From contig WEDG01001310.1 of the NCBI GenBank assembly GCA_017591395.1, positions 346,001-410,000 of the forward strand: a stretch of 64,000 nt of DNA. The letters are read 5' to 3'. Origin of the DNA: Schistocephalus solidus. Lineage: Eukaryota > Platyhelminthes > Cestoda > Diphyllobothriidea > Diphyllobothriidae. A model generated the notes under the pieces. The model did no database searches and had not been told where the DNA came from. It worked only from the letters and a program-made list of their open reading frames with translations. Shown piece after piece: positions 1-64,000 of the stretch (position 1 is its first letter; the number at the start of each line of letters is the position of its first letter). The translations under genes and the position numbers were made by a program.

Positions 1-423
1 ATTACAGTGCGCAACTCATGAGATGTCAGAGATATTAAAGGGATGGGATTGGTTTCAAGAGTAAAATGTTTGGCAAAGAAGGAATTCAACTATTCAGCTT
101 TGTCCAAATCCTCTGTGATGAAATCGTTACTTGGATCGAATAAAGGCGGATAGACTTTGTGAGACTTAGTGGAAGAACGGACTTGAACAACAGATCTGGA
201 AGGATTAACATTGTTAATTGCTAGAGATTCGCACGCCTATACCAAATGAGCCTCCTTTTTGAGGCTCATTCAAATAATTGCGCACTCCTTAAGTGGACCG
301 GTAATGAACTTATAGACGGATTCTTAAGCTGCTTTCGTAAATTTCTAGGTAGCATCCACGCCATGCTGAGGCACCTGGTAAGAATGGACGACAAGCGACT
401 ACCCAAACGACTTTTCTACGGAG

Positions 424-1047
424 ATGTCGCTACAGGTGCTCGCCGACAGGGAGGTCAAAAATGACGCTACAAGGACACTGAAGAAATCGCTGAAGCAACT
501 GCAAATCAACCCGGAGGCCTGGGAGGACGTCGCCCAGGATAGACCGGCACGGAGAAGATCCATGAAGACTGGTTTAGCAATCTATGAGGCCAACCGGATC
601 GCCGCCGCCAAGGCCAAAAGAGCGGCACAAAATTCACCAGTGTCCCGGACCAACATCGTCGATACCCAGACCTTGCCAACATGCCCACGCTGTCAACGCA
701 TTTTCCGCGCGCGAATCGGCTTGGTTGGACATCTTCGGACGCAATGCACAGACAATCAGACCATTCCAATTTCTACGTCAAATTCTGCCAACCCTCCTTC
801 AGACTCCCCCACCCTCACTCCTCGCATCATTTCCATTACTCCCACCATCATAGAGACCACATCCCAATACTCATCGCCTGTTAACCGCACCACCACCTTT
901 GCCTTCACTACCACCACCATCAGGGATGGGGAATCTCTCCTAAACTGTGCTCAATGCGACCGCACATTCACCTCACACATCGACCTGGTCGGTCACTTGC
1001 GAATTCATCGTACACAGATTGGTGAACCGACAGTTCGACCGTCGTAG
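424..1047 (+). pseudogene. RTE ORF fragment: basic linker plus two zinc fingers
   Basis: A 207-residue open stretch whose first Met is arbitrary. Real homology to the family starts after a frameshift near 478, where RYKDT in one frame passes to LKKSLKQLQINPEAW in the next. It then carries an Ala/Lys-rich linker (EANRIAAAKAKRAAQ), a finger of C2HC type (CPRC, then GLVGHLRTQC), a Ser/Thr/Pro-rich spacer, and a second finger (CAQC, then DLVGHLRIH). The fingers probably contact nucleic acid during retrotransposition, by analogy with other LINE-encoded fingers. The ORF stops at 1047 inside the inserted Rep-A repeat, so its last residues are not RTE-derived. Confidence 0.75.
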
Positions 1048-1331
1048 TCCGACGATGTCCACCGTATGCTCATGGGAAAGTTGAGCAGGGACGGTGACTT
1101 GCGCGTGATTTAGTTTAAAGTGATAGTAGACTTGCGCTGCATCTACCGCACTCTCTCCTCCTCTCCCACCTGAGCCCGGTGTCAAGACAGAGTCAAGAAG
1201 ACCGGAGGCGGGAGAGGACGCAGGTGGCTGGCGCGGCCGGGTCCCCTAAGTCCTAGCCGCCCTTAGGCGTGCCACCACACCTCTATGTTCGGCATTTGTT
1301 ATGGGAGCGCAACCCGAATAACGCATGCCAG
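1028..1331 (-). repeat. Rep-A repeat inserted in the RTE ORF
   Basis: This ~300-bp GC-rich segment is nearly the exact reverse complement of 57,073-57,372. Shared landmarks in plus-strand order here are TTCGACCGTCGTAGTCCG, GGTGACTTGCGCG, CATCTACCGCACTCTC, the block beginning AGCCCGGTGTCAAGAC, and AACCCGAATAACGC at the far end. It interrupts an otherwise continuous zinc-finger reading, which fixes its extent to within a few bases. I see no ORF, LTR or long terminal inverted repeat in it. I do not recognise the family. Confidence 0.8.
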
Positions 1332-1690
1332 TGCCCGGAGCACCATCACACAGCAGAGATCGTCGCCTCCACTGCCCTCACTGTCCTCGCGCATTCACTC
1401 ATCGCATGGGCCTATTCGGTCACATGCGCATCCATGACAGCGGAATTCACCACAATGCCGACAACACCGATACACCATGCACACCCTCCGCTCCTGCCAT
1501 TCTTAGCACCACTGCCACCCCCACTACCATGAATGACATCGCCCCAGCCTCTACCGATTTCTCCTGCCCACACTGCGCCCGCAACTTCAACTCACGCATC
1601 GGCCTTTGTCGGTCACCTGCGAATCCATCGCACGGAGGCTGGTGAACCAGTGCCTGGGGCTCCGACATACAGTCGACGCGCCCGACTCCA
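1325..1690 (+). pseudogene. RTE ORF continuation: two further zinc fingers, frameshifted
   Basis: Downstream of the Rep-A insertion the RTE reading resumes with VPGAP, then finger CPHCPRAF/GLFGHMRIH, a Thr/Pro/Ala-rich spacer and finger CPHCARNF/SRIGL. One extra T near 1604 (CCTTTGTC where CCTTGTC is expected) shifts the frame, and the finger finishes in another frame as GHLRIHRTEAGEP. The reading runs to SRRARLH near 1690 and is then cut by further Rep-A-related sequence. It is a decayed transposon ORF and not a host gene. Confidence 0.7.
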
Positions 1691-1694
1691 CCAC

Positions 1695-2440
1695 CATTAC
1701 GCCGTCGGCCCAGTGTATGTTCTGTGTGGGTCGAGTGGCTGACCAGTGGACTGGGAGTCAGACGGCGATGGCACCTCCATTTCCCCTGATTTAGTGAATC
1801 CTGGTGTGTGCGTTATGGGGGCCAGGTCGTGCTGTGGCGCGCGAAGACGGGTACGCCGACCCGTCAGCCAATGCGCCCACTCCCACATCAGACAACTGAC
1901 CGGTTCGGACGGTGATCTGATTGTGGGGGTGGGGGAGAGAGTGAGTGAGGTCAACAGCTCAGCACATTTTCCTCACTATAAATAATCTGACGCGCTTGAA
2001 ACTATCATGGTGCGCTAAAAGCCGTGGCTTGGACGGTTGCCAACTGACGGGATAACTCGGACCGCGTGGTCAGCCCAATGTGTATTTTGTGTGGAGTGGC
2101 TGACTGGCGGACTGAGAGTTAAGGCTACAATGGCTCCTTCTCAATGTGGCTTTTATGGCACTCCCACTCCGTGGGATCCGAGTCAGGTGTGGTGGTACAC
2201 CCAGGGGCGGCTCCGTCCGCGCCAGCCACATGCGCCTTCTCCTATCTCCGGTTTTTTTGACTCTGTCTTGACACCGGGCTCAGGTTGGGGAGGAGGAGAG
2301 AGTGCGGTAGCTGCAGCGCAAGGTTACTATCACTTAAAACTAATTCACACGCAAGTCACCGTCCCTGCACTACCTGGTGTGGAGCATACGGTGGACCTCG
2401 TCAAAATCGACGGTCGAACTGTCAGGTCAATTTTTAAGAA
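1695..2440 (+). repeat. Two Rep-A-related units in tandem
   Basis: Two diverged units lie head to tail. Each starts with a GCCCA(G/A)TGT(A/G)T block followed by GTGGCTGAC (about 1708 and 2075). The second unit runs on through CACCGGGCTCAGG, GAGAGTGCGGTAG and TCGACGGTCGAACTGTCA, which are the Rep-A landmarks in plus orientation. The first unit diverges after about 1960. They follow directly on the truncated RTE reading. Confidence 0.6.
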
Positions 2441-3195
2441 ATTGTTGGACCGTGGAAGAAGCAGCATTTGATATAAACAGCTTTTGTGACATGAAATCAA
2501 GGAGGCCCTCTCTTAGGCCTTGCATTATATCGTGGAAGAACTCTGGATCATTATTTTGAAAAATGCTCGGCAAATCTGGGGAGCATATAAAAGTATTTGA
2601 TAATTATTTATTAACATGATTGAAGTCGAAATCGGTACATTTTACCTCTGGCTTTACAGAGGAGAAGACTGAAAAACAACTATAAATTAATGCGTGATCA
2701 CTTGTAAAAGTATTGGTGGTAATTTATAAGTAAAGGGTAGACGCCGGTAGTAAAAATTAAATCTAAAATACTATATTTTCTAGTCACTGAGCAGACTAAT
2801 TGAGACATATGTCATAAAAAATTTCCTCTCGGCAATGCTCCAGCCGACTTTGTGCCTCAGCTTCTGCTGGAGTGGTTTTGCGGAGAGGTCTTTTGTCGGC
2901 AGTCCACTAAACCCTTTCTTCACGGGTATGTGTAAATCATTTGTAACACTTTCAGAGGCCATCCTCAAAAGCAATACTTTTATTACTACTTTCAGTGAAT
3001 TCGTTAGAAAAACGGCAGTCGACTGGTTTCATGGCGCAAGAGACCGGCATGGTGAACGAGCGAAACGACGGGATAACTCGGAAAAGTTAACACATTTGCA
3101 CTTCATTCGTGCACAACTATTTTGATTCCCACTTCTAACCTGAATGTCTACATCCGAGGACACGGTAAATACCGTTATTCTATGAACTGCCTTTC
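2441..3195. other. AT-rich spacer, no recognised gene
   Basis: No coding signal. A short phrase GACGGGATAACTCGGA near 3069-3084 also occurs at 2046-2061, so part of this stretch may be old repeat. Confidence 0.4.
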
Positions 3196-3546
3196 ATGGG
3201 TCAAAGTTTTTTTTTAAAACTCCAAAGCCATGCATACGTCGGCATGGCTGTTTGTCTGAGTGCACGAGAAGGTCGAGCAGCCAGACCAGTTCTGCAGTCA
3301 AAAGCTCACAGTGCAATTAGGCAGGTGAGAAACCCGCATACAACCCCGTACAAAAAAGTCGATACGAGAGGCGTTCATGGCTCGGCCGCTGGCTTCAGTG
3401 CGAGCATGCGTGCGTGCACGTTGGTTAAGGCAAGCCTTAACTTCGGAATGCAGATGTACCGCGTGCGTCATACCGTCGAGTGCACTATGATGAGAGATCG
3501 GATGGGTGGGAGAGGGGTCACGCGGCTAGCACCGCTGAGCTTATAA
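3196..3546 (+). other. Unrecognised GC-richer segment with a 116-codon open frame
   Basis: A 116-codon open frame sits in a CpG-bearing patch (about 3220-3540) that is clearly richer in GC than its AT-rich flanks. The predicted product is Arg/Ala-rich with no motif, signal peptide or membrane segment that I recognise. The patch could be repeat-derived or an orphan exon. The low-complexity surroundings and lack of homology make a real protein unlikely. Confidence 0.2.
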
Positions 3547-6200
3547 AACTTCGCAGGGGTTTTGCAAAGATTTTAGGCAAAGAGTTTTAGTACTTATTAC
3601 TACTAGAGTAGTTGGACTTTATGAAAATATTTATTATCCAATATGTTTGTTAGTCGTTACGAAAGAAAGGGTGGATTTTGGCAGATCCTTTTACCCACGT
3701 TTGTAAACAATAATTAAGTAGTATGGAATTTGGAAAGTGTTATTATTCAGACAAGTGCTGGCAATACATATAACTACCATCCTTTAATTGGCAGTATTTA
3801 ATATCTACCTCGTTGAATTGTTTTATTTCTGATGTTTTTTATTTACAGTTCTTAACTCAGTCATCTTTTTCACGAATGACCTCGCATTGAGTAAAACTAT
3901 ACTGAGCGTAGTTTTGGAACGCAGGATACGCTCAATATTGTTTATAAAAAGTAAAACTTGGTGGTGGGATTTAAACTGCACGGAAGAAGGAGTAGGTGGA
4001 AAGTAAAATTTCTGCGGTCTACAATTTGCTAAGCTGTTACTGAAATATATACATTGAGAAGAAGGCTATTTTCTGGCATAGCCAAAATAGGAGAGAGACT
4101 AAAAATAGGATTTGAGGAATGTTTACATAATGCGGGGAGAGAATTGGATTTGAAAATGGAACAAATGTTTTCGGAAAACTGTTAACATAATGAGTAGTTT
4201 TAATTGGTTGGGGAACCTGGGAAGTTTTTGGGTTTGGAAAATTGCTAATGACATTTCGGGTATGAATTGTAGGTGCTGGAGCGTTAGCAGACTTCCTAAT
4301 TGTTATGAAATTTTCCATTTTAGAACATGGATTAGGAGTGTGCTTAAATTTGCCGGGGCCATTGCTAGGCTTATTAGATTGAACAGCTGAGCCTGGCGTG
4401 GTTGGTTTGGAATGGGAATGGTGTATAATTTACCAATTTTTGAACCAAGTCATTAAAAGGAATACAAGGAGAGGTACGTTGAAGTGGAGAAGCAGTCGTT
4501 TTTTCGCTCTAGACGGAGTAGTGGACATTAAATGTGGGCTTACGACATGGGGAAAAGCTACTAAGTTTTAATTACCTATTTGCGAGCTAGAAGGCCTTAA
4601 TGGATTTGATGGAAAATTGGTAGAAGGAGAAGATAGGGGGGTTTTGAACCGGACATCAGAGGAGTTGGATTTGCCGGCTCGTAGTGATTTGCATAGCCAT
4701 GACCGGACTTACGGATAATAGACTGAGAGGTCGATGATCCATTTGAGAAGAGAGACCCAGTTCTTCGCTCCCTCGATGTATGATCACCACAAAGGAAAAC
4801 TTGCACTTTTTATAGATAACGAGAAATGCGATCTCATTGTGAAAAGATGGACTCCACCTCGATTGGTGAAAAAAAGTTTATTCATACGGGTGGATTCTTG
4901 CTACGTGAGGAGAGACCATTGGCTTCCGCTATTTTGTAGTTGAAGCCGCAGGAGTACAGGAAGTCGACGGCAGCGTCAAAAGGTCATCTGTCTCGGGAAA
5001 ACATTTTTTTTAAAAAATTATTTCTTTTCTGTCGATCTAATGTTTCACTGACGGTCAAATGGATGAGAGAGTTCAGACGCCTACATTCTTGAGAGGGAAT
5101 ATCAGAGATTTTACAGTCGAATAAGTTCCGAAATATAGGGAGAACTGATCCAGACTTCAGCATGAAGCCATTAAATTATGTAGAGTGGACAGATCAAGTT
5201 ATTTATCTTTAACAACTGGTTGCATATCCACAGCACTGCTGTGACTACTATATGCATTCAAGTAACGTCTAAGATCTGTGATTGAGAGCTTCCGACAAAC
5301 TGAGACTTTCGTTCTCCTTTTTGCCTGAACGAGACTGTTATTTGATAAAACTTGAGAAAAATCAGACAACTTTTTTTTTCACCACAACCTAGCAGATCTT
5401 GCGATCGAATTTCAGCAAGAATTTAACGTTTTGAGAATTACAAACCGTTTAAGGACGTAAGGATACACAACATACATATTGCAGAATGCATGTGAACAAG
5501 CAGCACGCAAAAACTAGCAAAAATCAAGAGGGGAATGAAATGCGATAATTTCAAAAAGAATAGATCGGTGCTCATGGAAGCGTATTCAAAAATACAAATG
5601 CCGAAGGGTTTATTAGCCTAGAAAAATCGTTTTAGGTAATATATTTCACTTATATTCAAATAATATTTTGAATAATAGGATATTTCTTAAACAAAAAAAA
5701 ATAACGGGAAATGTTATAGATAACAAAACAAACTGAAAAATTTGAATTAACAACGAGGCTACACAGGTTGAAATTTACGTCAATATATATTTCCTGCCAG
5801 TTGGTAAGTCGGCAATAACAGTGGTTAATGCAGAATATTTATTGGTGGAAATCAAATTTATTTGCGAAATTTCAACTGAGGATGTATATAGGTGCTTAAA
5901 AACTTATTTGCATAACAGATCCGCCTATACAACAATGAGGCTATATCGGGTGAAAAAGTTGGCAATGAATATTTCCGCCTGTTGTTAAGGATGGCTACCA
6001 CGGATACATGCAGGTGATAAAGGGTTTAAAATACAAATTTTTATCACAAAGCAGATAATAATTTGGGCAGGAGACGAAGAAATCCTCCTAAAACTAGAAT
6101 TTACACATATATTTCCAAATCGAGCTGTGCACCTTTAACCTTGATCTATGTCTTATATGTACCCGCACCCAAGTTGATGTTGCGAATATGGTACCCAAAG
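3547..6200. other. AT-rich DNA without recognised genes
   Basis: No exon, RT motif or RNA gene is visible. Two loosely similar blocks, at about 5,749-5,900 and 5,930-6,080, share phrases such as GAGGCTA and ATATTTCC, suggesting an old, strongly diverged tandem duplication with a ~180-bp step. Confidence 0.4.
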
Positions 6201-6204
6201 ACCC

Positions 6205-6235
6205 AAGCCTATTTACCTCAATAAACTGAACTGAT
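6205..6235 (+). repeat. LINE 3' tail remnant
   Basis: CCTATTTACCTC followed by AATAAACTGAACTGATA matches the 3' end seen behind the LINE copies at 9.4 and 13.0 kb. It is probably the stub of a severely 5'-truncated insertion. Confidence 0.5.
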
Positions 6236-6409
6236 ATTATCGGGAAAAATGGGATGGGAAACATCTGTAACGGAAGACCAGCAGTGGTAGTGGCAATCCG
6301 GTGGAGCCGGATAAACCACGTTGACGTGGGTTCCGGGTTCCACAAGAAACTTCTATGGACCGTAATAACGCAGATGTAGAAATTGCGACCAGAGTAAGAG
6401 GAGTCATTG

Positions 6410-6665
6410 AAGCACTGATTTTCGGGCAGAACGGGACAAATGAGTCCTCTAACTGATAGGTGATCTTCAAAATACCCATGTTAGTATTCCCAATCGAAAC
6501 TGATAAGACAACGAACCAGTGGCACAGTGCGTTAGATCGTTGGGCATCTAACAAACAGGTCACGGGTTCGAGCCTCGGATTGTGCACTATCTGGAGTTGA
6601 GCATGACTAGCTGATGACGGCAAATAAGCAAGAAATGACAATTCCTATATCCCTTGTCTTTGTTG
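6410..6665 (+). mobile_element. tRNA-headed SINE carrying a hammerhead body (copy S1)
   Basis: A leader ending in CAATCGAAACTGATAAGACAACG precedes a tRNA-like head with B box GGGTTCGAGCC at about 6,564-6,574. Then comes the ribozyme-like body: GACTAG, the core CTGATGA at 6,611-6,617, and GAAA at 6,632-6,635. The 3' module CCCTTGTCTTTGTTGAC follows. The same leader, head and body order recurs in the copies at 13.7, 15.3, 25.9, 27.2 and 60.0 kb. Stems II and III are decayed in this copy, so it is unlikely to cleave. Confidence 0.7.
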
Positions 6666-6699
6666 ACAATTTTAATCCGTATATACTACGTGAGAGTGA

Positions 6700-7095
6700 A
6701 CCCCAAGGCAGAACGGTAGGAAGTCTCGTAACCGATTTCTGCCAATGCAGAAATGCCTATTTACCCTCACAGCACGGTCTACGAGGACATTGTTACCATA
6801 TCCGAATCCACAGTCGAGTTTTTAAAAGTGATACGAGGCTTTTGCAGACTACAGGTTGCAGTACGAAACCCACGCCAGCGCCACGACTACAGCTCCAAAA
6901 CATAACTGGTGGCCTGGGTTGACTGGAGTCCTTGTCAGTGCCTCAACCATCAGTCGGCAAACCCCTGGGCCCGCATTTTGGTCTGTCGTGCTGATTGTGT
7001 TACATTCTTTCTTATGAGGAAATAAACGCCTTCTTCCGTTTTTCAGTCTTCATCTGCAGTCTGCTCCATTGAGACCGGATTTACAGCAAAACAAG
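6700..7095 (+). pseudogene. Possible decayed finger-type ORF remnant
   Basis: One frame reads CQCRNAYLPSQHGLRGH and then HIRIHSRV, which resembles the finger pattern of the RTE ORF end (GLVGHLRIHRT). The rest has no recognisable motif, and stops follow after the phrase ITGGLG. It may be another RTE remnant. A coincidental match cannot be excluded. Confidence 0.3.
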
Positions 7096-7677
7096 TAGAA
7101 GGATGTCGAAGGAAGCCTTCATATAAAACATGCCGTACATTCTTTCAGCAATAATTGCTTTCTAAGTTTGTATTGGTCCACATCCATTGACTACTCATCC
7201 CGTTGTCCCTAAATACCAAGTTAATCGCTTGGTATTTTTGTTCAAACAACATGCCTCCGCCGGCTTGCTATCACATCAGATCGAAGAACACACTATCACG
7301 TGATAGTGCTCAGATATAATAAGGAAGATACTGCCTCCTCCCCAAACTTCAATCAGCATTTTACGTAGCTAGGACTGGAGACCGTCAAAGCTCCTCACAG
7401 TCGCCATTCTAGACATCAGTGAGGAAAGTCAGCATATCTATTTTGCACTGATTCTAGCGATTACGTGTCTGCAAGTAGGATGACAAGCACTTTTGTCAAG
7501 AATGTTTCGACGTGTATTACAGGTGTTCCCAGTTGAATGTTCCCATGTAATATGCTTGCTTATCTACCGATTCTCTGAATGAAGTCCACTAAATAAGGCC
7601 AGATACATTGGATCCTTTGCTCTGCAATTCACGAATGACTGAATCTTTACTTTTTGCATTATTAAAATTGAGTATGT

Positions 7678-8888
7678 TTGAAAAAGGGCACGAAAACACA
7701 CCGAATCCGACTACGCGTCACAAATTTGCTCTACTGTTTACAACGTTGGACTGAAGCGGTCGATAGTGGTAATACGGTGCACGCAGTCTATATAGACTTC
7801 AAAAAGGCTTTTGATAGCGTGCCGCACCACCGCCTTCTTTATAAACTCAACCGCATAGGCGTAAGAGGTAGACTTCTGACATGGATAGAAAACTTCTTAA
7901 CTGGCCGCTCACAACCTGTGCATATCAGCGACAAACAGTTGACTAAAGTTGAGGTTGAGAGTGGTGTTCCCCAAGGCTCTGTTCTCGGCCCTATACTGTT
8001 CATTGTCTACATCAACGATTGTGCCAATGAACTGGACTGCGATATTGCCATGTTTGCCGATGATCTCAAACTTTGGCGCGTCATTCAAACTGCGGCTGAT
8101 GAAGAGAACTTGCAGGCAAACTTAAATCGACTCCAGAAATGGTCCAATGACTGGCTCTTGCCATTTAATGAGAGCAAGTGCAACATCATACGAGTCGGGA
8201 AAAGCAATCTTTCGAACCGCACGGTTTACAGTCTGAATGGCATTCCATTGAAAGAAGTGGATGTCCGAAAGGTCCTTGGAGTCTGGATCACGCCTTCGCT
8301 TAAACCCTCCCTACATTGCGCAAAGGTAGCGAAGTCAGCCATGTCGATTCTGTACCTCGTTAAACGAGCTTTTGCAGCCTTCACTACCGACTGCTTCGCT
8401 AAAGTTTTCGGAACATTCGTGCGGCCACAGTTGGAGTCCGCTATCCAAGCTTAGAGACCCTGGGCGGTGAAGGACGTCAACATCCTCGAAAAGGTCCAAA
8501 GGCGAGCAACCAAACTTGTCCTTGGACATGGCTCACTGCCTTATGAAACACGGCTGTCGAGTCTCAATCTCTTTCCCTTGCACTATAGACAGCTTCGGGG
8601 GACCTGATACTAACATTCCGCATACTACGCATCCAGGACTGTTGTCTCGTGCCAGGGGATTTCTTCGAGTTAGCAAAAACAACGAACTTGAGAGGTTATC
8701 CTCTCAAATTACGTGTGACTGGAGCAAGGCTAGACACTCGGAAGTACTTCTTCTCCAAAAGAGTAGTCGATGTTTGGAATAGTCTTCCTCTGGATGTTGT
8801 TATGTCGGACTCCTTGGAGGTTTTTAAGCGAAAGTTAGATCGATATAATGGTGCGAGCTACAACACTAACGGAAAGCTGCAAGTGTGA
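7678..8888 (+). pseudogene. LINE reverse transcriptase fragment (CR1/jockey-like)
   Basis: An open stretch of 258 codons shows RT motif A (YIDFKKAFDSVPHHR), then FLTGRSQ, motif B (SGVPQGSVLGPILF), the catalytic FADD box (AMFADDLKLW), and the thumb phrase LGVWITPSLKP. Reverse transcriptases of this type copy their own RNA at a nicked chromosomal target. The frame is broken at 8,452-8,454, where TAG replaces the Trp codon expected in QAWRPW. Homology then continues in frame ([19 protein letters not shown]) and shifts frame once more around 8,590-8,640 before the C-terminal block FFSKRVVDVWNSLPLDVV, ending at 8,888. Upstream of TNLLYCLQRWTEA nothing matches an RT, so the start codon at 7,678 is not biological. 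Confidence 0.85.
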
Positions 8889-9445
8889 CGTCAGAAAGTA
8901 AGGCATTTATGATACTACTAGTTATATTTGAGTAACATTTCCTTGTTTGTTATTTTCGTTCGAGGGCTTGCATTCTCCCATTATTCCCATGCTGGGGTCC
9001 TCGAGGTCTTCGATGCTTAACTTATTTACACACCTTGGTGACACCATGAGTATTCGCATCAGCTGGACCTGGTGACCGTCGTCCATGAGGTGTATGAACG
9101 TTATCCCTTGGTTTGAACCGCAATGGACCGAGGATGATCTGGACATCTATTTCAGCCTTTGAAATCCCTCAACGGACGCTGCAATCAGCAATGGAGCAGC
9201 ATGTGACCTCCGAAATGCCCCCCGTTGGACCCCCCCTCCCAAGGGCGGCAGTTTTTTTCTCCTTAATATCACCGGGAGTTTTTTTTACTGTCTGCTCTTT
9301 TTCAACTTTGTTCCACTATGTTGGCCTCGCCAACATATCGAGATACTATTTTTTTGATACCACAACTCGCATGTACACATAGGGAATTCAAAGGTGACTC
9401 ACCTACATCTTTCCTCAAATATACTGATACTGATACTGATGATCT
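7690..9445 (+). mobile_element. CR1/jockey-like LINE, 5'-truncated copy 1
   Basis: The copy contains the RT domain from just before motif A to the C terminus and then a 3' UTR. It ends in TAGGGAATTCAAAGG...TTTCCTCAAATA followed by short ACTGAT repeats (about 9,423-9,442). The endonuclease and N-terminal RT are missing, as is usual for dead-on-arrival LINE copies. The tail is shared with copy 2 (ends near 13,010) and with orphan tails at 6.2, 43.1 and 43.7 kb. Confidence 0.8.
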
Positions 9446-9539
9446 TACGTGACCTAGGCAAAAGTAGCTCAGCTTTTTCTGTGGTTATGGATCACTCGGA
9501 TCAGTTCATCATACATTTGAGCGTTTATGATGCACAACC

Positions 9540-9563
9540 TAACAGACAGACAGACAGACAGGC
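9540..9563. repeat. Short (ACAG)n microsatellite
   Basis: About five ACAG units follow each other between the two LINE copies. Confidence 0.8.
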
Positions 9564-9599
9564 ATCAGCAGTTCTTCATCTGAGTTGGAAAATAGAACG

Positions 9600-12500
9600 G
9601 TAGTTATACCCGTTCGGATTTGTGTGCGTCTTTGTTTTGCTGACTTTTACCTTCGATGAAGGGTGAACAAAGGCGTGGAAAGTCTGTGAATCCAAACTCA
9701 TCACTGTAGGAAATTCCTCTTTTCTGGTAACTTTACCTTCGGTACCGTTCTGTTAACGGGTGCCACCCTGCGTTGCCTCACTCAACGTCTTCCGTATCGC
9801 TGCGTTTGGTTTCTGATTCCTCACCTTCGACACAGGACTTTACCCTTCATTTTTTGTCCTTGCTGGGTTTTCATGTGCAGTCCTGGCATTGAGAACACGA
9901 CGCATCAATGGAGAACAGAACCTGATAATGTACAACGATCAGATAGTAAAATGACCCTCTGCCCCACTGTGGATCAAACTGGCTCGTATGACTGCACAGT
10001 TACTCCAGTAGACTGGGTCGAGGCTAAAAATGGATCTCGCCTGAACTCAAAGCTGACATTCATGTACACTAACGCACAAAGTCTCCTATCAAAAATGGAT
10101 GAACTGAGAATTAGTATTTGTGACCTGCTACCAGAATTTATCTCAATAACAGACATCTGGTTGTCGGAACAGGTTGGAGACATGGAGCTTGCAGTTCCTG
10201 GATTCCAACTGGTTCACAGAGACAGAGAATATCGAAGGGGTAGAGGCATAGCAACATTCGTAAAGAATGGCTTGCATGTTTCAGAAAAAACGTCAAAGTT
10301 GACTTGTACTGAAGCAGGATCGTTGACCTTAAAAGCAATGGGTTCTCAAAGCCTTGATATCTTAACGGTGTATCAACCCCACAGAAACGACTATGAAGCT
10401 GATGCCCAATTCACTTGATGAGCTCAAGCTATTTGCTACGTGACCGAATAATCTCATCGTTGGGGATTTTAATGCATCTAACATTGACTGGAACTCCGCC
10501 TCCGCCGACTGCTCTGAAACAGCACTTGTTTGGCAGCTTCCATGCACAACTGGAAGTTTCCTTCTAACTCAACATGTCTTGTTTCCGACGCGGGTTCACG
10601 AGGGCCAGCAGATGAATTTCCTTGACCTAGTGTTTCACTAGGTCACCTGGCATCATTGACGTTGTGAATCGTTCGCCTCCTTTAGGCAAAAGTGATCATG
10701 TGGTTCTCATGTGGGAATACACATTATTCTCTTTGCCGGCTCAACCACTTAATCTCCGACTTTGGAATTTCAAACAGATGAAAAATGACCTTTCTCCTAT
10801 CGACTGGACATCTTTATTCTCCTACGATATCGATGAGGCTTGGAGCCAATTTAAAGACGTAGTCTGCAACCTTATTTCTAAACGCTGCCCAATCATACAA
10901 AGAAGGCTAACAAACGGACCTCGCTGGTTGACTCCATCCTTAAAGAAGGAAGTTAACAAGAAGAGGAAACTGTGGAAAAGATCCCGCATTGGTAAGAAGC
11001 TGAAATCCTCCAACAGTTTACAAGTTGCAAAGAAACCGAGTCAAAATTCTAATTACCAGAGATCAACGAGTCTTCGAAGAGGATCTGTTGAACTATGCCA
11101 TGATTAATCTCAAAGTCCTTTAAAGTTACATAAGGCAGAGCACGCGAAACAAGGATCCAATCCCACCATTGTGGACAGTCCAGGGCGCGGAAAACTCAGA
11201 GGACAGGGATAAGGCTGAACATCTTTCTCAGTTCTTCCGGTTTGCCTGAACAACAGAACCTAAATTTTTCCCACCCTCTTGTGAAAAAGAGGTAATGTCT
11301 ACTATAGAAACAGTCCGCTTCACTGAAGAAATCATTCAGGAAGAGTTGCTAAACCTGAAAGAGTCAACCTCTCCAGGCCCCAGATGCAATCCCGGCCAAG
11401 CTGTTGAAGGAGATATCTTCTGAAATGGCCAAACCGCTAACCTTACTCCTTTCAGGCGCTGTTTGCCACTGAGTGTCTACCCTCCGATTGGAAGACCGCA
11501 ACCACCACTCCACTTTTCAAGAATGGAAGCCGAGATCTGCCAATAACTACAGACCGGTGAGCCTTACCTCCATCTGGTGTAAAATCATGGAGAAAATAAT
11601 CAAGAAAGCGTTGATGCAGTTCCTCGAGTAGAATCACCTCTCCGATGCCCAACACGGCTTTCACAGTGGTAGGTCTTAGCTTACGAACCTACTCTTCGCA
11701 CTTGAATGCTGGACCAAAACACACGGTGAAGGAAAAACGGTGCATGCCATCTACATCGACTTCCAAAAGGCCTTCGACAGCGTTCCTCACCAACGTATCT
11801 TGCATTAACTGCGCAGCGTAGGAGTTCGTAGAAGCCTCCCTTGTCTGGATCCAGAACGATTTGATTGAACGGGCCCAAAGAGTGATAAGTCGGACACCAA
11901 CACTCCTCAGAAGTAATCGTGGTGAGCGGCGTCCCACAGGGCTCAGTTTTAGGACCCATCTTATTCCTTGTTTCATAAATGACTGTGTCAGGGACCTTGA
12001 CTGTGATGTCCTCCTGTTCACTGACGACATAAACCTCTGGAAATTTTCTGACCATACGGAAAAGGAGGATCGTTGACTGGTCAAAGCGCTGGCTTATGCC
12101 GTTCAATTTTAGTAAGTACAATTCTCTTCAAATTGGCCGCTATGGAGCCTCCAGCCTGAGAATTTACTTCTTAAATGGTACACCTTTGCAACCAATTGAC
12201 AGTCAGAAGGACGTAGGTGTGCGGATAACATCGTCACTCAAACCAACACTGAACTGCACAAAGGTGGCCAAGTCAGCCATGTCTGTATTGCATCTCATCA
12301 GGCGCACCTTTAGGGGATTTGACAAAGACAATTTCTCCAAAATATTTGGAAGCTTCGTGCAGCCGCACCTTGAAAATGCCATACAGGCATGGAGACCTTG
12401 GACTGTCAAGGATAGTACCATCTTAGAGAAGGTCTAGAGGCGGGTGACAGAAATGACTAAAGGCCTGCGATCGCTAACCTATGAAAACAGACTATCGACC

Positions 12501-13010
12501 CTCAACCTATTTCCCCTTTCCTGCAGGCAACTACGAGGATATCTCATACTAACCTTTCGCATGATGAATGGCCTGGACTTTTGCTTTATTCCAAATGATT
12601 TTTTTCACTCTGACTAAAACGCCCACCTTTTGAGGTCACCCTTGCAAACTACACAAAGGTAAAGCAAGGATCGATGGACGCAAGTAGTTCTTCAGTAACA
12701 GAGTGGTTGCAGCGTGGAACGTTCTACCCGCGGATGTCGTTCTCTCTACCACCGTGAATTCCTTTAAGCGCAAACTCGACGCTCATCAAACCTTCTATTT
12801 CAATTGCATGTAATTGTGCTACTCACAGTAACTGACTAGCGTTTTGGGTGTATTGTGTCGACCAGCCAACAGCTGGTTGTTTTCCATGTCATTATGGAAG
12901 CGTTTTTCAATTTTACCTATGCATCTTTGTTTTCTTAGCAACTTTGCAACCAATAGGGAGTTCAAGGCGTTCGTCTATCTTTCCCTTAATAAAACTGAAC
13001 TGAACGGAAA
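9600..13010 (+). mobile_element. CR1/jockey-like LINE, near full-length but decayed copy 2
   Basis: The element shows, in order, an apurinic-type endonuclease, a linker, a complete RT and the family 3' tail. The tail reads CAATAGGGAGTTCAAGGCG, then TTCCCTTAATAAAACTGAACTGAA, and ends near 13,010. The 5' boundary is uncertain; 9,600-9,870 may be 5' UTR. Many stops and indels make it non-functional. The copy lies in tandem behind LINE copy 1 in the same orientation. Confidence 0.8.
9873..12820 (+). pseudogene. Decayed LINE ORF2: endonuclease plus reverse transcriptase
   Basis: The endonuclease part reads TFMYTNAQSLLSKMDEL, ISITDIWLSE and GFQLVHRDR up to ~10,416. After a frame change it gives VGDFNASNIDWNS and the end phrase MNFLDLVF near 10,635, then GKSDHVVLMW. 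The RT part begins with EEIIQEELLNLKESTSPGP (~11,330), followed by a degraded NYRPVSLTS block and YIDFQKAFDSVPHQR (~11,750). Next come a VPQGSVLGPILF remnant split over frames (~11,930) and FTDDINLW, where FADD has become FTDD. LGVxITSSLKPTLNC and EKV/RRVTEM close it near 12,450. At least six frameshifts or stops are needed to read it through. Its RT is the same family as that at 7.7-8.9 kb. Confidence 0.8.
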
Positions 13011-13019
13011 ATCCTCCGG

Positions 13020-13680
13020 CTTCATTTTCTCGCAGAATTAATTACTCTGGTCGACGACTGCTAATTTCTACGGCATAGCATATGTGACATGCGATGCACC
13101 AAAAACGCTCACATTCCTAAAAGGTTCGAGGTCTTCTCGTGTACATCCAGACCTAGGATTACAGCACATGGGCTATCTCATAAGCTATCAGCCGAAATTC
13201 TGAAAGTTATTTACTTTTCGAAGGGATTACCTAAGTGTGATCCTAATATTACTTGTCTCACAGCATAATCCGAAATATTTCAGTTAAGAAAAGCTATCGA
13301 CTTTTGATTGAGCTTCTTTACGACCGCCTACAAAAATTAAACTGTTAAATTTTCTACTTAATTGTACGAATTTTTCTCGTTGATTTTCGATACCCTTATA
13401 AATTTTAATATATTTTACCGAAGACATACGCAAAATATTCTTAATTGTACTCATTTCGTAGAAAATAAGGCTTTCTTCAAGGTGTATACTTGACGAAAGT
13501 CTATCTTTCGGTTAAAAACTTATTACGATTGCCGCATAAGTTTGAACCCGACCTAACATTACAATTGCATTCAGGACTTCCAAACTACCTGTTGTATGCA
13601 TTCGCCTAAGGAAATTCACTTACTTCTCTACGCTTTTAGGAAGATATAACATGTTGATGATGAAGTTGTGCTCACCGCGC
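13020..13680. other. AT-rich spacer
   Basis: No gene, repeat boundary or RNA motif is recognised. Confidence 0.5.
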
Positions 13681-13689
13681 AAATTACGG

Positions 13690-13845
13690 CACTTGCTTGT
13701 CCAAACAGGCTCATTGGTAGAGCGTTCGACTCAATGACCAACGGTTGTGGGTTCGAATCCCAGGGATTAGGTATGACTGGCTGATGACGGTTAATAAGTC
13801 AGAAACGGTCATTTCAGTCTCCCTTTGTCGGTATTCCATCAGATG
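13690..13845 (+). mobile_element. tRNA-headed SINE with hammerhead body (copy S2)
   Basis: The head has an A-box-like TGGTAGAGCGTT (~13,715) and a B box GGTTCGAATCC (~13,750). The body at 13,775-13,819 gives stem I GACTGG/TCAGTC, core CTGATGA and the GAAA box. Stem II keeps only wobble pairs (GGT/GTC) and stem III has one mismatch. The 3' module CTCCCTTTGTCGGTA follows. I considered a true tRNA gene and rejected it, because the anticodon and acceptor arms do not form. Confidence 0.75.
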
Positions 13846-13849
13846 TCAC

Positions 13850-15270
13850 ATTGCACGCGATGCCCTTCATCACATACACAAACCAGATCATCCAGTGTCC
13901 CGGTTCTCCGACAAAATTCAAAGCCCAGACTGAGCACATGCATTGAGCAGGGTTCCCAGATTCATTCTATATGACTGGCGTCCCTCTAGAAATTACTCAA
14001 CCATGAAAGGCATTGTCCATCGTGGTAGATAACCCTACTGTTACCGCCGGGGAAATTGACAGTGCTGCTTTTTTCAACTGGCTCTCTGTGACTTTCCTTT
14101 CGAACTACCATATTTTTAGGATGCCTCAAAAGATTTTATTTTTAAAGATTTTCTGAATTTATACATCAGTTTGACCACTGGAGGGTTTCCACAACCTTCT
14201 GGAGGTTCCTACATATTGATCCGTATCTTTGATAAACCTAAATTTGCGGTATTTTTTTGTTAAGATCGGGGTAATACCCAATAAGCTTAGCTTAACTAAC
14301 CACTTTGAAGTTGCACTACATACAAGGCCGACTGACTAAACACATTCTGGTCTCTCGTTGCGCGGCGGCCAAGCTAGCAGGCAATCCGCCCAAGACAGAC
14401 GCCATCATCAGAGCAGAAAAAATCGATTGAAAAGCAGTGAGCTGGCTCAATCGATATACCAGTTCGGACTCGCCGCGTGCAGGTCAAAAATCAATTTGTC
14501 TATTAGTTTGAATTTGAAGTGGTGACAAAAATTTGCGGCCGAAGCCAAAAGCACCCCGGCCATGACACGCGCGCACGCATCGGCCCAGTCACTACGCTTC
14601 TTGTATCCGACTCAAGTTCCGGGCTGATGACCCGTGAAACTGATTTATACTGTTGCTGACATTTTATCGAATTTGGCTAGACCCCGGTCTACTGTTTGAG
14701 GCAGAAGAACTCAAAACAGTATCCAAGCCACGTCAACAAACGAAATTCAATCATCTACCCCGTAAAATATTCGTCAAATACGCTGAATAGCTTTATGATT
14801 TTCTCATGCATCGAGAGGTTGATCATCCCTACCCGAAGTGCAAGGGTGCCCTCGTTAAGCCGATCATGACACTTTGCACAGTTGAAGAACTGAACAGACA
14901 TGAGCCTTCAGTGCAGAAGAGACGGAATCTTGAAGGCGATCGTAAGTGCAGTTTCGCTTTTCTTTAATTGAAAGCTACTTTACCAATGATTATAAGCTGA
15001 AATGAAAGGAATTTTTTACACTTTTACATTTAAAATATAGGGAACTAGCAAAGCTCATCGATAAAATCATGCCATCGAGAGTCCCTGGTTCGTATTTAAT
15101 CAAATAGATTTACAATATAACTTCTCAAAGAGTTGCTCAATTCTTAAATCTAATTGAGGAGATGCCTGTACAGCCGTATTGAAATTATCCAAAAAACTCT
15201 GGTGAGCAAATTAGATTAACGAGGCAGGCATAGAAACAACGCAGGCAGCTACAGAGTGGCTAGGGATATC
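13850..15270. other. Spacer with one GC-richer unrecognised patch
   Basis: 14,320-14,700 is GC-richer with clustered CpGs (for example CACGCGCGCACGCATCGG) and is probably an unidentified repeat. The rest is AT-rich with no coding or RNA signal. Confidence 0.4.
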
Positions 15271-15274
15271 GGCA

Positions 15275-15460
15275 GAATGGCGTTACCAACAAAATCATTG
15301 AAAATGACAAGACAATGAGCCTGTGACACAACGGGTTAGAGCGTGTCAGGCCGCGTGTTTGAGCCTCAGTTGTCGCAACAATTGGGGGTGAATATGAATG
15401 GCTGATGACGGCTAATAAGCCAGAAATGGCCATTCCAGTCTCACTTGTCTTTTTCGGTAA
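15275..15460 (+). mobile_element. tRNA-headed SINE with best-preserved hammerhead (copy S3)
   Basis: The leader ATTGAAAATGACAAGACAATG precedes a tRNA-like head (GGTTAGAGCGTGTC and B-box-like GTTTGAGCCTC), then the ribozyme body at 15,396-15,440, then CACTTGTCTTTTTCGGTA. This copy has the most complete catalytic body of the family in the window. Confidence 0.8.
15396..15440 (+). ncRNA. Candidate hammerhead ribozyme in SINE S3
   Basis: Stem I is 15,396-15,401 with 15,435-15,440 (five of six pairs). The core CTGATGA is 15,402-15,408. Stem II is GGC (15,410-15,412) with GCC (15,419-15,421) around a TAATAA loop, preceded by a C opposite an A where G-C is usual. G12-A13-A14 is 15,423-15,425. Stem III is the palindrome ATGGCCAT (15,426-15,433). 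The cleavage-site nucleotide is T at 15,434. The core matches the hammerhead consensus; the C/A mismatch next to the core may slow it, and activity is untested. Confidence 0.7.
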
Positions 15461-16249
15461 ATCAATTCTGCCTATATGAATGATGCTTAATCAATAATTT
15501 AATTATCTGGCAGCACCTGCCTACTAAACGTACGTTTGAAACGACTGGTCTCCTTTATCAATATTATGTTTACGAAATATAAGCTATCTCGTTTAGAGCC
15601 TCGGGGGCTTCCTGAAGTTGCTGTTGCAGGAATATAGCAGCTTCTACATTGTTCAAACTATCCCACTTAGCTAAGCTAGATAACTGACTCAAAAATTGTT
15701 AGACCGAGCTGATCGAAAATGTTCGCTTTTACAACTACATAGCAGTTTTGAATGCATCTCACTAGGCATGAGAGCCAAAAAGTTCGGATTGGGGCTGCTG
15801 ATGGAAAAAGCCCCGAGAAGGCGCATGGGTGCCAGATGGCCAATCAATTTGTAAATCAACTGAAGTTTCAGCACGCGGCAACCGGTACGCACGTTTGTAA
15901 CCCAAAGTTTGGCCATACCCGCAGTATAAACTGTAAGGTAAACTTAATTTACTAAAAAAATCAGGAGAAGAAGGTGTAGTTTCTGCGCACATCTAAAGAA
16001 AGCGTATTGAAAGTTAACGTAAATAAATCAGTTGGTTAAGAATCGCACTGCTAGCAAGTTTCGTGAAACGGCGTCTTCCCAGGAGTTTGCTTACCGCACC
16101 CCCTTGAAAGGGAACTCTGAAGAATCGAGTTTTCATTTCCACAGTAAGTGTGGTGCATTTTACAGGTCTTGTGATGCTATTCTTTGTAATATATCTATCA
16201 GGATAACCGTTCTAACGTATCAGGTACTGGATAATTCTAAACTCTTGTT
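15461..16249. other. Spacer with minor overlapping minus-strand frames
   Basis: Two overlapping minus-strand open frames (about 15,689-15,992) are slightly GC-richer than their surroundings, but neither shows a domain I recognise. No RNA gene is seen. Confidence 0.35.
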
Positions 16250-16560
16250 CAAATAGTGTCTGCCATGCAAATGTTTAAGCCCTTTGTTCTAACAACGGAC
16301 TGGATTGCGTTTCTGTGTGAGGGTTAAGAAACTGCTGATGTTTGCATGTTGGACAGACGAACTTTCCTTTCGATAAATGCTCCTTTGAACGCTGTCTTCA
16401 GGTATTCTGCTTAGAATGAGGTCCAATCCAAAAGACCGAACCTGCCATTTCCGCCTCCAACATGAATTTTGATTGAAGGATGCGCTTGGCTTACAGCACT
16501 TAAGAGTGCATATACATTGGTTTCTCTTGTGGTGATTGCAATATGTCATCCCAGTATCGG
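16250..16560 (-). pseudogene. Reverse-transcriptase C-terminal remnant (PLE-like)
   Basis: The minus frame reads SIYRKESSSVQHANISSF, then QKRNPVRC, and in a nearby frame GLNICMADTI. This follows the pattern YRKPT...N.SF.P..QK.NLV..L..RA..IC..DT found after the YVDD region in Penelope-like and related RTs. It is short, has stops, and shows no flanking terminal repeat. Confidence 0.4.
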
Positions 16561-17070
16561 CCGTAGTGTCTTAGGTTATTGGTCTGATCGATTGGTTAAA
16601 ACTTTTCTGGCTTGTCCATGATGAAAGCGGCTGAGAGAAGTTCAAGCGGTGAGCCTATATCATTATCGTTTTTAGAAAGTGGCTCTTTTTTTCCAACGAC
16701 CAAAATGACTAAATATCTTTAGATTATACTGCGTCATAATTCATATTTTAACCAAACCCATGTAAAAATTTGTCATAGTGATAATATGACCAAACTTCAG
16801 TTTGTATTTTCTGAGCTATGGTACGTCGAGAGTGAGATACCTCAAATGACGTGGAGTTAAGTTCTTCAGTCCGTATATTGTGTATGGGACCTTTTCTCTG
16901 GCACATAATCTACTTCGTGTCTTTTTTTAAAATTAAACAAACTCCTAAATATTTTCGTCCATAAGTGCTTTAAGATTTAAAAGCATATGCTGCCCGTATT
17001 CAGCAGAGTAAAGCAGAAAAGTCTTGCTTATTTTGAGGCTAACCTACTAGTGTACTAATAATAATACTGA
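16561..17070. other. AT-rich spacer
   Basis: Nothing recognised. Confidence 0.5.
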
Positions 17071-17079
17071 CTGATTCAC

Positions 17080-17310
17080 TCTACGGACGGCACGCAAGTT
17101 CGGCCGTCGTTGTCAAGGCTGACCACCATGTGCCCAACGGCATGGTGGGCACAGAGATGGTGACTTGCGCAGTATCTACCGCACTCTCTGCCTCCCCACC
17201 CACCTGGGCTTGGTGTCAAGACAGAGTCAAGTAGACTACAGGCTGGGTAGGGTACAGCCAGCTGGCCCAGCGGGAACCCGCACCTAGACGTGTCACCACA
17301 CCCATTCCCA
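17080..17310 (-). repeat. Rep-A copy
   Basis: Diverged Rep-A in the same orientation as at 1.03 kb. It shares GGTGACTTGCGCAG, ATCTACCGCACTCTC, GGTGTCAAGACAGAGTCAAG and GTGTCACCACACC. Confidence 0.7.
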
Positions 17311-17454
17311 AGGACGGCTGCCATCCCCTGGTCTAATCTCCGGGTTGGTCAAGTGCATCTACCAAGTGACCCGTTTAGTGGACAAGGCCAAACGTACACT
17401 ACAGCAGCTCCAACAATTCAGGATTACTAGTCCCTGAGCTTCTAATGCCAACTG

Positions 17455-17640
17455 ATATTTCGACCGGCGTTGCCGACGATGCCCTCCATGTGTGCCACAT
17501 CAGGGTAGGATGAGAACTCGCGCATAGATTAGCTTAAAGTGATGGTAGACTTGCGCAGCATATACCGCACTACCTCTTCCTCTACATCCCCAAGCTCGGC
17601 GTCAAGACTGGAAGTATGATCGTTTACAGTGGCCGGCAGA
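17455..17640 (-). repeat. Rep-A partial copy
   Basis: It shares TTCGACCG, GACGATG, TTAAAGTGATGGTAGAC, TTGCGCAGCAT and GGCGTCAAGAC with the 1.03-kb copy. It is the second tandem unit after 17,080-17,310. Confidence 0.6.
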
Positions 17641-17857
17641 GCTTACCAGCCCAAATCCAAATCCATCCTTGGGCAGGGCTCACGTGCTTAACGTTCATCC
17701 AAAAACCACGCTTCCATTTAGAGAGCAAAAATGACGGCCTCCTTGAGCCTGCGTGTGCTTCTATCCGATCATGAAGCAAAACCATGAACCCAACAACCTT
17801 CTGGGGCTCTTCGATGCAGGACTCTTAAAAAAGAACATCAGCATTAATGGTTTCCTA

Positions 17858-17862
<5 letters not shown>

Positions 17863-17904
<42 letters not shown>
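17863..17904. repeat. (TA)n tract bordering PLE A
   Basis: About 20 uninterrupted TA units lie exactly at the 3' end of the minus-strand PLE. Confidence 0.95.
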
Positions 17905-17907
<3 letters not shown>

Positions 17908-17983
17908 TGGAAAAATAGGCATTCCCAAGAAGTATAATTCGAAACAAAGACGTTCTTTGGGAAACAAAAGGTAACTTTATTAT

Positions 17984-18027
17984 GTAAATTTTCGACGCTG
18001 GTACCCCAGGTCGTCGTCAGACTTGTG
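17984..18027 (-). ncRNA. Hammerhead-like motif in PLE A 3' pseudo-LTR
   Basis: The minus strand reads core CTGACGA (18,014-18,020), one unpaired C, then a hairpin GACCTGG/CCAG-C-GTC with loop GGTA, then GAAAA and the self-complementary AATT. Stem I is short. The one extra base after the core departs from the strict consensus. Hammerheads are known in PLE pseudo-LTRs, which supports the reading. Confidence 0.5.
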
Positions 18028-18107
18028 GTAAGTGTGCAAAAAAACAGTTTAAATTTAACACGTGCCGGAAAAAATCGATATCGCTTAGTCATTCCTGCCA
18101 ATTGTTG

Positions 18108-20364
18108 TCATTTGGGGTATATTTCCATTTTGATTGGCTTTCGCCTCTTCCCGCTTTCTTTCAGGTTGCCGTACACATGGTCCAATTCGATGTGTCGGTT
18201 GATGCATGAGTTATCTGAGAAAATTGCCTCTAAAAATTATCGGCCTTTCTTAGATGGATAAGAGGCAACAATACGGGTTTTGTCCCAAGCAAATTTGTGT
18301 CCAGTTTCTAGCGTATGCATAGCAACTTGAGACAAGCGGTCTCGCCTCCTTACTGCCAATTGATGTTCATGTATGCGCGTGGAGGCTGACTTTCCTGTCT
18401 GACCACAGTACACCGCATTGCAGCTGTTACATGGTATCTTGTATACGACTTCTATTTTTATCTAAATAGCCAACCCTATCCTTAGGGTGTACAAGCTGAT
18501 TTTGTAGTGTAGTCGTTGGTTTGTGCGCCACTTGGATTCGATGTTTCCGCAGGTGCCTTTCAACGAGTTCAGACACATTCTTGATGTACGAAAGTGTTCG
18601 CCAGTTCTTTGATTCGGGCACTTCACCGAAACAATCTAGTTCCTTGTCTTTTCCTTTTTCTTTTAATTTCTGTCGTCTCATGCATCGACGTATAAATTCT
18701 CTTGGATAACCATTTCTGCAAAATAGTTTGAATAAATAACTGAGTTGGTTTTGGTAGCGTTCATTATCAGAACAGTGCGTTTTAGCTCGATTGAGTAAAC
18801 TGTTAACAGTACTCCGCTTGTGAGCAATAGGGTGGTTGCTCTGGTAATGCAGGATAATTTCGCATAAGCTTCCTTGCGGTAAACCGATGTTTGAAATGTC
18901 CCGTCAGTCTTTTGCTGTACGAGGACGTCATGAAATGAGAGTTTACTGTCAGCTTCTCTTTCGAGCGTGAAGGTGATACCTGGTAACGTTGAGTTTATAA
19001 TGCTATGCAGCCTTTCTAGTTGATCCTTTTTAACGATAACAAACGTGTCATCCACGTAGCGTGCCCATAATTTGGGGTTAACTAGTGGTAAGGCTGTAGC
19101 TTCTAATTTTTACATAGTTACTTACACCAAGAAGTCGGAGATGGGTGAACCCATAGGGGCTCCCTTTAGCTGTTTGTAGTATCCTTGTGAGAAGGAAAAA
19201 TTCGTTTCCAGACATCGATCCAAGAGTTCCAGTAAGGCAGATACAGAAACATCCATGTCATAAGACTGCAGTAATTCTTCTGTGTATCGCCTTGCCAAAT
19301 CTATTGGTATGGATGTGAAAAGAGAAACAACATCGAAAGCTACCATTATTTCATTTTCTGCAATCTGGAGTCCTCGCAATTTATTCAGAAATTCTACAGA
19401 GTTTTCGATAGAAGTTTCACAATCCCTTGTCAATGGACGTAACTTGTGGAATAGCTACTTAGAAATTTATAATTGGGTGCACCAATCAATGATACTATCG
19501 GTCGTAATGGTACTTCGGCTTTGTGAACCTTAGGTAATCCGTAGATTTTAGCTATGGCCGTTTCAGTTTGTGTTAGGGACTTGGCAATATCTTCTGATAT
19601 TTGCTTCTCCCCTGTTAGACGCTTTAAAACCCTTTCAATAGTAGAATTCTGCGTTTTTTTAGGATCCGTGTTAAGAGGTTTATAGGTTGAACTATCTTGT
19701 AACAACGTTAGAATCTTCTCATCGTAGTCCACCTTGTTCAAAATGGGTGTTAAACCTCCTTTGTCCGCAGGTAGGATGACTATTTTTTATCGGTTTTTAA
19801 GGTTTTAAATGCCTTCTTCTCTTCGTGTGATAGGGTTGAAAAAGGATTTCGGTTCCTTAAGGCATGTGCAGTGCTATTCCGTATTGTGAAACGTTCATCG
19901 TCTGTAAAAGATTCTGCTGAAATGATGGACTCCAAATTTGCAAGGAAATCCAGGTATTTTGAATCAGAAAGATTGTATTTCATTCTTCTAGAAAGCATTC
20001 TTTCTTCGGTTATTGTGAGGCTTCTGGATGACAAGTTTACAACATTTGTTGACTGATTTTGGTTCGTGTAAATTCTATGGGAAATAGCCATCCATTTCTT
20101 GTCCAAAGCCTCTCTCTTCTTCTGTCATTCAATGTCGGCAACATAGGTAATCGTCTCATTTAGAGATTGAAATAAGTGTCAAGGAAGTTTATCTTAACAA
20201 AACTGCATATATTGCTCTTTAGATGTTTTGCATTTCTGTAGTCTGTAGTGAGCATTTGAAATGAACGCGCCGAGCATGCTTTGACCATAACGATTTGCAA
20301 TCTGATATCCTTGGGTAGTTTTTATGACAGGTTTAATTTGGATAAACTTGGACAAAATCTTCAT
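18108..20364 (-). pseudogene. Penelope-like RT plus GIY-YIG endonuclease ORF (unit A), broken
   Basis: Reading from Met at 20,364, an N-terminal region is followed by VVNLSSRSLTITEE, typical of PLEs, then ILPADKGG and YGLPKVHK (PLE-specific). RT motif A is DVVSLFTSIP, motif B is GAPMGSPIS, and motif C is YVDDTF. The C terminus is a GIY-YIG endonuclease with VYKIPCNSCNAVYC, TRIHEH and a GHKFAW block, ending at 18,108. PLE proteins prime reverse transcription at breaks made by the endonuclease. Lesions are stops near 20,160-20,200, a frameshift in an A-run near 19,785, another near 19,460, and two TAA codons between motifs B and C near 19,120. The unit is therefore inactive. Confidence 0.85.
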
Positions 20365-20562
20365 TTTTCGGCATCGATGTAAAAACGATCACTGTTCCCG
20401 CGTAAGATTTTCGCGTATTGCACACTTTTCATATCGCCTAGATTGTAGCAAAACTTCGTGATCATAAGTCATACGTATCAATTGGAAAATAGGCATCCCA
20501 AGAAGTATAATTCGAAACAAAGACGTTCTTTGGGAAACAATAGGTAACTTTATTATATAAAT

Positions 20563-20600
20563 TTTCGACGCTGGTACCCCAGGTCATCGTCAGACTTGTG
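20563..20600 (-). ncRNA. Hammerhead-like motif in PLE B 3' end
   Basis: Same fold as in unit A. The only change within the motif is C to T at the unpaired base after the core, so the pairing is untouched. Confidence 0.5.
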
Positions 20601-20680
20601 GTAAGTTTGCAAAAAAACAGTTTAAATTTAACACGTGCCGGAAAAAATCGATATCGCTTAGTCATTCCTGCCAATTGTTG

Positions 20681-21262
20681 TCATTTGGGGTGTATTTCCA
20701 TTTTGATTGGCTCTCGCCTCTTCCCGCTTTCTTTCAGGTTGCCGTACACATGGTCCAATTCGATGTGTCGGTTGATGCATGAGTTATCTGAGAAAAATTG
20801 CCTCTAAAAATTATCGGCATTTCTTAGATGGACAAGAGGCAACAATGCGGGTTTTGTCCCAAGCAAATTTGTGTCAAGTTTCTAGCGTATGCATAGCAAC
20901 TTGAGACAAGTGGTCTCGCCTCGTTACTACCAATTGATGTTCATGTATGCGCGTGGAGGCTGACTTTCCTGTCTGAACACAGTACACCGCATTGCAGCTG
21001 TTACATGGTATCTTGTATACGACTTCTATTTTTTTATCTAAATAGCCAACCCTATCCTTAGGGTGTACAAGCTGATTTCGTAGTGTAGTCGTTGGTTTGT
21101 GCGCCACTTTGATTCGATGTTTCCGCAGGTGCCCTTTCAACGAGTTCAGACACATTCTTGATGTACGAAAGTGTTCGCCAGTTCTTTGATTTGGGCACTT
21201 CACCGGAACAATCTAGTTCCTTGTCTTTTCCTTTTTCTTTTAACTTCTGTCGTCTCATGCAT
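20681..21262 (-). pseudogene. PLE unit B: truncated endonuclease region
   Basis: The frame starts abruptly at 21,262 (MRRQKLKEKGKDKELDC) and covers the connector and the GIY-YIG domain. VYKIPCNSCNAVYC is followed by VQTG, where the YIG-motif Gly has become Val. A one-base change near 21,140 shifts the frame around KGHLRKHRI. It is a pseudo-LTR relic and not an independent gene. Confidence 0.8.
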
Positions 21263-21461
21263 CTTGTACGGCCGTCTAACCGGGACATGGGAAAAAGAAT
21301 CGCCCACAATACATGTGATTTTGCGCCACATTCCAAGGAAATTAGGTGAAGGTTTCAGGTCAGGTTTAGGTTAAGGTTAGGCTTAAGTGTGGGTACCAGC
21401 GTCAAAAATTTACATGATAAAGTTACCTATTGTTTCCTAAAGAACGTCTTTGTTTCGAAAT

Positions 21462-21480
21462 ATATATATATATATATATA
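21462..21480. repeat. (TA)n tract between PLE units
   Basis: About ten TA units separate the inverted tail of A/B from the start of PLE C. Confidence 0.9.
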
Positions 21481-21490
21481 TTAAATAAAG

Positions 21491-22632
21491 TTGAGTTCTA
21501 CCGATGTACCTGCAGAAGCCCTCCTGGAACTCCTCGATATTTGCCTTGAAACAAACTTTTCCTTTGCTGAAAATTATTATCGACAACTAAAAGGCGCCCC
21601 TATGGGTTCGCCAATATCCGGTTTTTTGGCGGAGGCTGTAATGCAGAAACTAGAGGCTACAGCTCTCCCCAGAATTAACCCGAGATTGTGGCTACGCTAC
21701 GTAGACGATACATTTGTTTTCGTCAAAAAAGATCAACTTGATCCACTCCACAAAAGCCTGAACTCCACGTTCCCAGGAATTCAATTGACCCTTGAAACAG
21801 AAGTTGATGAACGACTCCCTTTCTTAGACGTCCTCGTACATAGGAAGACAGACGGGACACTACATACCTCAGTCTATCGTAAAGATACATACTCCGAGGT
21901 TATTTTACATTTTGGGAGTAACCACCCCATGTCTCACTAACGCAGCTCTGTTAACAGCTTGCTACGTCGAGCAAAAACTCACTGTTCCGATGAAGAAACA
22001 TATCGAACAGAAATGAAATACCTTTTCAAATTATTTTCCCAAAATGGATATCCTCCTGACTTTGTCCGTCGATGCATGCGACGACAACAGTTAAAAGAAA
22101 AAGGTATTTCCAGAGCTACGACCTCCCAGGCGTCAAAAACAACAAACTGGCGAACCCTCCCGTATGTAAAAAATGTATCTGAGCTCGTTGAAAGACAGCT
22201 CAAGAAACACAATATACAAATAGCGCACAAAACCAACAACAACTTTGCGCACCCAGCTTGTACACCCTAAGGACAGGGTTGGCTATTTCAATAGAAAAAG
22301 AAGTCGTCTACAAGATACCGTGTACCAGTTGTGATGCAGTTTATTGTGGCCAAACCGGAAAACCTCTATCCACCCGTTTACATGAACATCAGTTAGCGGT
22401 GAGGAGACGAGACCCTTTATCGCAGGTAGCCATGCACACACTGGACACAGGACACCTATTTGGATGGGAGGATACCCACATCGTTGGCGCCTGCCCAACA
22501 AGAAGAGGCCGCGGATTCCTGGAGGCAATGCACTCAGACGAGGCATGCATTAACAGGCATATCGATTTAGATGCCAATTACAAATTTCTCAAGGTCAAGT
22601 GGAGGCGAAAACAGCCACTATCGATCAGATAA
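21491..22632 (+). pseudogene. PLE C: RT (from motif B) plus GIY-YIG endonuclease
   Basis: The reading begins at VPAEALLELLDICLETNFSF, then motif B GAPMGSPISG and motif C YVDDTFVFVKK. FLDVLVHRK and VYRKDTYSE follow. A single nonsense codon TAA at 21,938-21,940 replaces the Lys expected after HPMSH. Homology continues to LFKLFSQNGYP and VKNVSELVERQLKKH. Two compensating indels at ~22,230-22,295 precede the endonuclease, which has VVYKIPCTSCDAVYCGQTG, STRLHEHQLAVRRRD and a final EAMHSDEACINRHIDLD, ending at TAA 22,632. The CxxC between the GIY and YIG segments is the PLE-type zinc ligand pair. The unit cannot be autonomous. Confidence 0.85.
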
Positions 22633-22728
22633 CTTCAAACTCCGGATGTCTATTGGCTCAAACTTTAGCCAACCATAGAATCTTGTGTTAGGCATTATTA
22701 AAGGTTAACTGTTTTCTGTACATCTCCC

Positions 22729-22775
22729 ATTTGTCTGACGACGAACTGGGGCACCAGATTCGAAAATTTACACAA
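22729..22775 (+). ncRNA. Hammerhead-like motif in PLE C 3' end
   Basis: Core CTGACGA is at 22,735-22,741, followed by unpaired C, hairpin GAACTGG/CCAG-A-TTC with loop GGCA, and GAAAA with self-complementary AATT. Compared with units A and B, the third stem II pair changes from C-G to A-T, a compensatory double change. Confidence 0.55.
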
Positions 22776-22842
22776 TAAAGTTATTTTGTTCCCAAAGAAC
22801 TCAACTTTATTTAATTCAAATTTCTTGGGATGCCGATATTTC

Positions 22843-22843
22843 A

Positions 22844-22875
<32 letters not shown>
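22843..22875. repeat. (TA)n tract between PLE C and PLE D
   Basis: About 16 TA units. Confidence 0.95.
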
Positions 22876-22877
<2 letters not shown>

Positions 22878-22949
22878 ATATAGGAGAAAATACGGACCCC
22901 AGGTGTTGAAATGAAAGGAGAAGATAAGGCGATCTCTGGGGTAGAAGGT

Positions 22950-23003
22950 ATACTTGTCTGACGTTTCACACTCATACTCGAGCGCATCATCGGAGATAGA
23001 GCA
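22950..23003 (-). ncRNA. Hammerhead-like motif, PLE D left arm
   Basis: The minus strand has CCGATGA (22,987-22,993, C in place of the usual U4), one unpaired T, stem II GCGCTC/GAGTGT with two G-U pairs, then GAAACGTC (22,960-22,967). Stem III would be the palindrome ACGT, as in dimeric hammerheads. Confidence 0.45.
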
Positions 23004-23041
23004 TAGGGGAACTACATGGTTTAAAAAGGGGTCTTTCGTGC

Positions 23042-24219
23042 TCACTTGCGGTTAGGTCCAGCTACCTCGTTTCTCATTGGTCCTCCCCTCGTGCGCCAAT
23101 GGTGCTTGACGGCCTCATAGGGCACTGGTAGGTCAATGCTGCGGTTGATAGAGTTGGCGTCTGACTGCCAAGCTTCGATGACTTCCCTCGCCAGTCTGTT
23201 TTCGGCTCGGCCGAGCACTTGAGCCCCGTCAAAATCCAACTGGGGGTTGTTTTCTTGACTATGCATGGCGACGTGTGATCGAATATCCTTTCGCCTTACG
23301 GCAAAAGTGTGCTCGTGCATGCGCGTACTCAGTCGTTTGTCGGTCATGCCGCAGTAGTTGGCCGGGCAGTCTAGACATTTGACACGGTAAATAACGCCTG
23401 AGGTGTTTGCGGGTGGTAGTCGGCCCTTTGGTTGCATGACTAATCGACGGATGGTGGCCTCCGGTCGGTGTCCAACGCCCACGTTTAGCGGTCTTAACAC
23501 GCGCTCAGTGGCTTCTGAGACGTTCCTCACATAGGGCAAGACATGGAAGGTTTCAGGTCTTTGTTTAGGCTCACCTTCGGTCTTTGTATGCCTTTGGTAT
23601 AAGCATTTGTATACGAAGCTGCGTTGATATCCACTGGCGAGAAAGAGGTGCCATATGGTTTTACGTTCTCGCAGCTTCTCAGCCTCTGTGCTGCAGTGTG
23701 TCTGGATGCGGCGAAAAAGCGATCGGACGCAACTGCGTTTATGCGACAAGGGGTGATTGCTGTTGTAGTGAAGAATTTTCTCCGTGTTTGTCGCTTTTCG
23801 AAACACGCCAGTCTGGAGGATTCCGTCCTCCTGCCTTGATATCTGAACATCGAGAAAAGGGAGCATTCCATCCTCTTCTTCCTCCATTGTGAATTGAATC
23901 TGTGGGAAAATCGAGTTCAGGTCCCTTTTGAAATTCTCTTTGGCTTCTCGGTGTATGATAACAAAGGTGTCGTCTACGTAGCGCATCCAGAATGTCGGCT
24001 TGTAGATCTGGAAGACCTGAGTTTCCAGTTCTTGCAGGATGGCCTCCGCAAGGTAGCCGGAGATCGGTGATCCCATCGGGGTTCCCTGGATTTGCTCATA
24101 AACATAGCTGTTAAACGTGAAGTACGTGCGAAGGCAGTAGTCCAGTAACTCCATTGCGTGTTCCCTTTTAAAAGGTTTTCCTTCATCTTTGTACCTTCTG
24201 TCCAGAAGGTCATCGATGA
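23042..24219 (-). CDS. Open RT/GIY-YIG endonuclease reading frame of PLE D
   Basis: This is the only long uninterrupted retroelement frame here: 370 codons from Met at 24,154. The frame stays open upstream to the inverted-repeat junction (VIDDLLDRRYKDEGKPFKRE), so the Met is probably internal. It contains RT motif B (GTPMGSPISGYL), motif C (MRYVDDTFVII), FLDVQISR and VFRKATNTE. A connector follows, then the endonuclease: GVIYRVKCLDCPANYCG, STRMHEHTFAVRRKD, AMHSQEN and the Glu-bearing VIEAWQSDANSINRSIDL. RT motif A and everything N-terminal are absent, so reverse transcription is not expected. The endonuclease residues look intact. Its open state suggests a young insertion. Confidence 0.8.
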
Positions 24220-24253
24220 CCCCCTTTTTAAACCACGTAGTTCCCCCTATTCT

Positions 24254-24300
24254 CTATCTCCGATGATGCGCTCGAGTATGAGTGTGAAACGTCAGACAAG
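24254..24300 (+). ncRNA. Hammerhead-like motif, PLE D right arm
   Basis: Inverted copy of the left-arm motif. CCGATGA is at 24,260-24,266 and GAAACGTC at 24,286-24,293, with the same stem II. Confidence 0.45.
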
Positions 24301-24338
24301 TATACCTTCTACCCCAGAGATCGCCTTATCTTCTCCTT

Positions 24339-24341
<3 letters not shown>

Positions 24342-24411
<70 letters not shown>
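24342..24411. repeat. Long (TA)n tract between PLE D and the ribozyme array
   Basis: About 34 TA units, the longest microsatellite in the window. Confidence 0.95.
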
Positions 24412-24415
<4 letters not shown>

Positions 24416-24460
24416 GCAAAGACTTTATACCGTACTTCCGACATAGATACTAGCTAAAAG

Positions 24461-24532
24461 CCCAGACACGTGTTTCGCCGATGTTTCTGCTGCTGTGTGA
24501 CACAGCAACGAGGGGTTCGGCTCCTCAGTGGG
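24461..24532 (-). ncRNA. Hammerhead ribozyme, satellite unit 1
   Basis: On the minus strand, stem I is CCCA with TGGG (24,529-24,532 with 24,461-24,464). The core CTGAGGA is 24,522-24,528. Stem II is GCCGA (24,517-24,521) with TCGGC (24,477-24,481), capped after an internal loop by a hairpin TGCTGTGT/ACACAGCA. GAA is 24,474-24,476. Stem III is the perfect palindrome ACACGTGT (24,466-24,473). The cleavage nucleotide is C opposite 24,465. All conserved core positions are satisfied. The loopless stem III suggests activity as a dimer or in multimeric transcripts. Confidence 0.88.
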
Positions 24533-24815
24533 TCCCCCAGCGTTCTCTATGCGGTTTCTGGTATATGGACTCCAGAGAATAATCAGGGTAAATAATTTCT
24601 GAAATTATTAAGTGCAGGACATGGAGTCAGGTGATTCGGACATGACTTTTTAGGGTCAGATCCGAAATTTCAATGAACATTTGGGTCGAAGACAATCAAT
24701 CACTGTGGAATAACCACGTAATGCCCATTCTACAAACAAGTAGTACTACAAGTAGTATGAATCGTATATGGCAAAGACTTTATACCGTACTTCCGACATA
24801 GATACTAGCTAAAAG

Positions 24816-24887
24816 CCCAGACACGTGTTTCGCCGATGTTTCTGCTGCTGTGTGACACAGCAACGAGGGGTTCGGCTCCTCAGTATG
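24816..24887 (-). ncRNA. Hammerhead ribozyme, satellite unit 2 (stem I damaged)
   Basis: Core, stem II and stem III equal unit 1, but TATG replaces TGGG at 24,884-24,887, removing most stem I pairs. Confidence 0.75.
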
Positions 24888-25170
24888 ACCCCAGCGTTCT
24901 TTATGCGGTTTCTGGTATATGGACTCCAGAGAATAATCGGGTAAATAATTTCTGAAATTATTAAGTGCAGGACATGGAGTCAGGTGATTCGGACATGACT
25001 TTTTTTAGGGTCAGATCCGAAATTTCAATGAACATTTGGGTCGAAGACAATCAATCACTGTGGAATAACCACGTAATGCCCATTCTACAAACAAGTAGTA
25101 CTACAAGTAGTATGAATCGTATATGGCAAAGACTTTATACCGTACTTCCGACATAGATACTAGCTAAAAG

Positions 25171-25242
25171 CCCAGACACGTGTTTCGCCGATGTTTCTGC
25201 TGCTGTGTGACACAGCAACGAGGGGTTCGGCTCCTCAGTGGG
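25171..25242 (-). ncRNA. Hammerhead ribozyme, satellite unit 3
   Basis: Core and all three stems are the same as in unit 1. Confidence 0.87.
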
Positions 25243-25524
25243 TCCCCCAGCGTTCTCTATGCGGTTTCTGGTATATGGACTCCAGAGAATAATCGGGTAA
25301 ATAATTTCTGAAATTATTAAGTGCAGGACATGGAGTCAGGTGATTCGGACATGACTTTTTAGGGTCAGATCCGAAATTTCAATGAACATTTGGGTCGAAG
25401 ACAATCAACCACTGTGGAATAACCACGTAATGCCCATTCTACAAACAAGTAGTACTACAAGTAGTATGAATCGTATATGGCAAAGACTTTATACCGTACT
25501 TCCGACATAGATACTAGCTAAAAG

Positions 25525-25596
25525 CCCAGACACGTGTTTCGCCGATGTTTCTGCTGCTGTGTGACACAGCAACGAGGGGTTCGGCTCCTCAGTGGG
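25525..25596 (-). ncRNA. Hammerhead ribozyme, satellite unit 4
   Basis: Core and all three stems are the same as in unit 1. Confidence 0.87.
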
Positions 25597-25844
25597 TCCC
25601 CAGCGTTCTCTATGCGGTTTCTGGTATATGGACTCCAGAGAATAATCGGGTAAATAATTTCTGAAATTATTAAGTGCAGGACATGGAGTCAGGTGATTCG
25701 GACATGACTTTTTAGGGTCAGTCCCGAAATTTCAATGAACATTTGGGTCGAAGACAATCAACCACTGTGGAATAACCACGTAATGCCCATTCTACAAACA
25801 AGTAGTACTACAAGTAGTATATATTTATATATTTATATATATAT

Positions 25845-26110
25845 AAGGAACATATGTTAAGGAACATGTTTGTTCCGTTGAGCCTTGGGGCTCTCTTTAG
25901 GGCCCTCGTGGGCAGTCGCATAGCAACTTAAGGTAGATCAGACAACGAAAAGGGAGACCGGAATGGCCATTTCTGGCTTCTTAGCCATCATAAGCCAAGC
26001 ATACCCAATCCCTGGTGTGAATCAACGGAGATTCGAACCCGCGACCTTTGCTCATTGAGTGTAACACTCTAACATTGAGGCACGGGACCGTTTGTATTAG
26101 CCGAGGCGAA
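25845..26110 (-). mobile_element. tRNA-headed SINE (copy S4), with 3' tail
   Basis: On the minus strand the tRNA-like head has B box GGTTCGAATCTCC (~26,030-26,042). The ribozyme-derived body (25,956-26,000) is intact except that the core reads CTTATGA, which loses the invariant G5. The module TCTCCCTTTTCGTTGTC and a tail of about 100 bp (TTGCTATGCGACTGCC, then GAGAGCCCCAAGGC) end at about 25,845. The same tail occurs in plus orientation at 27,055-27,145. Confidence 0.75.
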
Positions 26111-26379
26111 TAAATGGCCATCGGTCAGGGCCTAGTTTTTGATGCCTGTCTGGACCTGACCGTCGAATGCGTCATTGTATTTGTCTTCGGGCAGGCAGAA
26201 ATCAATCTGGATGCTCCCACCGGGGGGGGGGCAATCTGTACCCTCGTCGACTTGCAATAAAAGGGAGAAAACACAAGGATGAGACACACGCACACGCCGA
26301 GCCATATAAAAAATGGACTTACCCGCCTCTCCTCTTTTAAACAAAACAGTTCGTACTTTCTTCAAATCCGCTCACCACA
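26110..26379 (-). repeat. Probable gypsy LTR remnant
   Basis: Reading the minus strand, a purine-rich tract CCAAAGGGAGGGGGGCAG (complement of 26,381-26,398) looks like a polypurine tract. It is followed at 26,379 by TGTGGTGAG, as expected for an LTR start. TTTTTTATATGG further on may be promoter-like. The 3' end is not definable and is abutted by SINE S4. Confidence 0.45.
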
Positions 26380-26412
26380 ACTGCCCCCCTCCCTTTGGGC
26401 AGTGCCATGTCC

Positions 26413-27024
26413 TCAGGGCCCGTATGTGGGTGGGGGGGGCGGTGGAGACGGTGTCGGAACCAGGTGGGGTTGGATGACCGGCTGGTTGTCCTGGGACGCG
26501 ACGGTTAGTTGGCCTCGGTAGGGCTTAAGTTTGTCGAAAACTACTGTGAAGGTTGGGTCCTCTTGCGTCTGTGCGTCGCGGATGCTGTAGGTGGCCAGGG
26601 AGATCATGTCTACGATGACATAGGGTCCTTCCCAGGGATGGAAGTGCTTGGCCGGGAAGCCCACCGATGGAGCCGGTCGATGGTGAAGGACGCGTTGATA
26701 AGAGAGACCATGCGCATGTTTGTGGAGCTGTGCCTTTTGGGGGTCGGACGCCGCACGGAAGTGCGTGCTGACTCGGCTGTGCGTGAGCCGCAGGAGTTCC
26801 TGAAGTTCTAACACGTATGCCTCGGTAGTAAAAGCGGTCGGGGTTAGTCGGTACGTTGGAGTCAGCCGGTAAGCGAAAGTGGCGCTCGGTGAGCATGAAA
26901 ACGGGGCTAGCCCGTGGAGGAGTTGGTGGCGGCCCCTGTAGGCCATAATCTCAAACGGTAAGCGGGTATCTCAGTCGTGGAGATAGTGGTCTTCGGCAAG
27001 ACCCTTGATAAGGTTTACTATGGA
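26413..27024 (-). pseudogene. Ty3/gypsy integrase C-terminal fragment
   Basis: The minus frame reads LIKGLAEDHYLHD, a stop, then DTRLPFEIMAYRG, followed much later by FHPWEGPYVIVDMIS, TYSIRD and FDKLKPYRG. This is the end of a gypsy integrase: the DxRLPF.LMAYR block, then the C-terminal domain with the WxGPY and LKPY motifs that binds DNA. The TGA (complement of 26,971-26,973) replaces the conserved Trp. The ORF ends at 26,413 with a Pro-rich tail, just before the presumed polypurine tract. Everything upstream (gag, protease, RT) is gone at 27,024. Confidence 0.75.
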
Positions 27025-27076
27025 GCGACTTAAGGTATATGTTGGTTTCACCTTATCAACATAGACCTTAAGTCGC
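27025..27076. repeat. 20-bp inverted repeat (hairpin)
   Basis: 27,025-27,044 and 27,057-27,076 are inverted copies (19 of 20 matches) around a 12-nt spacer, at the junction of the gypsy fragment and a SINE tail. Confidence 0.8.
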
Positions 27077-27312
27077 TATGCGACTGCCTTCGAGGGCTCT
27101 GAAGTGAGCCCCAAGGTCCAACGAAACATACATGTTCCTTAACTAGATCGGTGAAACCCATACTATCATAATTCTTATTCCCGATTGCAACCGACAAAAC
27201 AACGAGCACTCGGCTCAATTGTACTGTTACAATCAATGACCAAAGGTCGCGGGTGCAAATCTCTGGCGATCCACATCTGAGTTTGGGTATGACTGGCTGA
27301 TGACGGCTTTGC
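27045..27312 (+). mobile_element. SINE tail fragment followed by truncated SINE (copy S5)
   Basis: 27,055-27,145 matches the tail of S4 in inverted orientation (GCTATGCGACTGCC, GAGCCCCAAGG, ACATGTTCCTTAAC). It is followed by a second SINE: leader GATTGCAACCGACAAAACAACG, head with B-box-like GGGTGCAAATC, then GACTGG and CTGATGACGGCT. This copy stops abruptly near 27,310, before the GAA half of the ribozyme. Confidence 0.7.
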
Positions 27313-30300
27313 AGTGTAGACTAGGGTCAAAACTGCTAAGAACCAAGGTGTAAAAACAAATTAACGCTAAGTGGGGAACTGTGTTTAAACTACAAATGAC
27401 AAAACGATGGTAAAAATGTCAGAGGATTATTAGAATGCAGACTCACGAAAAATGCAGCTTCTAGATAGCAAGTGTTGTTGAGGATTGTAATGAACTCTGA
27501 ACTAGATCAAGAAAGCTATGCATCAAGGCGGAGAGCAGAGTCAGGAGTTCAATTGCGATGGCGTTCGGTAGAATGCAATCGAGAAATGAAGATCGATCGT
27601 TGCAATTGACTGCAAGTAATTGAGAGAGATCAGTGCAATCAAGAGAGCAGCGGTGATATGCAGCAGCGAAAACAGAAGACGTCCAACATGCGGGTTGACG
27701 CTGGCTGTTGCTGTTTTTTAGCACATTAAACAAGCGTACATAAAGATTCCGGTGAACACGAAAGATACAAGCATGCACATTGTACAAATACCTACAACTT
27801 TATACAGTAGATTGCCTAACTCATGAAATGTCGATATCAGAATTTGAGGTAGTAGCAGGGCAGGCATTCTAAAGGTGTTAGTTCTGTTTGTTGTATTAAA
27901 TTTATGAAGAAAAAGCTGTTAAATAATAAAGAGATCACTTCAGCTCAGTTTATTCAAGAGAAAACGGGGTTACATGGGGCAAAATTAGACGTTACTTGCC
28001 ATCCCGGAATTTTTCGTACGCTATTACGAGCAACAAATCAAAACGTTTTGTTTTTATGCGCATAACTATGCATGAACAATAATGTAAGCCGTAAAAATTT
28101 GGAACATATCCCTTTGGAGAACGGTAAATTTGGTTTTGTTTTCACAAAAATCAGGTGAATGGAAGTTTGAGAGCTTACATTGTTTACGGCAAATTGAAGA
28201 CAAATTTAGTTTAAAAAATCAAGTTTTGCAAAGTTATGGCGTTTTAGACCAAAAAACGCTGTAATAAACTTTTGTGAATGTATTTTGTTTTACCACACCG
28301 ATAGTTAGGAGCTTAAACGCGCATATATACGAGACGCGATGATACACCGCGACTTTTCGCAGTCACGACGTACGCGAAGCCTGAAAAGACAATTTCGGTC
28401 TGCAAGAGACTATAAATGAATAAGGAAATTTAAAACGGAAGGGGCAGAAAATTCACATTTCATCGCAAATTCTAAGTATATATTCGGTCACTCTATTGTG
28501 TGTTTGAAAGCTTAGAACTAGACTGAGAAGTAAGCAAATATATCGAAAAATGCTTCAATAGAAAGAGAAAAGAGTGTTCTTTAAATTTAAACAGAAATTG
28601 TATCCATACTTTTCAGTGAAGTCGAAAATTTGGTCGAACGGTCCCAGTTTTTTCTTGACTTCCCTTTGACAAAATGTTAATAACGCAGGAATTCGACAGC
28701 GAAACGTCTTATAAAAGCACTTTTTAAACAAATTACTTATTATAGGAAATATTTTAACTAATATTAGGCATATATTTTCCCCAGATTTTGTTGTGGATGT
28801 TGCTTTTTCATGGCAGCGAGTTATCATGTTTGTGTGAGTCTACAAATATGACCCAGACGGCCGTCTGCATTAGAATGAATGCCAAAAAAGTTACTGCTTC
28901 GGTAAATGCTTTAAAAATATGTTATTTTGAGGGTTTTACCAAACACATCGAACGGAATGTACATTTATGGGCAGTCGACTGAAGACACTGAAAATCGTAA
29001 AGAATACGCCTCATTTTCAAAGACTATCTGCAACTCATCGTAATAGAAAACTCTAAATATTTATAGAGAAATTTAACAATAGAATAATCTTATTTATATA
29101 CACCAAATGGTACGTTTATGATTGCACCTGACGATTCTATTTAAATTTATTAGTCATTGACCAACCTGTGAACATGTAAGCTTATGAAATATTATATTCA
29201 TCTGACGTCCCTATCGGCGCAATGAAGCGAAAATCTACTTGCCTTGGTCAAAAGAATTTAAGAAAATGTATAAACGGAAGAAAAACGACGAATTCTTGTG
29301 AAACGGTGTTGGAATATGCACTTTCATGTTAGGCTGCTTGATGAAGGCCATACTTTACGTTGTGTTTAATCGAGAGGAATATGTAAGTACAAAACTCTGA
29401 AAAATACTATTTTCAAAAGTAATTCGGCTTTTTCTGCTTCATTCTCTCGTTTAATTGCATGGTCAGGCTTCCTATACATTTAAAAAACTTCAGTTTACTC
29501 AACAAGGTCATTTTTTCACATTTTCGTAATCTGTACCTATTCTAAAAAAATTAACATTTCTATACAATGTTATATTAATTTGTAAACCACAAAAAGGCAT
29601 ATATTTCCTAACGATCGGTTCTTTATTGACATAAAATTTTTGGTGGACACAGTGTGCGCTGGTTTCGCGAAACGGGCCATAACTAATGAAATTCATCAGA
29701 TTTCATGAGTTAGGACACCTACTGTAATACTTTCAACTAGTATACAATGGCCTTTTTTGAGGAGGAACAAACCTGTATTAATATATATGTGTAGTGGTTT
29801 CATTGCTGCAATACATTCCACGCATTCAACATACACTTTAGTGGCACATGATAATATATTAAATGAGAGAGGATTAAGAGGTCCCGAAAATCCAGAAGAG
29901 ATTTGAATAAAAATTATCTTGAATTCTCCGAACAAAGGTATCTAATGTTATTTGCTAGACATTATGTGGCTGAGCAGAAGATAATGAATGATTGCTTTTT
30001 GGTAACCTTATACGTTTTTTTCTATTGCTAACAAATGCCTGCAAGATATAATTATGACAGTGGACCAAACGTAGACTTAACATATTGCCAAAATATATCA
30101 AGTTATTTTTCTTTTCGAATCCAAAGAAGGCGTCTCCATTTAGGCCTAAATTCGCAGGAATTGCCGGATTAAAGGCAAAAAGAATGTGAACAATCAATGT
30201 AACATTTAGTATTACTGAGCGGAACATGGTCGTGCCGAAATCGATTTATCCTATTGAGTCTGTTTTCAATTGATCAATTATAAGTTAGACGCAGTCACCC

Positions 30301-33300
30301 GTCCTGCACTCGCATTCTTGCATTAGCGAATTGACGGATTTTAAAAGTTTCATCAAGATGTAATTAATTTGTTTACGCGATTTTTCACTGTTATGCAACA
30401 TTTGCAAAATCCTCAAAAAAACTGCAAACTTTATATTTTTATGTTTTCATGACGTGCAATAAAGCACTTTGTAAATTATTCTAAAAAACTGTGGCTTTCC
30501 TATGGAAACGTTTCCTTTTATTTAAAGAAATGTGTCATACCTTTACAGTCGCAATGTTCACCTCCTTTGAAACTATAATGGTTTGATAATTATTTGTAAT
30601 TCTTTCAATAAATCTGTGATTTTTTATGTTGCATTCAGCACAAACTTTTAAATTTTCGGTTTTTATCCATAGAAAATGTATACTGTTTCAGAGTCTAGAT
30701 TAGGGCATTGAAAATATGACAATAGATAGTAGGTGGACAAATAACGTTATCCCTATTTTGAATGTGCACGGAAAAAGATAAACAGGTTTCAGATGTGTAC
30801 CTTCTTTAATGTATTTTTGTGACATTAATTTTATCCAATTTACCTTTCTGACAATGATAAAGAAAGCTTCAGTCCCGTTACTTGGCGTTATCTTACTTTG
30901 AGTGCAAAGCAAAACAGCAGCCCAATTACGTACTCTGGGATTTGCATTAGTATAGTATACTGTAAATGCGTTAATGAGACAAATGACATTAGGTTTTATG
31001 GCACTTTATTCTTGAGTCAACCACTTAGTTCTTTTTGCATTTAATGTATTGACCTAACTTTAAAATAAATGGAGGGAATTTGGGATTATGCAGTAGTCAT
31101 CTTTAGGGTATTGAGGCAAAAATATATACTTTAGGTGCTTGCTTAGTTAATTCCTTGGATTCGATAAAAATTTGGAACCTAAAAATACGAATTTTGGAGT
31201 CATTATTGAACTTATTTTTAAGCACTCATGCAAACTCTCTTTCTCTGCTGACTGACTTCATTCTAAGGTTTAACTGTTTTACCGGAAAAGATGCAATTTT
31301 ATTTTGCTTTTATGGGTTTATAAGCGCACACGTAACAACTTAACTTTTATTTCAGTCTAAACTTAATTCACCGGAAATGAACTCGTGTGGTTTCAGGAAT
31401 TTTTGCGTTGCATACAAAAATGTGAGACCTTATCAAAAAATATTTTCATGTAACAGTTTGGTATGCTTAATGTTCAATCATTAATGCGCACGTCCATTAA
31501 TATCCTCTGTATAGAAGATATTAAATCCTGAGTAAAACGTAAGAAACAATTGTTCATTGTTGGATTTTCAAAATAACTGCATCTTGTGTTTATACAGTTT
31601 CAAATTATTGTCTAAAGTTTAATATGTGTATATTATGCCTTTAGCAACTACCAAAATTATTTGAAAATTGTTCGTATATGCAGGCTGCATTAAAGGACAC
31701 CATGACCTTGTCTCTGACTTAACTGGAAGTAGTGCTCCCATCTCGCCATTTTTTGGATTCCTCGGGAGCGCAGGAAGGCGCAAACATTTAGTGGCAAAGA
31801 AATGACAGTTAGTGATGCCTTCCGATAAAAACGCCGCGGGCTAATAGATTTTGGTGAATGAATAATACAGGGAATATCGTAATGTTAATATTTTTGTGTT
31901 TAATGTAATCAAAGACATCAGGAATCACAATTTTTCTCAATGTTTACGAATGGCCGATTTCCAAGCATTTTTATCTTAACAAAAGTCTTTTATGTAGTCT
32001 GAGTGATTGAAAAGCCATGTAAATCTTTCATTGTCAATCCACGATTATATGATACCAGAAAGTATTTCTCATTTTTTAAATTGCCACAAATTATTTTGTG
32101 CATAGTGCTTTCAATTTTTAATCAGTCAGGTAATCGTTATCCTAATCACTCACCGTTGCCCTTTTCGAAATTAATATTTTAACCACCTCTTTAAAGAAGG
32201 GAGTTTGCTGCATTGCAAATATTTCAGAGAGCTTCGTTTTCGCATCTTAGATTTTTCGAATTAATTTGCTGCCCATAAAGTTCTGCTGATAACTAACCAA
32301 ATAAAAATCTGAGGGCGAACAATCAAGTGCATAGGGCGTAGATGATGAAAGTTCTCTGCAGAAAGCTCTGATCGTGCTCTATGACTTTCGGGCTGAATGT
32401 AGTATCACGCTGTCATGCAGCTGATAAACACATGTTCCTTTAATTAACATTGATTGAGCGTTCTAGCTGTTAACTTTAAATGGCTGCTCTTAGTGTTTTA
32501 CCTTGATGCAGTAGCTTCAAACAACTTATGCCTACAATACTCCGTCAAATGCAAGGCAAGACCTTCTGGAGATATGGGCCTGATTTTAATGTAGAAATTG
32601 ACGTATGACTTGCAGAATGACAGAAATTTGCTCTTCTTGTTAAAGCTGAAAAAATTCATTACTTTTATCCAGTGGCAATTCAGTGAATCAATGGTTCCCT
32701 TGCATTTTAACTAAACAATCTATTGAAGGCTGTGGAACGATAGACATCGATTTATATCAAAAGCTGGCATGAACCTAAACTCCATGTTCCTACCTTCTTT
32801 ATCCGGTCAAGATGCCCCAAAAAGGTATGCCGTCACGAATTTTGCTACTAGGCAAGTCGCCCATGGTGTAACAAAATCAGTCTTCCCAGGAAACGAGCAT
32901 TGGAGAAGTCAAAATCGCCCAACTGTATTGTTTTGTGTCTCTCGAAAGCAGTCAGATAAACGCCAGAAAATATTATTTTTTGGCTAGCATTATTTTTTCT
33001 TGTTATATAGATGCAATGATGAACATGCATTCATCGAAGCTCATCTCGCGTTTTGTAAGGCTCAAATGAAAAACAAAATTCATATCAAAAGAAATTAAGT
33101 GATTTCCAAAACTGCATAGTTCAAATGGTGCAGACATACGTACATATTGAAGTAAATTCAAATCATGAAATCGAAAGTGGCATTCTTTTCCGGGAATGGC
33201 GTTTTCAACAGTTAAAAATTGCCGTGAATGATAATTCAGCATTTTGTAGTTTATCTAAGGAATCAAGCAGTCTTAAATAGCCCATAATAAAGTTATTTTG

Positions 33301-34299
33301 TCACAAAGATTACCTAATACTTATTTCTTCTACAGTTGTGTTTATGTTTGCTGAAACCTTTGTTGTTTATAGTGCAAAAATAGCTGGATGAAAGCATTTT
33401 TCACACGTTACGTATTTTCTCATATTTTTTAACAAACTGATCGCCATTTGGTTAGTCGACGAAATTATTATGACTTGATAAGTAAATCAAGAATGCTCTC
33501 GCATGGTTCACTGTGTTTGCTAATCCGATGAACGCTGTACGATAAAATGAGAAGCACAGAAGTGTACCTTCGTGGGTTTATTTATGTGATAAAATAATTT
33601 TACCTTATATCTTTTCTAATAAAATTAAACAAGATATCCAAGCTATTGCATTCCTGTTGGCCACCTTTTCTAAGTTTATTCTGATGAGAGCGTTAAGCAC
33701 AGTTTCACAATAACTTAAAAATTTCAATCCCAGATCACGTCTCATAAAACCGATCTGCATGATCTGATCAACTTCACCGATTTAATTATTAAAGGGTGTC
33801 AGCATGAAGAAATGAGGGCTGGTTAACCTAAGTGACAATATATCGGTTAGTGAATTGAAAACTCTTCCTCCAGAGACTAAAATTCGTTGTGAGAACCAAA
33901 GGGCTTCATCTCGATGCAGAACCAGATAAAGTGTATAACACGCAATTACTCCAGGCAGTTCGTAGGAGCAGAATTTGGAATACAGGGGCTAAAAGAACTT
34001 TTTCGGAAAGACCAAGGAGAATCCTCGATTTCCTGATTTGATCTTCATGGCTGTAGAAAATCCCGAATTCTTGTTTTATGCCTTAGAATGTTCATAACTG
34101 ACTTAAAGTTTTCTTTTATTAAGGACTTAAAGTTAGATTGGACGGATTTATTTTTAGAAAAAAAACACATCGCGGTAAGGCGTTCGGGTGAAATCAAGAA
34201 GCTTACAGTTATTCAGTATTCTGTTGAAGCGTTGAGGCTAGATACAAGTCCATGTCCAACCTGCTGCAAAATAAAACGGTTATTTGTACACACGGTTGA
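27313..34299. other. Long AT-rich stretch without recognised genes
   Basis: No exon or RT motif is seen. A minus-strand frame of 108 codons (27,461-27,787) has no recognisable domain. A ~36-bp phrase containing CCTAACTCATGAAAT occurs at 27,802-27,839 and inverted at 29,692-29,730, with a related form at window positions 1-36. The rest looks like unique intergenic or intronic DNA. Confidence 0.5.
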
Positions 34300-34700
34300 A
34301 CATAGAGATAGAGAGAGAGAAAATGGGGTTTACTTTAGTTTGAAAGTGTAAATGGGATATTTTCAGCAAAAACATCCTCCATTCACCATGAATAAAATTG
34401 GGGACACAAAACACGTAACACCAGAAGATTACAAACGAACGACTGAAGGCTACAAATACTGACATCATGAAGAGTCGTCCCTGAATTACTCGCAAAATGA
34501 AGATAAAATTGCATTTCCTTCAAGAGGATGCCAGCTTTGTGTGCTGATGACCTCATTGTTGTAGTTTGAATAAACAAACAGGGTTAATAATCAGGATATA
34601 ATGGGCCACATAGATCAATCGATTTACATATAATAAAATATTTAACATGAGGATGGAGAGCAGGAAAAAATGGTGGCTCGGTTTCAAAAGCCCGCCGAAA
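34300..34700 (+). repeat. Dispersed repeat, partner of 60.3 kb
   Basis: It aligns with 60,295-60,650 over about 350 bp with many differences. Shared phrases are GAGAGAGA, CCATTCAC, GACATCATGAA/GGCATCATGAA, TCGCAAAATG/TCGCAAAATC, and GGCTCG...CAAAAGCCC. The type is unknown. Confidence 0.55.
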
Positions 34701-37700
34701 ACCATAAGATGCAGATTAGATGCACCCATACAAACTTCCGACATCTTGGCATTATTACCAAAACGCTCCTTATAATTGTTCTGTCTGAAATTCAGAGTGA
34801 TTTCATTGTTTGACAATACCTGCGTGTACTTATGTTGCTATATTGTACTTTCGAGTGTGTCCACTTGATAAAAATATAAATAGACATGAATGGGTCAGAC
34901 ATTGAAGTCTGCATTCTATGGATAGTTTCTTGTCAGTTAATTGTATGTTACGGACAATTACCTACATCGTCAAATGTAAGATGGCATTTGAAAAAAAATA
35001 TGAATCTCGGAAATCTAATAGTGTTTGTTTTGATTCCTGCATAAAGTTTTTTAAACCTACATCTATAGAATGAACAAGCACACGGATTCAGTTCAACGGT
35101 CATTTTGTACTTGTGACAAAAAAAAATTCAAGAATCTTAGGCCAGACTCCACGGTGTCTGTGAACCACCATGTGCCTACTGCAATTTCAGGCAAACTGGC
35201 AAAGTCGAACTTTTCTCCGATCATCACATGTGAACAGATTTTTTTTCAAAATTGTACTCGGCTTAATGGGTGGTGGCAGTCCATTAAAAGGCCTTATAAT
35301 AGCCAAACTACTATTAGTTAATTGTAGTTAGCAAACGAATTAAGTCGGCAATGGATAAGTGCTCCATTAGGCATAATATGCTTCTCACTGGCCACCTAGA
35401 AAGCAATGCCTTGGCGTATTCCTGTATGCAAAAACAGGCCCTGCGCCAAACAAAACGAGGTGATTTGTTGATATCATAGATTTCGACGCTGATTTTGGAT
35501 TTGAAACTGCGTTAGTTTTAAAGTTTTAATGGAAAATCAAATGCTCTTTACCTTCTTTGAAAACCTCAGTTTGCCTGTACTTTTTCAATGGGGCAACTGA
35601 AACAGAATTAAAGTAGATGTCTGCCGATCGAGTGAAATATTAGCCAAACAGTCTGAAATGTGTTTTCGGTTCGAAATTATTGCTTAAGTAAATTAACAAC
35701 ATTAATTATGATGCGGCATTACCCTAACATATTGTTGGCACAACATATTCGTCCTTTTACTCAATTGATAGTCAGTTAAGTTCACTGATCTTTTTTATTT
35801 GTGTAAACAGGCTGTGTATAAAGCATGCATTTTTTGAAAAACTGAACGCAAGTGTAACAATAGGTCAATTCAAGATTATTCGAGGATTAAAATATTTTTA
35901 ACCCGAAAGATATCCTTTCAAAATGTACAAAATCTAAAGAATTCAAAAAGATCTACAATAACAGTTCAAGTAAGAACATATTTGAACATGTTTTCAATAA
36001 ATTATGTTTATTTATAAATGTAATTTACAAAACGAAGAAATTCAATGGGCAAAATTTATCTAGGCATATTTATTACTTGCAATCTTTTGAGATGATCAGA
36101 ACGATGGGCATTTCAATGCCGGCCTCCAGGCATGACTGAAATGTCGTGAGGTTGTGCTGAAATTTTAACGAGCTTGCACGTCTACTGCATTGGCGTTTAT
36201 AAAGTTCACTTTTCACCAGGCAAATCAAATCTATAAAGTAGGACAGATGGGATGCGAGATGTATTGTAAGTTACATGAAATTATTGCAACAAACTGAGAA
36301 AAAGCAATGTTACAAAATATTTTCAAAAGGTCAGAATATTTGGACATGTAATCAGATGTATGGCATTTGCTGTGTTTTGCATCACAACATTGTTTTCAAA
36401 ACGAAAACTGGTAATGTAATTTGTGTTTGATCAAATTAAATTAATTGACACTTTTATGCAATTCACGACATGACTTTGAGAGAGCAAAACAATGGCTCCA
36501 TGCACTGAAAGAATAGGATAAATTAACAGATTATACAAGAATCTAAAAGATAAAAATGAACATATAATGGGGGAGACACTTCCACTGTCAGTTTCGCTAT
36601 TTTTATCTCTTCACACATAAGGTAGTGTGATATAAATGGTAAAACAGTATGCTGTTATGCCGATGTAAGCCAAACGATATTTTCAAATCTTTGGCGCTTG
36701 GGACGGGAAGAGCTCATATCAATGGTAACAGAGTGGAGGGGATGGAAAACATTAACAATATTTCGATCAGCAAATAACCTACGCGTTGTGAAGTGTTGTT
36801 TTATTATCGTGTGCTGTAAAGAATGCAAAGTTAACTACAACACGAATAATTCAACTGAGCAAAATTCAGCGGTAAACAGTGAGGGACGTTGTTTTAAACG
36901 ATAATTTTCTTTCGAATATCTCTAGGACATCATGCTAAGCTAAAATCCTAGGACAAAATCGACAGCTCTAAATTTGATTCCGGCGAGGTCCAATATGTGT
37001 TCCACGTGCATTGCCTTTAATTTATAAGCCTTGCCACCTTCTCCGAACTTTTAAAATGATTTTTATGTGGAAGAAGACATTCGCTTGGTTATTATTTAAA
37101 AATTTACTTACAGTTCACCAGTCAACACTTGTTCAGTCCCACGTCAAAAAAGTTGCGAATACAGTGTGACTGCAGAGAAAATGCCAACACTTGATTTTAA
37201 GGCGGTCAATCAAATGACAGAAAAACGTGAGGATCAGGCGGGTAGGCTTCCTCTACTAATCTCATGAAGTAAACATGTGAAATATGATCTGAAAATAGTT
37301 GATGATTCATTTACTTGACACCAGCCATATCGAAATTGGCATTCATCGCCGTTATAATTATTGTTAGATGATTTTCTCAGAAATATTTTAATTACACCTG
37401 AATTATCACAGTACTATTTGTAATTGTCGCATTTGGTGGGAACTGTAAAGAAACGATACAGCTGGTAGACCTGTACCGCCTGACGGCTCTCGTTTTCAGG
37501 TTGTAAAGGATTTAGCGTTTCCCACAGACTAATAGAGCAAGAAACTTTGCAGATATTTGAGTGATTTGATGTTTTATTTTGTCCAGGCAGTAGTTTTGGA
37601 AAGTATTATTACGATTGCTACTGATTATTTATGAGAAAAGTTGATTTGGAGGATACCAACTTCAGAAGAATAAGGGCATAAATTCAAACCTTTCGTAGGC

Positions 37701-37960
37701 TCTAGGAAAAAGTGTAAACGTATATTTTATGACTGAGTGTATTTTGTCTCCCCAGCCATTTGCATGTTTCCAGCACGATACGAACAGAAATGTGATTGAC
37801 CTGACATTTACTTATAAGTTAAGGTACCCTCCTGAGTTAAACTCCATTTTTTAAAAAAAAATTACATCTTAAAACTGTTTTATAGCAGTTCAAATGACGT
37901 GTGTCGCACAGCAGGGTGTGTGCTTGGCCAATTTATTGCTCGTGGATTAGTTAAGAAGGA
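34701..37960. other. AT-rich stretch without recognised genes
   Basis: Short open frames only, none with a known motif; no RNA genes seen. Confidence 0.5.
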
Positions 37961-37961
37961 T

Positions 37962-38055
37962 AGCAGCCTTGCGTAGCATCTACCGCAATCCTTGCTCTAT
38001 TACTCACCCGAGCCCGGTGTCAACAGCGCCAAGAAAACCAGATACATGATAGGGC
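37962..38055 (-). repeat. Rep-A fragment
   Basis: It carries CTTGCGTAGCATCTACCGCA and the block CCGAGCCCGGTGTCAA, matching the middle of the 1.03-kb copy. Confidence 0.65.
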
Positions 38056-40780
38056 GCAATGAATGACAAAACTGAACAACCCATCTAGTCCGCGTACGAC
38101 CAATTAGGATTATACAGAAAACAAGGAGCGCCTCGGATCCTATGTGCAGTTTGACTCTCCGTCCTGAGAAGAGAACGCAGTTCTCCCTTCAGTTGACAAC
38201 CTTCCAAGACACGAATTTTACAGCACCTTCATGGTTTGGAAACGCGTCAGGTTGTTCACAGTGAGGAATAATCGCTGAGTGCCACGGGGATGCAGTATTC
38301 ACAGTCAATCCCATCGTATCTTTCCAACCACAGACACCAGGTAACAATCTGAGCTGTTCCGTGCATTGACGCTGACATTGTGAGCATGTGACCGATAGAC
38401 TTATACAGCCCGCCTCCGCGTGACACACACTGTTAGTCCCGTAAAACATACGAGGTTTCCACGCAACTGGGGTGAAAGTATTGGACGTCATTTGCGTGAG
38501 CATGCTATGAAGACCCTATTAAGCAGGAACCATTGCACCTGATTAAAAGCCAACAGATCGGTCACTACACAGAAAAGCACACATGGCACAATGTATTTAT
38601 ATTTATAATGCTTAATGCACTGCTAACAACTCTGATCGTACTCATTATTAAATTATTCTCCTCGCCCCCACCCAGTGAGCCAAAATCTTCCTATTTTATA
38701 TGTGCCGAAACGCTTGAAAATCTGCCAATGATATTTCAATGAAATACCTACCTGGCAGCACAAAGCTACGCATTTGTGTTCACTTTTCTGCTTCTACTGC
38801 TGCTGTTGTTTAGCCACTTTTAGATTAGTGTATACTTGCCCACACGCATTGGTAAATTATTCCTATTTCACAGGGGGAGGCAGTGAAACATCGCTACAGT
38901 ATTCCCACTGTCAGAACAAAAATCCCTTGTAACATAATTTGTTTGCTTATTTAGGAACAAAATTAAATTCACATTCGACCACGCAACATTAGTCTGTTGA
39001 CTTTGCCTCCTGTATAATCAAATAAGCAATGTTTGAAGTCTATCCACTATCAAAAGTGGGCGTTTTGTGGAACTTTAATGATAATTACCTAATGGTGAGA
39101 AAAATTTGTTTGAACACATTTGAATTAAATATGTTAATAAATATTTGACATGCATCAACCGTCAAAAATTTGCATTGTAGTGGAATTTTCCGCCTTGTTT
39201 CTGCACCATATTAATCGGTGCACGTCTGTATCCGTCTTTTGACTAGAATACATCGATCTCATGGCAGATTGGATAAAATTTAGAGAGCTAACAGTTTTTC
39301 GAAAGCGTCACACATTTTTCGCTACATAAGTCACAGACTATCAACTATTTTTGTGCATTAAATATCAGCTGCCTGCCGAAAAATAACACCTGAGTGAAAA
39401 AACCTAGTTTATTTAAATATACAAATGAGTAGTCGTATAAATGTTAGATTAGCGTTATATGAGTTCAAATACCATCCCACAGAGTATAAGTAAATTAATA
39501 AAAAGTATTCGACGTCCACTGAAATTCGAACGGGCACCCATTTAACGTAAAATTTCATGCTATTAAGAAGAACCGCTGCATTTTGTCTGTGAAATTAACC
39601 CCAGTTTACTAAATAAATTTTGCGCCCTAATTGCTTTTGTGACATTTTTGGTGCCGGTCGTATCACAATTTTTAATAATATATGTAAGAGAGAGGTTGCT
39701 AACTAAAATGGAAGTTTGAACTTTTGCTGAAGGATAAAGTTAAATGCGCCATATGCCGTTTCAAAAAGACCGTTAATATCTCACAAAACAGTCTCAAGAA
39801 AGCCGCAAGGTAAAGAAAAAGGTTTCACCTCTTTTGACTTTTTAAAATGCTATTTAAAAAAGTTTACTTTGAACGATGGACTTCATTTTACGCGGCGAAA
39901 GTCATTAGCCCGTTTTTGCTTGTAAACCCCCATGAAAAGATTGCGATTAGCAAGCCCAAATAATGATTGCTTTTAACGGTTTGTGCGTATCTTTTAAGGG
40001 GAATTTTAAAAGAGCCGTTAATTGACCATTCTAGTGTAAACAATTATCTAACAATCACCCCGTCTGACCAAATTTTTTATTAGTTACTCTTATTGCACAA
40101 AAATCGGTTTGGCTTCGCAAAAGGCTATTTTTCAGAATGTTTTTCTTCATTTCAAAGCACTTTCCTGATTGGTATCTTAGATTCCGATAAAAATGGAGGT
40201 ATATCAAACAGAATTTTGATTTCCTTTAAAGATTTGGAGTACTAAAACTTTGTGCTTTTTGCTAAACTGTGCCTTACCGACTGCGAAGTTTAAATAGAGC
40301 TGAATTTCACATTTTGTATAGCTAACTTCATTTTTGTGAAAAATAAATTGATGGTTTGGAGAAAAGTGACATCCGATCAGTAGCTTTATTTGTCTGAAGT
40401 TTAGAATTCACACGCGAATCTATCATCAGAGACCGCTTCAGATAAGGAAATATTTCGCCCAGGGGTCACAGTATTTATCGGATATAATTACCAGGTGACT
40501 GCATGATATCTGATTATCACCACAACGCACCCGATAAAACTGTAAACCTTGCGTAAATCAGTAACCTAATCTGATGCGTTCTTTGATGCTGGAGTTAAGT
40601 AAACGTACGAAACTTCACGTGATCTTTGTTTGTCTGACCGTACATCGTTCTTATTAAGGACTTCCTGACACTTTCATTTGCGTTTGTTTAGAGAAATGTC
40701 TTTCACAACGAGAAACCTTGTATGCATATTTCGACTCAATTTCGAAATCTCGACGGCAACGGTGGGATTTTAAGTCACGA
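38056..40780. other. No recognised gene
   Basis: A minus-strand 104-codon frame (38,189-38,503) is Cys-containing but matches no family I know. The rest is AT-rich spacer. Confidence 0.4.
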
Positions 40781-40784
40781 CAGC

Positions 40785-41060
40785 TTAGGACGCGACGTAG
40801 TTCAGCCAACACTTTAAGCAGCACTCTAACCCAACCGGGAGTTGTGAGTTAAATCGTACTTTTGTCAAGTTATCCGCCCAGCCTACTGCACCATATGGAA
40901 TCCACCAATTCTGATATTGTAAGTTTAATCCCCACTAGGATTTCGTCTGTAATTAGTTTCTAATCCACCAGATGACTACCAGGTGGCCCAACCGGTAGCA
41001 GTGAAGTGACTCACACTTGCGTCAAGTGGGTTCGAATCCCAATGAGGCTGTCGAATGTTA
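40785..41060 (+). repeat. Two degenerate tRNA-like SINE heads
   Basis: At 40,795-40,860, GTAGTTCAGCCAAC resembles an A box, with a weak B box GAGTTAAATC. At 40,982-41,048, TGGCCCAACCGGTAGC is A-box-like and GGTTCGAATCC is a good B box. Neither folds into a full tRNA. The hammerhead body of the other SINE family is missing here. Confidence 0.45.
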
Positions 41061-41465
41061 CACGACTAAGTAAAATGAATGTTTCGAATTTGCCAAAACC
41101 TGTATCGTTGGGCGTTTCTAACTAAACAAACTTCCCCCTACTAAACTCCAGAAACAACTATTTTAACTTTTGGCAATCCTTTTAGTTGCAAAGAGGAAAG
41201 ACGACAGAAAATATCGGTAGATTGATACAGGCTGTGTTGGGTTTATTCTGATTTCATACAGCCAATCATAATCCTGACTACCAGCTGGAACTGGAAACAC
41301 AAACATTCGCTCGAGTACAGCGCAGAGAGTCCATACAATGGGTCTAGCAGATAGGTCATAGGCACTTCCTAGAAACGAAGTTCATCAGGGCCTCGCCATC
41401 TGTCATTCTCTGTCGCTGCATATCGGGTATTTATTCAAACAGGCATAGGTTCACACCGATCTAAT

Positions 41466-41638
41466 GGCTTTCCGAATCAAACAAGCTCCGTATGGGTGGC
41501 AAAGGTCACGAACATGCAACCCATATTTTCAGTCGTCTCTCCTCTCTGCAATTATAACTTGTTCAACCTCAGCCTTGTAATTGGTTGCCTGTTCATGACC
41601 TTTGCCACCCATAGGGAGCTTGGTTGCTTCGAAAAGCC
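41466..41638. repeat. Foldback element with 56-bp arms
   Basis: 41,466-41,521 and 41,583-41,638 are inverted copies with about 50 of 56 matches, sharing AAGCTCC and TATGGGTGGCAAAGGTCA. A 61-nt spacer separates them. It could be a small foldback/MITE-type element or a long hairpin RNA source. Confidence 0.8.
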
Positions 41639-41814
41639 AATAGATCAGTGTGCGTCTATACCTGTTCGAATAATTTTAGTGTTTGAGGCAGGATACTTGC
41701 AAGACAGAACACTTTACATAGTTGACAACCTAGAAATTGAAAAGACTGTTCCGATTTAAAAAAATAACATGCGTAATTTGACCAAGCTTTGAGTGTTCAA
41801 ATAGGAGCTAGGCA

Positions 41815-42005
41815 GTCACAGATCGGTTAAGGCATTCACTCGTCACATTGTGCATTTTGGGCTCACTCTTGAGCCCCGACAGCAGTTGCACAAACGGCTA
41901 TTGAAGAAGACAGAAAAACATTAGCATGTATGACTATTTGGTGATTGCTTTTATGTCAAAATTCCCGTTGCAGTCTCCCTTTTCTTAGTCGGTAATATTT
42001 TTTGA
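41815..42005 (+). repeat. Strongly decayed SINE (copy S7)
   Basis: GATCGGTTAAGGC is A-box-like, followed by TGGGCTCACTC. TATGACTATTTGGTGATTGC and GCAGTCTCCCTTTTC recall the ribozyme body and 3' module of the SINE family. The catalytic core is lost. Confidence 0.4.
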
Positions 42006-43029
42006 GTAATACCCAGTTCGTGTAACCATTTGATAAGCAATATATTTTTTCTGAAATCCTGAAAAATTCTATCAAGATTTCTGGTTGTATTCAGCCTATG
42101 TATTCCCATTATTTTTCTGCATGGCCACTTAGTTAACTTTCTACCTAAAGTCCATCGCCTTCTTTTTGTGTGTTTGTTCTTCTCTAGAGCTCAGAAGCTC
42201 TTCTCAGCTGAATAATTTAGTATGTCTGAGGTTGACAGTAGATGTCCACGTATCCCCTAACTGGCGACACATGCATTAAAACAGCAAGCATCAAGCGTGC
42301 ACACTTCAGTCGAAAACAGATATAGGTGCTTTTACTAATTTTTCACATGATCTCAAACACACACAAGCGATAAACCTAGAGTTCCCCGTGAGCAAAATGC
42401 TTTAAATTACAGCTAACTCCAAACCAAAACTTGTTGTTAATAGGTCAATTTAATTAACAAAAAAAATTTGCGTTATGGCGAGCATAATGTACACATGGCT
42501 GTCAGTGGTTCTTGTAGATCCCGTTTCATTTGCAATCAAATTAGTCTATGCGAAGTTAACGTGCATTTAGACACGCAAGTCACCAAAACCGCGACCAGTA
42601 ATCAGACCAGATTAGATTAAAGCTCATTTTGTAGCTTGTTAGTCAGTGTTTTCGCAAGTAAACGTCAATAAAAGTGTGACTTCTATTTATTTTAAAATTC
42701 TAACAGTGAGGATGTGGGGGACGTGTGTTACACTGACCACTTCAAATCTGCTCAGCTGTCCGTTGGTACAATAAGTTACTCTTGTCCTTCTCCTCCTACC
42801 AAGAGCTTACGAATGGCCCTAAGAAATTCGCAGGCTTGAATTCTTCTCTGCAACCAGTGAAAAGGCTGTCAATTACTTTCTGTATTTGGTTTTGTGGCTA
42901 TATCTGTCTCTGTTTTGGACAGTCCTAAAGCCCAAAATCACACACACATGCCCGTAAACAACACCTCTCACGTAACTTGGAAGTTTTTTCCTCGGCTCCT
43001 TCACCATGTGGTTCCTCGTGACTGAATGC

Positions 43030-43100
43030 AATAAATAGGGAGTTCAACGGTGCTCATTTAAATTTCCCTCAAACAAACGTAACTGAACCAGAACTGAATT
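43030..43100 (+). repeat. LINE 3' tail remnant
   Basis: AATAGGGAGTTCAACGGTG, then TTTCCCTCAAACAAACG and TAACTGAACCAGAACTGAA match the family tail at 12,950-13,010. Confidence 0.6.
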
Positions 43101-43264
43101 ACAGTGATGCAGATACTTCCTGGTCTTCTCCTTCGCATTGCCTTCCATCGTACCTCCCTGTGCAGAATTGCAGGTAGGCCCTGTTGTCATTCCTAACATG
43201 CTACCGGTCTTAATTCTCAGGAAATTAAAAAACTAAAATTTAAAAACTAGAGCACCTATCAGAA

Positions 43265-43400
43265 TGTACACAAGAAATGTTGGGGGGGTTCACTGATGAG
43301 CTGAACACCTAGCCTCTTTGCCGTGCAGTGGCAGCATATTAGCGAAACACGAGGCTGGGCTTTTAACTTATATGTGTGCTGCCAGCTGGCATTGTTATCG
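43265..43400 (+). repeat. Dispersed, diverged copy of the 355-bp ribozyme repeat
   Basis: It aligns with the minus strand of the tandem array: a G-run upstream, the ribozyme, then CTGGGCTTTTA. Similarity fades past ~43,375, so this is a partial single copy 18 kb from the array and in the opposite orientation. Confidence 0.75.
43289..43359 (+). ncRNA. Hammerhead ribozyme relic with compensatory stem II change
   Basis: Core CTGATGA is at 43,293-43,299. Stem II is GCTGA (43,300-43,304) with TTAGC (43,339-43,343), an inner hairpin TGCC/GGCA, and GAAA at 43,344-43,347. The candidate cleavage C is 43,355 and stem I TTCA/TGGG has two G-U pairs. Stem III is broken (ACAC opposite GAGG), so this copy is probably inactive. 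Confidence 0.7.
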
Positions 43401-43459
43401 TTTTCGCATAAACATTTTTGAACTAAGAAGGAACTGGAATAGCAACTTGAAAGATTGCT

Positions 43460-43750
43460 TCTGCTTAACTTGGAATTTTTAACAAGTGTAGTTTTGATGG
43501 GTTGCCGAGAAGAAGCCCACCTGAATGCCTACGATATATCCGTCTATCGGGGACGTGAGTGATCCTTTTCTTAATGACGGTGACCAAATTGTGGAAGAAC
43601 CAGTTAGACAGAAAAAAGTTTAAAAGGGTAAATTCACACCTGAAAAGCCCCTCACTTTCATCCTTTCTTGCATAATTCCCCTGCGTATAACAAAAAGGGA
43701 TTTCAATTATTTCCACCTAAATTTTCCTCAAATAAACTGAATTGAAATGA
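43460..43750 (+). repeat. LINE 3' end remnant
   Basis: A weak coding echo of the RT C terminus (VTKLWKNQLD, compare VVDVWNSLPLD) precedes the tail TTTCCTCAAATAAACTGAATTGAA ending at ~43,746. Confidence 0.4.
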
Positions 43751-46700
43751 AAAAAAGTTATGATCGTTCGAGGATGACGATACTGTTTCGGTCGAGGAGT
43801 TGCCTGCAGCTCACAGCTCATTCACTATTTCCTTTGTCTCGTATTGAAGTAGAAGAACTATTTTCCAACAGCATCAATGGCGATGCGACCGAGGAATATT
43901 TTTGTCTTTAAAGGGCTGCGTTTGCGTCACGCAAATAAATTGGAAACAATAGTGGGAGGCCGATATATGTTGTTTTCCGGTAGAACAAAAGGGTAGCCTC
44001 TGCTTTGAGTTTTTGAGATTTTCTTCTCGACATTCGGGTGGTGCTGGTGCCATCTTCTGGCAGTCATTTTTAAACGCCAAATCAGATTCTTATCACGTCT
44101 CAACCTAAGGCGAAACAGTTTGGATTTGGCGACTCAATGCTGTTCGGTTCTTTCAGATATAATGTCATCTATGTACACAGCACTTATTTCACGAATAGAT
44201 GTGGTAGCTTTAAAAATGTTGATTGCAGTGGAATATACGGTTTTGAAAACTGTCCGTTATTCTCAACTCTATTCTTTTAAGTAATTTCGCCATTGATATG
44301 ACTTACAGTTGAGTATGACTAGGCTGACTGTTGCATTTTCCTTGAGTAAAATTAAAATACCTGAAATAGTAGGTTATAAAACATCTGTCACAAACGTGAT
44401 TAAAGCTATCAACGGCAGTAAGAATTGTCCTGCAAGAGTTTGAGTTTTCGGACCGATTATGACTACATTTATACCCTACTTAATGGTCTATCAATTAGGT
44501 ATTTGAGTACTACCCTTCTTCAGTGTGTCATTTGCACTAATCATTTAATGGACTTTTATTCTTCAGACAGTATGATAGTGTATAAGAATTGATGTGTGCT
44601 TATGTTCACGCGAACCCAACCAAATACCCCACCTACGTAATAACAGCCTTTTTAAAACGTGTAAAAACAACCGGTAAACTTTAAATTCCTGATCACACCC
44701 CACGTCTACAAATTACAGCTTATCATCCTGATTTTTATTTAGTGTGTTTCCTACTTGTTTATTGGAAGCTTATTGCAAACCATTTTGCGTCAGATTTCCC
44801 GCCTGCTGGGAGACAGAGAAAATTTTCCAATAAATTTTCAGCCTCGAGCGAAATCTGTCTTCATGCTGTCCGCAAACATGTCCCTACCTTTCACCAGCGG
44901 ATGCTTGGACAAGGCCTCAAAGTAGGCATCTCAGGTCAAGAGGTTAAACACGCTCATCAAATCAAGCCCCTATCTGTCGATACAATAGACGCATCTCCGG
45001 GAGGGGATGAACGGACGGTTACCTCCCCGTTTCCCGAGGAGAATGGAACGCATATCACTAGCCTCGGCAGATGTTTAGGTCAATAATAAAGCCGAAATGT
45101 CAGTTATTACTAAGTGCGCAAATGAGTCGATCGGATTATGAACAAATCACGGAATAGACAGTTAACTGGAAATGGAGATTTCTGATAAATCATACAATCC
45201 TAGACTTTGAGCGGGAGATCAAACCGTACAAAATGGCAGTTCAAGGCAGGCGTGGGATAAAACAAAGGTCTGAAAATTTTTCTGATTGTTATGCTGGGCA
45301 AGACTGCATTGAAATACGATCTTTCACCTAGGGTGAATTATTGGTAAGGTAGAAAATTTGTCAAAAACAACGAAATTACACCGGAGTCAGTGCCGATAGA
45401 ATTAATTTGTTCATCCTCGTTTTTGGACTCAGGTAGGCGGCGGTCTTCGAGCTTCTGCCATCCAAGGACTAAACTTGAAGTACAGTAATTGAATTCTCAG
45501 AATTGTTTTCGAACACAGGGACCTATCGACCGTCTGCAACTTTTTGATAACTTGGCTTCAAATCTAATAAAATTTGCCCTTAACAAAAACACTTAAGGTC
45601 TTTTCATAACTGCGGAGAGGTTTTGAAAAATGACTTCAGTTCTCACCTGTGGCAATACGATGCTTTTGTATTGCATATTTTAGAGATGATTCCTCTAGGA
45701 AAACTGCACAAACAGAAATAATTTTTTTTAAAGTGCGTTGAAGCCCTGTTTGGTTCATTCGACTGCAGTCCTGCGAGAAAAAACGCTTTGCAGCGAGCGG
45801 TGAAGCAAGACAGTGCGTTCTTGGTAGTTTCCAAAACACAGTTCAAGAGTAGCCTCACCGGGAATATAATACATTAAATTATACATAACTTCCTCACGCT
45901 GTAATTTCGAAGCAAGATAATTTTTGATGTTGTTGTTTTGGAAGATTTACTTGCTTTCGGTCGGCAAAGCGTTCACAGGTTGGGGACAGGATCATCTTGA
46001 ATAAATAACATTTTTACACCTTCATCCAAAGTAAAATGCCATTTTTCTTCTGTTTCTGACGGTAATGCAAAAGGTGTCTTGTTTCTTTGATCAGAAAACA
46101 TGGAGAAGTAGCATGGCGATGGCACCGGACTTTTTACCTTCCGTCTGATAAAAGCATGAAAATTGTTGAGCTTCCGGTTTCATGCAATTTACCCATTTCT
46201 TAGATGGCTATTTGTCAAAATTAAAAAAGCCTTAAGATTTTTAGTTCATGCAGTTACCTAAATGCACGTTGGCGTACATTTACCATGCACGTTCCTAGTA
46301 TAACTTCATGTAATTTCGATGGGTGTGTGAGGTTGAAATAACATCAGGAGCGCGTTGGATATATCCATTGTGAAACGTGAGCATGTTTTGACTTTGTATG
46401 GAGATTTGAATAATATGTTTTCGATTGTAGAATATTTGTCAGATTTCAATTCATGTTAACCAGTGCGTGTTTATATGAGGGTCAGAAATAGGGACGGGTG
46501 TTTGGAAGTACAATTGCTCATTCTAAGCACTTTGCTTTGGGACAAAGATTTCACCTTATTTGGTTGGGTAAAAGAGATCTTAGGAAATGAGGTCAGGAAT
46601 TGCAAGAAAAATTGCCTAACCTTTTAGATTTTTGGGCGAACATTTGTCATCTGTGCAGACTAGCATTTAGACTCTGGACCCAAGAGACATAAAAGAACTT

Positions 46701-49700
46701 AGAAAACATCTTACCTATCCTGAAGCAAGATAAAGCCAACTGAGAAATAATTGAAGAATTGCATTGCTCTTATATTTACATCTTCTTCTGAAATATTAGA
46801 GATACTTAAAAAAAGATATAGTTCATCATCTTCCACACAGAGCGAATATTTTAAAATGGTATTTGTCTAGACAGTTTGTACCCTAAAAAGGCAACTATAC
46901 AACTCCTACGGAGGTGAGCAAGCAATGGTCGGGCAAAATTAGAGTCTAGCACACCTGACGAAGATAGGTTACGGTTTAAATGGGTGGGCTATGTCCATGG
47001 AACAATACATAAATTTTACCTTGATGACTAAATTAGAGGGTACGGAATCTATTTGAGGACAATTGCTACTGTCACGACTTCCGAAGCTCTAATTATGCGA
47101 CCTGAGCACTTTAAATTTTTATCAGTGAGATAACGATCTAGCAAAATCGTTGCCCTATTTAAAGGTTCCTTTGGACGTTTAAAAGCGTGAGGTTTTGGGA
47201 AAATGATACTTATTAGATATGAACTTGAACTTAAATCTGATCAAAAAACATTGTTATACGTAATACAAAGGATACGAGCAATTAGGTGCTCAATCACGTT
47301 TTGGGACATCGTATCTTGGCGGATAATCAATCATTATTCAATTCTTTCATCTACTTCGGACAGTCTTTATATTTCTAAGAAATATAATCCTTATTAATCT
47401 GGACAGACGACGGAAAGTGGGTGGAACATATTTTACAACTCCCAGCTGAACAGACAGTAACAAATACTTTGTGCACATCATGGGACATTAATAACTATAT
47501 TCAGGAAGGTGTGATCGATGGGAAGCATAACAGCGCAGCTTTTGGGTAAAAAATGACATTATTTGGGGTCGGAATTCCAATTCCGCTGTGTGTAAAAATG
47601 TTTATGCTGGTAGTCTTAACGAATAAGGGTAGCAATTATTAGAAACCTACAGAATTTTCTTTGTAGTGATCTTAATCTATCATATTGGGAAATATTATTT
47701 GAGTAGGGGAAAAATTGGACAGGGCAACTTTTAAGTACGTTAGCCTGCGCCTGCCAAGTTGAAGGTAAAAAATCATATTTCACTTCTTTTATAAACAGAT
47801 TTTCTAGGGTTAAAAGTTGTCCAAAATTAAAGGGACTTTTTTGATGGTCTTTAGGGGTTTAACATCATGCATTGCGTGTGCGAATTCGCAAAATGTGCAG
47901 GAACGCGAGAACAATACTGTCGAAAATATACTGAATCCAGTGCTCGGAATCTGTCATTTAAGTCCATTTTCCAATGTATACCCTTTCCTCTGTTTAGTGA
48001 AGCATGAGGCCTTTAGCTGTTAAAACGTCAGTGTTTGGGATTTATTGAGATTCAGTCCAGGCGTGGCTCATCACTTAAGGTTCCAAAACTTAACTGATAT
48101 TGCGCGCTTTCCGAACTAAACAATTCACGCTATGTTTGGCTGGTTGGGAGTTTTATAATTTTCCCTTAACATGTGACTTATTTCCCACCTTCAGTAGTAT
48201 GTAAATGATCAGAGAAACGCTTCAAGCTTGAGGATCTTATTATTTACCAGCTACTGTTTTCCAGATATTCTTTGCCCTTTTTTTCACCGTATTACTTGTC
48301 TGAATGTATTTACCAAGTAGAGATGAGTGGAATTCCGTAAAAAGCAAACGTATCTAAAAATTTTTAAAATGCATTCATTACTGAATGGCGGCGAAAAAAC
48401 AACTAGTAAGCAAAAAACATTTTTAACATTTCTGAGCTTCGAAATTTTTGCAGGAGTCCATTATCAGCCCTAAAGACGGGTGCAGAAGGACCGAAAGTTG
48501 TAGATACCATTTGCTCATGTGTGACGAAGTGATAAATGATCACAAGCGGTTGCCCACATATTGGCCACTGATCATGAGTTGAACTTCGTGGCTACCAAGA
48601 TAATCAATCACTCCAGAAACCAGAAAATTTATGAAGTTATTGATGGCTGGGCCTTGAATATGAGCTCAGTCAAGCGATGTATGGATTCGCCGTTAGCATA
48701 CAAAGTGCTGTGCAACCACCTCCAGACCTGCCTCACTGAGCTTTGATTGGCTAAATTCATTATGCTCGCCGTTTGTTCTGTTTTTGCTTTGATCTCTGAA
48801 AGTAGACTCTTTCACGCGTTCAGGAGTTCAAAAAAATAAATGAGTGGTTTCGGTTAGCGAAAAGCCTTTTCCTTCTTCGGTTTCTTCGTCTTTCTTTGAT
48901 TTTCTTCTTCCAACTCTACTCCCTTCTTTCTTTCTTCTTCTTCTTCTTCTTCTTCTTCTTCTTCTTCTTTGTTTTCTTCTTCTTCTTATACCGTACTCAC
49001 GCATTAACCTAGACTTCAGCCATTCGCCTTCGGTCGTGTTTTCATTCCTCCCTAACTTGGGAGCTTATAAAAGACTAGTAAAGTTATCCTGATCTCCATG
49101 TTATAACAGGGAGAATTTACATGCATGCCCATGCACATAGATTACATTTCAAAGGTTACTTAAAAGGGAAAAAGTAGATGGAAATATGCGAAAGTAATAT
49201 TTTAGACAAATTAGGAACTGCATTTTTCCCTCTGTCGTTTACGTTAAGGTTGCTTAGGTGAGTATTTAGGATATTATCAGCCAAGTAAGAAAAACACCCT
49301 ACGAAATATTAGTTTTTTGAAAATTATAAGTACGGTTAGCATAAAACCATAATTTAAATTTAATGCCAGCCTTTCAAGGAAAAGTGTGGCTTATTTATAA
49401 TCGACCTGAGCCTCATTTAATAGTATGTGTGGTTCAATTTAAAGCAGTTATCCCTGAGTATATTAATTGGATACATCAATCTTGTTCACGGAAATCTTAT
49501 CAATAAAAATAAAGACTTCACACTTTTATGAAGATCAAAATTAAATATCATGTTAGGGCCGTCATCCCATAGATAATGCGAGTATTTTTGAAACCGCTGG
49601 GTAACCAGCCACATTATACCCAAATGATGTGATCATCATTTCAGGCTAATTTTGTATCTCATTTCGCAATCATCAGGGATGAATGTTACTCAGTAAATTT

Positions 49701-51300
49701 AATTTCCTCAGCCATTATTGCCACACAATTAAGCCCTGAGTGGTGTACGTAACTTAATTGGCTATTTAAATTACTAACATGTAAATAAGTACCATCTAAT
49801 GGATAATGTCATTCATTCCAACGTACTACCTGGAACAGGCGAACTCAGTCGAATTTGTGAGCAAGCAATTTTTAAACAGCTTCCATGTGTTCGTTGCTTG
49901 CAGATGTGACGGAAGATTTCTGATCTGCAAACAGGCGCGTAGAGCAGAATTAATTTAAACCAGCTGATGACGTGATTGGTTATCAATTAAAATCCATCGC
50001 TGTATAACCTAGATAACGAGTAAGAAGCGCACATCAGTTTAAATTTACACAGCAAATCAATTCACGATTGGTAACTTATCGTTCGCTGTGCAGATAATAC
50101 TCAATGAAAATGGTTACTTAAACCCACAATAAAGGAAAGAAAAAAGTGGCAGATTTCGAGCGCAATTTGAGTTTGACTTTTTTGTTCAGCTGTTTGCATA
50201 GTTCGGATTTCTCCTGCCAAAACTAGACCTCTTTCAAGTAGCGCGAGGTACATGTTGTTCATTCCGAACAAGTACGCGGAAGGCTGTTTGGGGTAAACAG
50301 AATGATCCCTGATCCCTATCTAGATGTTCCATGATTTAGTAGTGAGGGCGTTTATTTTCCTTTTTTGGATGCTCAATTGACATGACTGTAACCTGCCTTT
50401 GCATTCGCAGGTGTGTGTGAATTCATAGACACAATTTTGGGTGGCGTTTAATTAGAATAGTTTTAGTTGGACTGATAAATATGAGTTCGACTAGATTGTT
50501 TGTCTTTTGAATGGTACACTAGACCGTCCGTTAATAGAAGATGGAAAGTTCTCACCCCAAAGGGTACATATATCATGCCGAACTTTTCGAAACTATCTAT
50601 TCCGTCAATAGTGGCCTAGATTGATTGCGGTTTTCATTTACCAATTTTCGTTGATTATTCTCTATGCAGTGCTAATGGGCATCGATTTTCTGTGCAAAGT
50701 AAATCTAATTTATGTTTCCTTGTCGTTATATATGTTATGCAGCAACGCATTGCAGCTGGTAGGCCGTCAAGTAATTTTTTGATTCCAATCAATTCTGTTG
50801 TTAAAATCTGTTTTATCTTAATATTGTAGAAAAATGCTTCAAATATTTCCGATCAGCTGACCTAATTGCGGTCGGTACCACAAGCCCTTCAAAATTAAAC
50901 AATTTATGGATGAAATTTAACATCATGGACATTTTTATGAACTTACGTGTATGCCTTTAAACTAAAAAGCATCCATTCTATGCAGTTTTCTACAATTTCA
51001 CGAAGTTACTTGTGAAGGTGCGAGTGTTCCAATTTCTCCTTAGAACACTTTTATTTTTTCGATCAAGGCATTGTTTAAGGAAAAAGCTATTAAACAAAAT
51101 TAATTAATCTTTTGTTCATGACTGCGTGTATAAGTGACCGCAGATAAACTGAATTTATGTTAGGTCAGTTCGTCATATAGTTGAGGAAATGTCGACCTGA
51201 TTCTCCAAACTCTATTTCTGGCGTCCTAGCTACGAAGTCCAATGAGTTGGCAGCCCGTTCTCAGCTAATTTTAATACGTCCTTCGCTTTCCTCCTGCTGA
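43751..51300. other. Long stretch with no recognised gene
   Basis: Mostly AT-rich. A 114-codon plus frame (44,742-45,086) is GC-richer and ends near AATAATAAAGCC, but has no domain I recognise. It might be a short exon or a repeat. A microsatellite lies at 48.9 kb and is listed separately. Confidence 0.45.
48926..48987. repeat. (CTT)n microsatellite
   Basis: A CTT-rich tract with a few interruptions. The Leu-rich frame across it is an artefact of the repeat. Confidence 0.9.
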
Positions 51301-52720
51301 TTCCGATGGCACCGCCTGTCCATACGCGCTTCTGTCTCACCAGAACGATGTTAAAAACACGGCTATTCTTAGTTCGTGTTGTAAACGTCGAGTTGGGTAA
51401 GACCAGTTTTCTCGCCCCGTCGGCATTACTGCTGGCCTGCCAGAGCTGCCAGCACCACGGCCTAGCCTACCCAATGCATCGACCAACCTCGCCACGTCGC
51501 CAGTTGCAGGACAAATACGTTGACTCGCGTTGTTCTCGTCTCGAGGCCACGGGGAGGGCGAAGGAAGGCAGGAGGAGTTGGTCCATGCGACTCGTAAGCG
51601 ACATCTACGTCAGCTATCGACTTTTAATCGCCCAACTCTCGCAGGAAGGCAGTAAGCAAACCCAGCATCTCGGCCAGCAGCTTTGTAAAACACACACACA
51701 CGTGCGCGCGCCTATCGGAACGATCGATGGACGGCAAATGCGTCTGCTGCTACTGCTGCTGCTTCGGCAGTGAGCTGTAGTCAGACCAACCTGCTCGCGC
51801 AGTATCAGTGCAGCTGGCATAGCTGTCCTATCGCACGCCCCGGCTTGCCACACCTCCCCACCCCCAACGCCGTCTCATCCTCGCCGTGCGACGGCAACGT
51901 TCGCCCTTTCCCTGCTCTCTCCCTTTCTTCCGCCCATATCCTCTCTGGACATCGATTCATGGGAGAGGGAAGCAGTGGAACGAAGCGCTGATTGGCTGGC
52001 CGGTGAGCTTGCCTCCGGCAGTCGCTGTTGCCGATCTCGCCGGCCTTTAAGCGTCCCCAGTCTCTTAGTTGTTGTCTCCGCAACCACGCAGCCCGTGTAG
52101 TGTGACCGTCTCCTCGTCCTTCTTTGGTGTGCGTGTGTTCCGTCTCTATTTCTACGGTGTGCTCGTGCTGTGTGGTGCTGTGGCCGATTCTCGTTGTATC
52201 TTCCCTACGTCTATCGCCGATTTTGTGTCGTCCCCGAATTACTTACCTTCGTGTCATCCACTGATATGCAAGCAACAGCCTCCTTCACCCCCACATGTCA
52301 ACCGAATCAGATAACCACTTCTTCTTCCTCCTCCTCGTCCACGTGCTCCAACTCGTCGTCATTGTCCTCGTCTTCCCTAAGGAAGTCCGCTGTCCCGGGA
52401 GATGCTGATTTATTGCAAGTATGCCCCACAGAGGAAGCAGAAAAATTGAAGGCGCACAAGGAAGAGGAACTTCTATGCGAGAGTCCAAATGTTTCCTCAC
52501 AAACGGGTTTGATTCCACACATGAGTCGAGCAAAGGAGAGGCCTCCCATGCCTCTCTTGATATCGGTGGTTGTGATCGAGCTGCTGGAACAAATGGAATG
52601 GAGGCCAGGGGTAACGTCAACTCTGAGTTCCGGAGCTCTTCCAAGAGAGAAAAGGATCAGGATGGCAGTGGAGGTAAACGGAGAGCCAGTTGACGAGTTG
52701 GGGATCGTAAATCTCTCGTT
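51300..52720 (+). promoter_or_regulatory. CpG-rich island, probable promoter region
   Basis: This ~1.4 kb is strikingly GC- and CpG-rich against AT-rich flanks, with abrupt edges. It contains an inverted CCAAT box (GATTGGCTG at ~51,989) and pyrimidine-rich 5'-UTR-like sequence (52,060-52,260). It lies upstream of the CELF exons and on a strand compatible with them. Open frames within it (for example 51,306-51,773) look like by-products of the GC-rich composition. Confidence 0.55.
52170..52673 (+). CDS. Candidate 5' exon (Ser-rich leader), frame uncertain
   Basis: Two overlapping plus frames are open. One (from 52,170; a plausible Met codon at 52,266 begins MQATASF) carries a Ser run encoded by mixed Ser codons (52,318-52,380), then an acidic, charged stretch. 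The other (from Met 52,421) is hydrophilic, ending KREKDQDGSGG. Both reach a good splice donor GAG|GTAAAC at 52,673/52,674, in phase 0 and phase 1 respectively. The next visible exon (54,941) begins in phase 1, which would suit the second frame if the two were joined directly. CELF proteins should have RRM1 between leader and RRM2, and I do not find RRM1 in 52.7-54.9 kb. This exon may therefore be an alternative start or a separate gene. Confidence 0.35.
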
Positions 52721-52763
52721 CGTGTTACGTAACTATTTTTCCGCCTCAGGATGGCTTTTATAA

Positions 52764-53940
52764 GATGGGAAACATTGTCTGATGGTTTAATTTTATCCAT
52801 ACGGACTCTAATGGACTCATTTCGACAGGGTTTACTAGGTCTTTTTAGATGGGCATAAAATAAACAATAGTTAGCAGAATATAGATTTTTTAAGATTTTT
52901 TTGGATTATATCATACAGTTTCCAAATTCAGTTTTTTTTGATTATTTTGACTTGGCTGTGTAAGAAAACCAATTTGAAGAACATTTATTGTCCCAAGATT
53001 ACATTTATTCGTCCGTGATGTCTCTTCCGTTATTTTATTAAAAATTTTGCGAACTGCTAAGGGCCCAGCTGTATTCTGCGTCCCACCATTCATGGTAATG
53101 TTTCTGACCTTCAAGGTATTTTTTTATTTGCGAATGCATCAGGTTATAATGACCCATAATTTTCACGCTGCACATTTAACGGGGGCAAGCAAAAATGTAA
53201 ATAAATTTTGATTACAGAATTTGATTACAGAATTGAAACCAATCACTGAGACATTTTCAAAACAGTAAATTATCTTTTACTTTTAGCAAACCTGGAATAA
53301 ATGATGTTTATCCCACGAAACTGCTTGATGCTGGCTCCGCAAATCAGAGAATTTGCCTCAACATTAAAAAAGTTCAAGATGCCCAATCTTTCGATTTTTC
53401 GTGCTCTTTCATAATGTCTCGATCTGATCGCAGTTATTTACTGAGCTTTTTTGCAGTTAAATTATGTAACTGATCCATCTTTTTTCGAATATAGTTGTCT
53501 CTATTTGGCCCAGTTTTTTCTTTACCTAATTGCAACTAAGGAACAATAGAAATTCAAACAGGTTTTCATAACAAACTTCAAACAAATTATATGAGTGTAA
53601 AACCGAAATTTCAGTGATAAGAAAACGGAATTTTATTCTCTTGAAACTTTATAAAGAGAAATTAAAGACTAAGAAAAAGTCATGCCATGCCTAGGCTTGG
53701 CTGAAGAGATCTTCTCTGTGAGAGACAAAAAAATCGGTAGAATGGATTGAGCCAAACTGAAGGAAGACCTCTCGTTGATAATGCAACTTTAAGCTATGAC
53801 TTAAAAGGCTTTTCACCCACCTAACCATAACACCAGCATGACGTAAATTCGCTGAATACAAAATCATTTATCCTCCGCATAATAAATCTTTTACCCACTT
53901 TTGGCCTAAAGTAGCATTCCACATCATGTTATCACCAGCA
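52764..53940. other. AT-rich, presumed intron or intergenic
   Basis: No exon is recognised; in particular no RRM1 signature. Confidence 0.45.
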
Positions 53941-54860
53941 TGCCGTTTGGTTATTGAAGTAAAATTCAGCCTAAAACACTAATAACTCATGCTGTCATTA
54001 TTGCATCTCCTCATCGCTTGTCTGGTGTTCCCTAAAAATAAAGAGGTTTAACACTGTTTATACTAGTTTTCTGAGGAAAATATTGGATGACGGTCGTTAA
54101 CTCAGGCGCATTCCAAACTTGTATTAAGCAGTTGCGAATGGTCAGATAATACAGAATCTGCAACATTTGAGGTCATTTTACAATTTTTTGCTTTAAAAAA
54201 GTGTGACAGCCATGTATTTTCCACTTATGTTTCATGCAATGTCCTTCGGGTTTGTTTAAGAAAACTCCGAATCGATCCACATATGCTTAAAACTCAAACT
54301 ATTTTATGCATGGTGGAAAATTTAAGTTGACTTTAATGACTTCAGTGCTGAATTTCAATGATGCAGCAGAGATCAACAGGTGCTGCCGTTTGGTTATTGA
54401 AGTAAAATTCAGCCTAAAACACTAATAACTCATTCTGTCATTATTGCATCTCCTCATCGCTTGTCTGGTGTTCCCTAAAATTAAAGAGATTAAACACTGC
54501 TTATACTAGTTTTCTGATGAAAATATTGGATGACGGTCGTAAACTCAGGAGCATTCCAAACTTGTATCCAACAGTTGTGAATGGTCACACTATAAGGAAT
54601 CTTCAACATTTGAGACCATTCTATTCTTTCTTTTGAATTGAACAAGTGGAACAGCCATGTATTTTTAGCTTTCGTTCTGTGCAACGTCCTTCAGATTTGT
54701 GTAAGGAAACTCCAAATTGATCCACATATGCTTAAAACTCAAACTGTTTTATGCATGGTGGAAAATTTACGTTGACTTTAATGACTTCAGTGGTGAATTT
54801 CAATTTTGCAGCGGAGATCAACAGGTGCTGCCATTTGGTTATTGAAGTAAAATTTAGCCA
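53941..54860. repeat. ~444-bp tandem duplication, two units plus a stub
   Basis: Unit starts marked by TGCC(G/A)TTTGGTTATTG occur at 53,941, 54,384 and 54,829 (steps 443 and 445). Units 1 and 2 are roughly 85-90% alike by eye. The third is only about 30 bp and ends 80 bp before the CELF exon. Confidence 0.85.
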
Positions 54861-54940
54861 ACCAAATTCATTGCTGTGTCCTTTTTGGGCCTACAAAGTG
54901 GTAAGACTCATCCAGGAAAGTATCGTTTTTTCTCTTCCAG

Positions 54941-55069
54941 AAGAGCGCAAACTCTTTGTTGGCATGCTAAGCAAGCAACAGAATGAGGAGGATGTTCGGC
55001 GCCTCTTCGAACCATTTGGAACTATCGAAGAGTGCACAATACTGCGAGACCAAAATGGAAATAGCAAAG
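54941..55069 (+). CDS. CELF-type RNA-binding protein, exon encoding first half of RRM2
   Basis: The exon follows a strong acceptor (TTTTTTCTCTTCCAG) and ends AAAG|GTTCGT. It is 129 nt, phase 1 to phase 1, and encodes [36 protein letters not shown] and QNGNSKG. KLFVGML is RNP2 of an RRM. The wording is that of RRM2 in CELF3/4/5/6-type (Bruno-like) proteins, closer than to CELF1/2. These proteins bind UG-rich RNA and control splicing, stability and translation. The next exon completes the domain. RRM1 and RRM3 are not seen in the window, so the gene extends to the right and probably has undetected upstream exons. Confidence 0.92.
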
Positions 55070-55730
55070 GTTCGTTTTAATTTTTATTTTTTTATATTAA
55101 AAAACATTTTACGTCAATCCCCTTCTGCGTTTGCAATTTATACGAAAATTCCTTATAATGGTCATATTTTATGTAAATTCCGTGATATAACAAATTATTA
55201 CAGATAATTTGCCGTACTGAAAGCCCTGAGGTGAAAGATCTAGCACAAAATACGTGATTACAAACGAAATCAGGATTCGTCTAACTCGCATGCAAATAAC
55301 ATGTGTGCATGAGTGTTCTTCGAGTGAGCACCTCCAAACCCAATATTGATTTTTAATTTGACTTAATCATTACGATATTAGTCAACGCAGCTTATGATTT
55401 ATCACGAGAAAATTTTGTTACTGTAAAAGCCGTTCACCTCACATCCTCTAAGGTATCAACTTCAAAGAAAGGAGCGTTATAAAAGCGAAAATGTGGGTTG
55501 AGTAATAGAACAGTACATGCATTCAGGAAAAAAATTCGCAGAAAAAAATAAAATACTGTTTGAATATGCATAGTTATGATTAGATATAGCGATGTATAAC
55601 AGAGAGGCTACTGCAGTAAAATACTAAAAGTTACGGAACAACCGTCCAGTCTCTCAAAAAATGATTACCTAAGTAATAAGTAAATTCTCCATGAATTCAC
55701 AAGCATGTTGGAATTTCCTCATAGTTCATT

Positions 55731-55731
<1 letters not shown>

Positions 55732-55784
<53 letters not shown>
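55732..55784. repeat. (TA)n tract
   Basis: About 25 TA units, directly followed by PLE-like terminal sequence. Confidence 0.95.
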
Positions 55785-55787
<3 letters not shown>

Positions 55788-55880
55788 GGCGATCACAGGA
55801 TGAATAGGTGTATGATCTGACGTTTCTATGGCAGAAAAGCTACCATAAGTGGAGGTGAGTATCTTACCACGCTCACATTA
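55785..55880 (-). mobile_element. Orphan PLE terminus next to (TA)n
   Basis: The minus strand reads GAAACGTCAGA, then CCT and TGTGATCGCCTCTAATATA. This matches the D-type terminus in the order GAAACGTCAGAC, CAGAGATCGCC, (TA)n. A hairpin ATGG/CCAT precedes GAAA, but the upstream CTGATGA half is not recognisable. No coding part remains. Confidence 0.5.
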
Positions 55881-57069
55881 TATAAAGAGGATGACGGTCA
55901 GTTTAACACTGCATTCATTTTACGGGTTAACCTTAACAGTCCACACTATATATACATAATTTATTGTTTTTTTGTTTAATAGCGCTAGGTTTTTGCTTTA
56001 AATTTTAATCTAAGAATATTTTTCGCTTCTTGAAAGTATATCAACCTCTTTGCACTTTATATAGGCTCCCGAAATCTCATTCTAAATCTTATCCATTCAG
56101 GCAGGGTTATGCATACTTTATTAGAAAAATGTTGAGGCTCTTAGCACTGTGCTCTATAAATGGCTCAAAGATAACTAATAATTGTTCAAATACTGTTCTG
56201 CTTTAAAAAAATTAATACATCTCAAATTCATCCCCCCTCCTTTTGAAAACGTTTTTAATTTAAAAATATGTATATTTTCCGGCGTAACGATTATATGTGG
56301 CATAACTCCTAGAATAGAAGAGTAAATAGAAACTGCCATTTGGCATGGGTACTTATGCTCTTACTCGTAATCGATAGACAAAGTGCAAAATTGTTTAAGT
56401 GGCAAGCGCCTGTGCGATGTCTCCGCATATATGCTCCTTTAGAAGCCTATTATTTGGCCTTATAATCGCAATTAGTTTCATTTACTCCTATGCGCAGTTT
56501 GGAATTTCATGAACCAGAGTGCTCTCCTTGTTTGTCTTCTTTAAATGCTCGTGAATGTGTTATACATTTTTGATAGTCTTTAATCCACTGAACTTGAGGG
56601 TCAAATAAACGATAAAAATAATACTTCTTATCACAAACAGGTGATCAATTACCACCGCTGTCTGGATTTTCTGCTCTGGGACACACTATTCAGATATTAT
56701 TTACTCGGCCTTCTCATTTCTAAATTAATAAAACGTCTGCAACAGAGGAGGACATAGGGTTCTAAAATTCTAATAACCATCATTTATTTGGTATCGTTGA
56801 CCAGTCATAAGGATTCACCTCGGCATGGCAAACACATGCTTTTACTTGCAGTTTTAGATGGCAGTCGAGTGAAATTACGTCTACAAAGGCAGCATTAGAC
56901 GTTTATCTCAAGACTGAGCACTTCCAGCAGCACCCCACAATCAAAATAAGACGGTCAATATATTCCGTGTGACCTGAATTGGGTGTGACATAGCGCGCCT
57001 AGTTTAAAGGCTCGTGCCCCCTAAACAGGCCACGTAGTAGATGCGTTGGACCAACGCGGGGGCCAAATT

Positions 57070-57375
57070 AGGGCATGGCAGGCGTTATTCGGGTTGCGCT
57101 CCCATAACAAATGCCGAACATGGAGGTGTGGTGGCATGACTAGGGGCGGCTAGGGCTTAGGGGACCCAGCCGCGCCAGCTACCTTCGTCCTCTCCCGCCT
57201 CCGGTCTTCTTGACTTTGTCTTGACACCGGGCTCAGGTGGGGGAGAAGGAGAGAGTGCGGTAGATGCAGCGCAAGTCTGCTGTCACTTTAAACTAAATCA
57301 CGCGCAAGTCACCGTCCCTGCTCCAATTTCCCATGGAGTATACGGTGGACATCGTCGGACTACGACGGTCGAAAT
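57070..57375 (+). repeat. Rep-A copy
   Basis: Nearly the exact complement of 1,028-1,331 over ~290 bp, the best-preserved pair in the window. Confidence 0.85.
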
Positions 57376-57384
57376 GTAGTTTAA

Positions 57385-57520
57385 AGGCTCACTAGTTCAT
57401 GTCAGTTTGATCATCACGAGCAACAATGTCCGTCGTGTTCCCCACAGCACGGTAGGCGCCGGCACGGTGATCTGCGCATGAATTGACTTGCGCAGTGTCT
57501 TCCGCACTCACTTTCCAGAT
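57385..57520 (-). repeat. Rep-A partial copy, inverted
   Basis: CAATGTCCGTCGTG, CGGTGATCTGCGCATG and GACTTGCGCAGTGTC follow the minus-orientation Rep-A order. With 57,070-57,375 it forms an inverted pair. Confidence 0.55.
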
Positions 57521-58919
57521 AGGGGTTCAGTCAAAGCAAGGAAATCTTAGTACATTCTTTTCATAGAAATTGAGTACATTTTCCAAAAGGATTGCACCTT
57601 GTCAAAAACCATAGTAAATAACTTTGGACGGTTAATGCGAAAGGAAAGTTTTTATAGTTCAGAGCAAACATTTCACGCTCACTATTCACCTTCAACTCAA
57701 CCCCAACAATGTGTTCTCCGTCTGGACAAGGTTGCTGCTTGCGTACGTACGGTGTTCGTGCTATCGATTGATGTATGCCCAGTCCGACTTCACTTAGGCG
57801 TTGAAATACCTTTTCTGTGGTAGTTTGAAGTGAAAAGCGTGCCTCTGTTAATGTAGTATACATTGCTTGTGAAAAGTAAGTGTTTCGTTTGCAAAGCATT
57901 GTTGTGCTTTCATGAGTACACTGCTATTTTTAAACTGTATAGTATACAGAAAGCACAGTTTTATCCAGAGATGATTGAAATCGTCACTGGACAAAAAATA
58001 TCTTTTTCCCAACTCGGTGGTATGATGAGCGAGGGAAAAAACGTTGGAAAAAAGTACGCTGAGATAAGAAGCTAGCTTTAAGTGTTTGTATTCCGGCATC
58101 TTGCCACTTCTGAAATAGAATGAGAAAATCAATGTAAGTTTGCCAACGAGACAGTATTTGATAAAGAATACAGGGTAATTCACGATAGAGTAGACGGAGC
58201 CGATGCTTTATTAATGATTTTTATTAGATGCATCAACGCACAAAATTGGAAAGTTTAGTCTGCGAAATGCTTTGTAGTTTACGGTCACGATGTTGTATTA
58301 ACTATAAATTAATAAGGAATCTTTTCGGCGGAACGTATCATGTGCAAGACACATACTTTACTGTATATATACTCTTTAGTAAAGCAATATGAGACCACTA
58401 GTAAATATCCACGTGGTTAGCAGTGGATCAGGGGACAAGAAACTTCCATGTCATTTGTGGGGAACATGGATAGGTCTTTCTTTAAATGAAGCGAGTAGGA
58501 AAGATGGGAAGGTAGAGTAACACCAGTGAATTTAAAAGTTGGGGCTTCAGAGCGAAATTCAGAAAAGAGTGTTTGAAAGATGTTTGCGTTTTTCAAATGC
58601 TTAGGTGTTTTTAATTATTCTGGGGTGAACGATTTCTGATGATCATACTTAAGCATATTTAAAAAGACTTAAGTGATGGAATAATCCTTCGTCTTTTCGA
58701 GGAGGCAGTCGATGAAAAATTTCATAGATAAGCAATGCTTGGCAATTCACATTTATCCGTATGCTGCGAATAGCTGTGTCGAGAATAAGACGGAACTCGC
58801 GTCAGCTTGGCTGATCGCGTTTGAATGAAAGTGAGCTGCATACCAGAAATTGTTCCTTCAAATAGTTTCATAAGTCAAACGTTAGGAGAAACTATGAGAA
58901 GCCTTGAATGGCCACTCAA

Positions 58920-59240
58920 ATAGGACACTGAAAATGGAACAGCTCACAATACGCATGGCTTTTTGCTAAATTCTAAGGAAAGTATGTTTACTATTAAGGA
59001 AAGCGTTAAGTTTAGAGTTGAGTTTAAGTTGAGCTTAAGGGGGGAGTTTGGGGTTAGGGTCAGGAATAGGCTAAGGGTTAAATTTGTTCTCGCTTTGGCT
59101 GTAGGTGTAGGTTTAGGGTAGAGCTAGGGTAAAGATTAAGGTGACAGTTTTCTTTTATGTAACGGTTAGTGTTCTCATTAAGACACGATTATCTTTTCCC
59201 TTCCTGAAATTTAACGGAAGGCCATCGATTTTAAGTCGGT
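58920..59240 (+). repeat. G-rich interspersed repeat Rep-B, copy 1
   Basis: It opens GGACACTGAAAATGGAACAGC, passes through degenerate TTAGGG/TTAAGG-like tracts, and ends CCTTCCTGAAATTTAACGG(A)AGGCC. The same order recurs at 59,550-59,880 and partly at 21,275-21,395. Confidence 0.65.
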
Positions 59241-59549
59241 TGGGTGGTTCCTGTGTCCTGTTTAGGGGCGACCATAGAATGCATTCCTACTGGTTTCCTT
59301 ACCCTTTTCCCCAATATCTTCTGTTTACCGGAAGTTCGTTTCGCAACTGAGATTGTGGCGTCCAACAAGGCTCTTGAAATGACATTGATGTATTCTTTGA
59401 AGGACAATGTCTGTGTGGGAAAGTTGATGATGGCATGAATGTTGGTCACTGGTTTCGGAACACCCATGACTCGAAATGTGGTAAATTTGACCCAGCTCTG
59501 AGGCAAGAATTTGGCGACACTGTTAAGTTCCTTCTTAAGGGTATGGCTG
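59241..59549. other. Segment between two Rep-B copies
   Basis: A 112-codon minus frame spans most of it (59,231-59,569) but shows no domain I recognise. It may belong to the same unidentified element. Confidence 0.3.
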
Positions 59550-59880
59550 CCAAAACGGGACACGGGCAAGGGAACCAGCTACAATACATGTGGCTCTGCA
59601 CTAAATTCCAAATAAATTATGTTTTTGATTAAGGTGAGGGTAGGGTTGAGTTTAAGTTGAGGTTTAGGGGAGAGTTGGGGGTTAGGGTCACGATTAGTCA
59701 AAGGGTTAACATTTTTCTCACGTTAGCTGTAGGTTTAGGTTTAGGTTAGAGCTAGGGTTAAGATTAAGGTGACAGCTTAGTTTTAGGCGTAGAGTTAGCG
59801 TTACGACATGGGTATATATACCCTTCCTGAAATTTACCGTAAGGCCAACTACTTTAAACAGGGCAGGGAGGTTTTTATTC
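59550..59880 (+). repeat. G-rich interspersed repeat Rep-B, copy 2
   Basis: Direct, diverged copy of 58,920-59,240, including GGGTTGAGTTTAAGTTGAGG, GGGTTAGGGTCA and CCTTCCTGAAATTTACCG. A further short relic lies at 61,385-61,500. Confidence 0.65.
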
Positions 59881-59959
59881 CCATACAAGGCATCACTGAT
59901 GGAATCTCCTCTATTTCGAGGCCTTGTGCTAATTTAGAAAGAGATTGAGATTAATAGGA

Positions 59960-60235
59960 CTGACAAAAACAAGGAAGACTCAAATGGCCATTTTTTGCTT
60001 ATTAGATATCATCAGCCAATCATACGCCCCCCAGGTGTTGCAGCACCCGAGACTCGAACTCGCGACCTGTTGGTTAGAAGTCCAACTCTGTGCCCACTGC
60101 ACCATGAGCCCGTTGTTTTGTGGGCTTCGATTGAAAATATTCACTATGTTAGGCAGGCACTCACCCACCGGTTACAAGACTCACTCGTGCCGTTATGTTC
60201 TGCAGCCACTTTCGTTAATATAAATGATATTGTTA
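59960..60235 (-). mobile_element. tRNA-headed SINE with hammerhead body (copy S6)
   Basis: The minus strand has the leader (CAGAACATAACGGCACGAG, then TTTTCAATCGAAGCCCAC), and a tRNA-like head with B box GAGTTCGAGTCTC. The body at 59,976-60,021 has GATTGG, core CTGATGA and palindrome AATGGCCATT. Stem II has decayed and GAAA reads AAAA, so it should be inactive. This copy shows the longest leader match to S1. Confidence 0.75.
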
Positions 60236-60294
60236 TTGTTGAGGTTAGATAGAATTTTGGTTAAATTTGGTTTAATGGTTTGAGTTTAGGGTAG

Positions 60295-60650
60295 GACTGA
60301 GAGAGAGATGCGCTTTATTTTAAAAGTATCATTTCAGAATATTTAGCAAACGTTCTCCATTCACAGTGGATAAAATTTGGTAAGCAAACGAGATAGCCCC
60401 GGAAGAAAACAGATGATACATATCTACCGAAAGCTGCAAATGTTGGCATCATGAATGGTCATCCGTGAATGAGTCGCAAAATCTGTGCCAGATTTTTTTA
60501 AATGGTGCTTGCTTCGTTTGCAAACCACCTCAATTATTTTGGTTTAACTAAACGAAAGAATGAGAAAATGGGTCAGCCCGAGTACACATAAGAAAATGCA
60601 CGTGTGAATAGAGGAGGAAAAATGGGGGCTCGCTTACAAAAGCCCATCCT
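60295..60650 (+). repeat. Dispersed repeat, partner of 34.3 kb
   Basis: Diverged copy of 34,300-34,700; see that entry for shared phrases. Confidence 0.55.
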
Positions 60651-62061
60651 GGAATTTTGCGCGGGACTGCCCATGATACCGGGCCTAACGCTCTTTTCTG
60701 ACCACAAAACAAATCAAGGTATCGAGCAATGCTAGCCATAACGGAAATATCTTTGCGTACAGTAACACAATCAGGTAACAGTATTTTGTTTACTATGATG
60801 TTTTTTAATACGATTGAGGAGACCAATGAGCCAGGGAAAAGTCGGAAGAATAAAGCAATCAGATTATCAAATGTCTTTAGAACATGAATGGATTTTACAG
60901 GACAAGAGATATCAAGCAACTTGAATTTCACAAAATAAAGTTGCTAAGCTAAGCCAAATTGCCACTGACAGAGAAGAATTGGTGAAAAAGCAATAAGATG
61001 ATAATATCAGATCAATTGGCTGCTATATTATTGAGAAAAGAAAAATATTTTTCAGTTTCGAGTATTAAAATTAGTGCAGATGCGCTTGATGTTACAAGTA
61101 AGTCATTCGAAACGAGGTGACACTCGTTCATGGAAACTGTAATGTTTTGACTGAATGCATTGTCATAAAGCTCCGCATAGGTCAATAAATTTTGTCCATC
61201 AGTTTCAATTTGTCAACGTTCTCAGATCTGGAAATATCAAGACTGCAACGAACAAGCAGCAGTTATATTTGATGGTCGGCATCTATTCAAATTATTGCCG
61301 AAGAAGCAATGTAAGAAATCCTAGATGGTCACATGAAAAATGACCATAATGTGGATATAAGGAAGCAGAGAGACTAAGCGTTTTATTTTAGGATTGCAGT
61401 GAAGTTTAGGGTTTGAGATAAGTTCGTTGTTAGGGCTAAGGTTAGCTTACGGTTAAAGTTCCGGGGTTAGAATCAAAACTCAACCCAAAGTCACCCTTCC
61501 TGGTCTTTTGCGCATGGTCGATTCCAGTACTGGGCTTCCTATTTTCGTGTCTGACTGCGAACATTTTATGACAAAAAGGAAGTATTAAAGGAAACACATT
61601 GCCTTCCCACGACATTGAATCCAGTTTTAGTACTTATGAAGACTTTCTAGTCCCTCATTTTCATAATTTTACAAGGTCATGGTTTTATGAATAAAGTTTT
61701 AGGAAATTATGATTTTATTAGTCTTTTTTTAAAGTGAAATGCTTGTCTTTTATAGAACGCAATAACTGTGAACAGCTGAGATAATTTACGCTTAAGTGTG
61801 TTTTGACGTAAATTGCCCAGGCATTTGCTTGTTTTGTATGCGGTCTCCTCGTCCGGCTGCTTTGCTATTTACCACGGTCTATTTGAATTTTGCTGCATTT
61901 TAGAACACACTATAAACTTTGCATTGACCTTTTGCTAATGAGACCTAATCTTTATGCAGTTTTTTACTAACGTTACTTTACTGTACTAATATAACTGCAG
62001 TGCAAAACTTGCAGTAGTATCCCTGACTAACACTGGTACGCTCTATCTCTCCTTTCCATAG

Positions 62062-62141
62062 GGTGCGCATTTGTCAAATTTTCAACTCAGGCGGAAGCCC
62101 AGGCGGCCATTGTTGCTCTGCATGGAAGCCAAACAATGTTG
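62062..62141 (+). CDS. CELF-type RNA-binding protein, exon encoding second half of RRM2
   Basis: After acceptor CTTTCCATAG the exon restores Gly with the preceding exon and reads CAFVKFSTQAEAQAAIVAL then HGSQTML. CAFVKF is RNP1, the main RNA-contacting motif. The exon is 80 nt. In CELF relatives this segment is followed by a Gly-Ala-Ser phrase in the next exon, which would place the boundary after TTG at 62,141 and make the donor GCAAGT, a GC-AG intron. An alternative GT donor at 62,146 would add residues not typical of the family. No further exon is recognised up to 64,000. Confidence 0.9.
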
Positions 62142-64000
62142 GCAAGTCTACGAATTTTCCTAACCAGTAATGCAATATTCGACTGCACTCCAGTTGCTAA
62201 TCCCAAGCAAAATAGGAGTTGCTTTCAGACTTTAAACAAATAAGCGCATGCATACCTCCGTTCAAAGTGCCCTCGAAATGGTGAAATCATGAAGGCAGAA
62301 ATTATTTTCTTTGGGATAGTCGATACACGATTAGCCACAGACCCGTACACTAAAAGGCCGCCGATTCAGTTCACATTTGCGCATTGTCATTCAAACCGCA
62401 TTCCTTCAAATATGCCGAAATTGCTTATTTCGATCCCAATTTGCTGCAATTTATGTAAATTTAGGTCTGCCATACAAGCATGGCAGAGTAGACTCAAGCT
62501 TAACTAGGTGTATTGGATCAAACATGCTACAGGAATTTCAGACGCCGGCCGTTTGTCTCCATCTGGGAACGAGAGTTTTTGATTTATGGATTTACTCATA
62601 TCATTACCTGCGTTACGACTCAATTTGTTTATTTGCATATGCTCCTCTTTTACATGGCTCAAGAGACTAGTAGTTTGATTTTAAACCGCTCCTTTATAAT
62701 TTTTCGAAGCAATTTCAAATGCCAAACCTTTTGATGAAAACCTTTGGCATTTTTTAAATTTATACTAGCATGCGGTATAACAGTTGACATACTGAAAAAA
62801 TACATTTCATTTCAGATAAGAATATTGCAGATATTAATAGTTTCATATCTACTCTAGAGGCATAATTAGAATTTTCACTGGCAATAACCAGAAAGTTGGG
62901 ATGCCTCGGTCAGTGCGAAATATGCCATATACTCATCCAAAATGCTGCCGTTCACAGAACTGAACTTCATCAAAGCTTGGTCCTTCTCAACAGTGCGAAG
63001 AAGTTGGATAGGTTAGGTTACGACATGACTTAATTGTACGAGATGCGTTCTTGGCACCACCACTTGTAAGAGTTCGTATTTTTCATCTAATGCAATTACA
63101 TTTTGAAAACTGGTCTTCAGAATAAAATAGCAGCTAACAAAGTAGAATAAAATTGTGGTGATAACAAATCTCAGCAAAATGAGTTAAATTGTTCGCTGTC
63201 AAAAAGGTAAAAAGCATCCTTGTCAAGTTGCAGGTAACCCTATAAATTTTAGTTGATGAGACCCATGTTTCACTTTGTTCGTCAAATGGTAACTTCAAAT
63301 AGTTGATGTGAACTAAAGACCCCAAAACCCTAACTATTGTAATAGTTATACGAAGAAGGTTGGTCGCGGAAGAGTGTGCAACTTCCAAATCTTAGAGCTG
63401 CCCACCAGAGGTTCTGTGTCTACCTCGCTGCGAAGATGCCAGACAGTTGTGTGAATTTCAGTATATTTCATCCTAGCCGAATATATGAACGCTGATTGGC
63501 TGATAGGTCTGATTGGCTCTCCTATTTGAATTATCTACATCTCGACTAAGACTTATTACAGGTTGTCAGCGGATTACAGCAGAATGTCCGAGTTAATGCC
63601 TCTACATATCAGAGTAGTATATTAATCTGCTACTGGTGCGCTAAATTCATCAAGCAAAAGGTCTGTAGGTAAGCTGCACTGAATACAGAAAGGAACACGC
63701 ACTTTTCTGTGTTCCAAATTATGTAATGACGAAAGCGAGGCATCGTTAATTGTCAGACACACCCATTGCCCTAAGCCTCTCCCCTAAACTTACTGCTTAT
63801 TGGCCGATTAAAATTTTCCTACTCTACCTTTCTTTACATTACCGTACAGACTACAGGATGAATAATCAAAAGTGTACTTTTGCTGAAATTGAATTCCTAA
63901 ATGGTTATAAGCGCTGAAGTAAATGAAAAGCATGTGTATTTGAATATACACTGGATAATTTTACAGGCTTGTGGATGTTCCGGGCTTTTGTCCTACAGGA
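62142..64000 (+). other. Presumed next CELF intron, to window end
   Basis: AT-rich with no exon, repeat family or RNA motif recognised. Confidence 0.5.

Follow-up and report, generated by a model that had tools for sequence, protein, structure and literature searches.

The closest described systems to the repeat considered here are the non-LTR retrozymes of metazoans, the hammerhead-bearing satellites of newts and schistosomes, and the Penelope-like elements. In the study by Cervera and de la Pena (PMC7229834), animal retrozyme circles are proposed to be reverse transcribed into tandem cDNA, with Penelope-like elements as a strong candidate helper, since the two kinds of element have type I hammerheads and tandem copies in common and are found together; platyhelminths are named there collectively among the retrozyme hosts. 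Features expected of a metazoan non-LTR retrozyme include the absence of an LTR, a primer binding site and a polypurine tract, target-site duplications that, when present, are longer than 4 bp, a very stable and strongly paired monomer RNA, numerous copies dispersed through the genome, and unit-length RNA in linear and circular form. Metazoan retrozyme examples have above 70% of their bases paired (PMC4918200), and dimeric cleavage is described for newt and other type I motifs in PMC6155905, PMC7761336 and PMC3088659. In a lizard Penelope-like element, the protein cleaves AT-rich DNA and copying begins at an internal site, 111-118 into an ORF whose hammerhead cut is at +26 (PMC11167929), which by subtraction places the start site about 85-92 nt past the hammerhead cut.

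The window, which is the whole stretch of 64,000 nucleotides that was analysed, contains a single array of a 355-bp repeat, and no other array of this repeat was found in it by TRF or blastn. TRF reports a period of 355, 4.0 copies and 98% matches at 24412-25820, in agreement with the four-unit tandem of 355 bp described in the first-pass annotation. The array and its hammerheads are as follows.

24412..25820, minus strand in the hammerhead sense: retrozyme-like array of four 355-bp units (TRF, unit comparison, frame scan)
24341..24410, no strand: (AT)n tract at the boundary between the array and Penelope-like element B
25818..25846, no strand: AT-only stretch at the opposite end of the array
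24461..24532, minus strand: hammerhead of unit 1, predicted cut after C17 at 24465 (descriptor; RF00163, 22.8 bits)
24816..24887, minus strand: hammerhead of unit 2, predicted cut after C17 at 24820, with damage to stem I (RF00163, 14.2 bits); its outer bounds were placed as in unit 1, by analogy
25171..25242, minus strand: hammerhead of unit 3, predicted cut after C17 at 25175 (descriptor, RF00163)
25525..25596, minus strand: hammerhead of unit 4, predicted cut after C17 at 25529 (descriptor, RF00163)

The units are 355, 355, 354 and 345 bp long and differ pairwise by 1 to 7 substitutions (0.28-2.03%), with a few length changes besides. Only two of the 11 variable columns are common to two units, and these two conflict with each other, so that the pattern of divergence is close to a star. 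The array begins and ends at nearly the same unit phase, inside GTATGAATCGTATATGG, and thus amounts to four whole units minus 8 nt; on the minus strand its end lies 53 nt beyond the last predicted cut site. Because AT tracts hold both ends, a target-site duplication would be indistinguishable there. The G+C content of unit 3 is 43.8%, no frame lying wholly within the array exceeds 80 aa, no reverse transcriptase frame is among them, and a protein search with the 80-aa array frame gave no homologue.

On the minus strand, all four units carry the hammerhead core (CTGAGGA, GAAA and C17), the palindrome ACACGTGT as stem III, and a stem II of GCCGA/TCGGC around a 7-bp inner hairpin, while stem I (CCCA/TGGG) is whole in units 1, 3 and 4 and has one mismatch and one wobble in unit 2. 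Examined as a type I motif, with the core, three stems and entry through stem I, the core is thus present in four of four units and all stems in three of four. The first-pass annotation had claimed this core and stem II, a perfectly palindromic stem III, a stem I intact in three of the four units, and a cut site opposite position 24,465; each of these was borne out, the last exactly, since C17 of unit 1 is at 24465.

A second, diverged sequence related to the array's hammerhead domain lies elsewhere in the window.

43260..43380, plus strand: diverged relative of the array's hammerhead domain (blastn E 3.5e-5)

Its alignment score of 77 compares with a best of 35 among 500 shuffles, and 18 of 21 pairs of the array's structure are kept despite 15 substitutions at paired columns. 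Three pairs have changed on both sides, one each in the outer part of stem I, in stem II and in the inner hairpin, a count reached in 7 of 500 shuffles; six slid structures give 0. Two rougher nulls give P values of 0.10 and 0.015, and further pair types show no excess, all 500 of 500 shuffles reaching their count. Taken together, the pair changes lend moderate support to a hammerhead relation between this domain and the array. Model R1 scores 110.8 bits on the 43-kb domain, which was itself used in building that model. The change of position 16.1 from U to G suggests that this copy is probably inactive. Kinship over the whole unit was hinted at by a local alignment (score 110, against a best of 83 among 200 shuffles) and was then rejected, since the flanks outside the hammerhead domain score within the range of shuffled sequence (222 and 469 of 500 shuffles do at least as well).

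The array is probably a genomic copy of a non-autonomous, non-LTR retrozyme of the animal type. The sequence features that point to this are tandem units within the range of 150-450 bp with type I hammerheads, a G+C content below 50%, the absence of a protein-coding region, and a location between AT tracts next to Penelope-like elements; weighing against it are a score below the cut-off of the Rfam family RF00163, the damaged stem I of unit 2, and a pairing of 60-64% in the predicted circle. The first of the competing explanations, an ordinary satellite that grew by unequal crossing-over or slippage after one insertion, with a relic hammerhead that played no RNA role in its spread, appears unlikely. 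It would suit the presence of a single array in the window, the damage to stem I in one unit, and the one informative substitution that separates units 1-2 from units 3-4, as local duplication could give; but it sits poorly with the near-star divergence, in which the only two columns common to two units out of 11 are in conflict, with the both-sided changes of stem pairs in the 43-kb domain, and with the location of both array ends in AT tracts at nearly the same phase.

The retrozyme-like array abuts a group of Penelope-like elements, comprising three ORF-bearing copies and one partial copy between 17.9 and 24.3 kb.

17905..20475, minus strand: Penelope-like copy A, with a hammerhead-like motif at 17990-18020; inner bound approximate
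20476-21263: partial copy of the 3' part of copy A, directly after copy A
21482..22844, plus strand: Penelope-like copy, with a hammerhead-like motif at 22735-22765
22876..24340, minus strand: Penelope-like element B, 5'-truncated, with an ORF at 23042-24253 and inverted terminal repeats that each contain a hammerhead-like motif

The outer bounds of element B were taken from the flanking TA tracts, and its hammerhead-like motifs have CCGATGA in place of CTGANGA. Its ORF aligns with residues 270-658 of a 667-aa relative, indicating 5' truncation, and gives an RVT_1 match of 26.3 bits, below the Pfam cut-off of 29.6. Among the best 120 of 1434 matches, the eight best-listed Sparganum/Spirometra proteins share 79-83% identity with it over 97% of its length (the named relatives being from Sparganum proliferum and Spirometra erinaceieuropaei), a Schistocephalus protein shares 85% over 28% of the length, and three listed relatives contain a GIY-YIG domain (PF01541); no endonuclease domain was found by Pfam in the frames tested from the window itself. 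The tapeworm origin that had been proposed from the letters alone gains backing from these matches of the ORF next to the array. They place the window in a diphyllobothriidean tapeworm, probably a species other than the two best-matched ones. There are 16 matches to CTGANGA-N3..30-GAAA in the window, where 5.4 would be expected and none of 100 shuffles has more than 12; three of the 16 are Penelope-like motifs (17990-18020, 20563-20593 and 22735-22765) and three are in SINE copies, while the array is absent from the matches because its spacing is 45 nt. If their stem II is read as GAC...GTC, the Penelope-like motifs at 17990-18020 (minus strand), 20563-20593 (minus strand) and 22735-22765 (plus strand) have an extra base between A9 and stem II.

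The window contains five (TA)n tracts of at least 16 bp, at 17863, 21460, 22845, 24341 and 55733, and all five lie 40-89 nt past hammerhead-like motifs, two of which are partial or decayed: the Penelope-like end at 21460 has lost its CTGA half, and the end at 55.8 kb is decayed. The GAAA of the nearest hammerhead-like motif, or what remains of it, lies 86, 52, 80 and 89, 52, and 40 nt from the tract at six Penelope-like ends, and 63 nt from it in the case of the array. There are two counter-examples: the Penelope-like motif at 20563-20593 is followed by a junction that is not TA, and no (TA)n tract adjoins the Penelope-like fragment at 48.5 kb. Hammerhead-bearing retroelements are thus clustered at (TA)n tracts here, with the array at one end of the cluster, a setting absent from the first-pass annotation. 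The outlying tract belongs to the following feature.

55733-55930: (TA)n tract and decayed hammerhead-like motif resembling that of element B; no ORF detected

Given these neighbours, the array might be thought to consist of the stacked terminal repeats of a Penelope-like element. This is very unlikely: the array does abut such an element, and terminal repeats of Penelope-like elements carry hammerheads and the elements occur in tandem (PMC11167929), but the unit has no blastn similarity to any Penelope-like copy in the window, its stem II encloses 45 nt compared with spacers of 20 nt in three Penelope-like motifs, and it lacks a reverse transcriptase frame.

The significance of the hammerhead itself was assessed by descriptor searches and by Rfam. 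A loose hammerhead descriptor has three matches in the window, which are exactly units 1, 3 and 4, unit 2 being missed; it has one match in 30 random windows drawn from a first-order Markov model, and 97 in 2400 random 64-kb windows (0.04 per window). The strict form (stems I/II/III of at least 4/5/4 bp), which units 1, 3 and 4 also satisfy, matches just once in these 2400 windows, which were generated with a first-order Markov model fitted to the window; this corresponds to a chance of about 4 in 10,000, since the four units represent one independent event. Across the whole 64-kb window, every Rfam family stays below its gathering score. In a search of 1.6 kb, RF00163 (Hammerhead_1) scores 22.8 bits (E 0.014) on each of units 1, 3 and 4 and 14.2 bits (E 9.7) on unit 2, so that no unit reaches the gathering cut-off of 34 bits; in the 64-kb search just two units are reported, with an E value of 0.56. 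The low score is probably due to the cost of a long loop, as stem II here encloses 45 nt and the model has 45 positions in total. A check of the minus strand with type I and type III hammerhead models, suggested at the outset, thus yielded sub-threshold matches to the type I family but none above 34 bits, and no type III family was reported in either the 64-kb window or the 1.6-kb region. That an unrelated repeat merely happens to look like a hammerhead, a view for which the sub-threshold Rfam scores and the single independent event could be cited, is most improbable in view of the one strict match in 2400 random windows and the related 43-kb domain with its both-sided changes. Two patterns searched against viral contigs had 0 matches each; one 17-mer had 4 matches in prokaryote genomes, which were taken as chance, and model R1 found nothing there.

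Constrained folds, in which the core bases were left unpaired and the pairs of stems I, II and III were imposed, place the hammerhead 1.8 kcal/mol above the minimum. The value holds for a 96-nt and a 221-nt stretch of unit 3 as well as for a 95-nt stretch of unit 4, and so small a gap suggests that the ribozyme would not be locked away in other folds. An earlier comparison of a hand-drawn hammerhead (-20.6) with the minimum (-34.8) was superseded by these folds, since helix extensions had been omitted from it. Within a monomer, stem III is predicted to consist of 2 bp and a 4-nt loop, which makes dimeric cleavage likely; the duplex of the stem III palindrome alone is calculated at -10.3 kcal/mol. 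A candidate kissing pair, GGGG/CCCC, between the loops of stems I and II has a duplex energy of -8.6, and the lowest-energy folds pair those Gs inside stem I. Three monomers folded as circles are only slightly more stable than shuffles, with z values of -2.5, -1.3 and -2.0 on the minus strand, where 60-64% of bases are paired, and -1.3, -1.1 and -2.1 on the plus strand; these values are alike, so circle folding gives no preference for the minus strand.

A mechanism for the formation of the array can be proposed, in which read-through transcription of the minus strand would yield a multimeric RNA, and each hammerhead would cut after C17, a step made easiest by pairing of two units across the 8-bp palindromic stem III. 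The RNA of about 355 nt would then be circularised by a host ligase, and a reverse transcriptase would copy the circle for several rounds, giving tandem cDNA that is joined to an AT-rich break. The likeliest helper would be a Penelope-like element: were its copying primed at a (TA)n break close to the unit's AUAUA and continued for about four rounds, the product would be a near-whole number of units that stops about 50 nt beyond the final cut. Support for such a helper comes from the AT tracts at both ends of the array, the nearly identical phase of those ends, the near-identical units with their almost star-like divergence, and the Penelope-like neighbours. Pointing the other way, blastn finds no sequence common to the unit and the Penelope-like copies, the lizard element was inserted in vitro without hammerhead cleavage (PMC11167929), and the two counter-examples at 20563-20593 and 48.5 kb lack an adjoining (TA)n tract. 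Penelope-like machinery as the mover of the array is a tentative proposal, which fits the observations without proof, and the broader idea that one (TA)n-targeting Penelope-like machine in the tapeworm lineage inserts both its own hammerhead-bearing elements and retrozyme circles is no firmer. If that idea were true, internal priming on a circular RNA would have left its trace in the near-whole unit number and in the arrangement that the elements have in common, a hammerhead followed by a tail of 40-89 nt and then (TA)n.

The window also contains six short SINE-like copies, whose heads we take to be tRNA-like from a B-box motif.

6515-6659, plus strand: SINE-like copy
13708-13827, plus strand: SINE-like copy
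15319-15450, plus strand: SINE-like copy
25946-26087, minus strand: SINE-like copy
27206-27311, plus strand: SINE-like copy, truncated
59967-60107, minus strand: SINE-like copy

After the head, their consensus has a hammerhead-like arrangement of a CTGATGA core, GAAA, a palindromic stem III ATGGCCAT and a 6-bp stem I, and the copies are reminiscent of schistosome SMalpha; no Rfam match was found for them. In the five copies other than the truncated sixth, 76.6% of cells are paired, with no both-sided change, and 385 of 500 shuffles reach this value, although slid structures pair less than the hammerhead structure. Since pairing shows no excess over shuffles, the SINE hammerhead is a suggestion at the level of the consensus. 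A SINE model built from the window has no match in the array, and ARAGORN finds no tRNA in the window, making the tRNA-headed schistosome satellite the poorer comparison for the array. Of the two likenesses drawn in the first-pass annotation, that to animal retrozymes therefore holds, while that to a schistosome satellite fits less well.

Several further features were noted in the window.

7672-8454, plus strand: reverse transcriptase ORF of another retrotransposon (RVT_1, 85.6 bits)
1023-1336: first copy of a dispersed repeat, with 93.5% identity between 1030-1336 and an inverted copy at 57071-57377, and about 80% to 2185-2429
53941-54859: 476-bp repeat in two tandem copies of 88% identity
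41431-41673: imperfect palindrome of about 240 bp, with 75% identity to its own reverse complement

No tapeworm example of such a repeat was found in the literature covered, which consisted mostly of papers outside subscription, and the array would add one to the known retrozyme-like repeats. Among the satellites, newt satellite 2 (PMC6155905) resembles the array in being a satellite with a type I hammerhead, a weak stem III and, as described there, dimeric cleavage, and differs in its host; schistosome SMalpha (PMC8490949) is also a flatworm repeat, of 335 bp, with a type I hammerhead, whereas no tRNA-like head was found in the array unit. Both are likened to the array by description, not by sequence. 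The metazoan non-LTR retrozymes of Cervera and de la Pena 2020 (PMC7229834) share with it tandem repeats of 150-450 bp, type I hammerheads, a G+C content under 50%, the lack of an encoded protein and, as judged from the repeat structure, the lack of LTRs. The array differs from them in comprising four units at one locus, in its long extended stem II, and in having 60-64% rather than above 70% (PMC4918200) of the bases paired in the predicted circle, this likeness too being one of description and not of sequence.

The Penelope-like elements (PMC11167929) resemble the array in having a hammerhead near the 3' end, an AT-rich target and tandem copies, and differ from it in that the array unit lacks an ORF and does not resemble any Penelope-like copy in the window by sequence. 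The setting of the array bears on which enzyme copies animal retrozymes: with the array and the Penelope-like elements side by side, at the same kind of target and with similar end geometry, the helper idea becomes testable in diphyllobothriidean genomes, and if a single machine did insert both, the locus would speak directly, at the level of the genome, for the helper that has been proposed for animal retrozymes. In comparison with these systems, the repeats are of a kind already known in animals, and the array is probably a further example of it, in an informative place.
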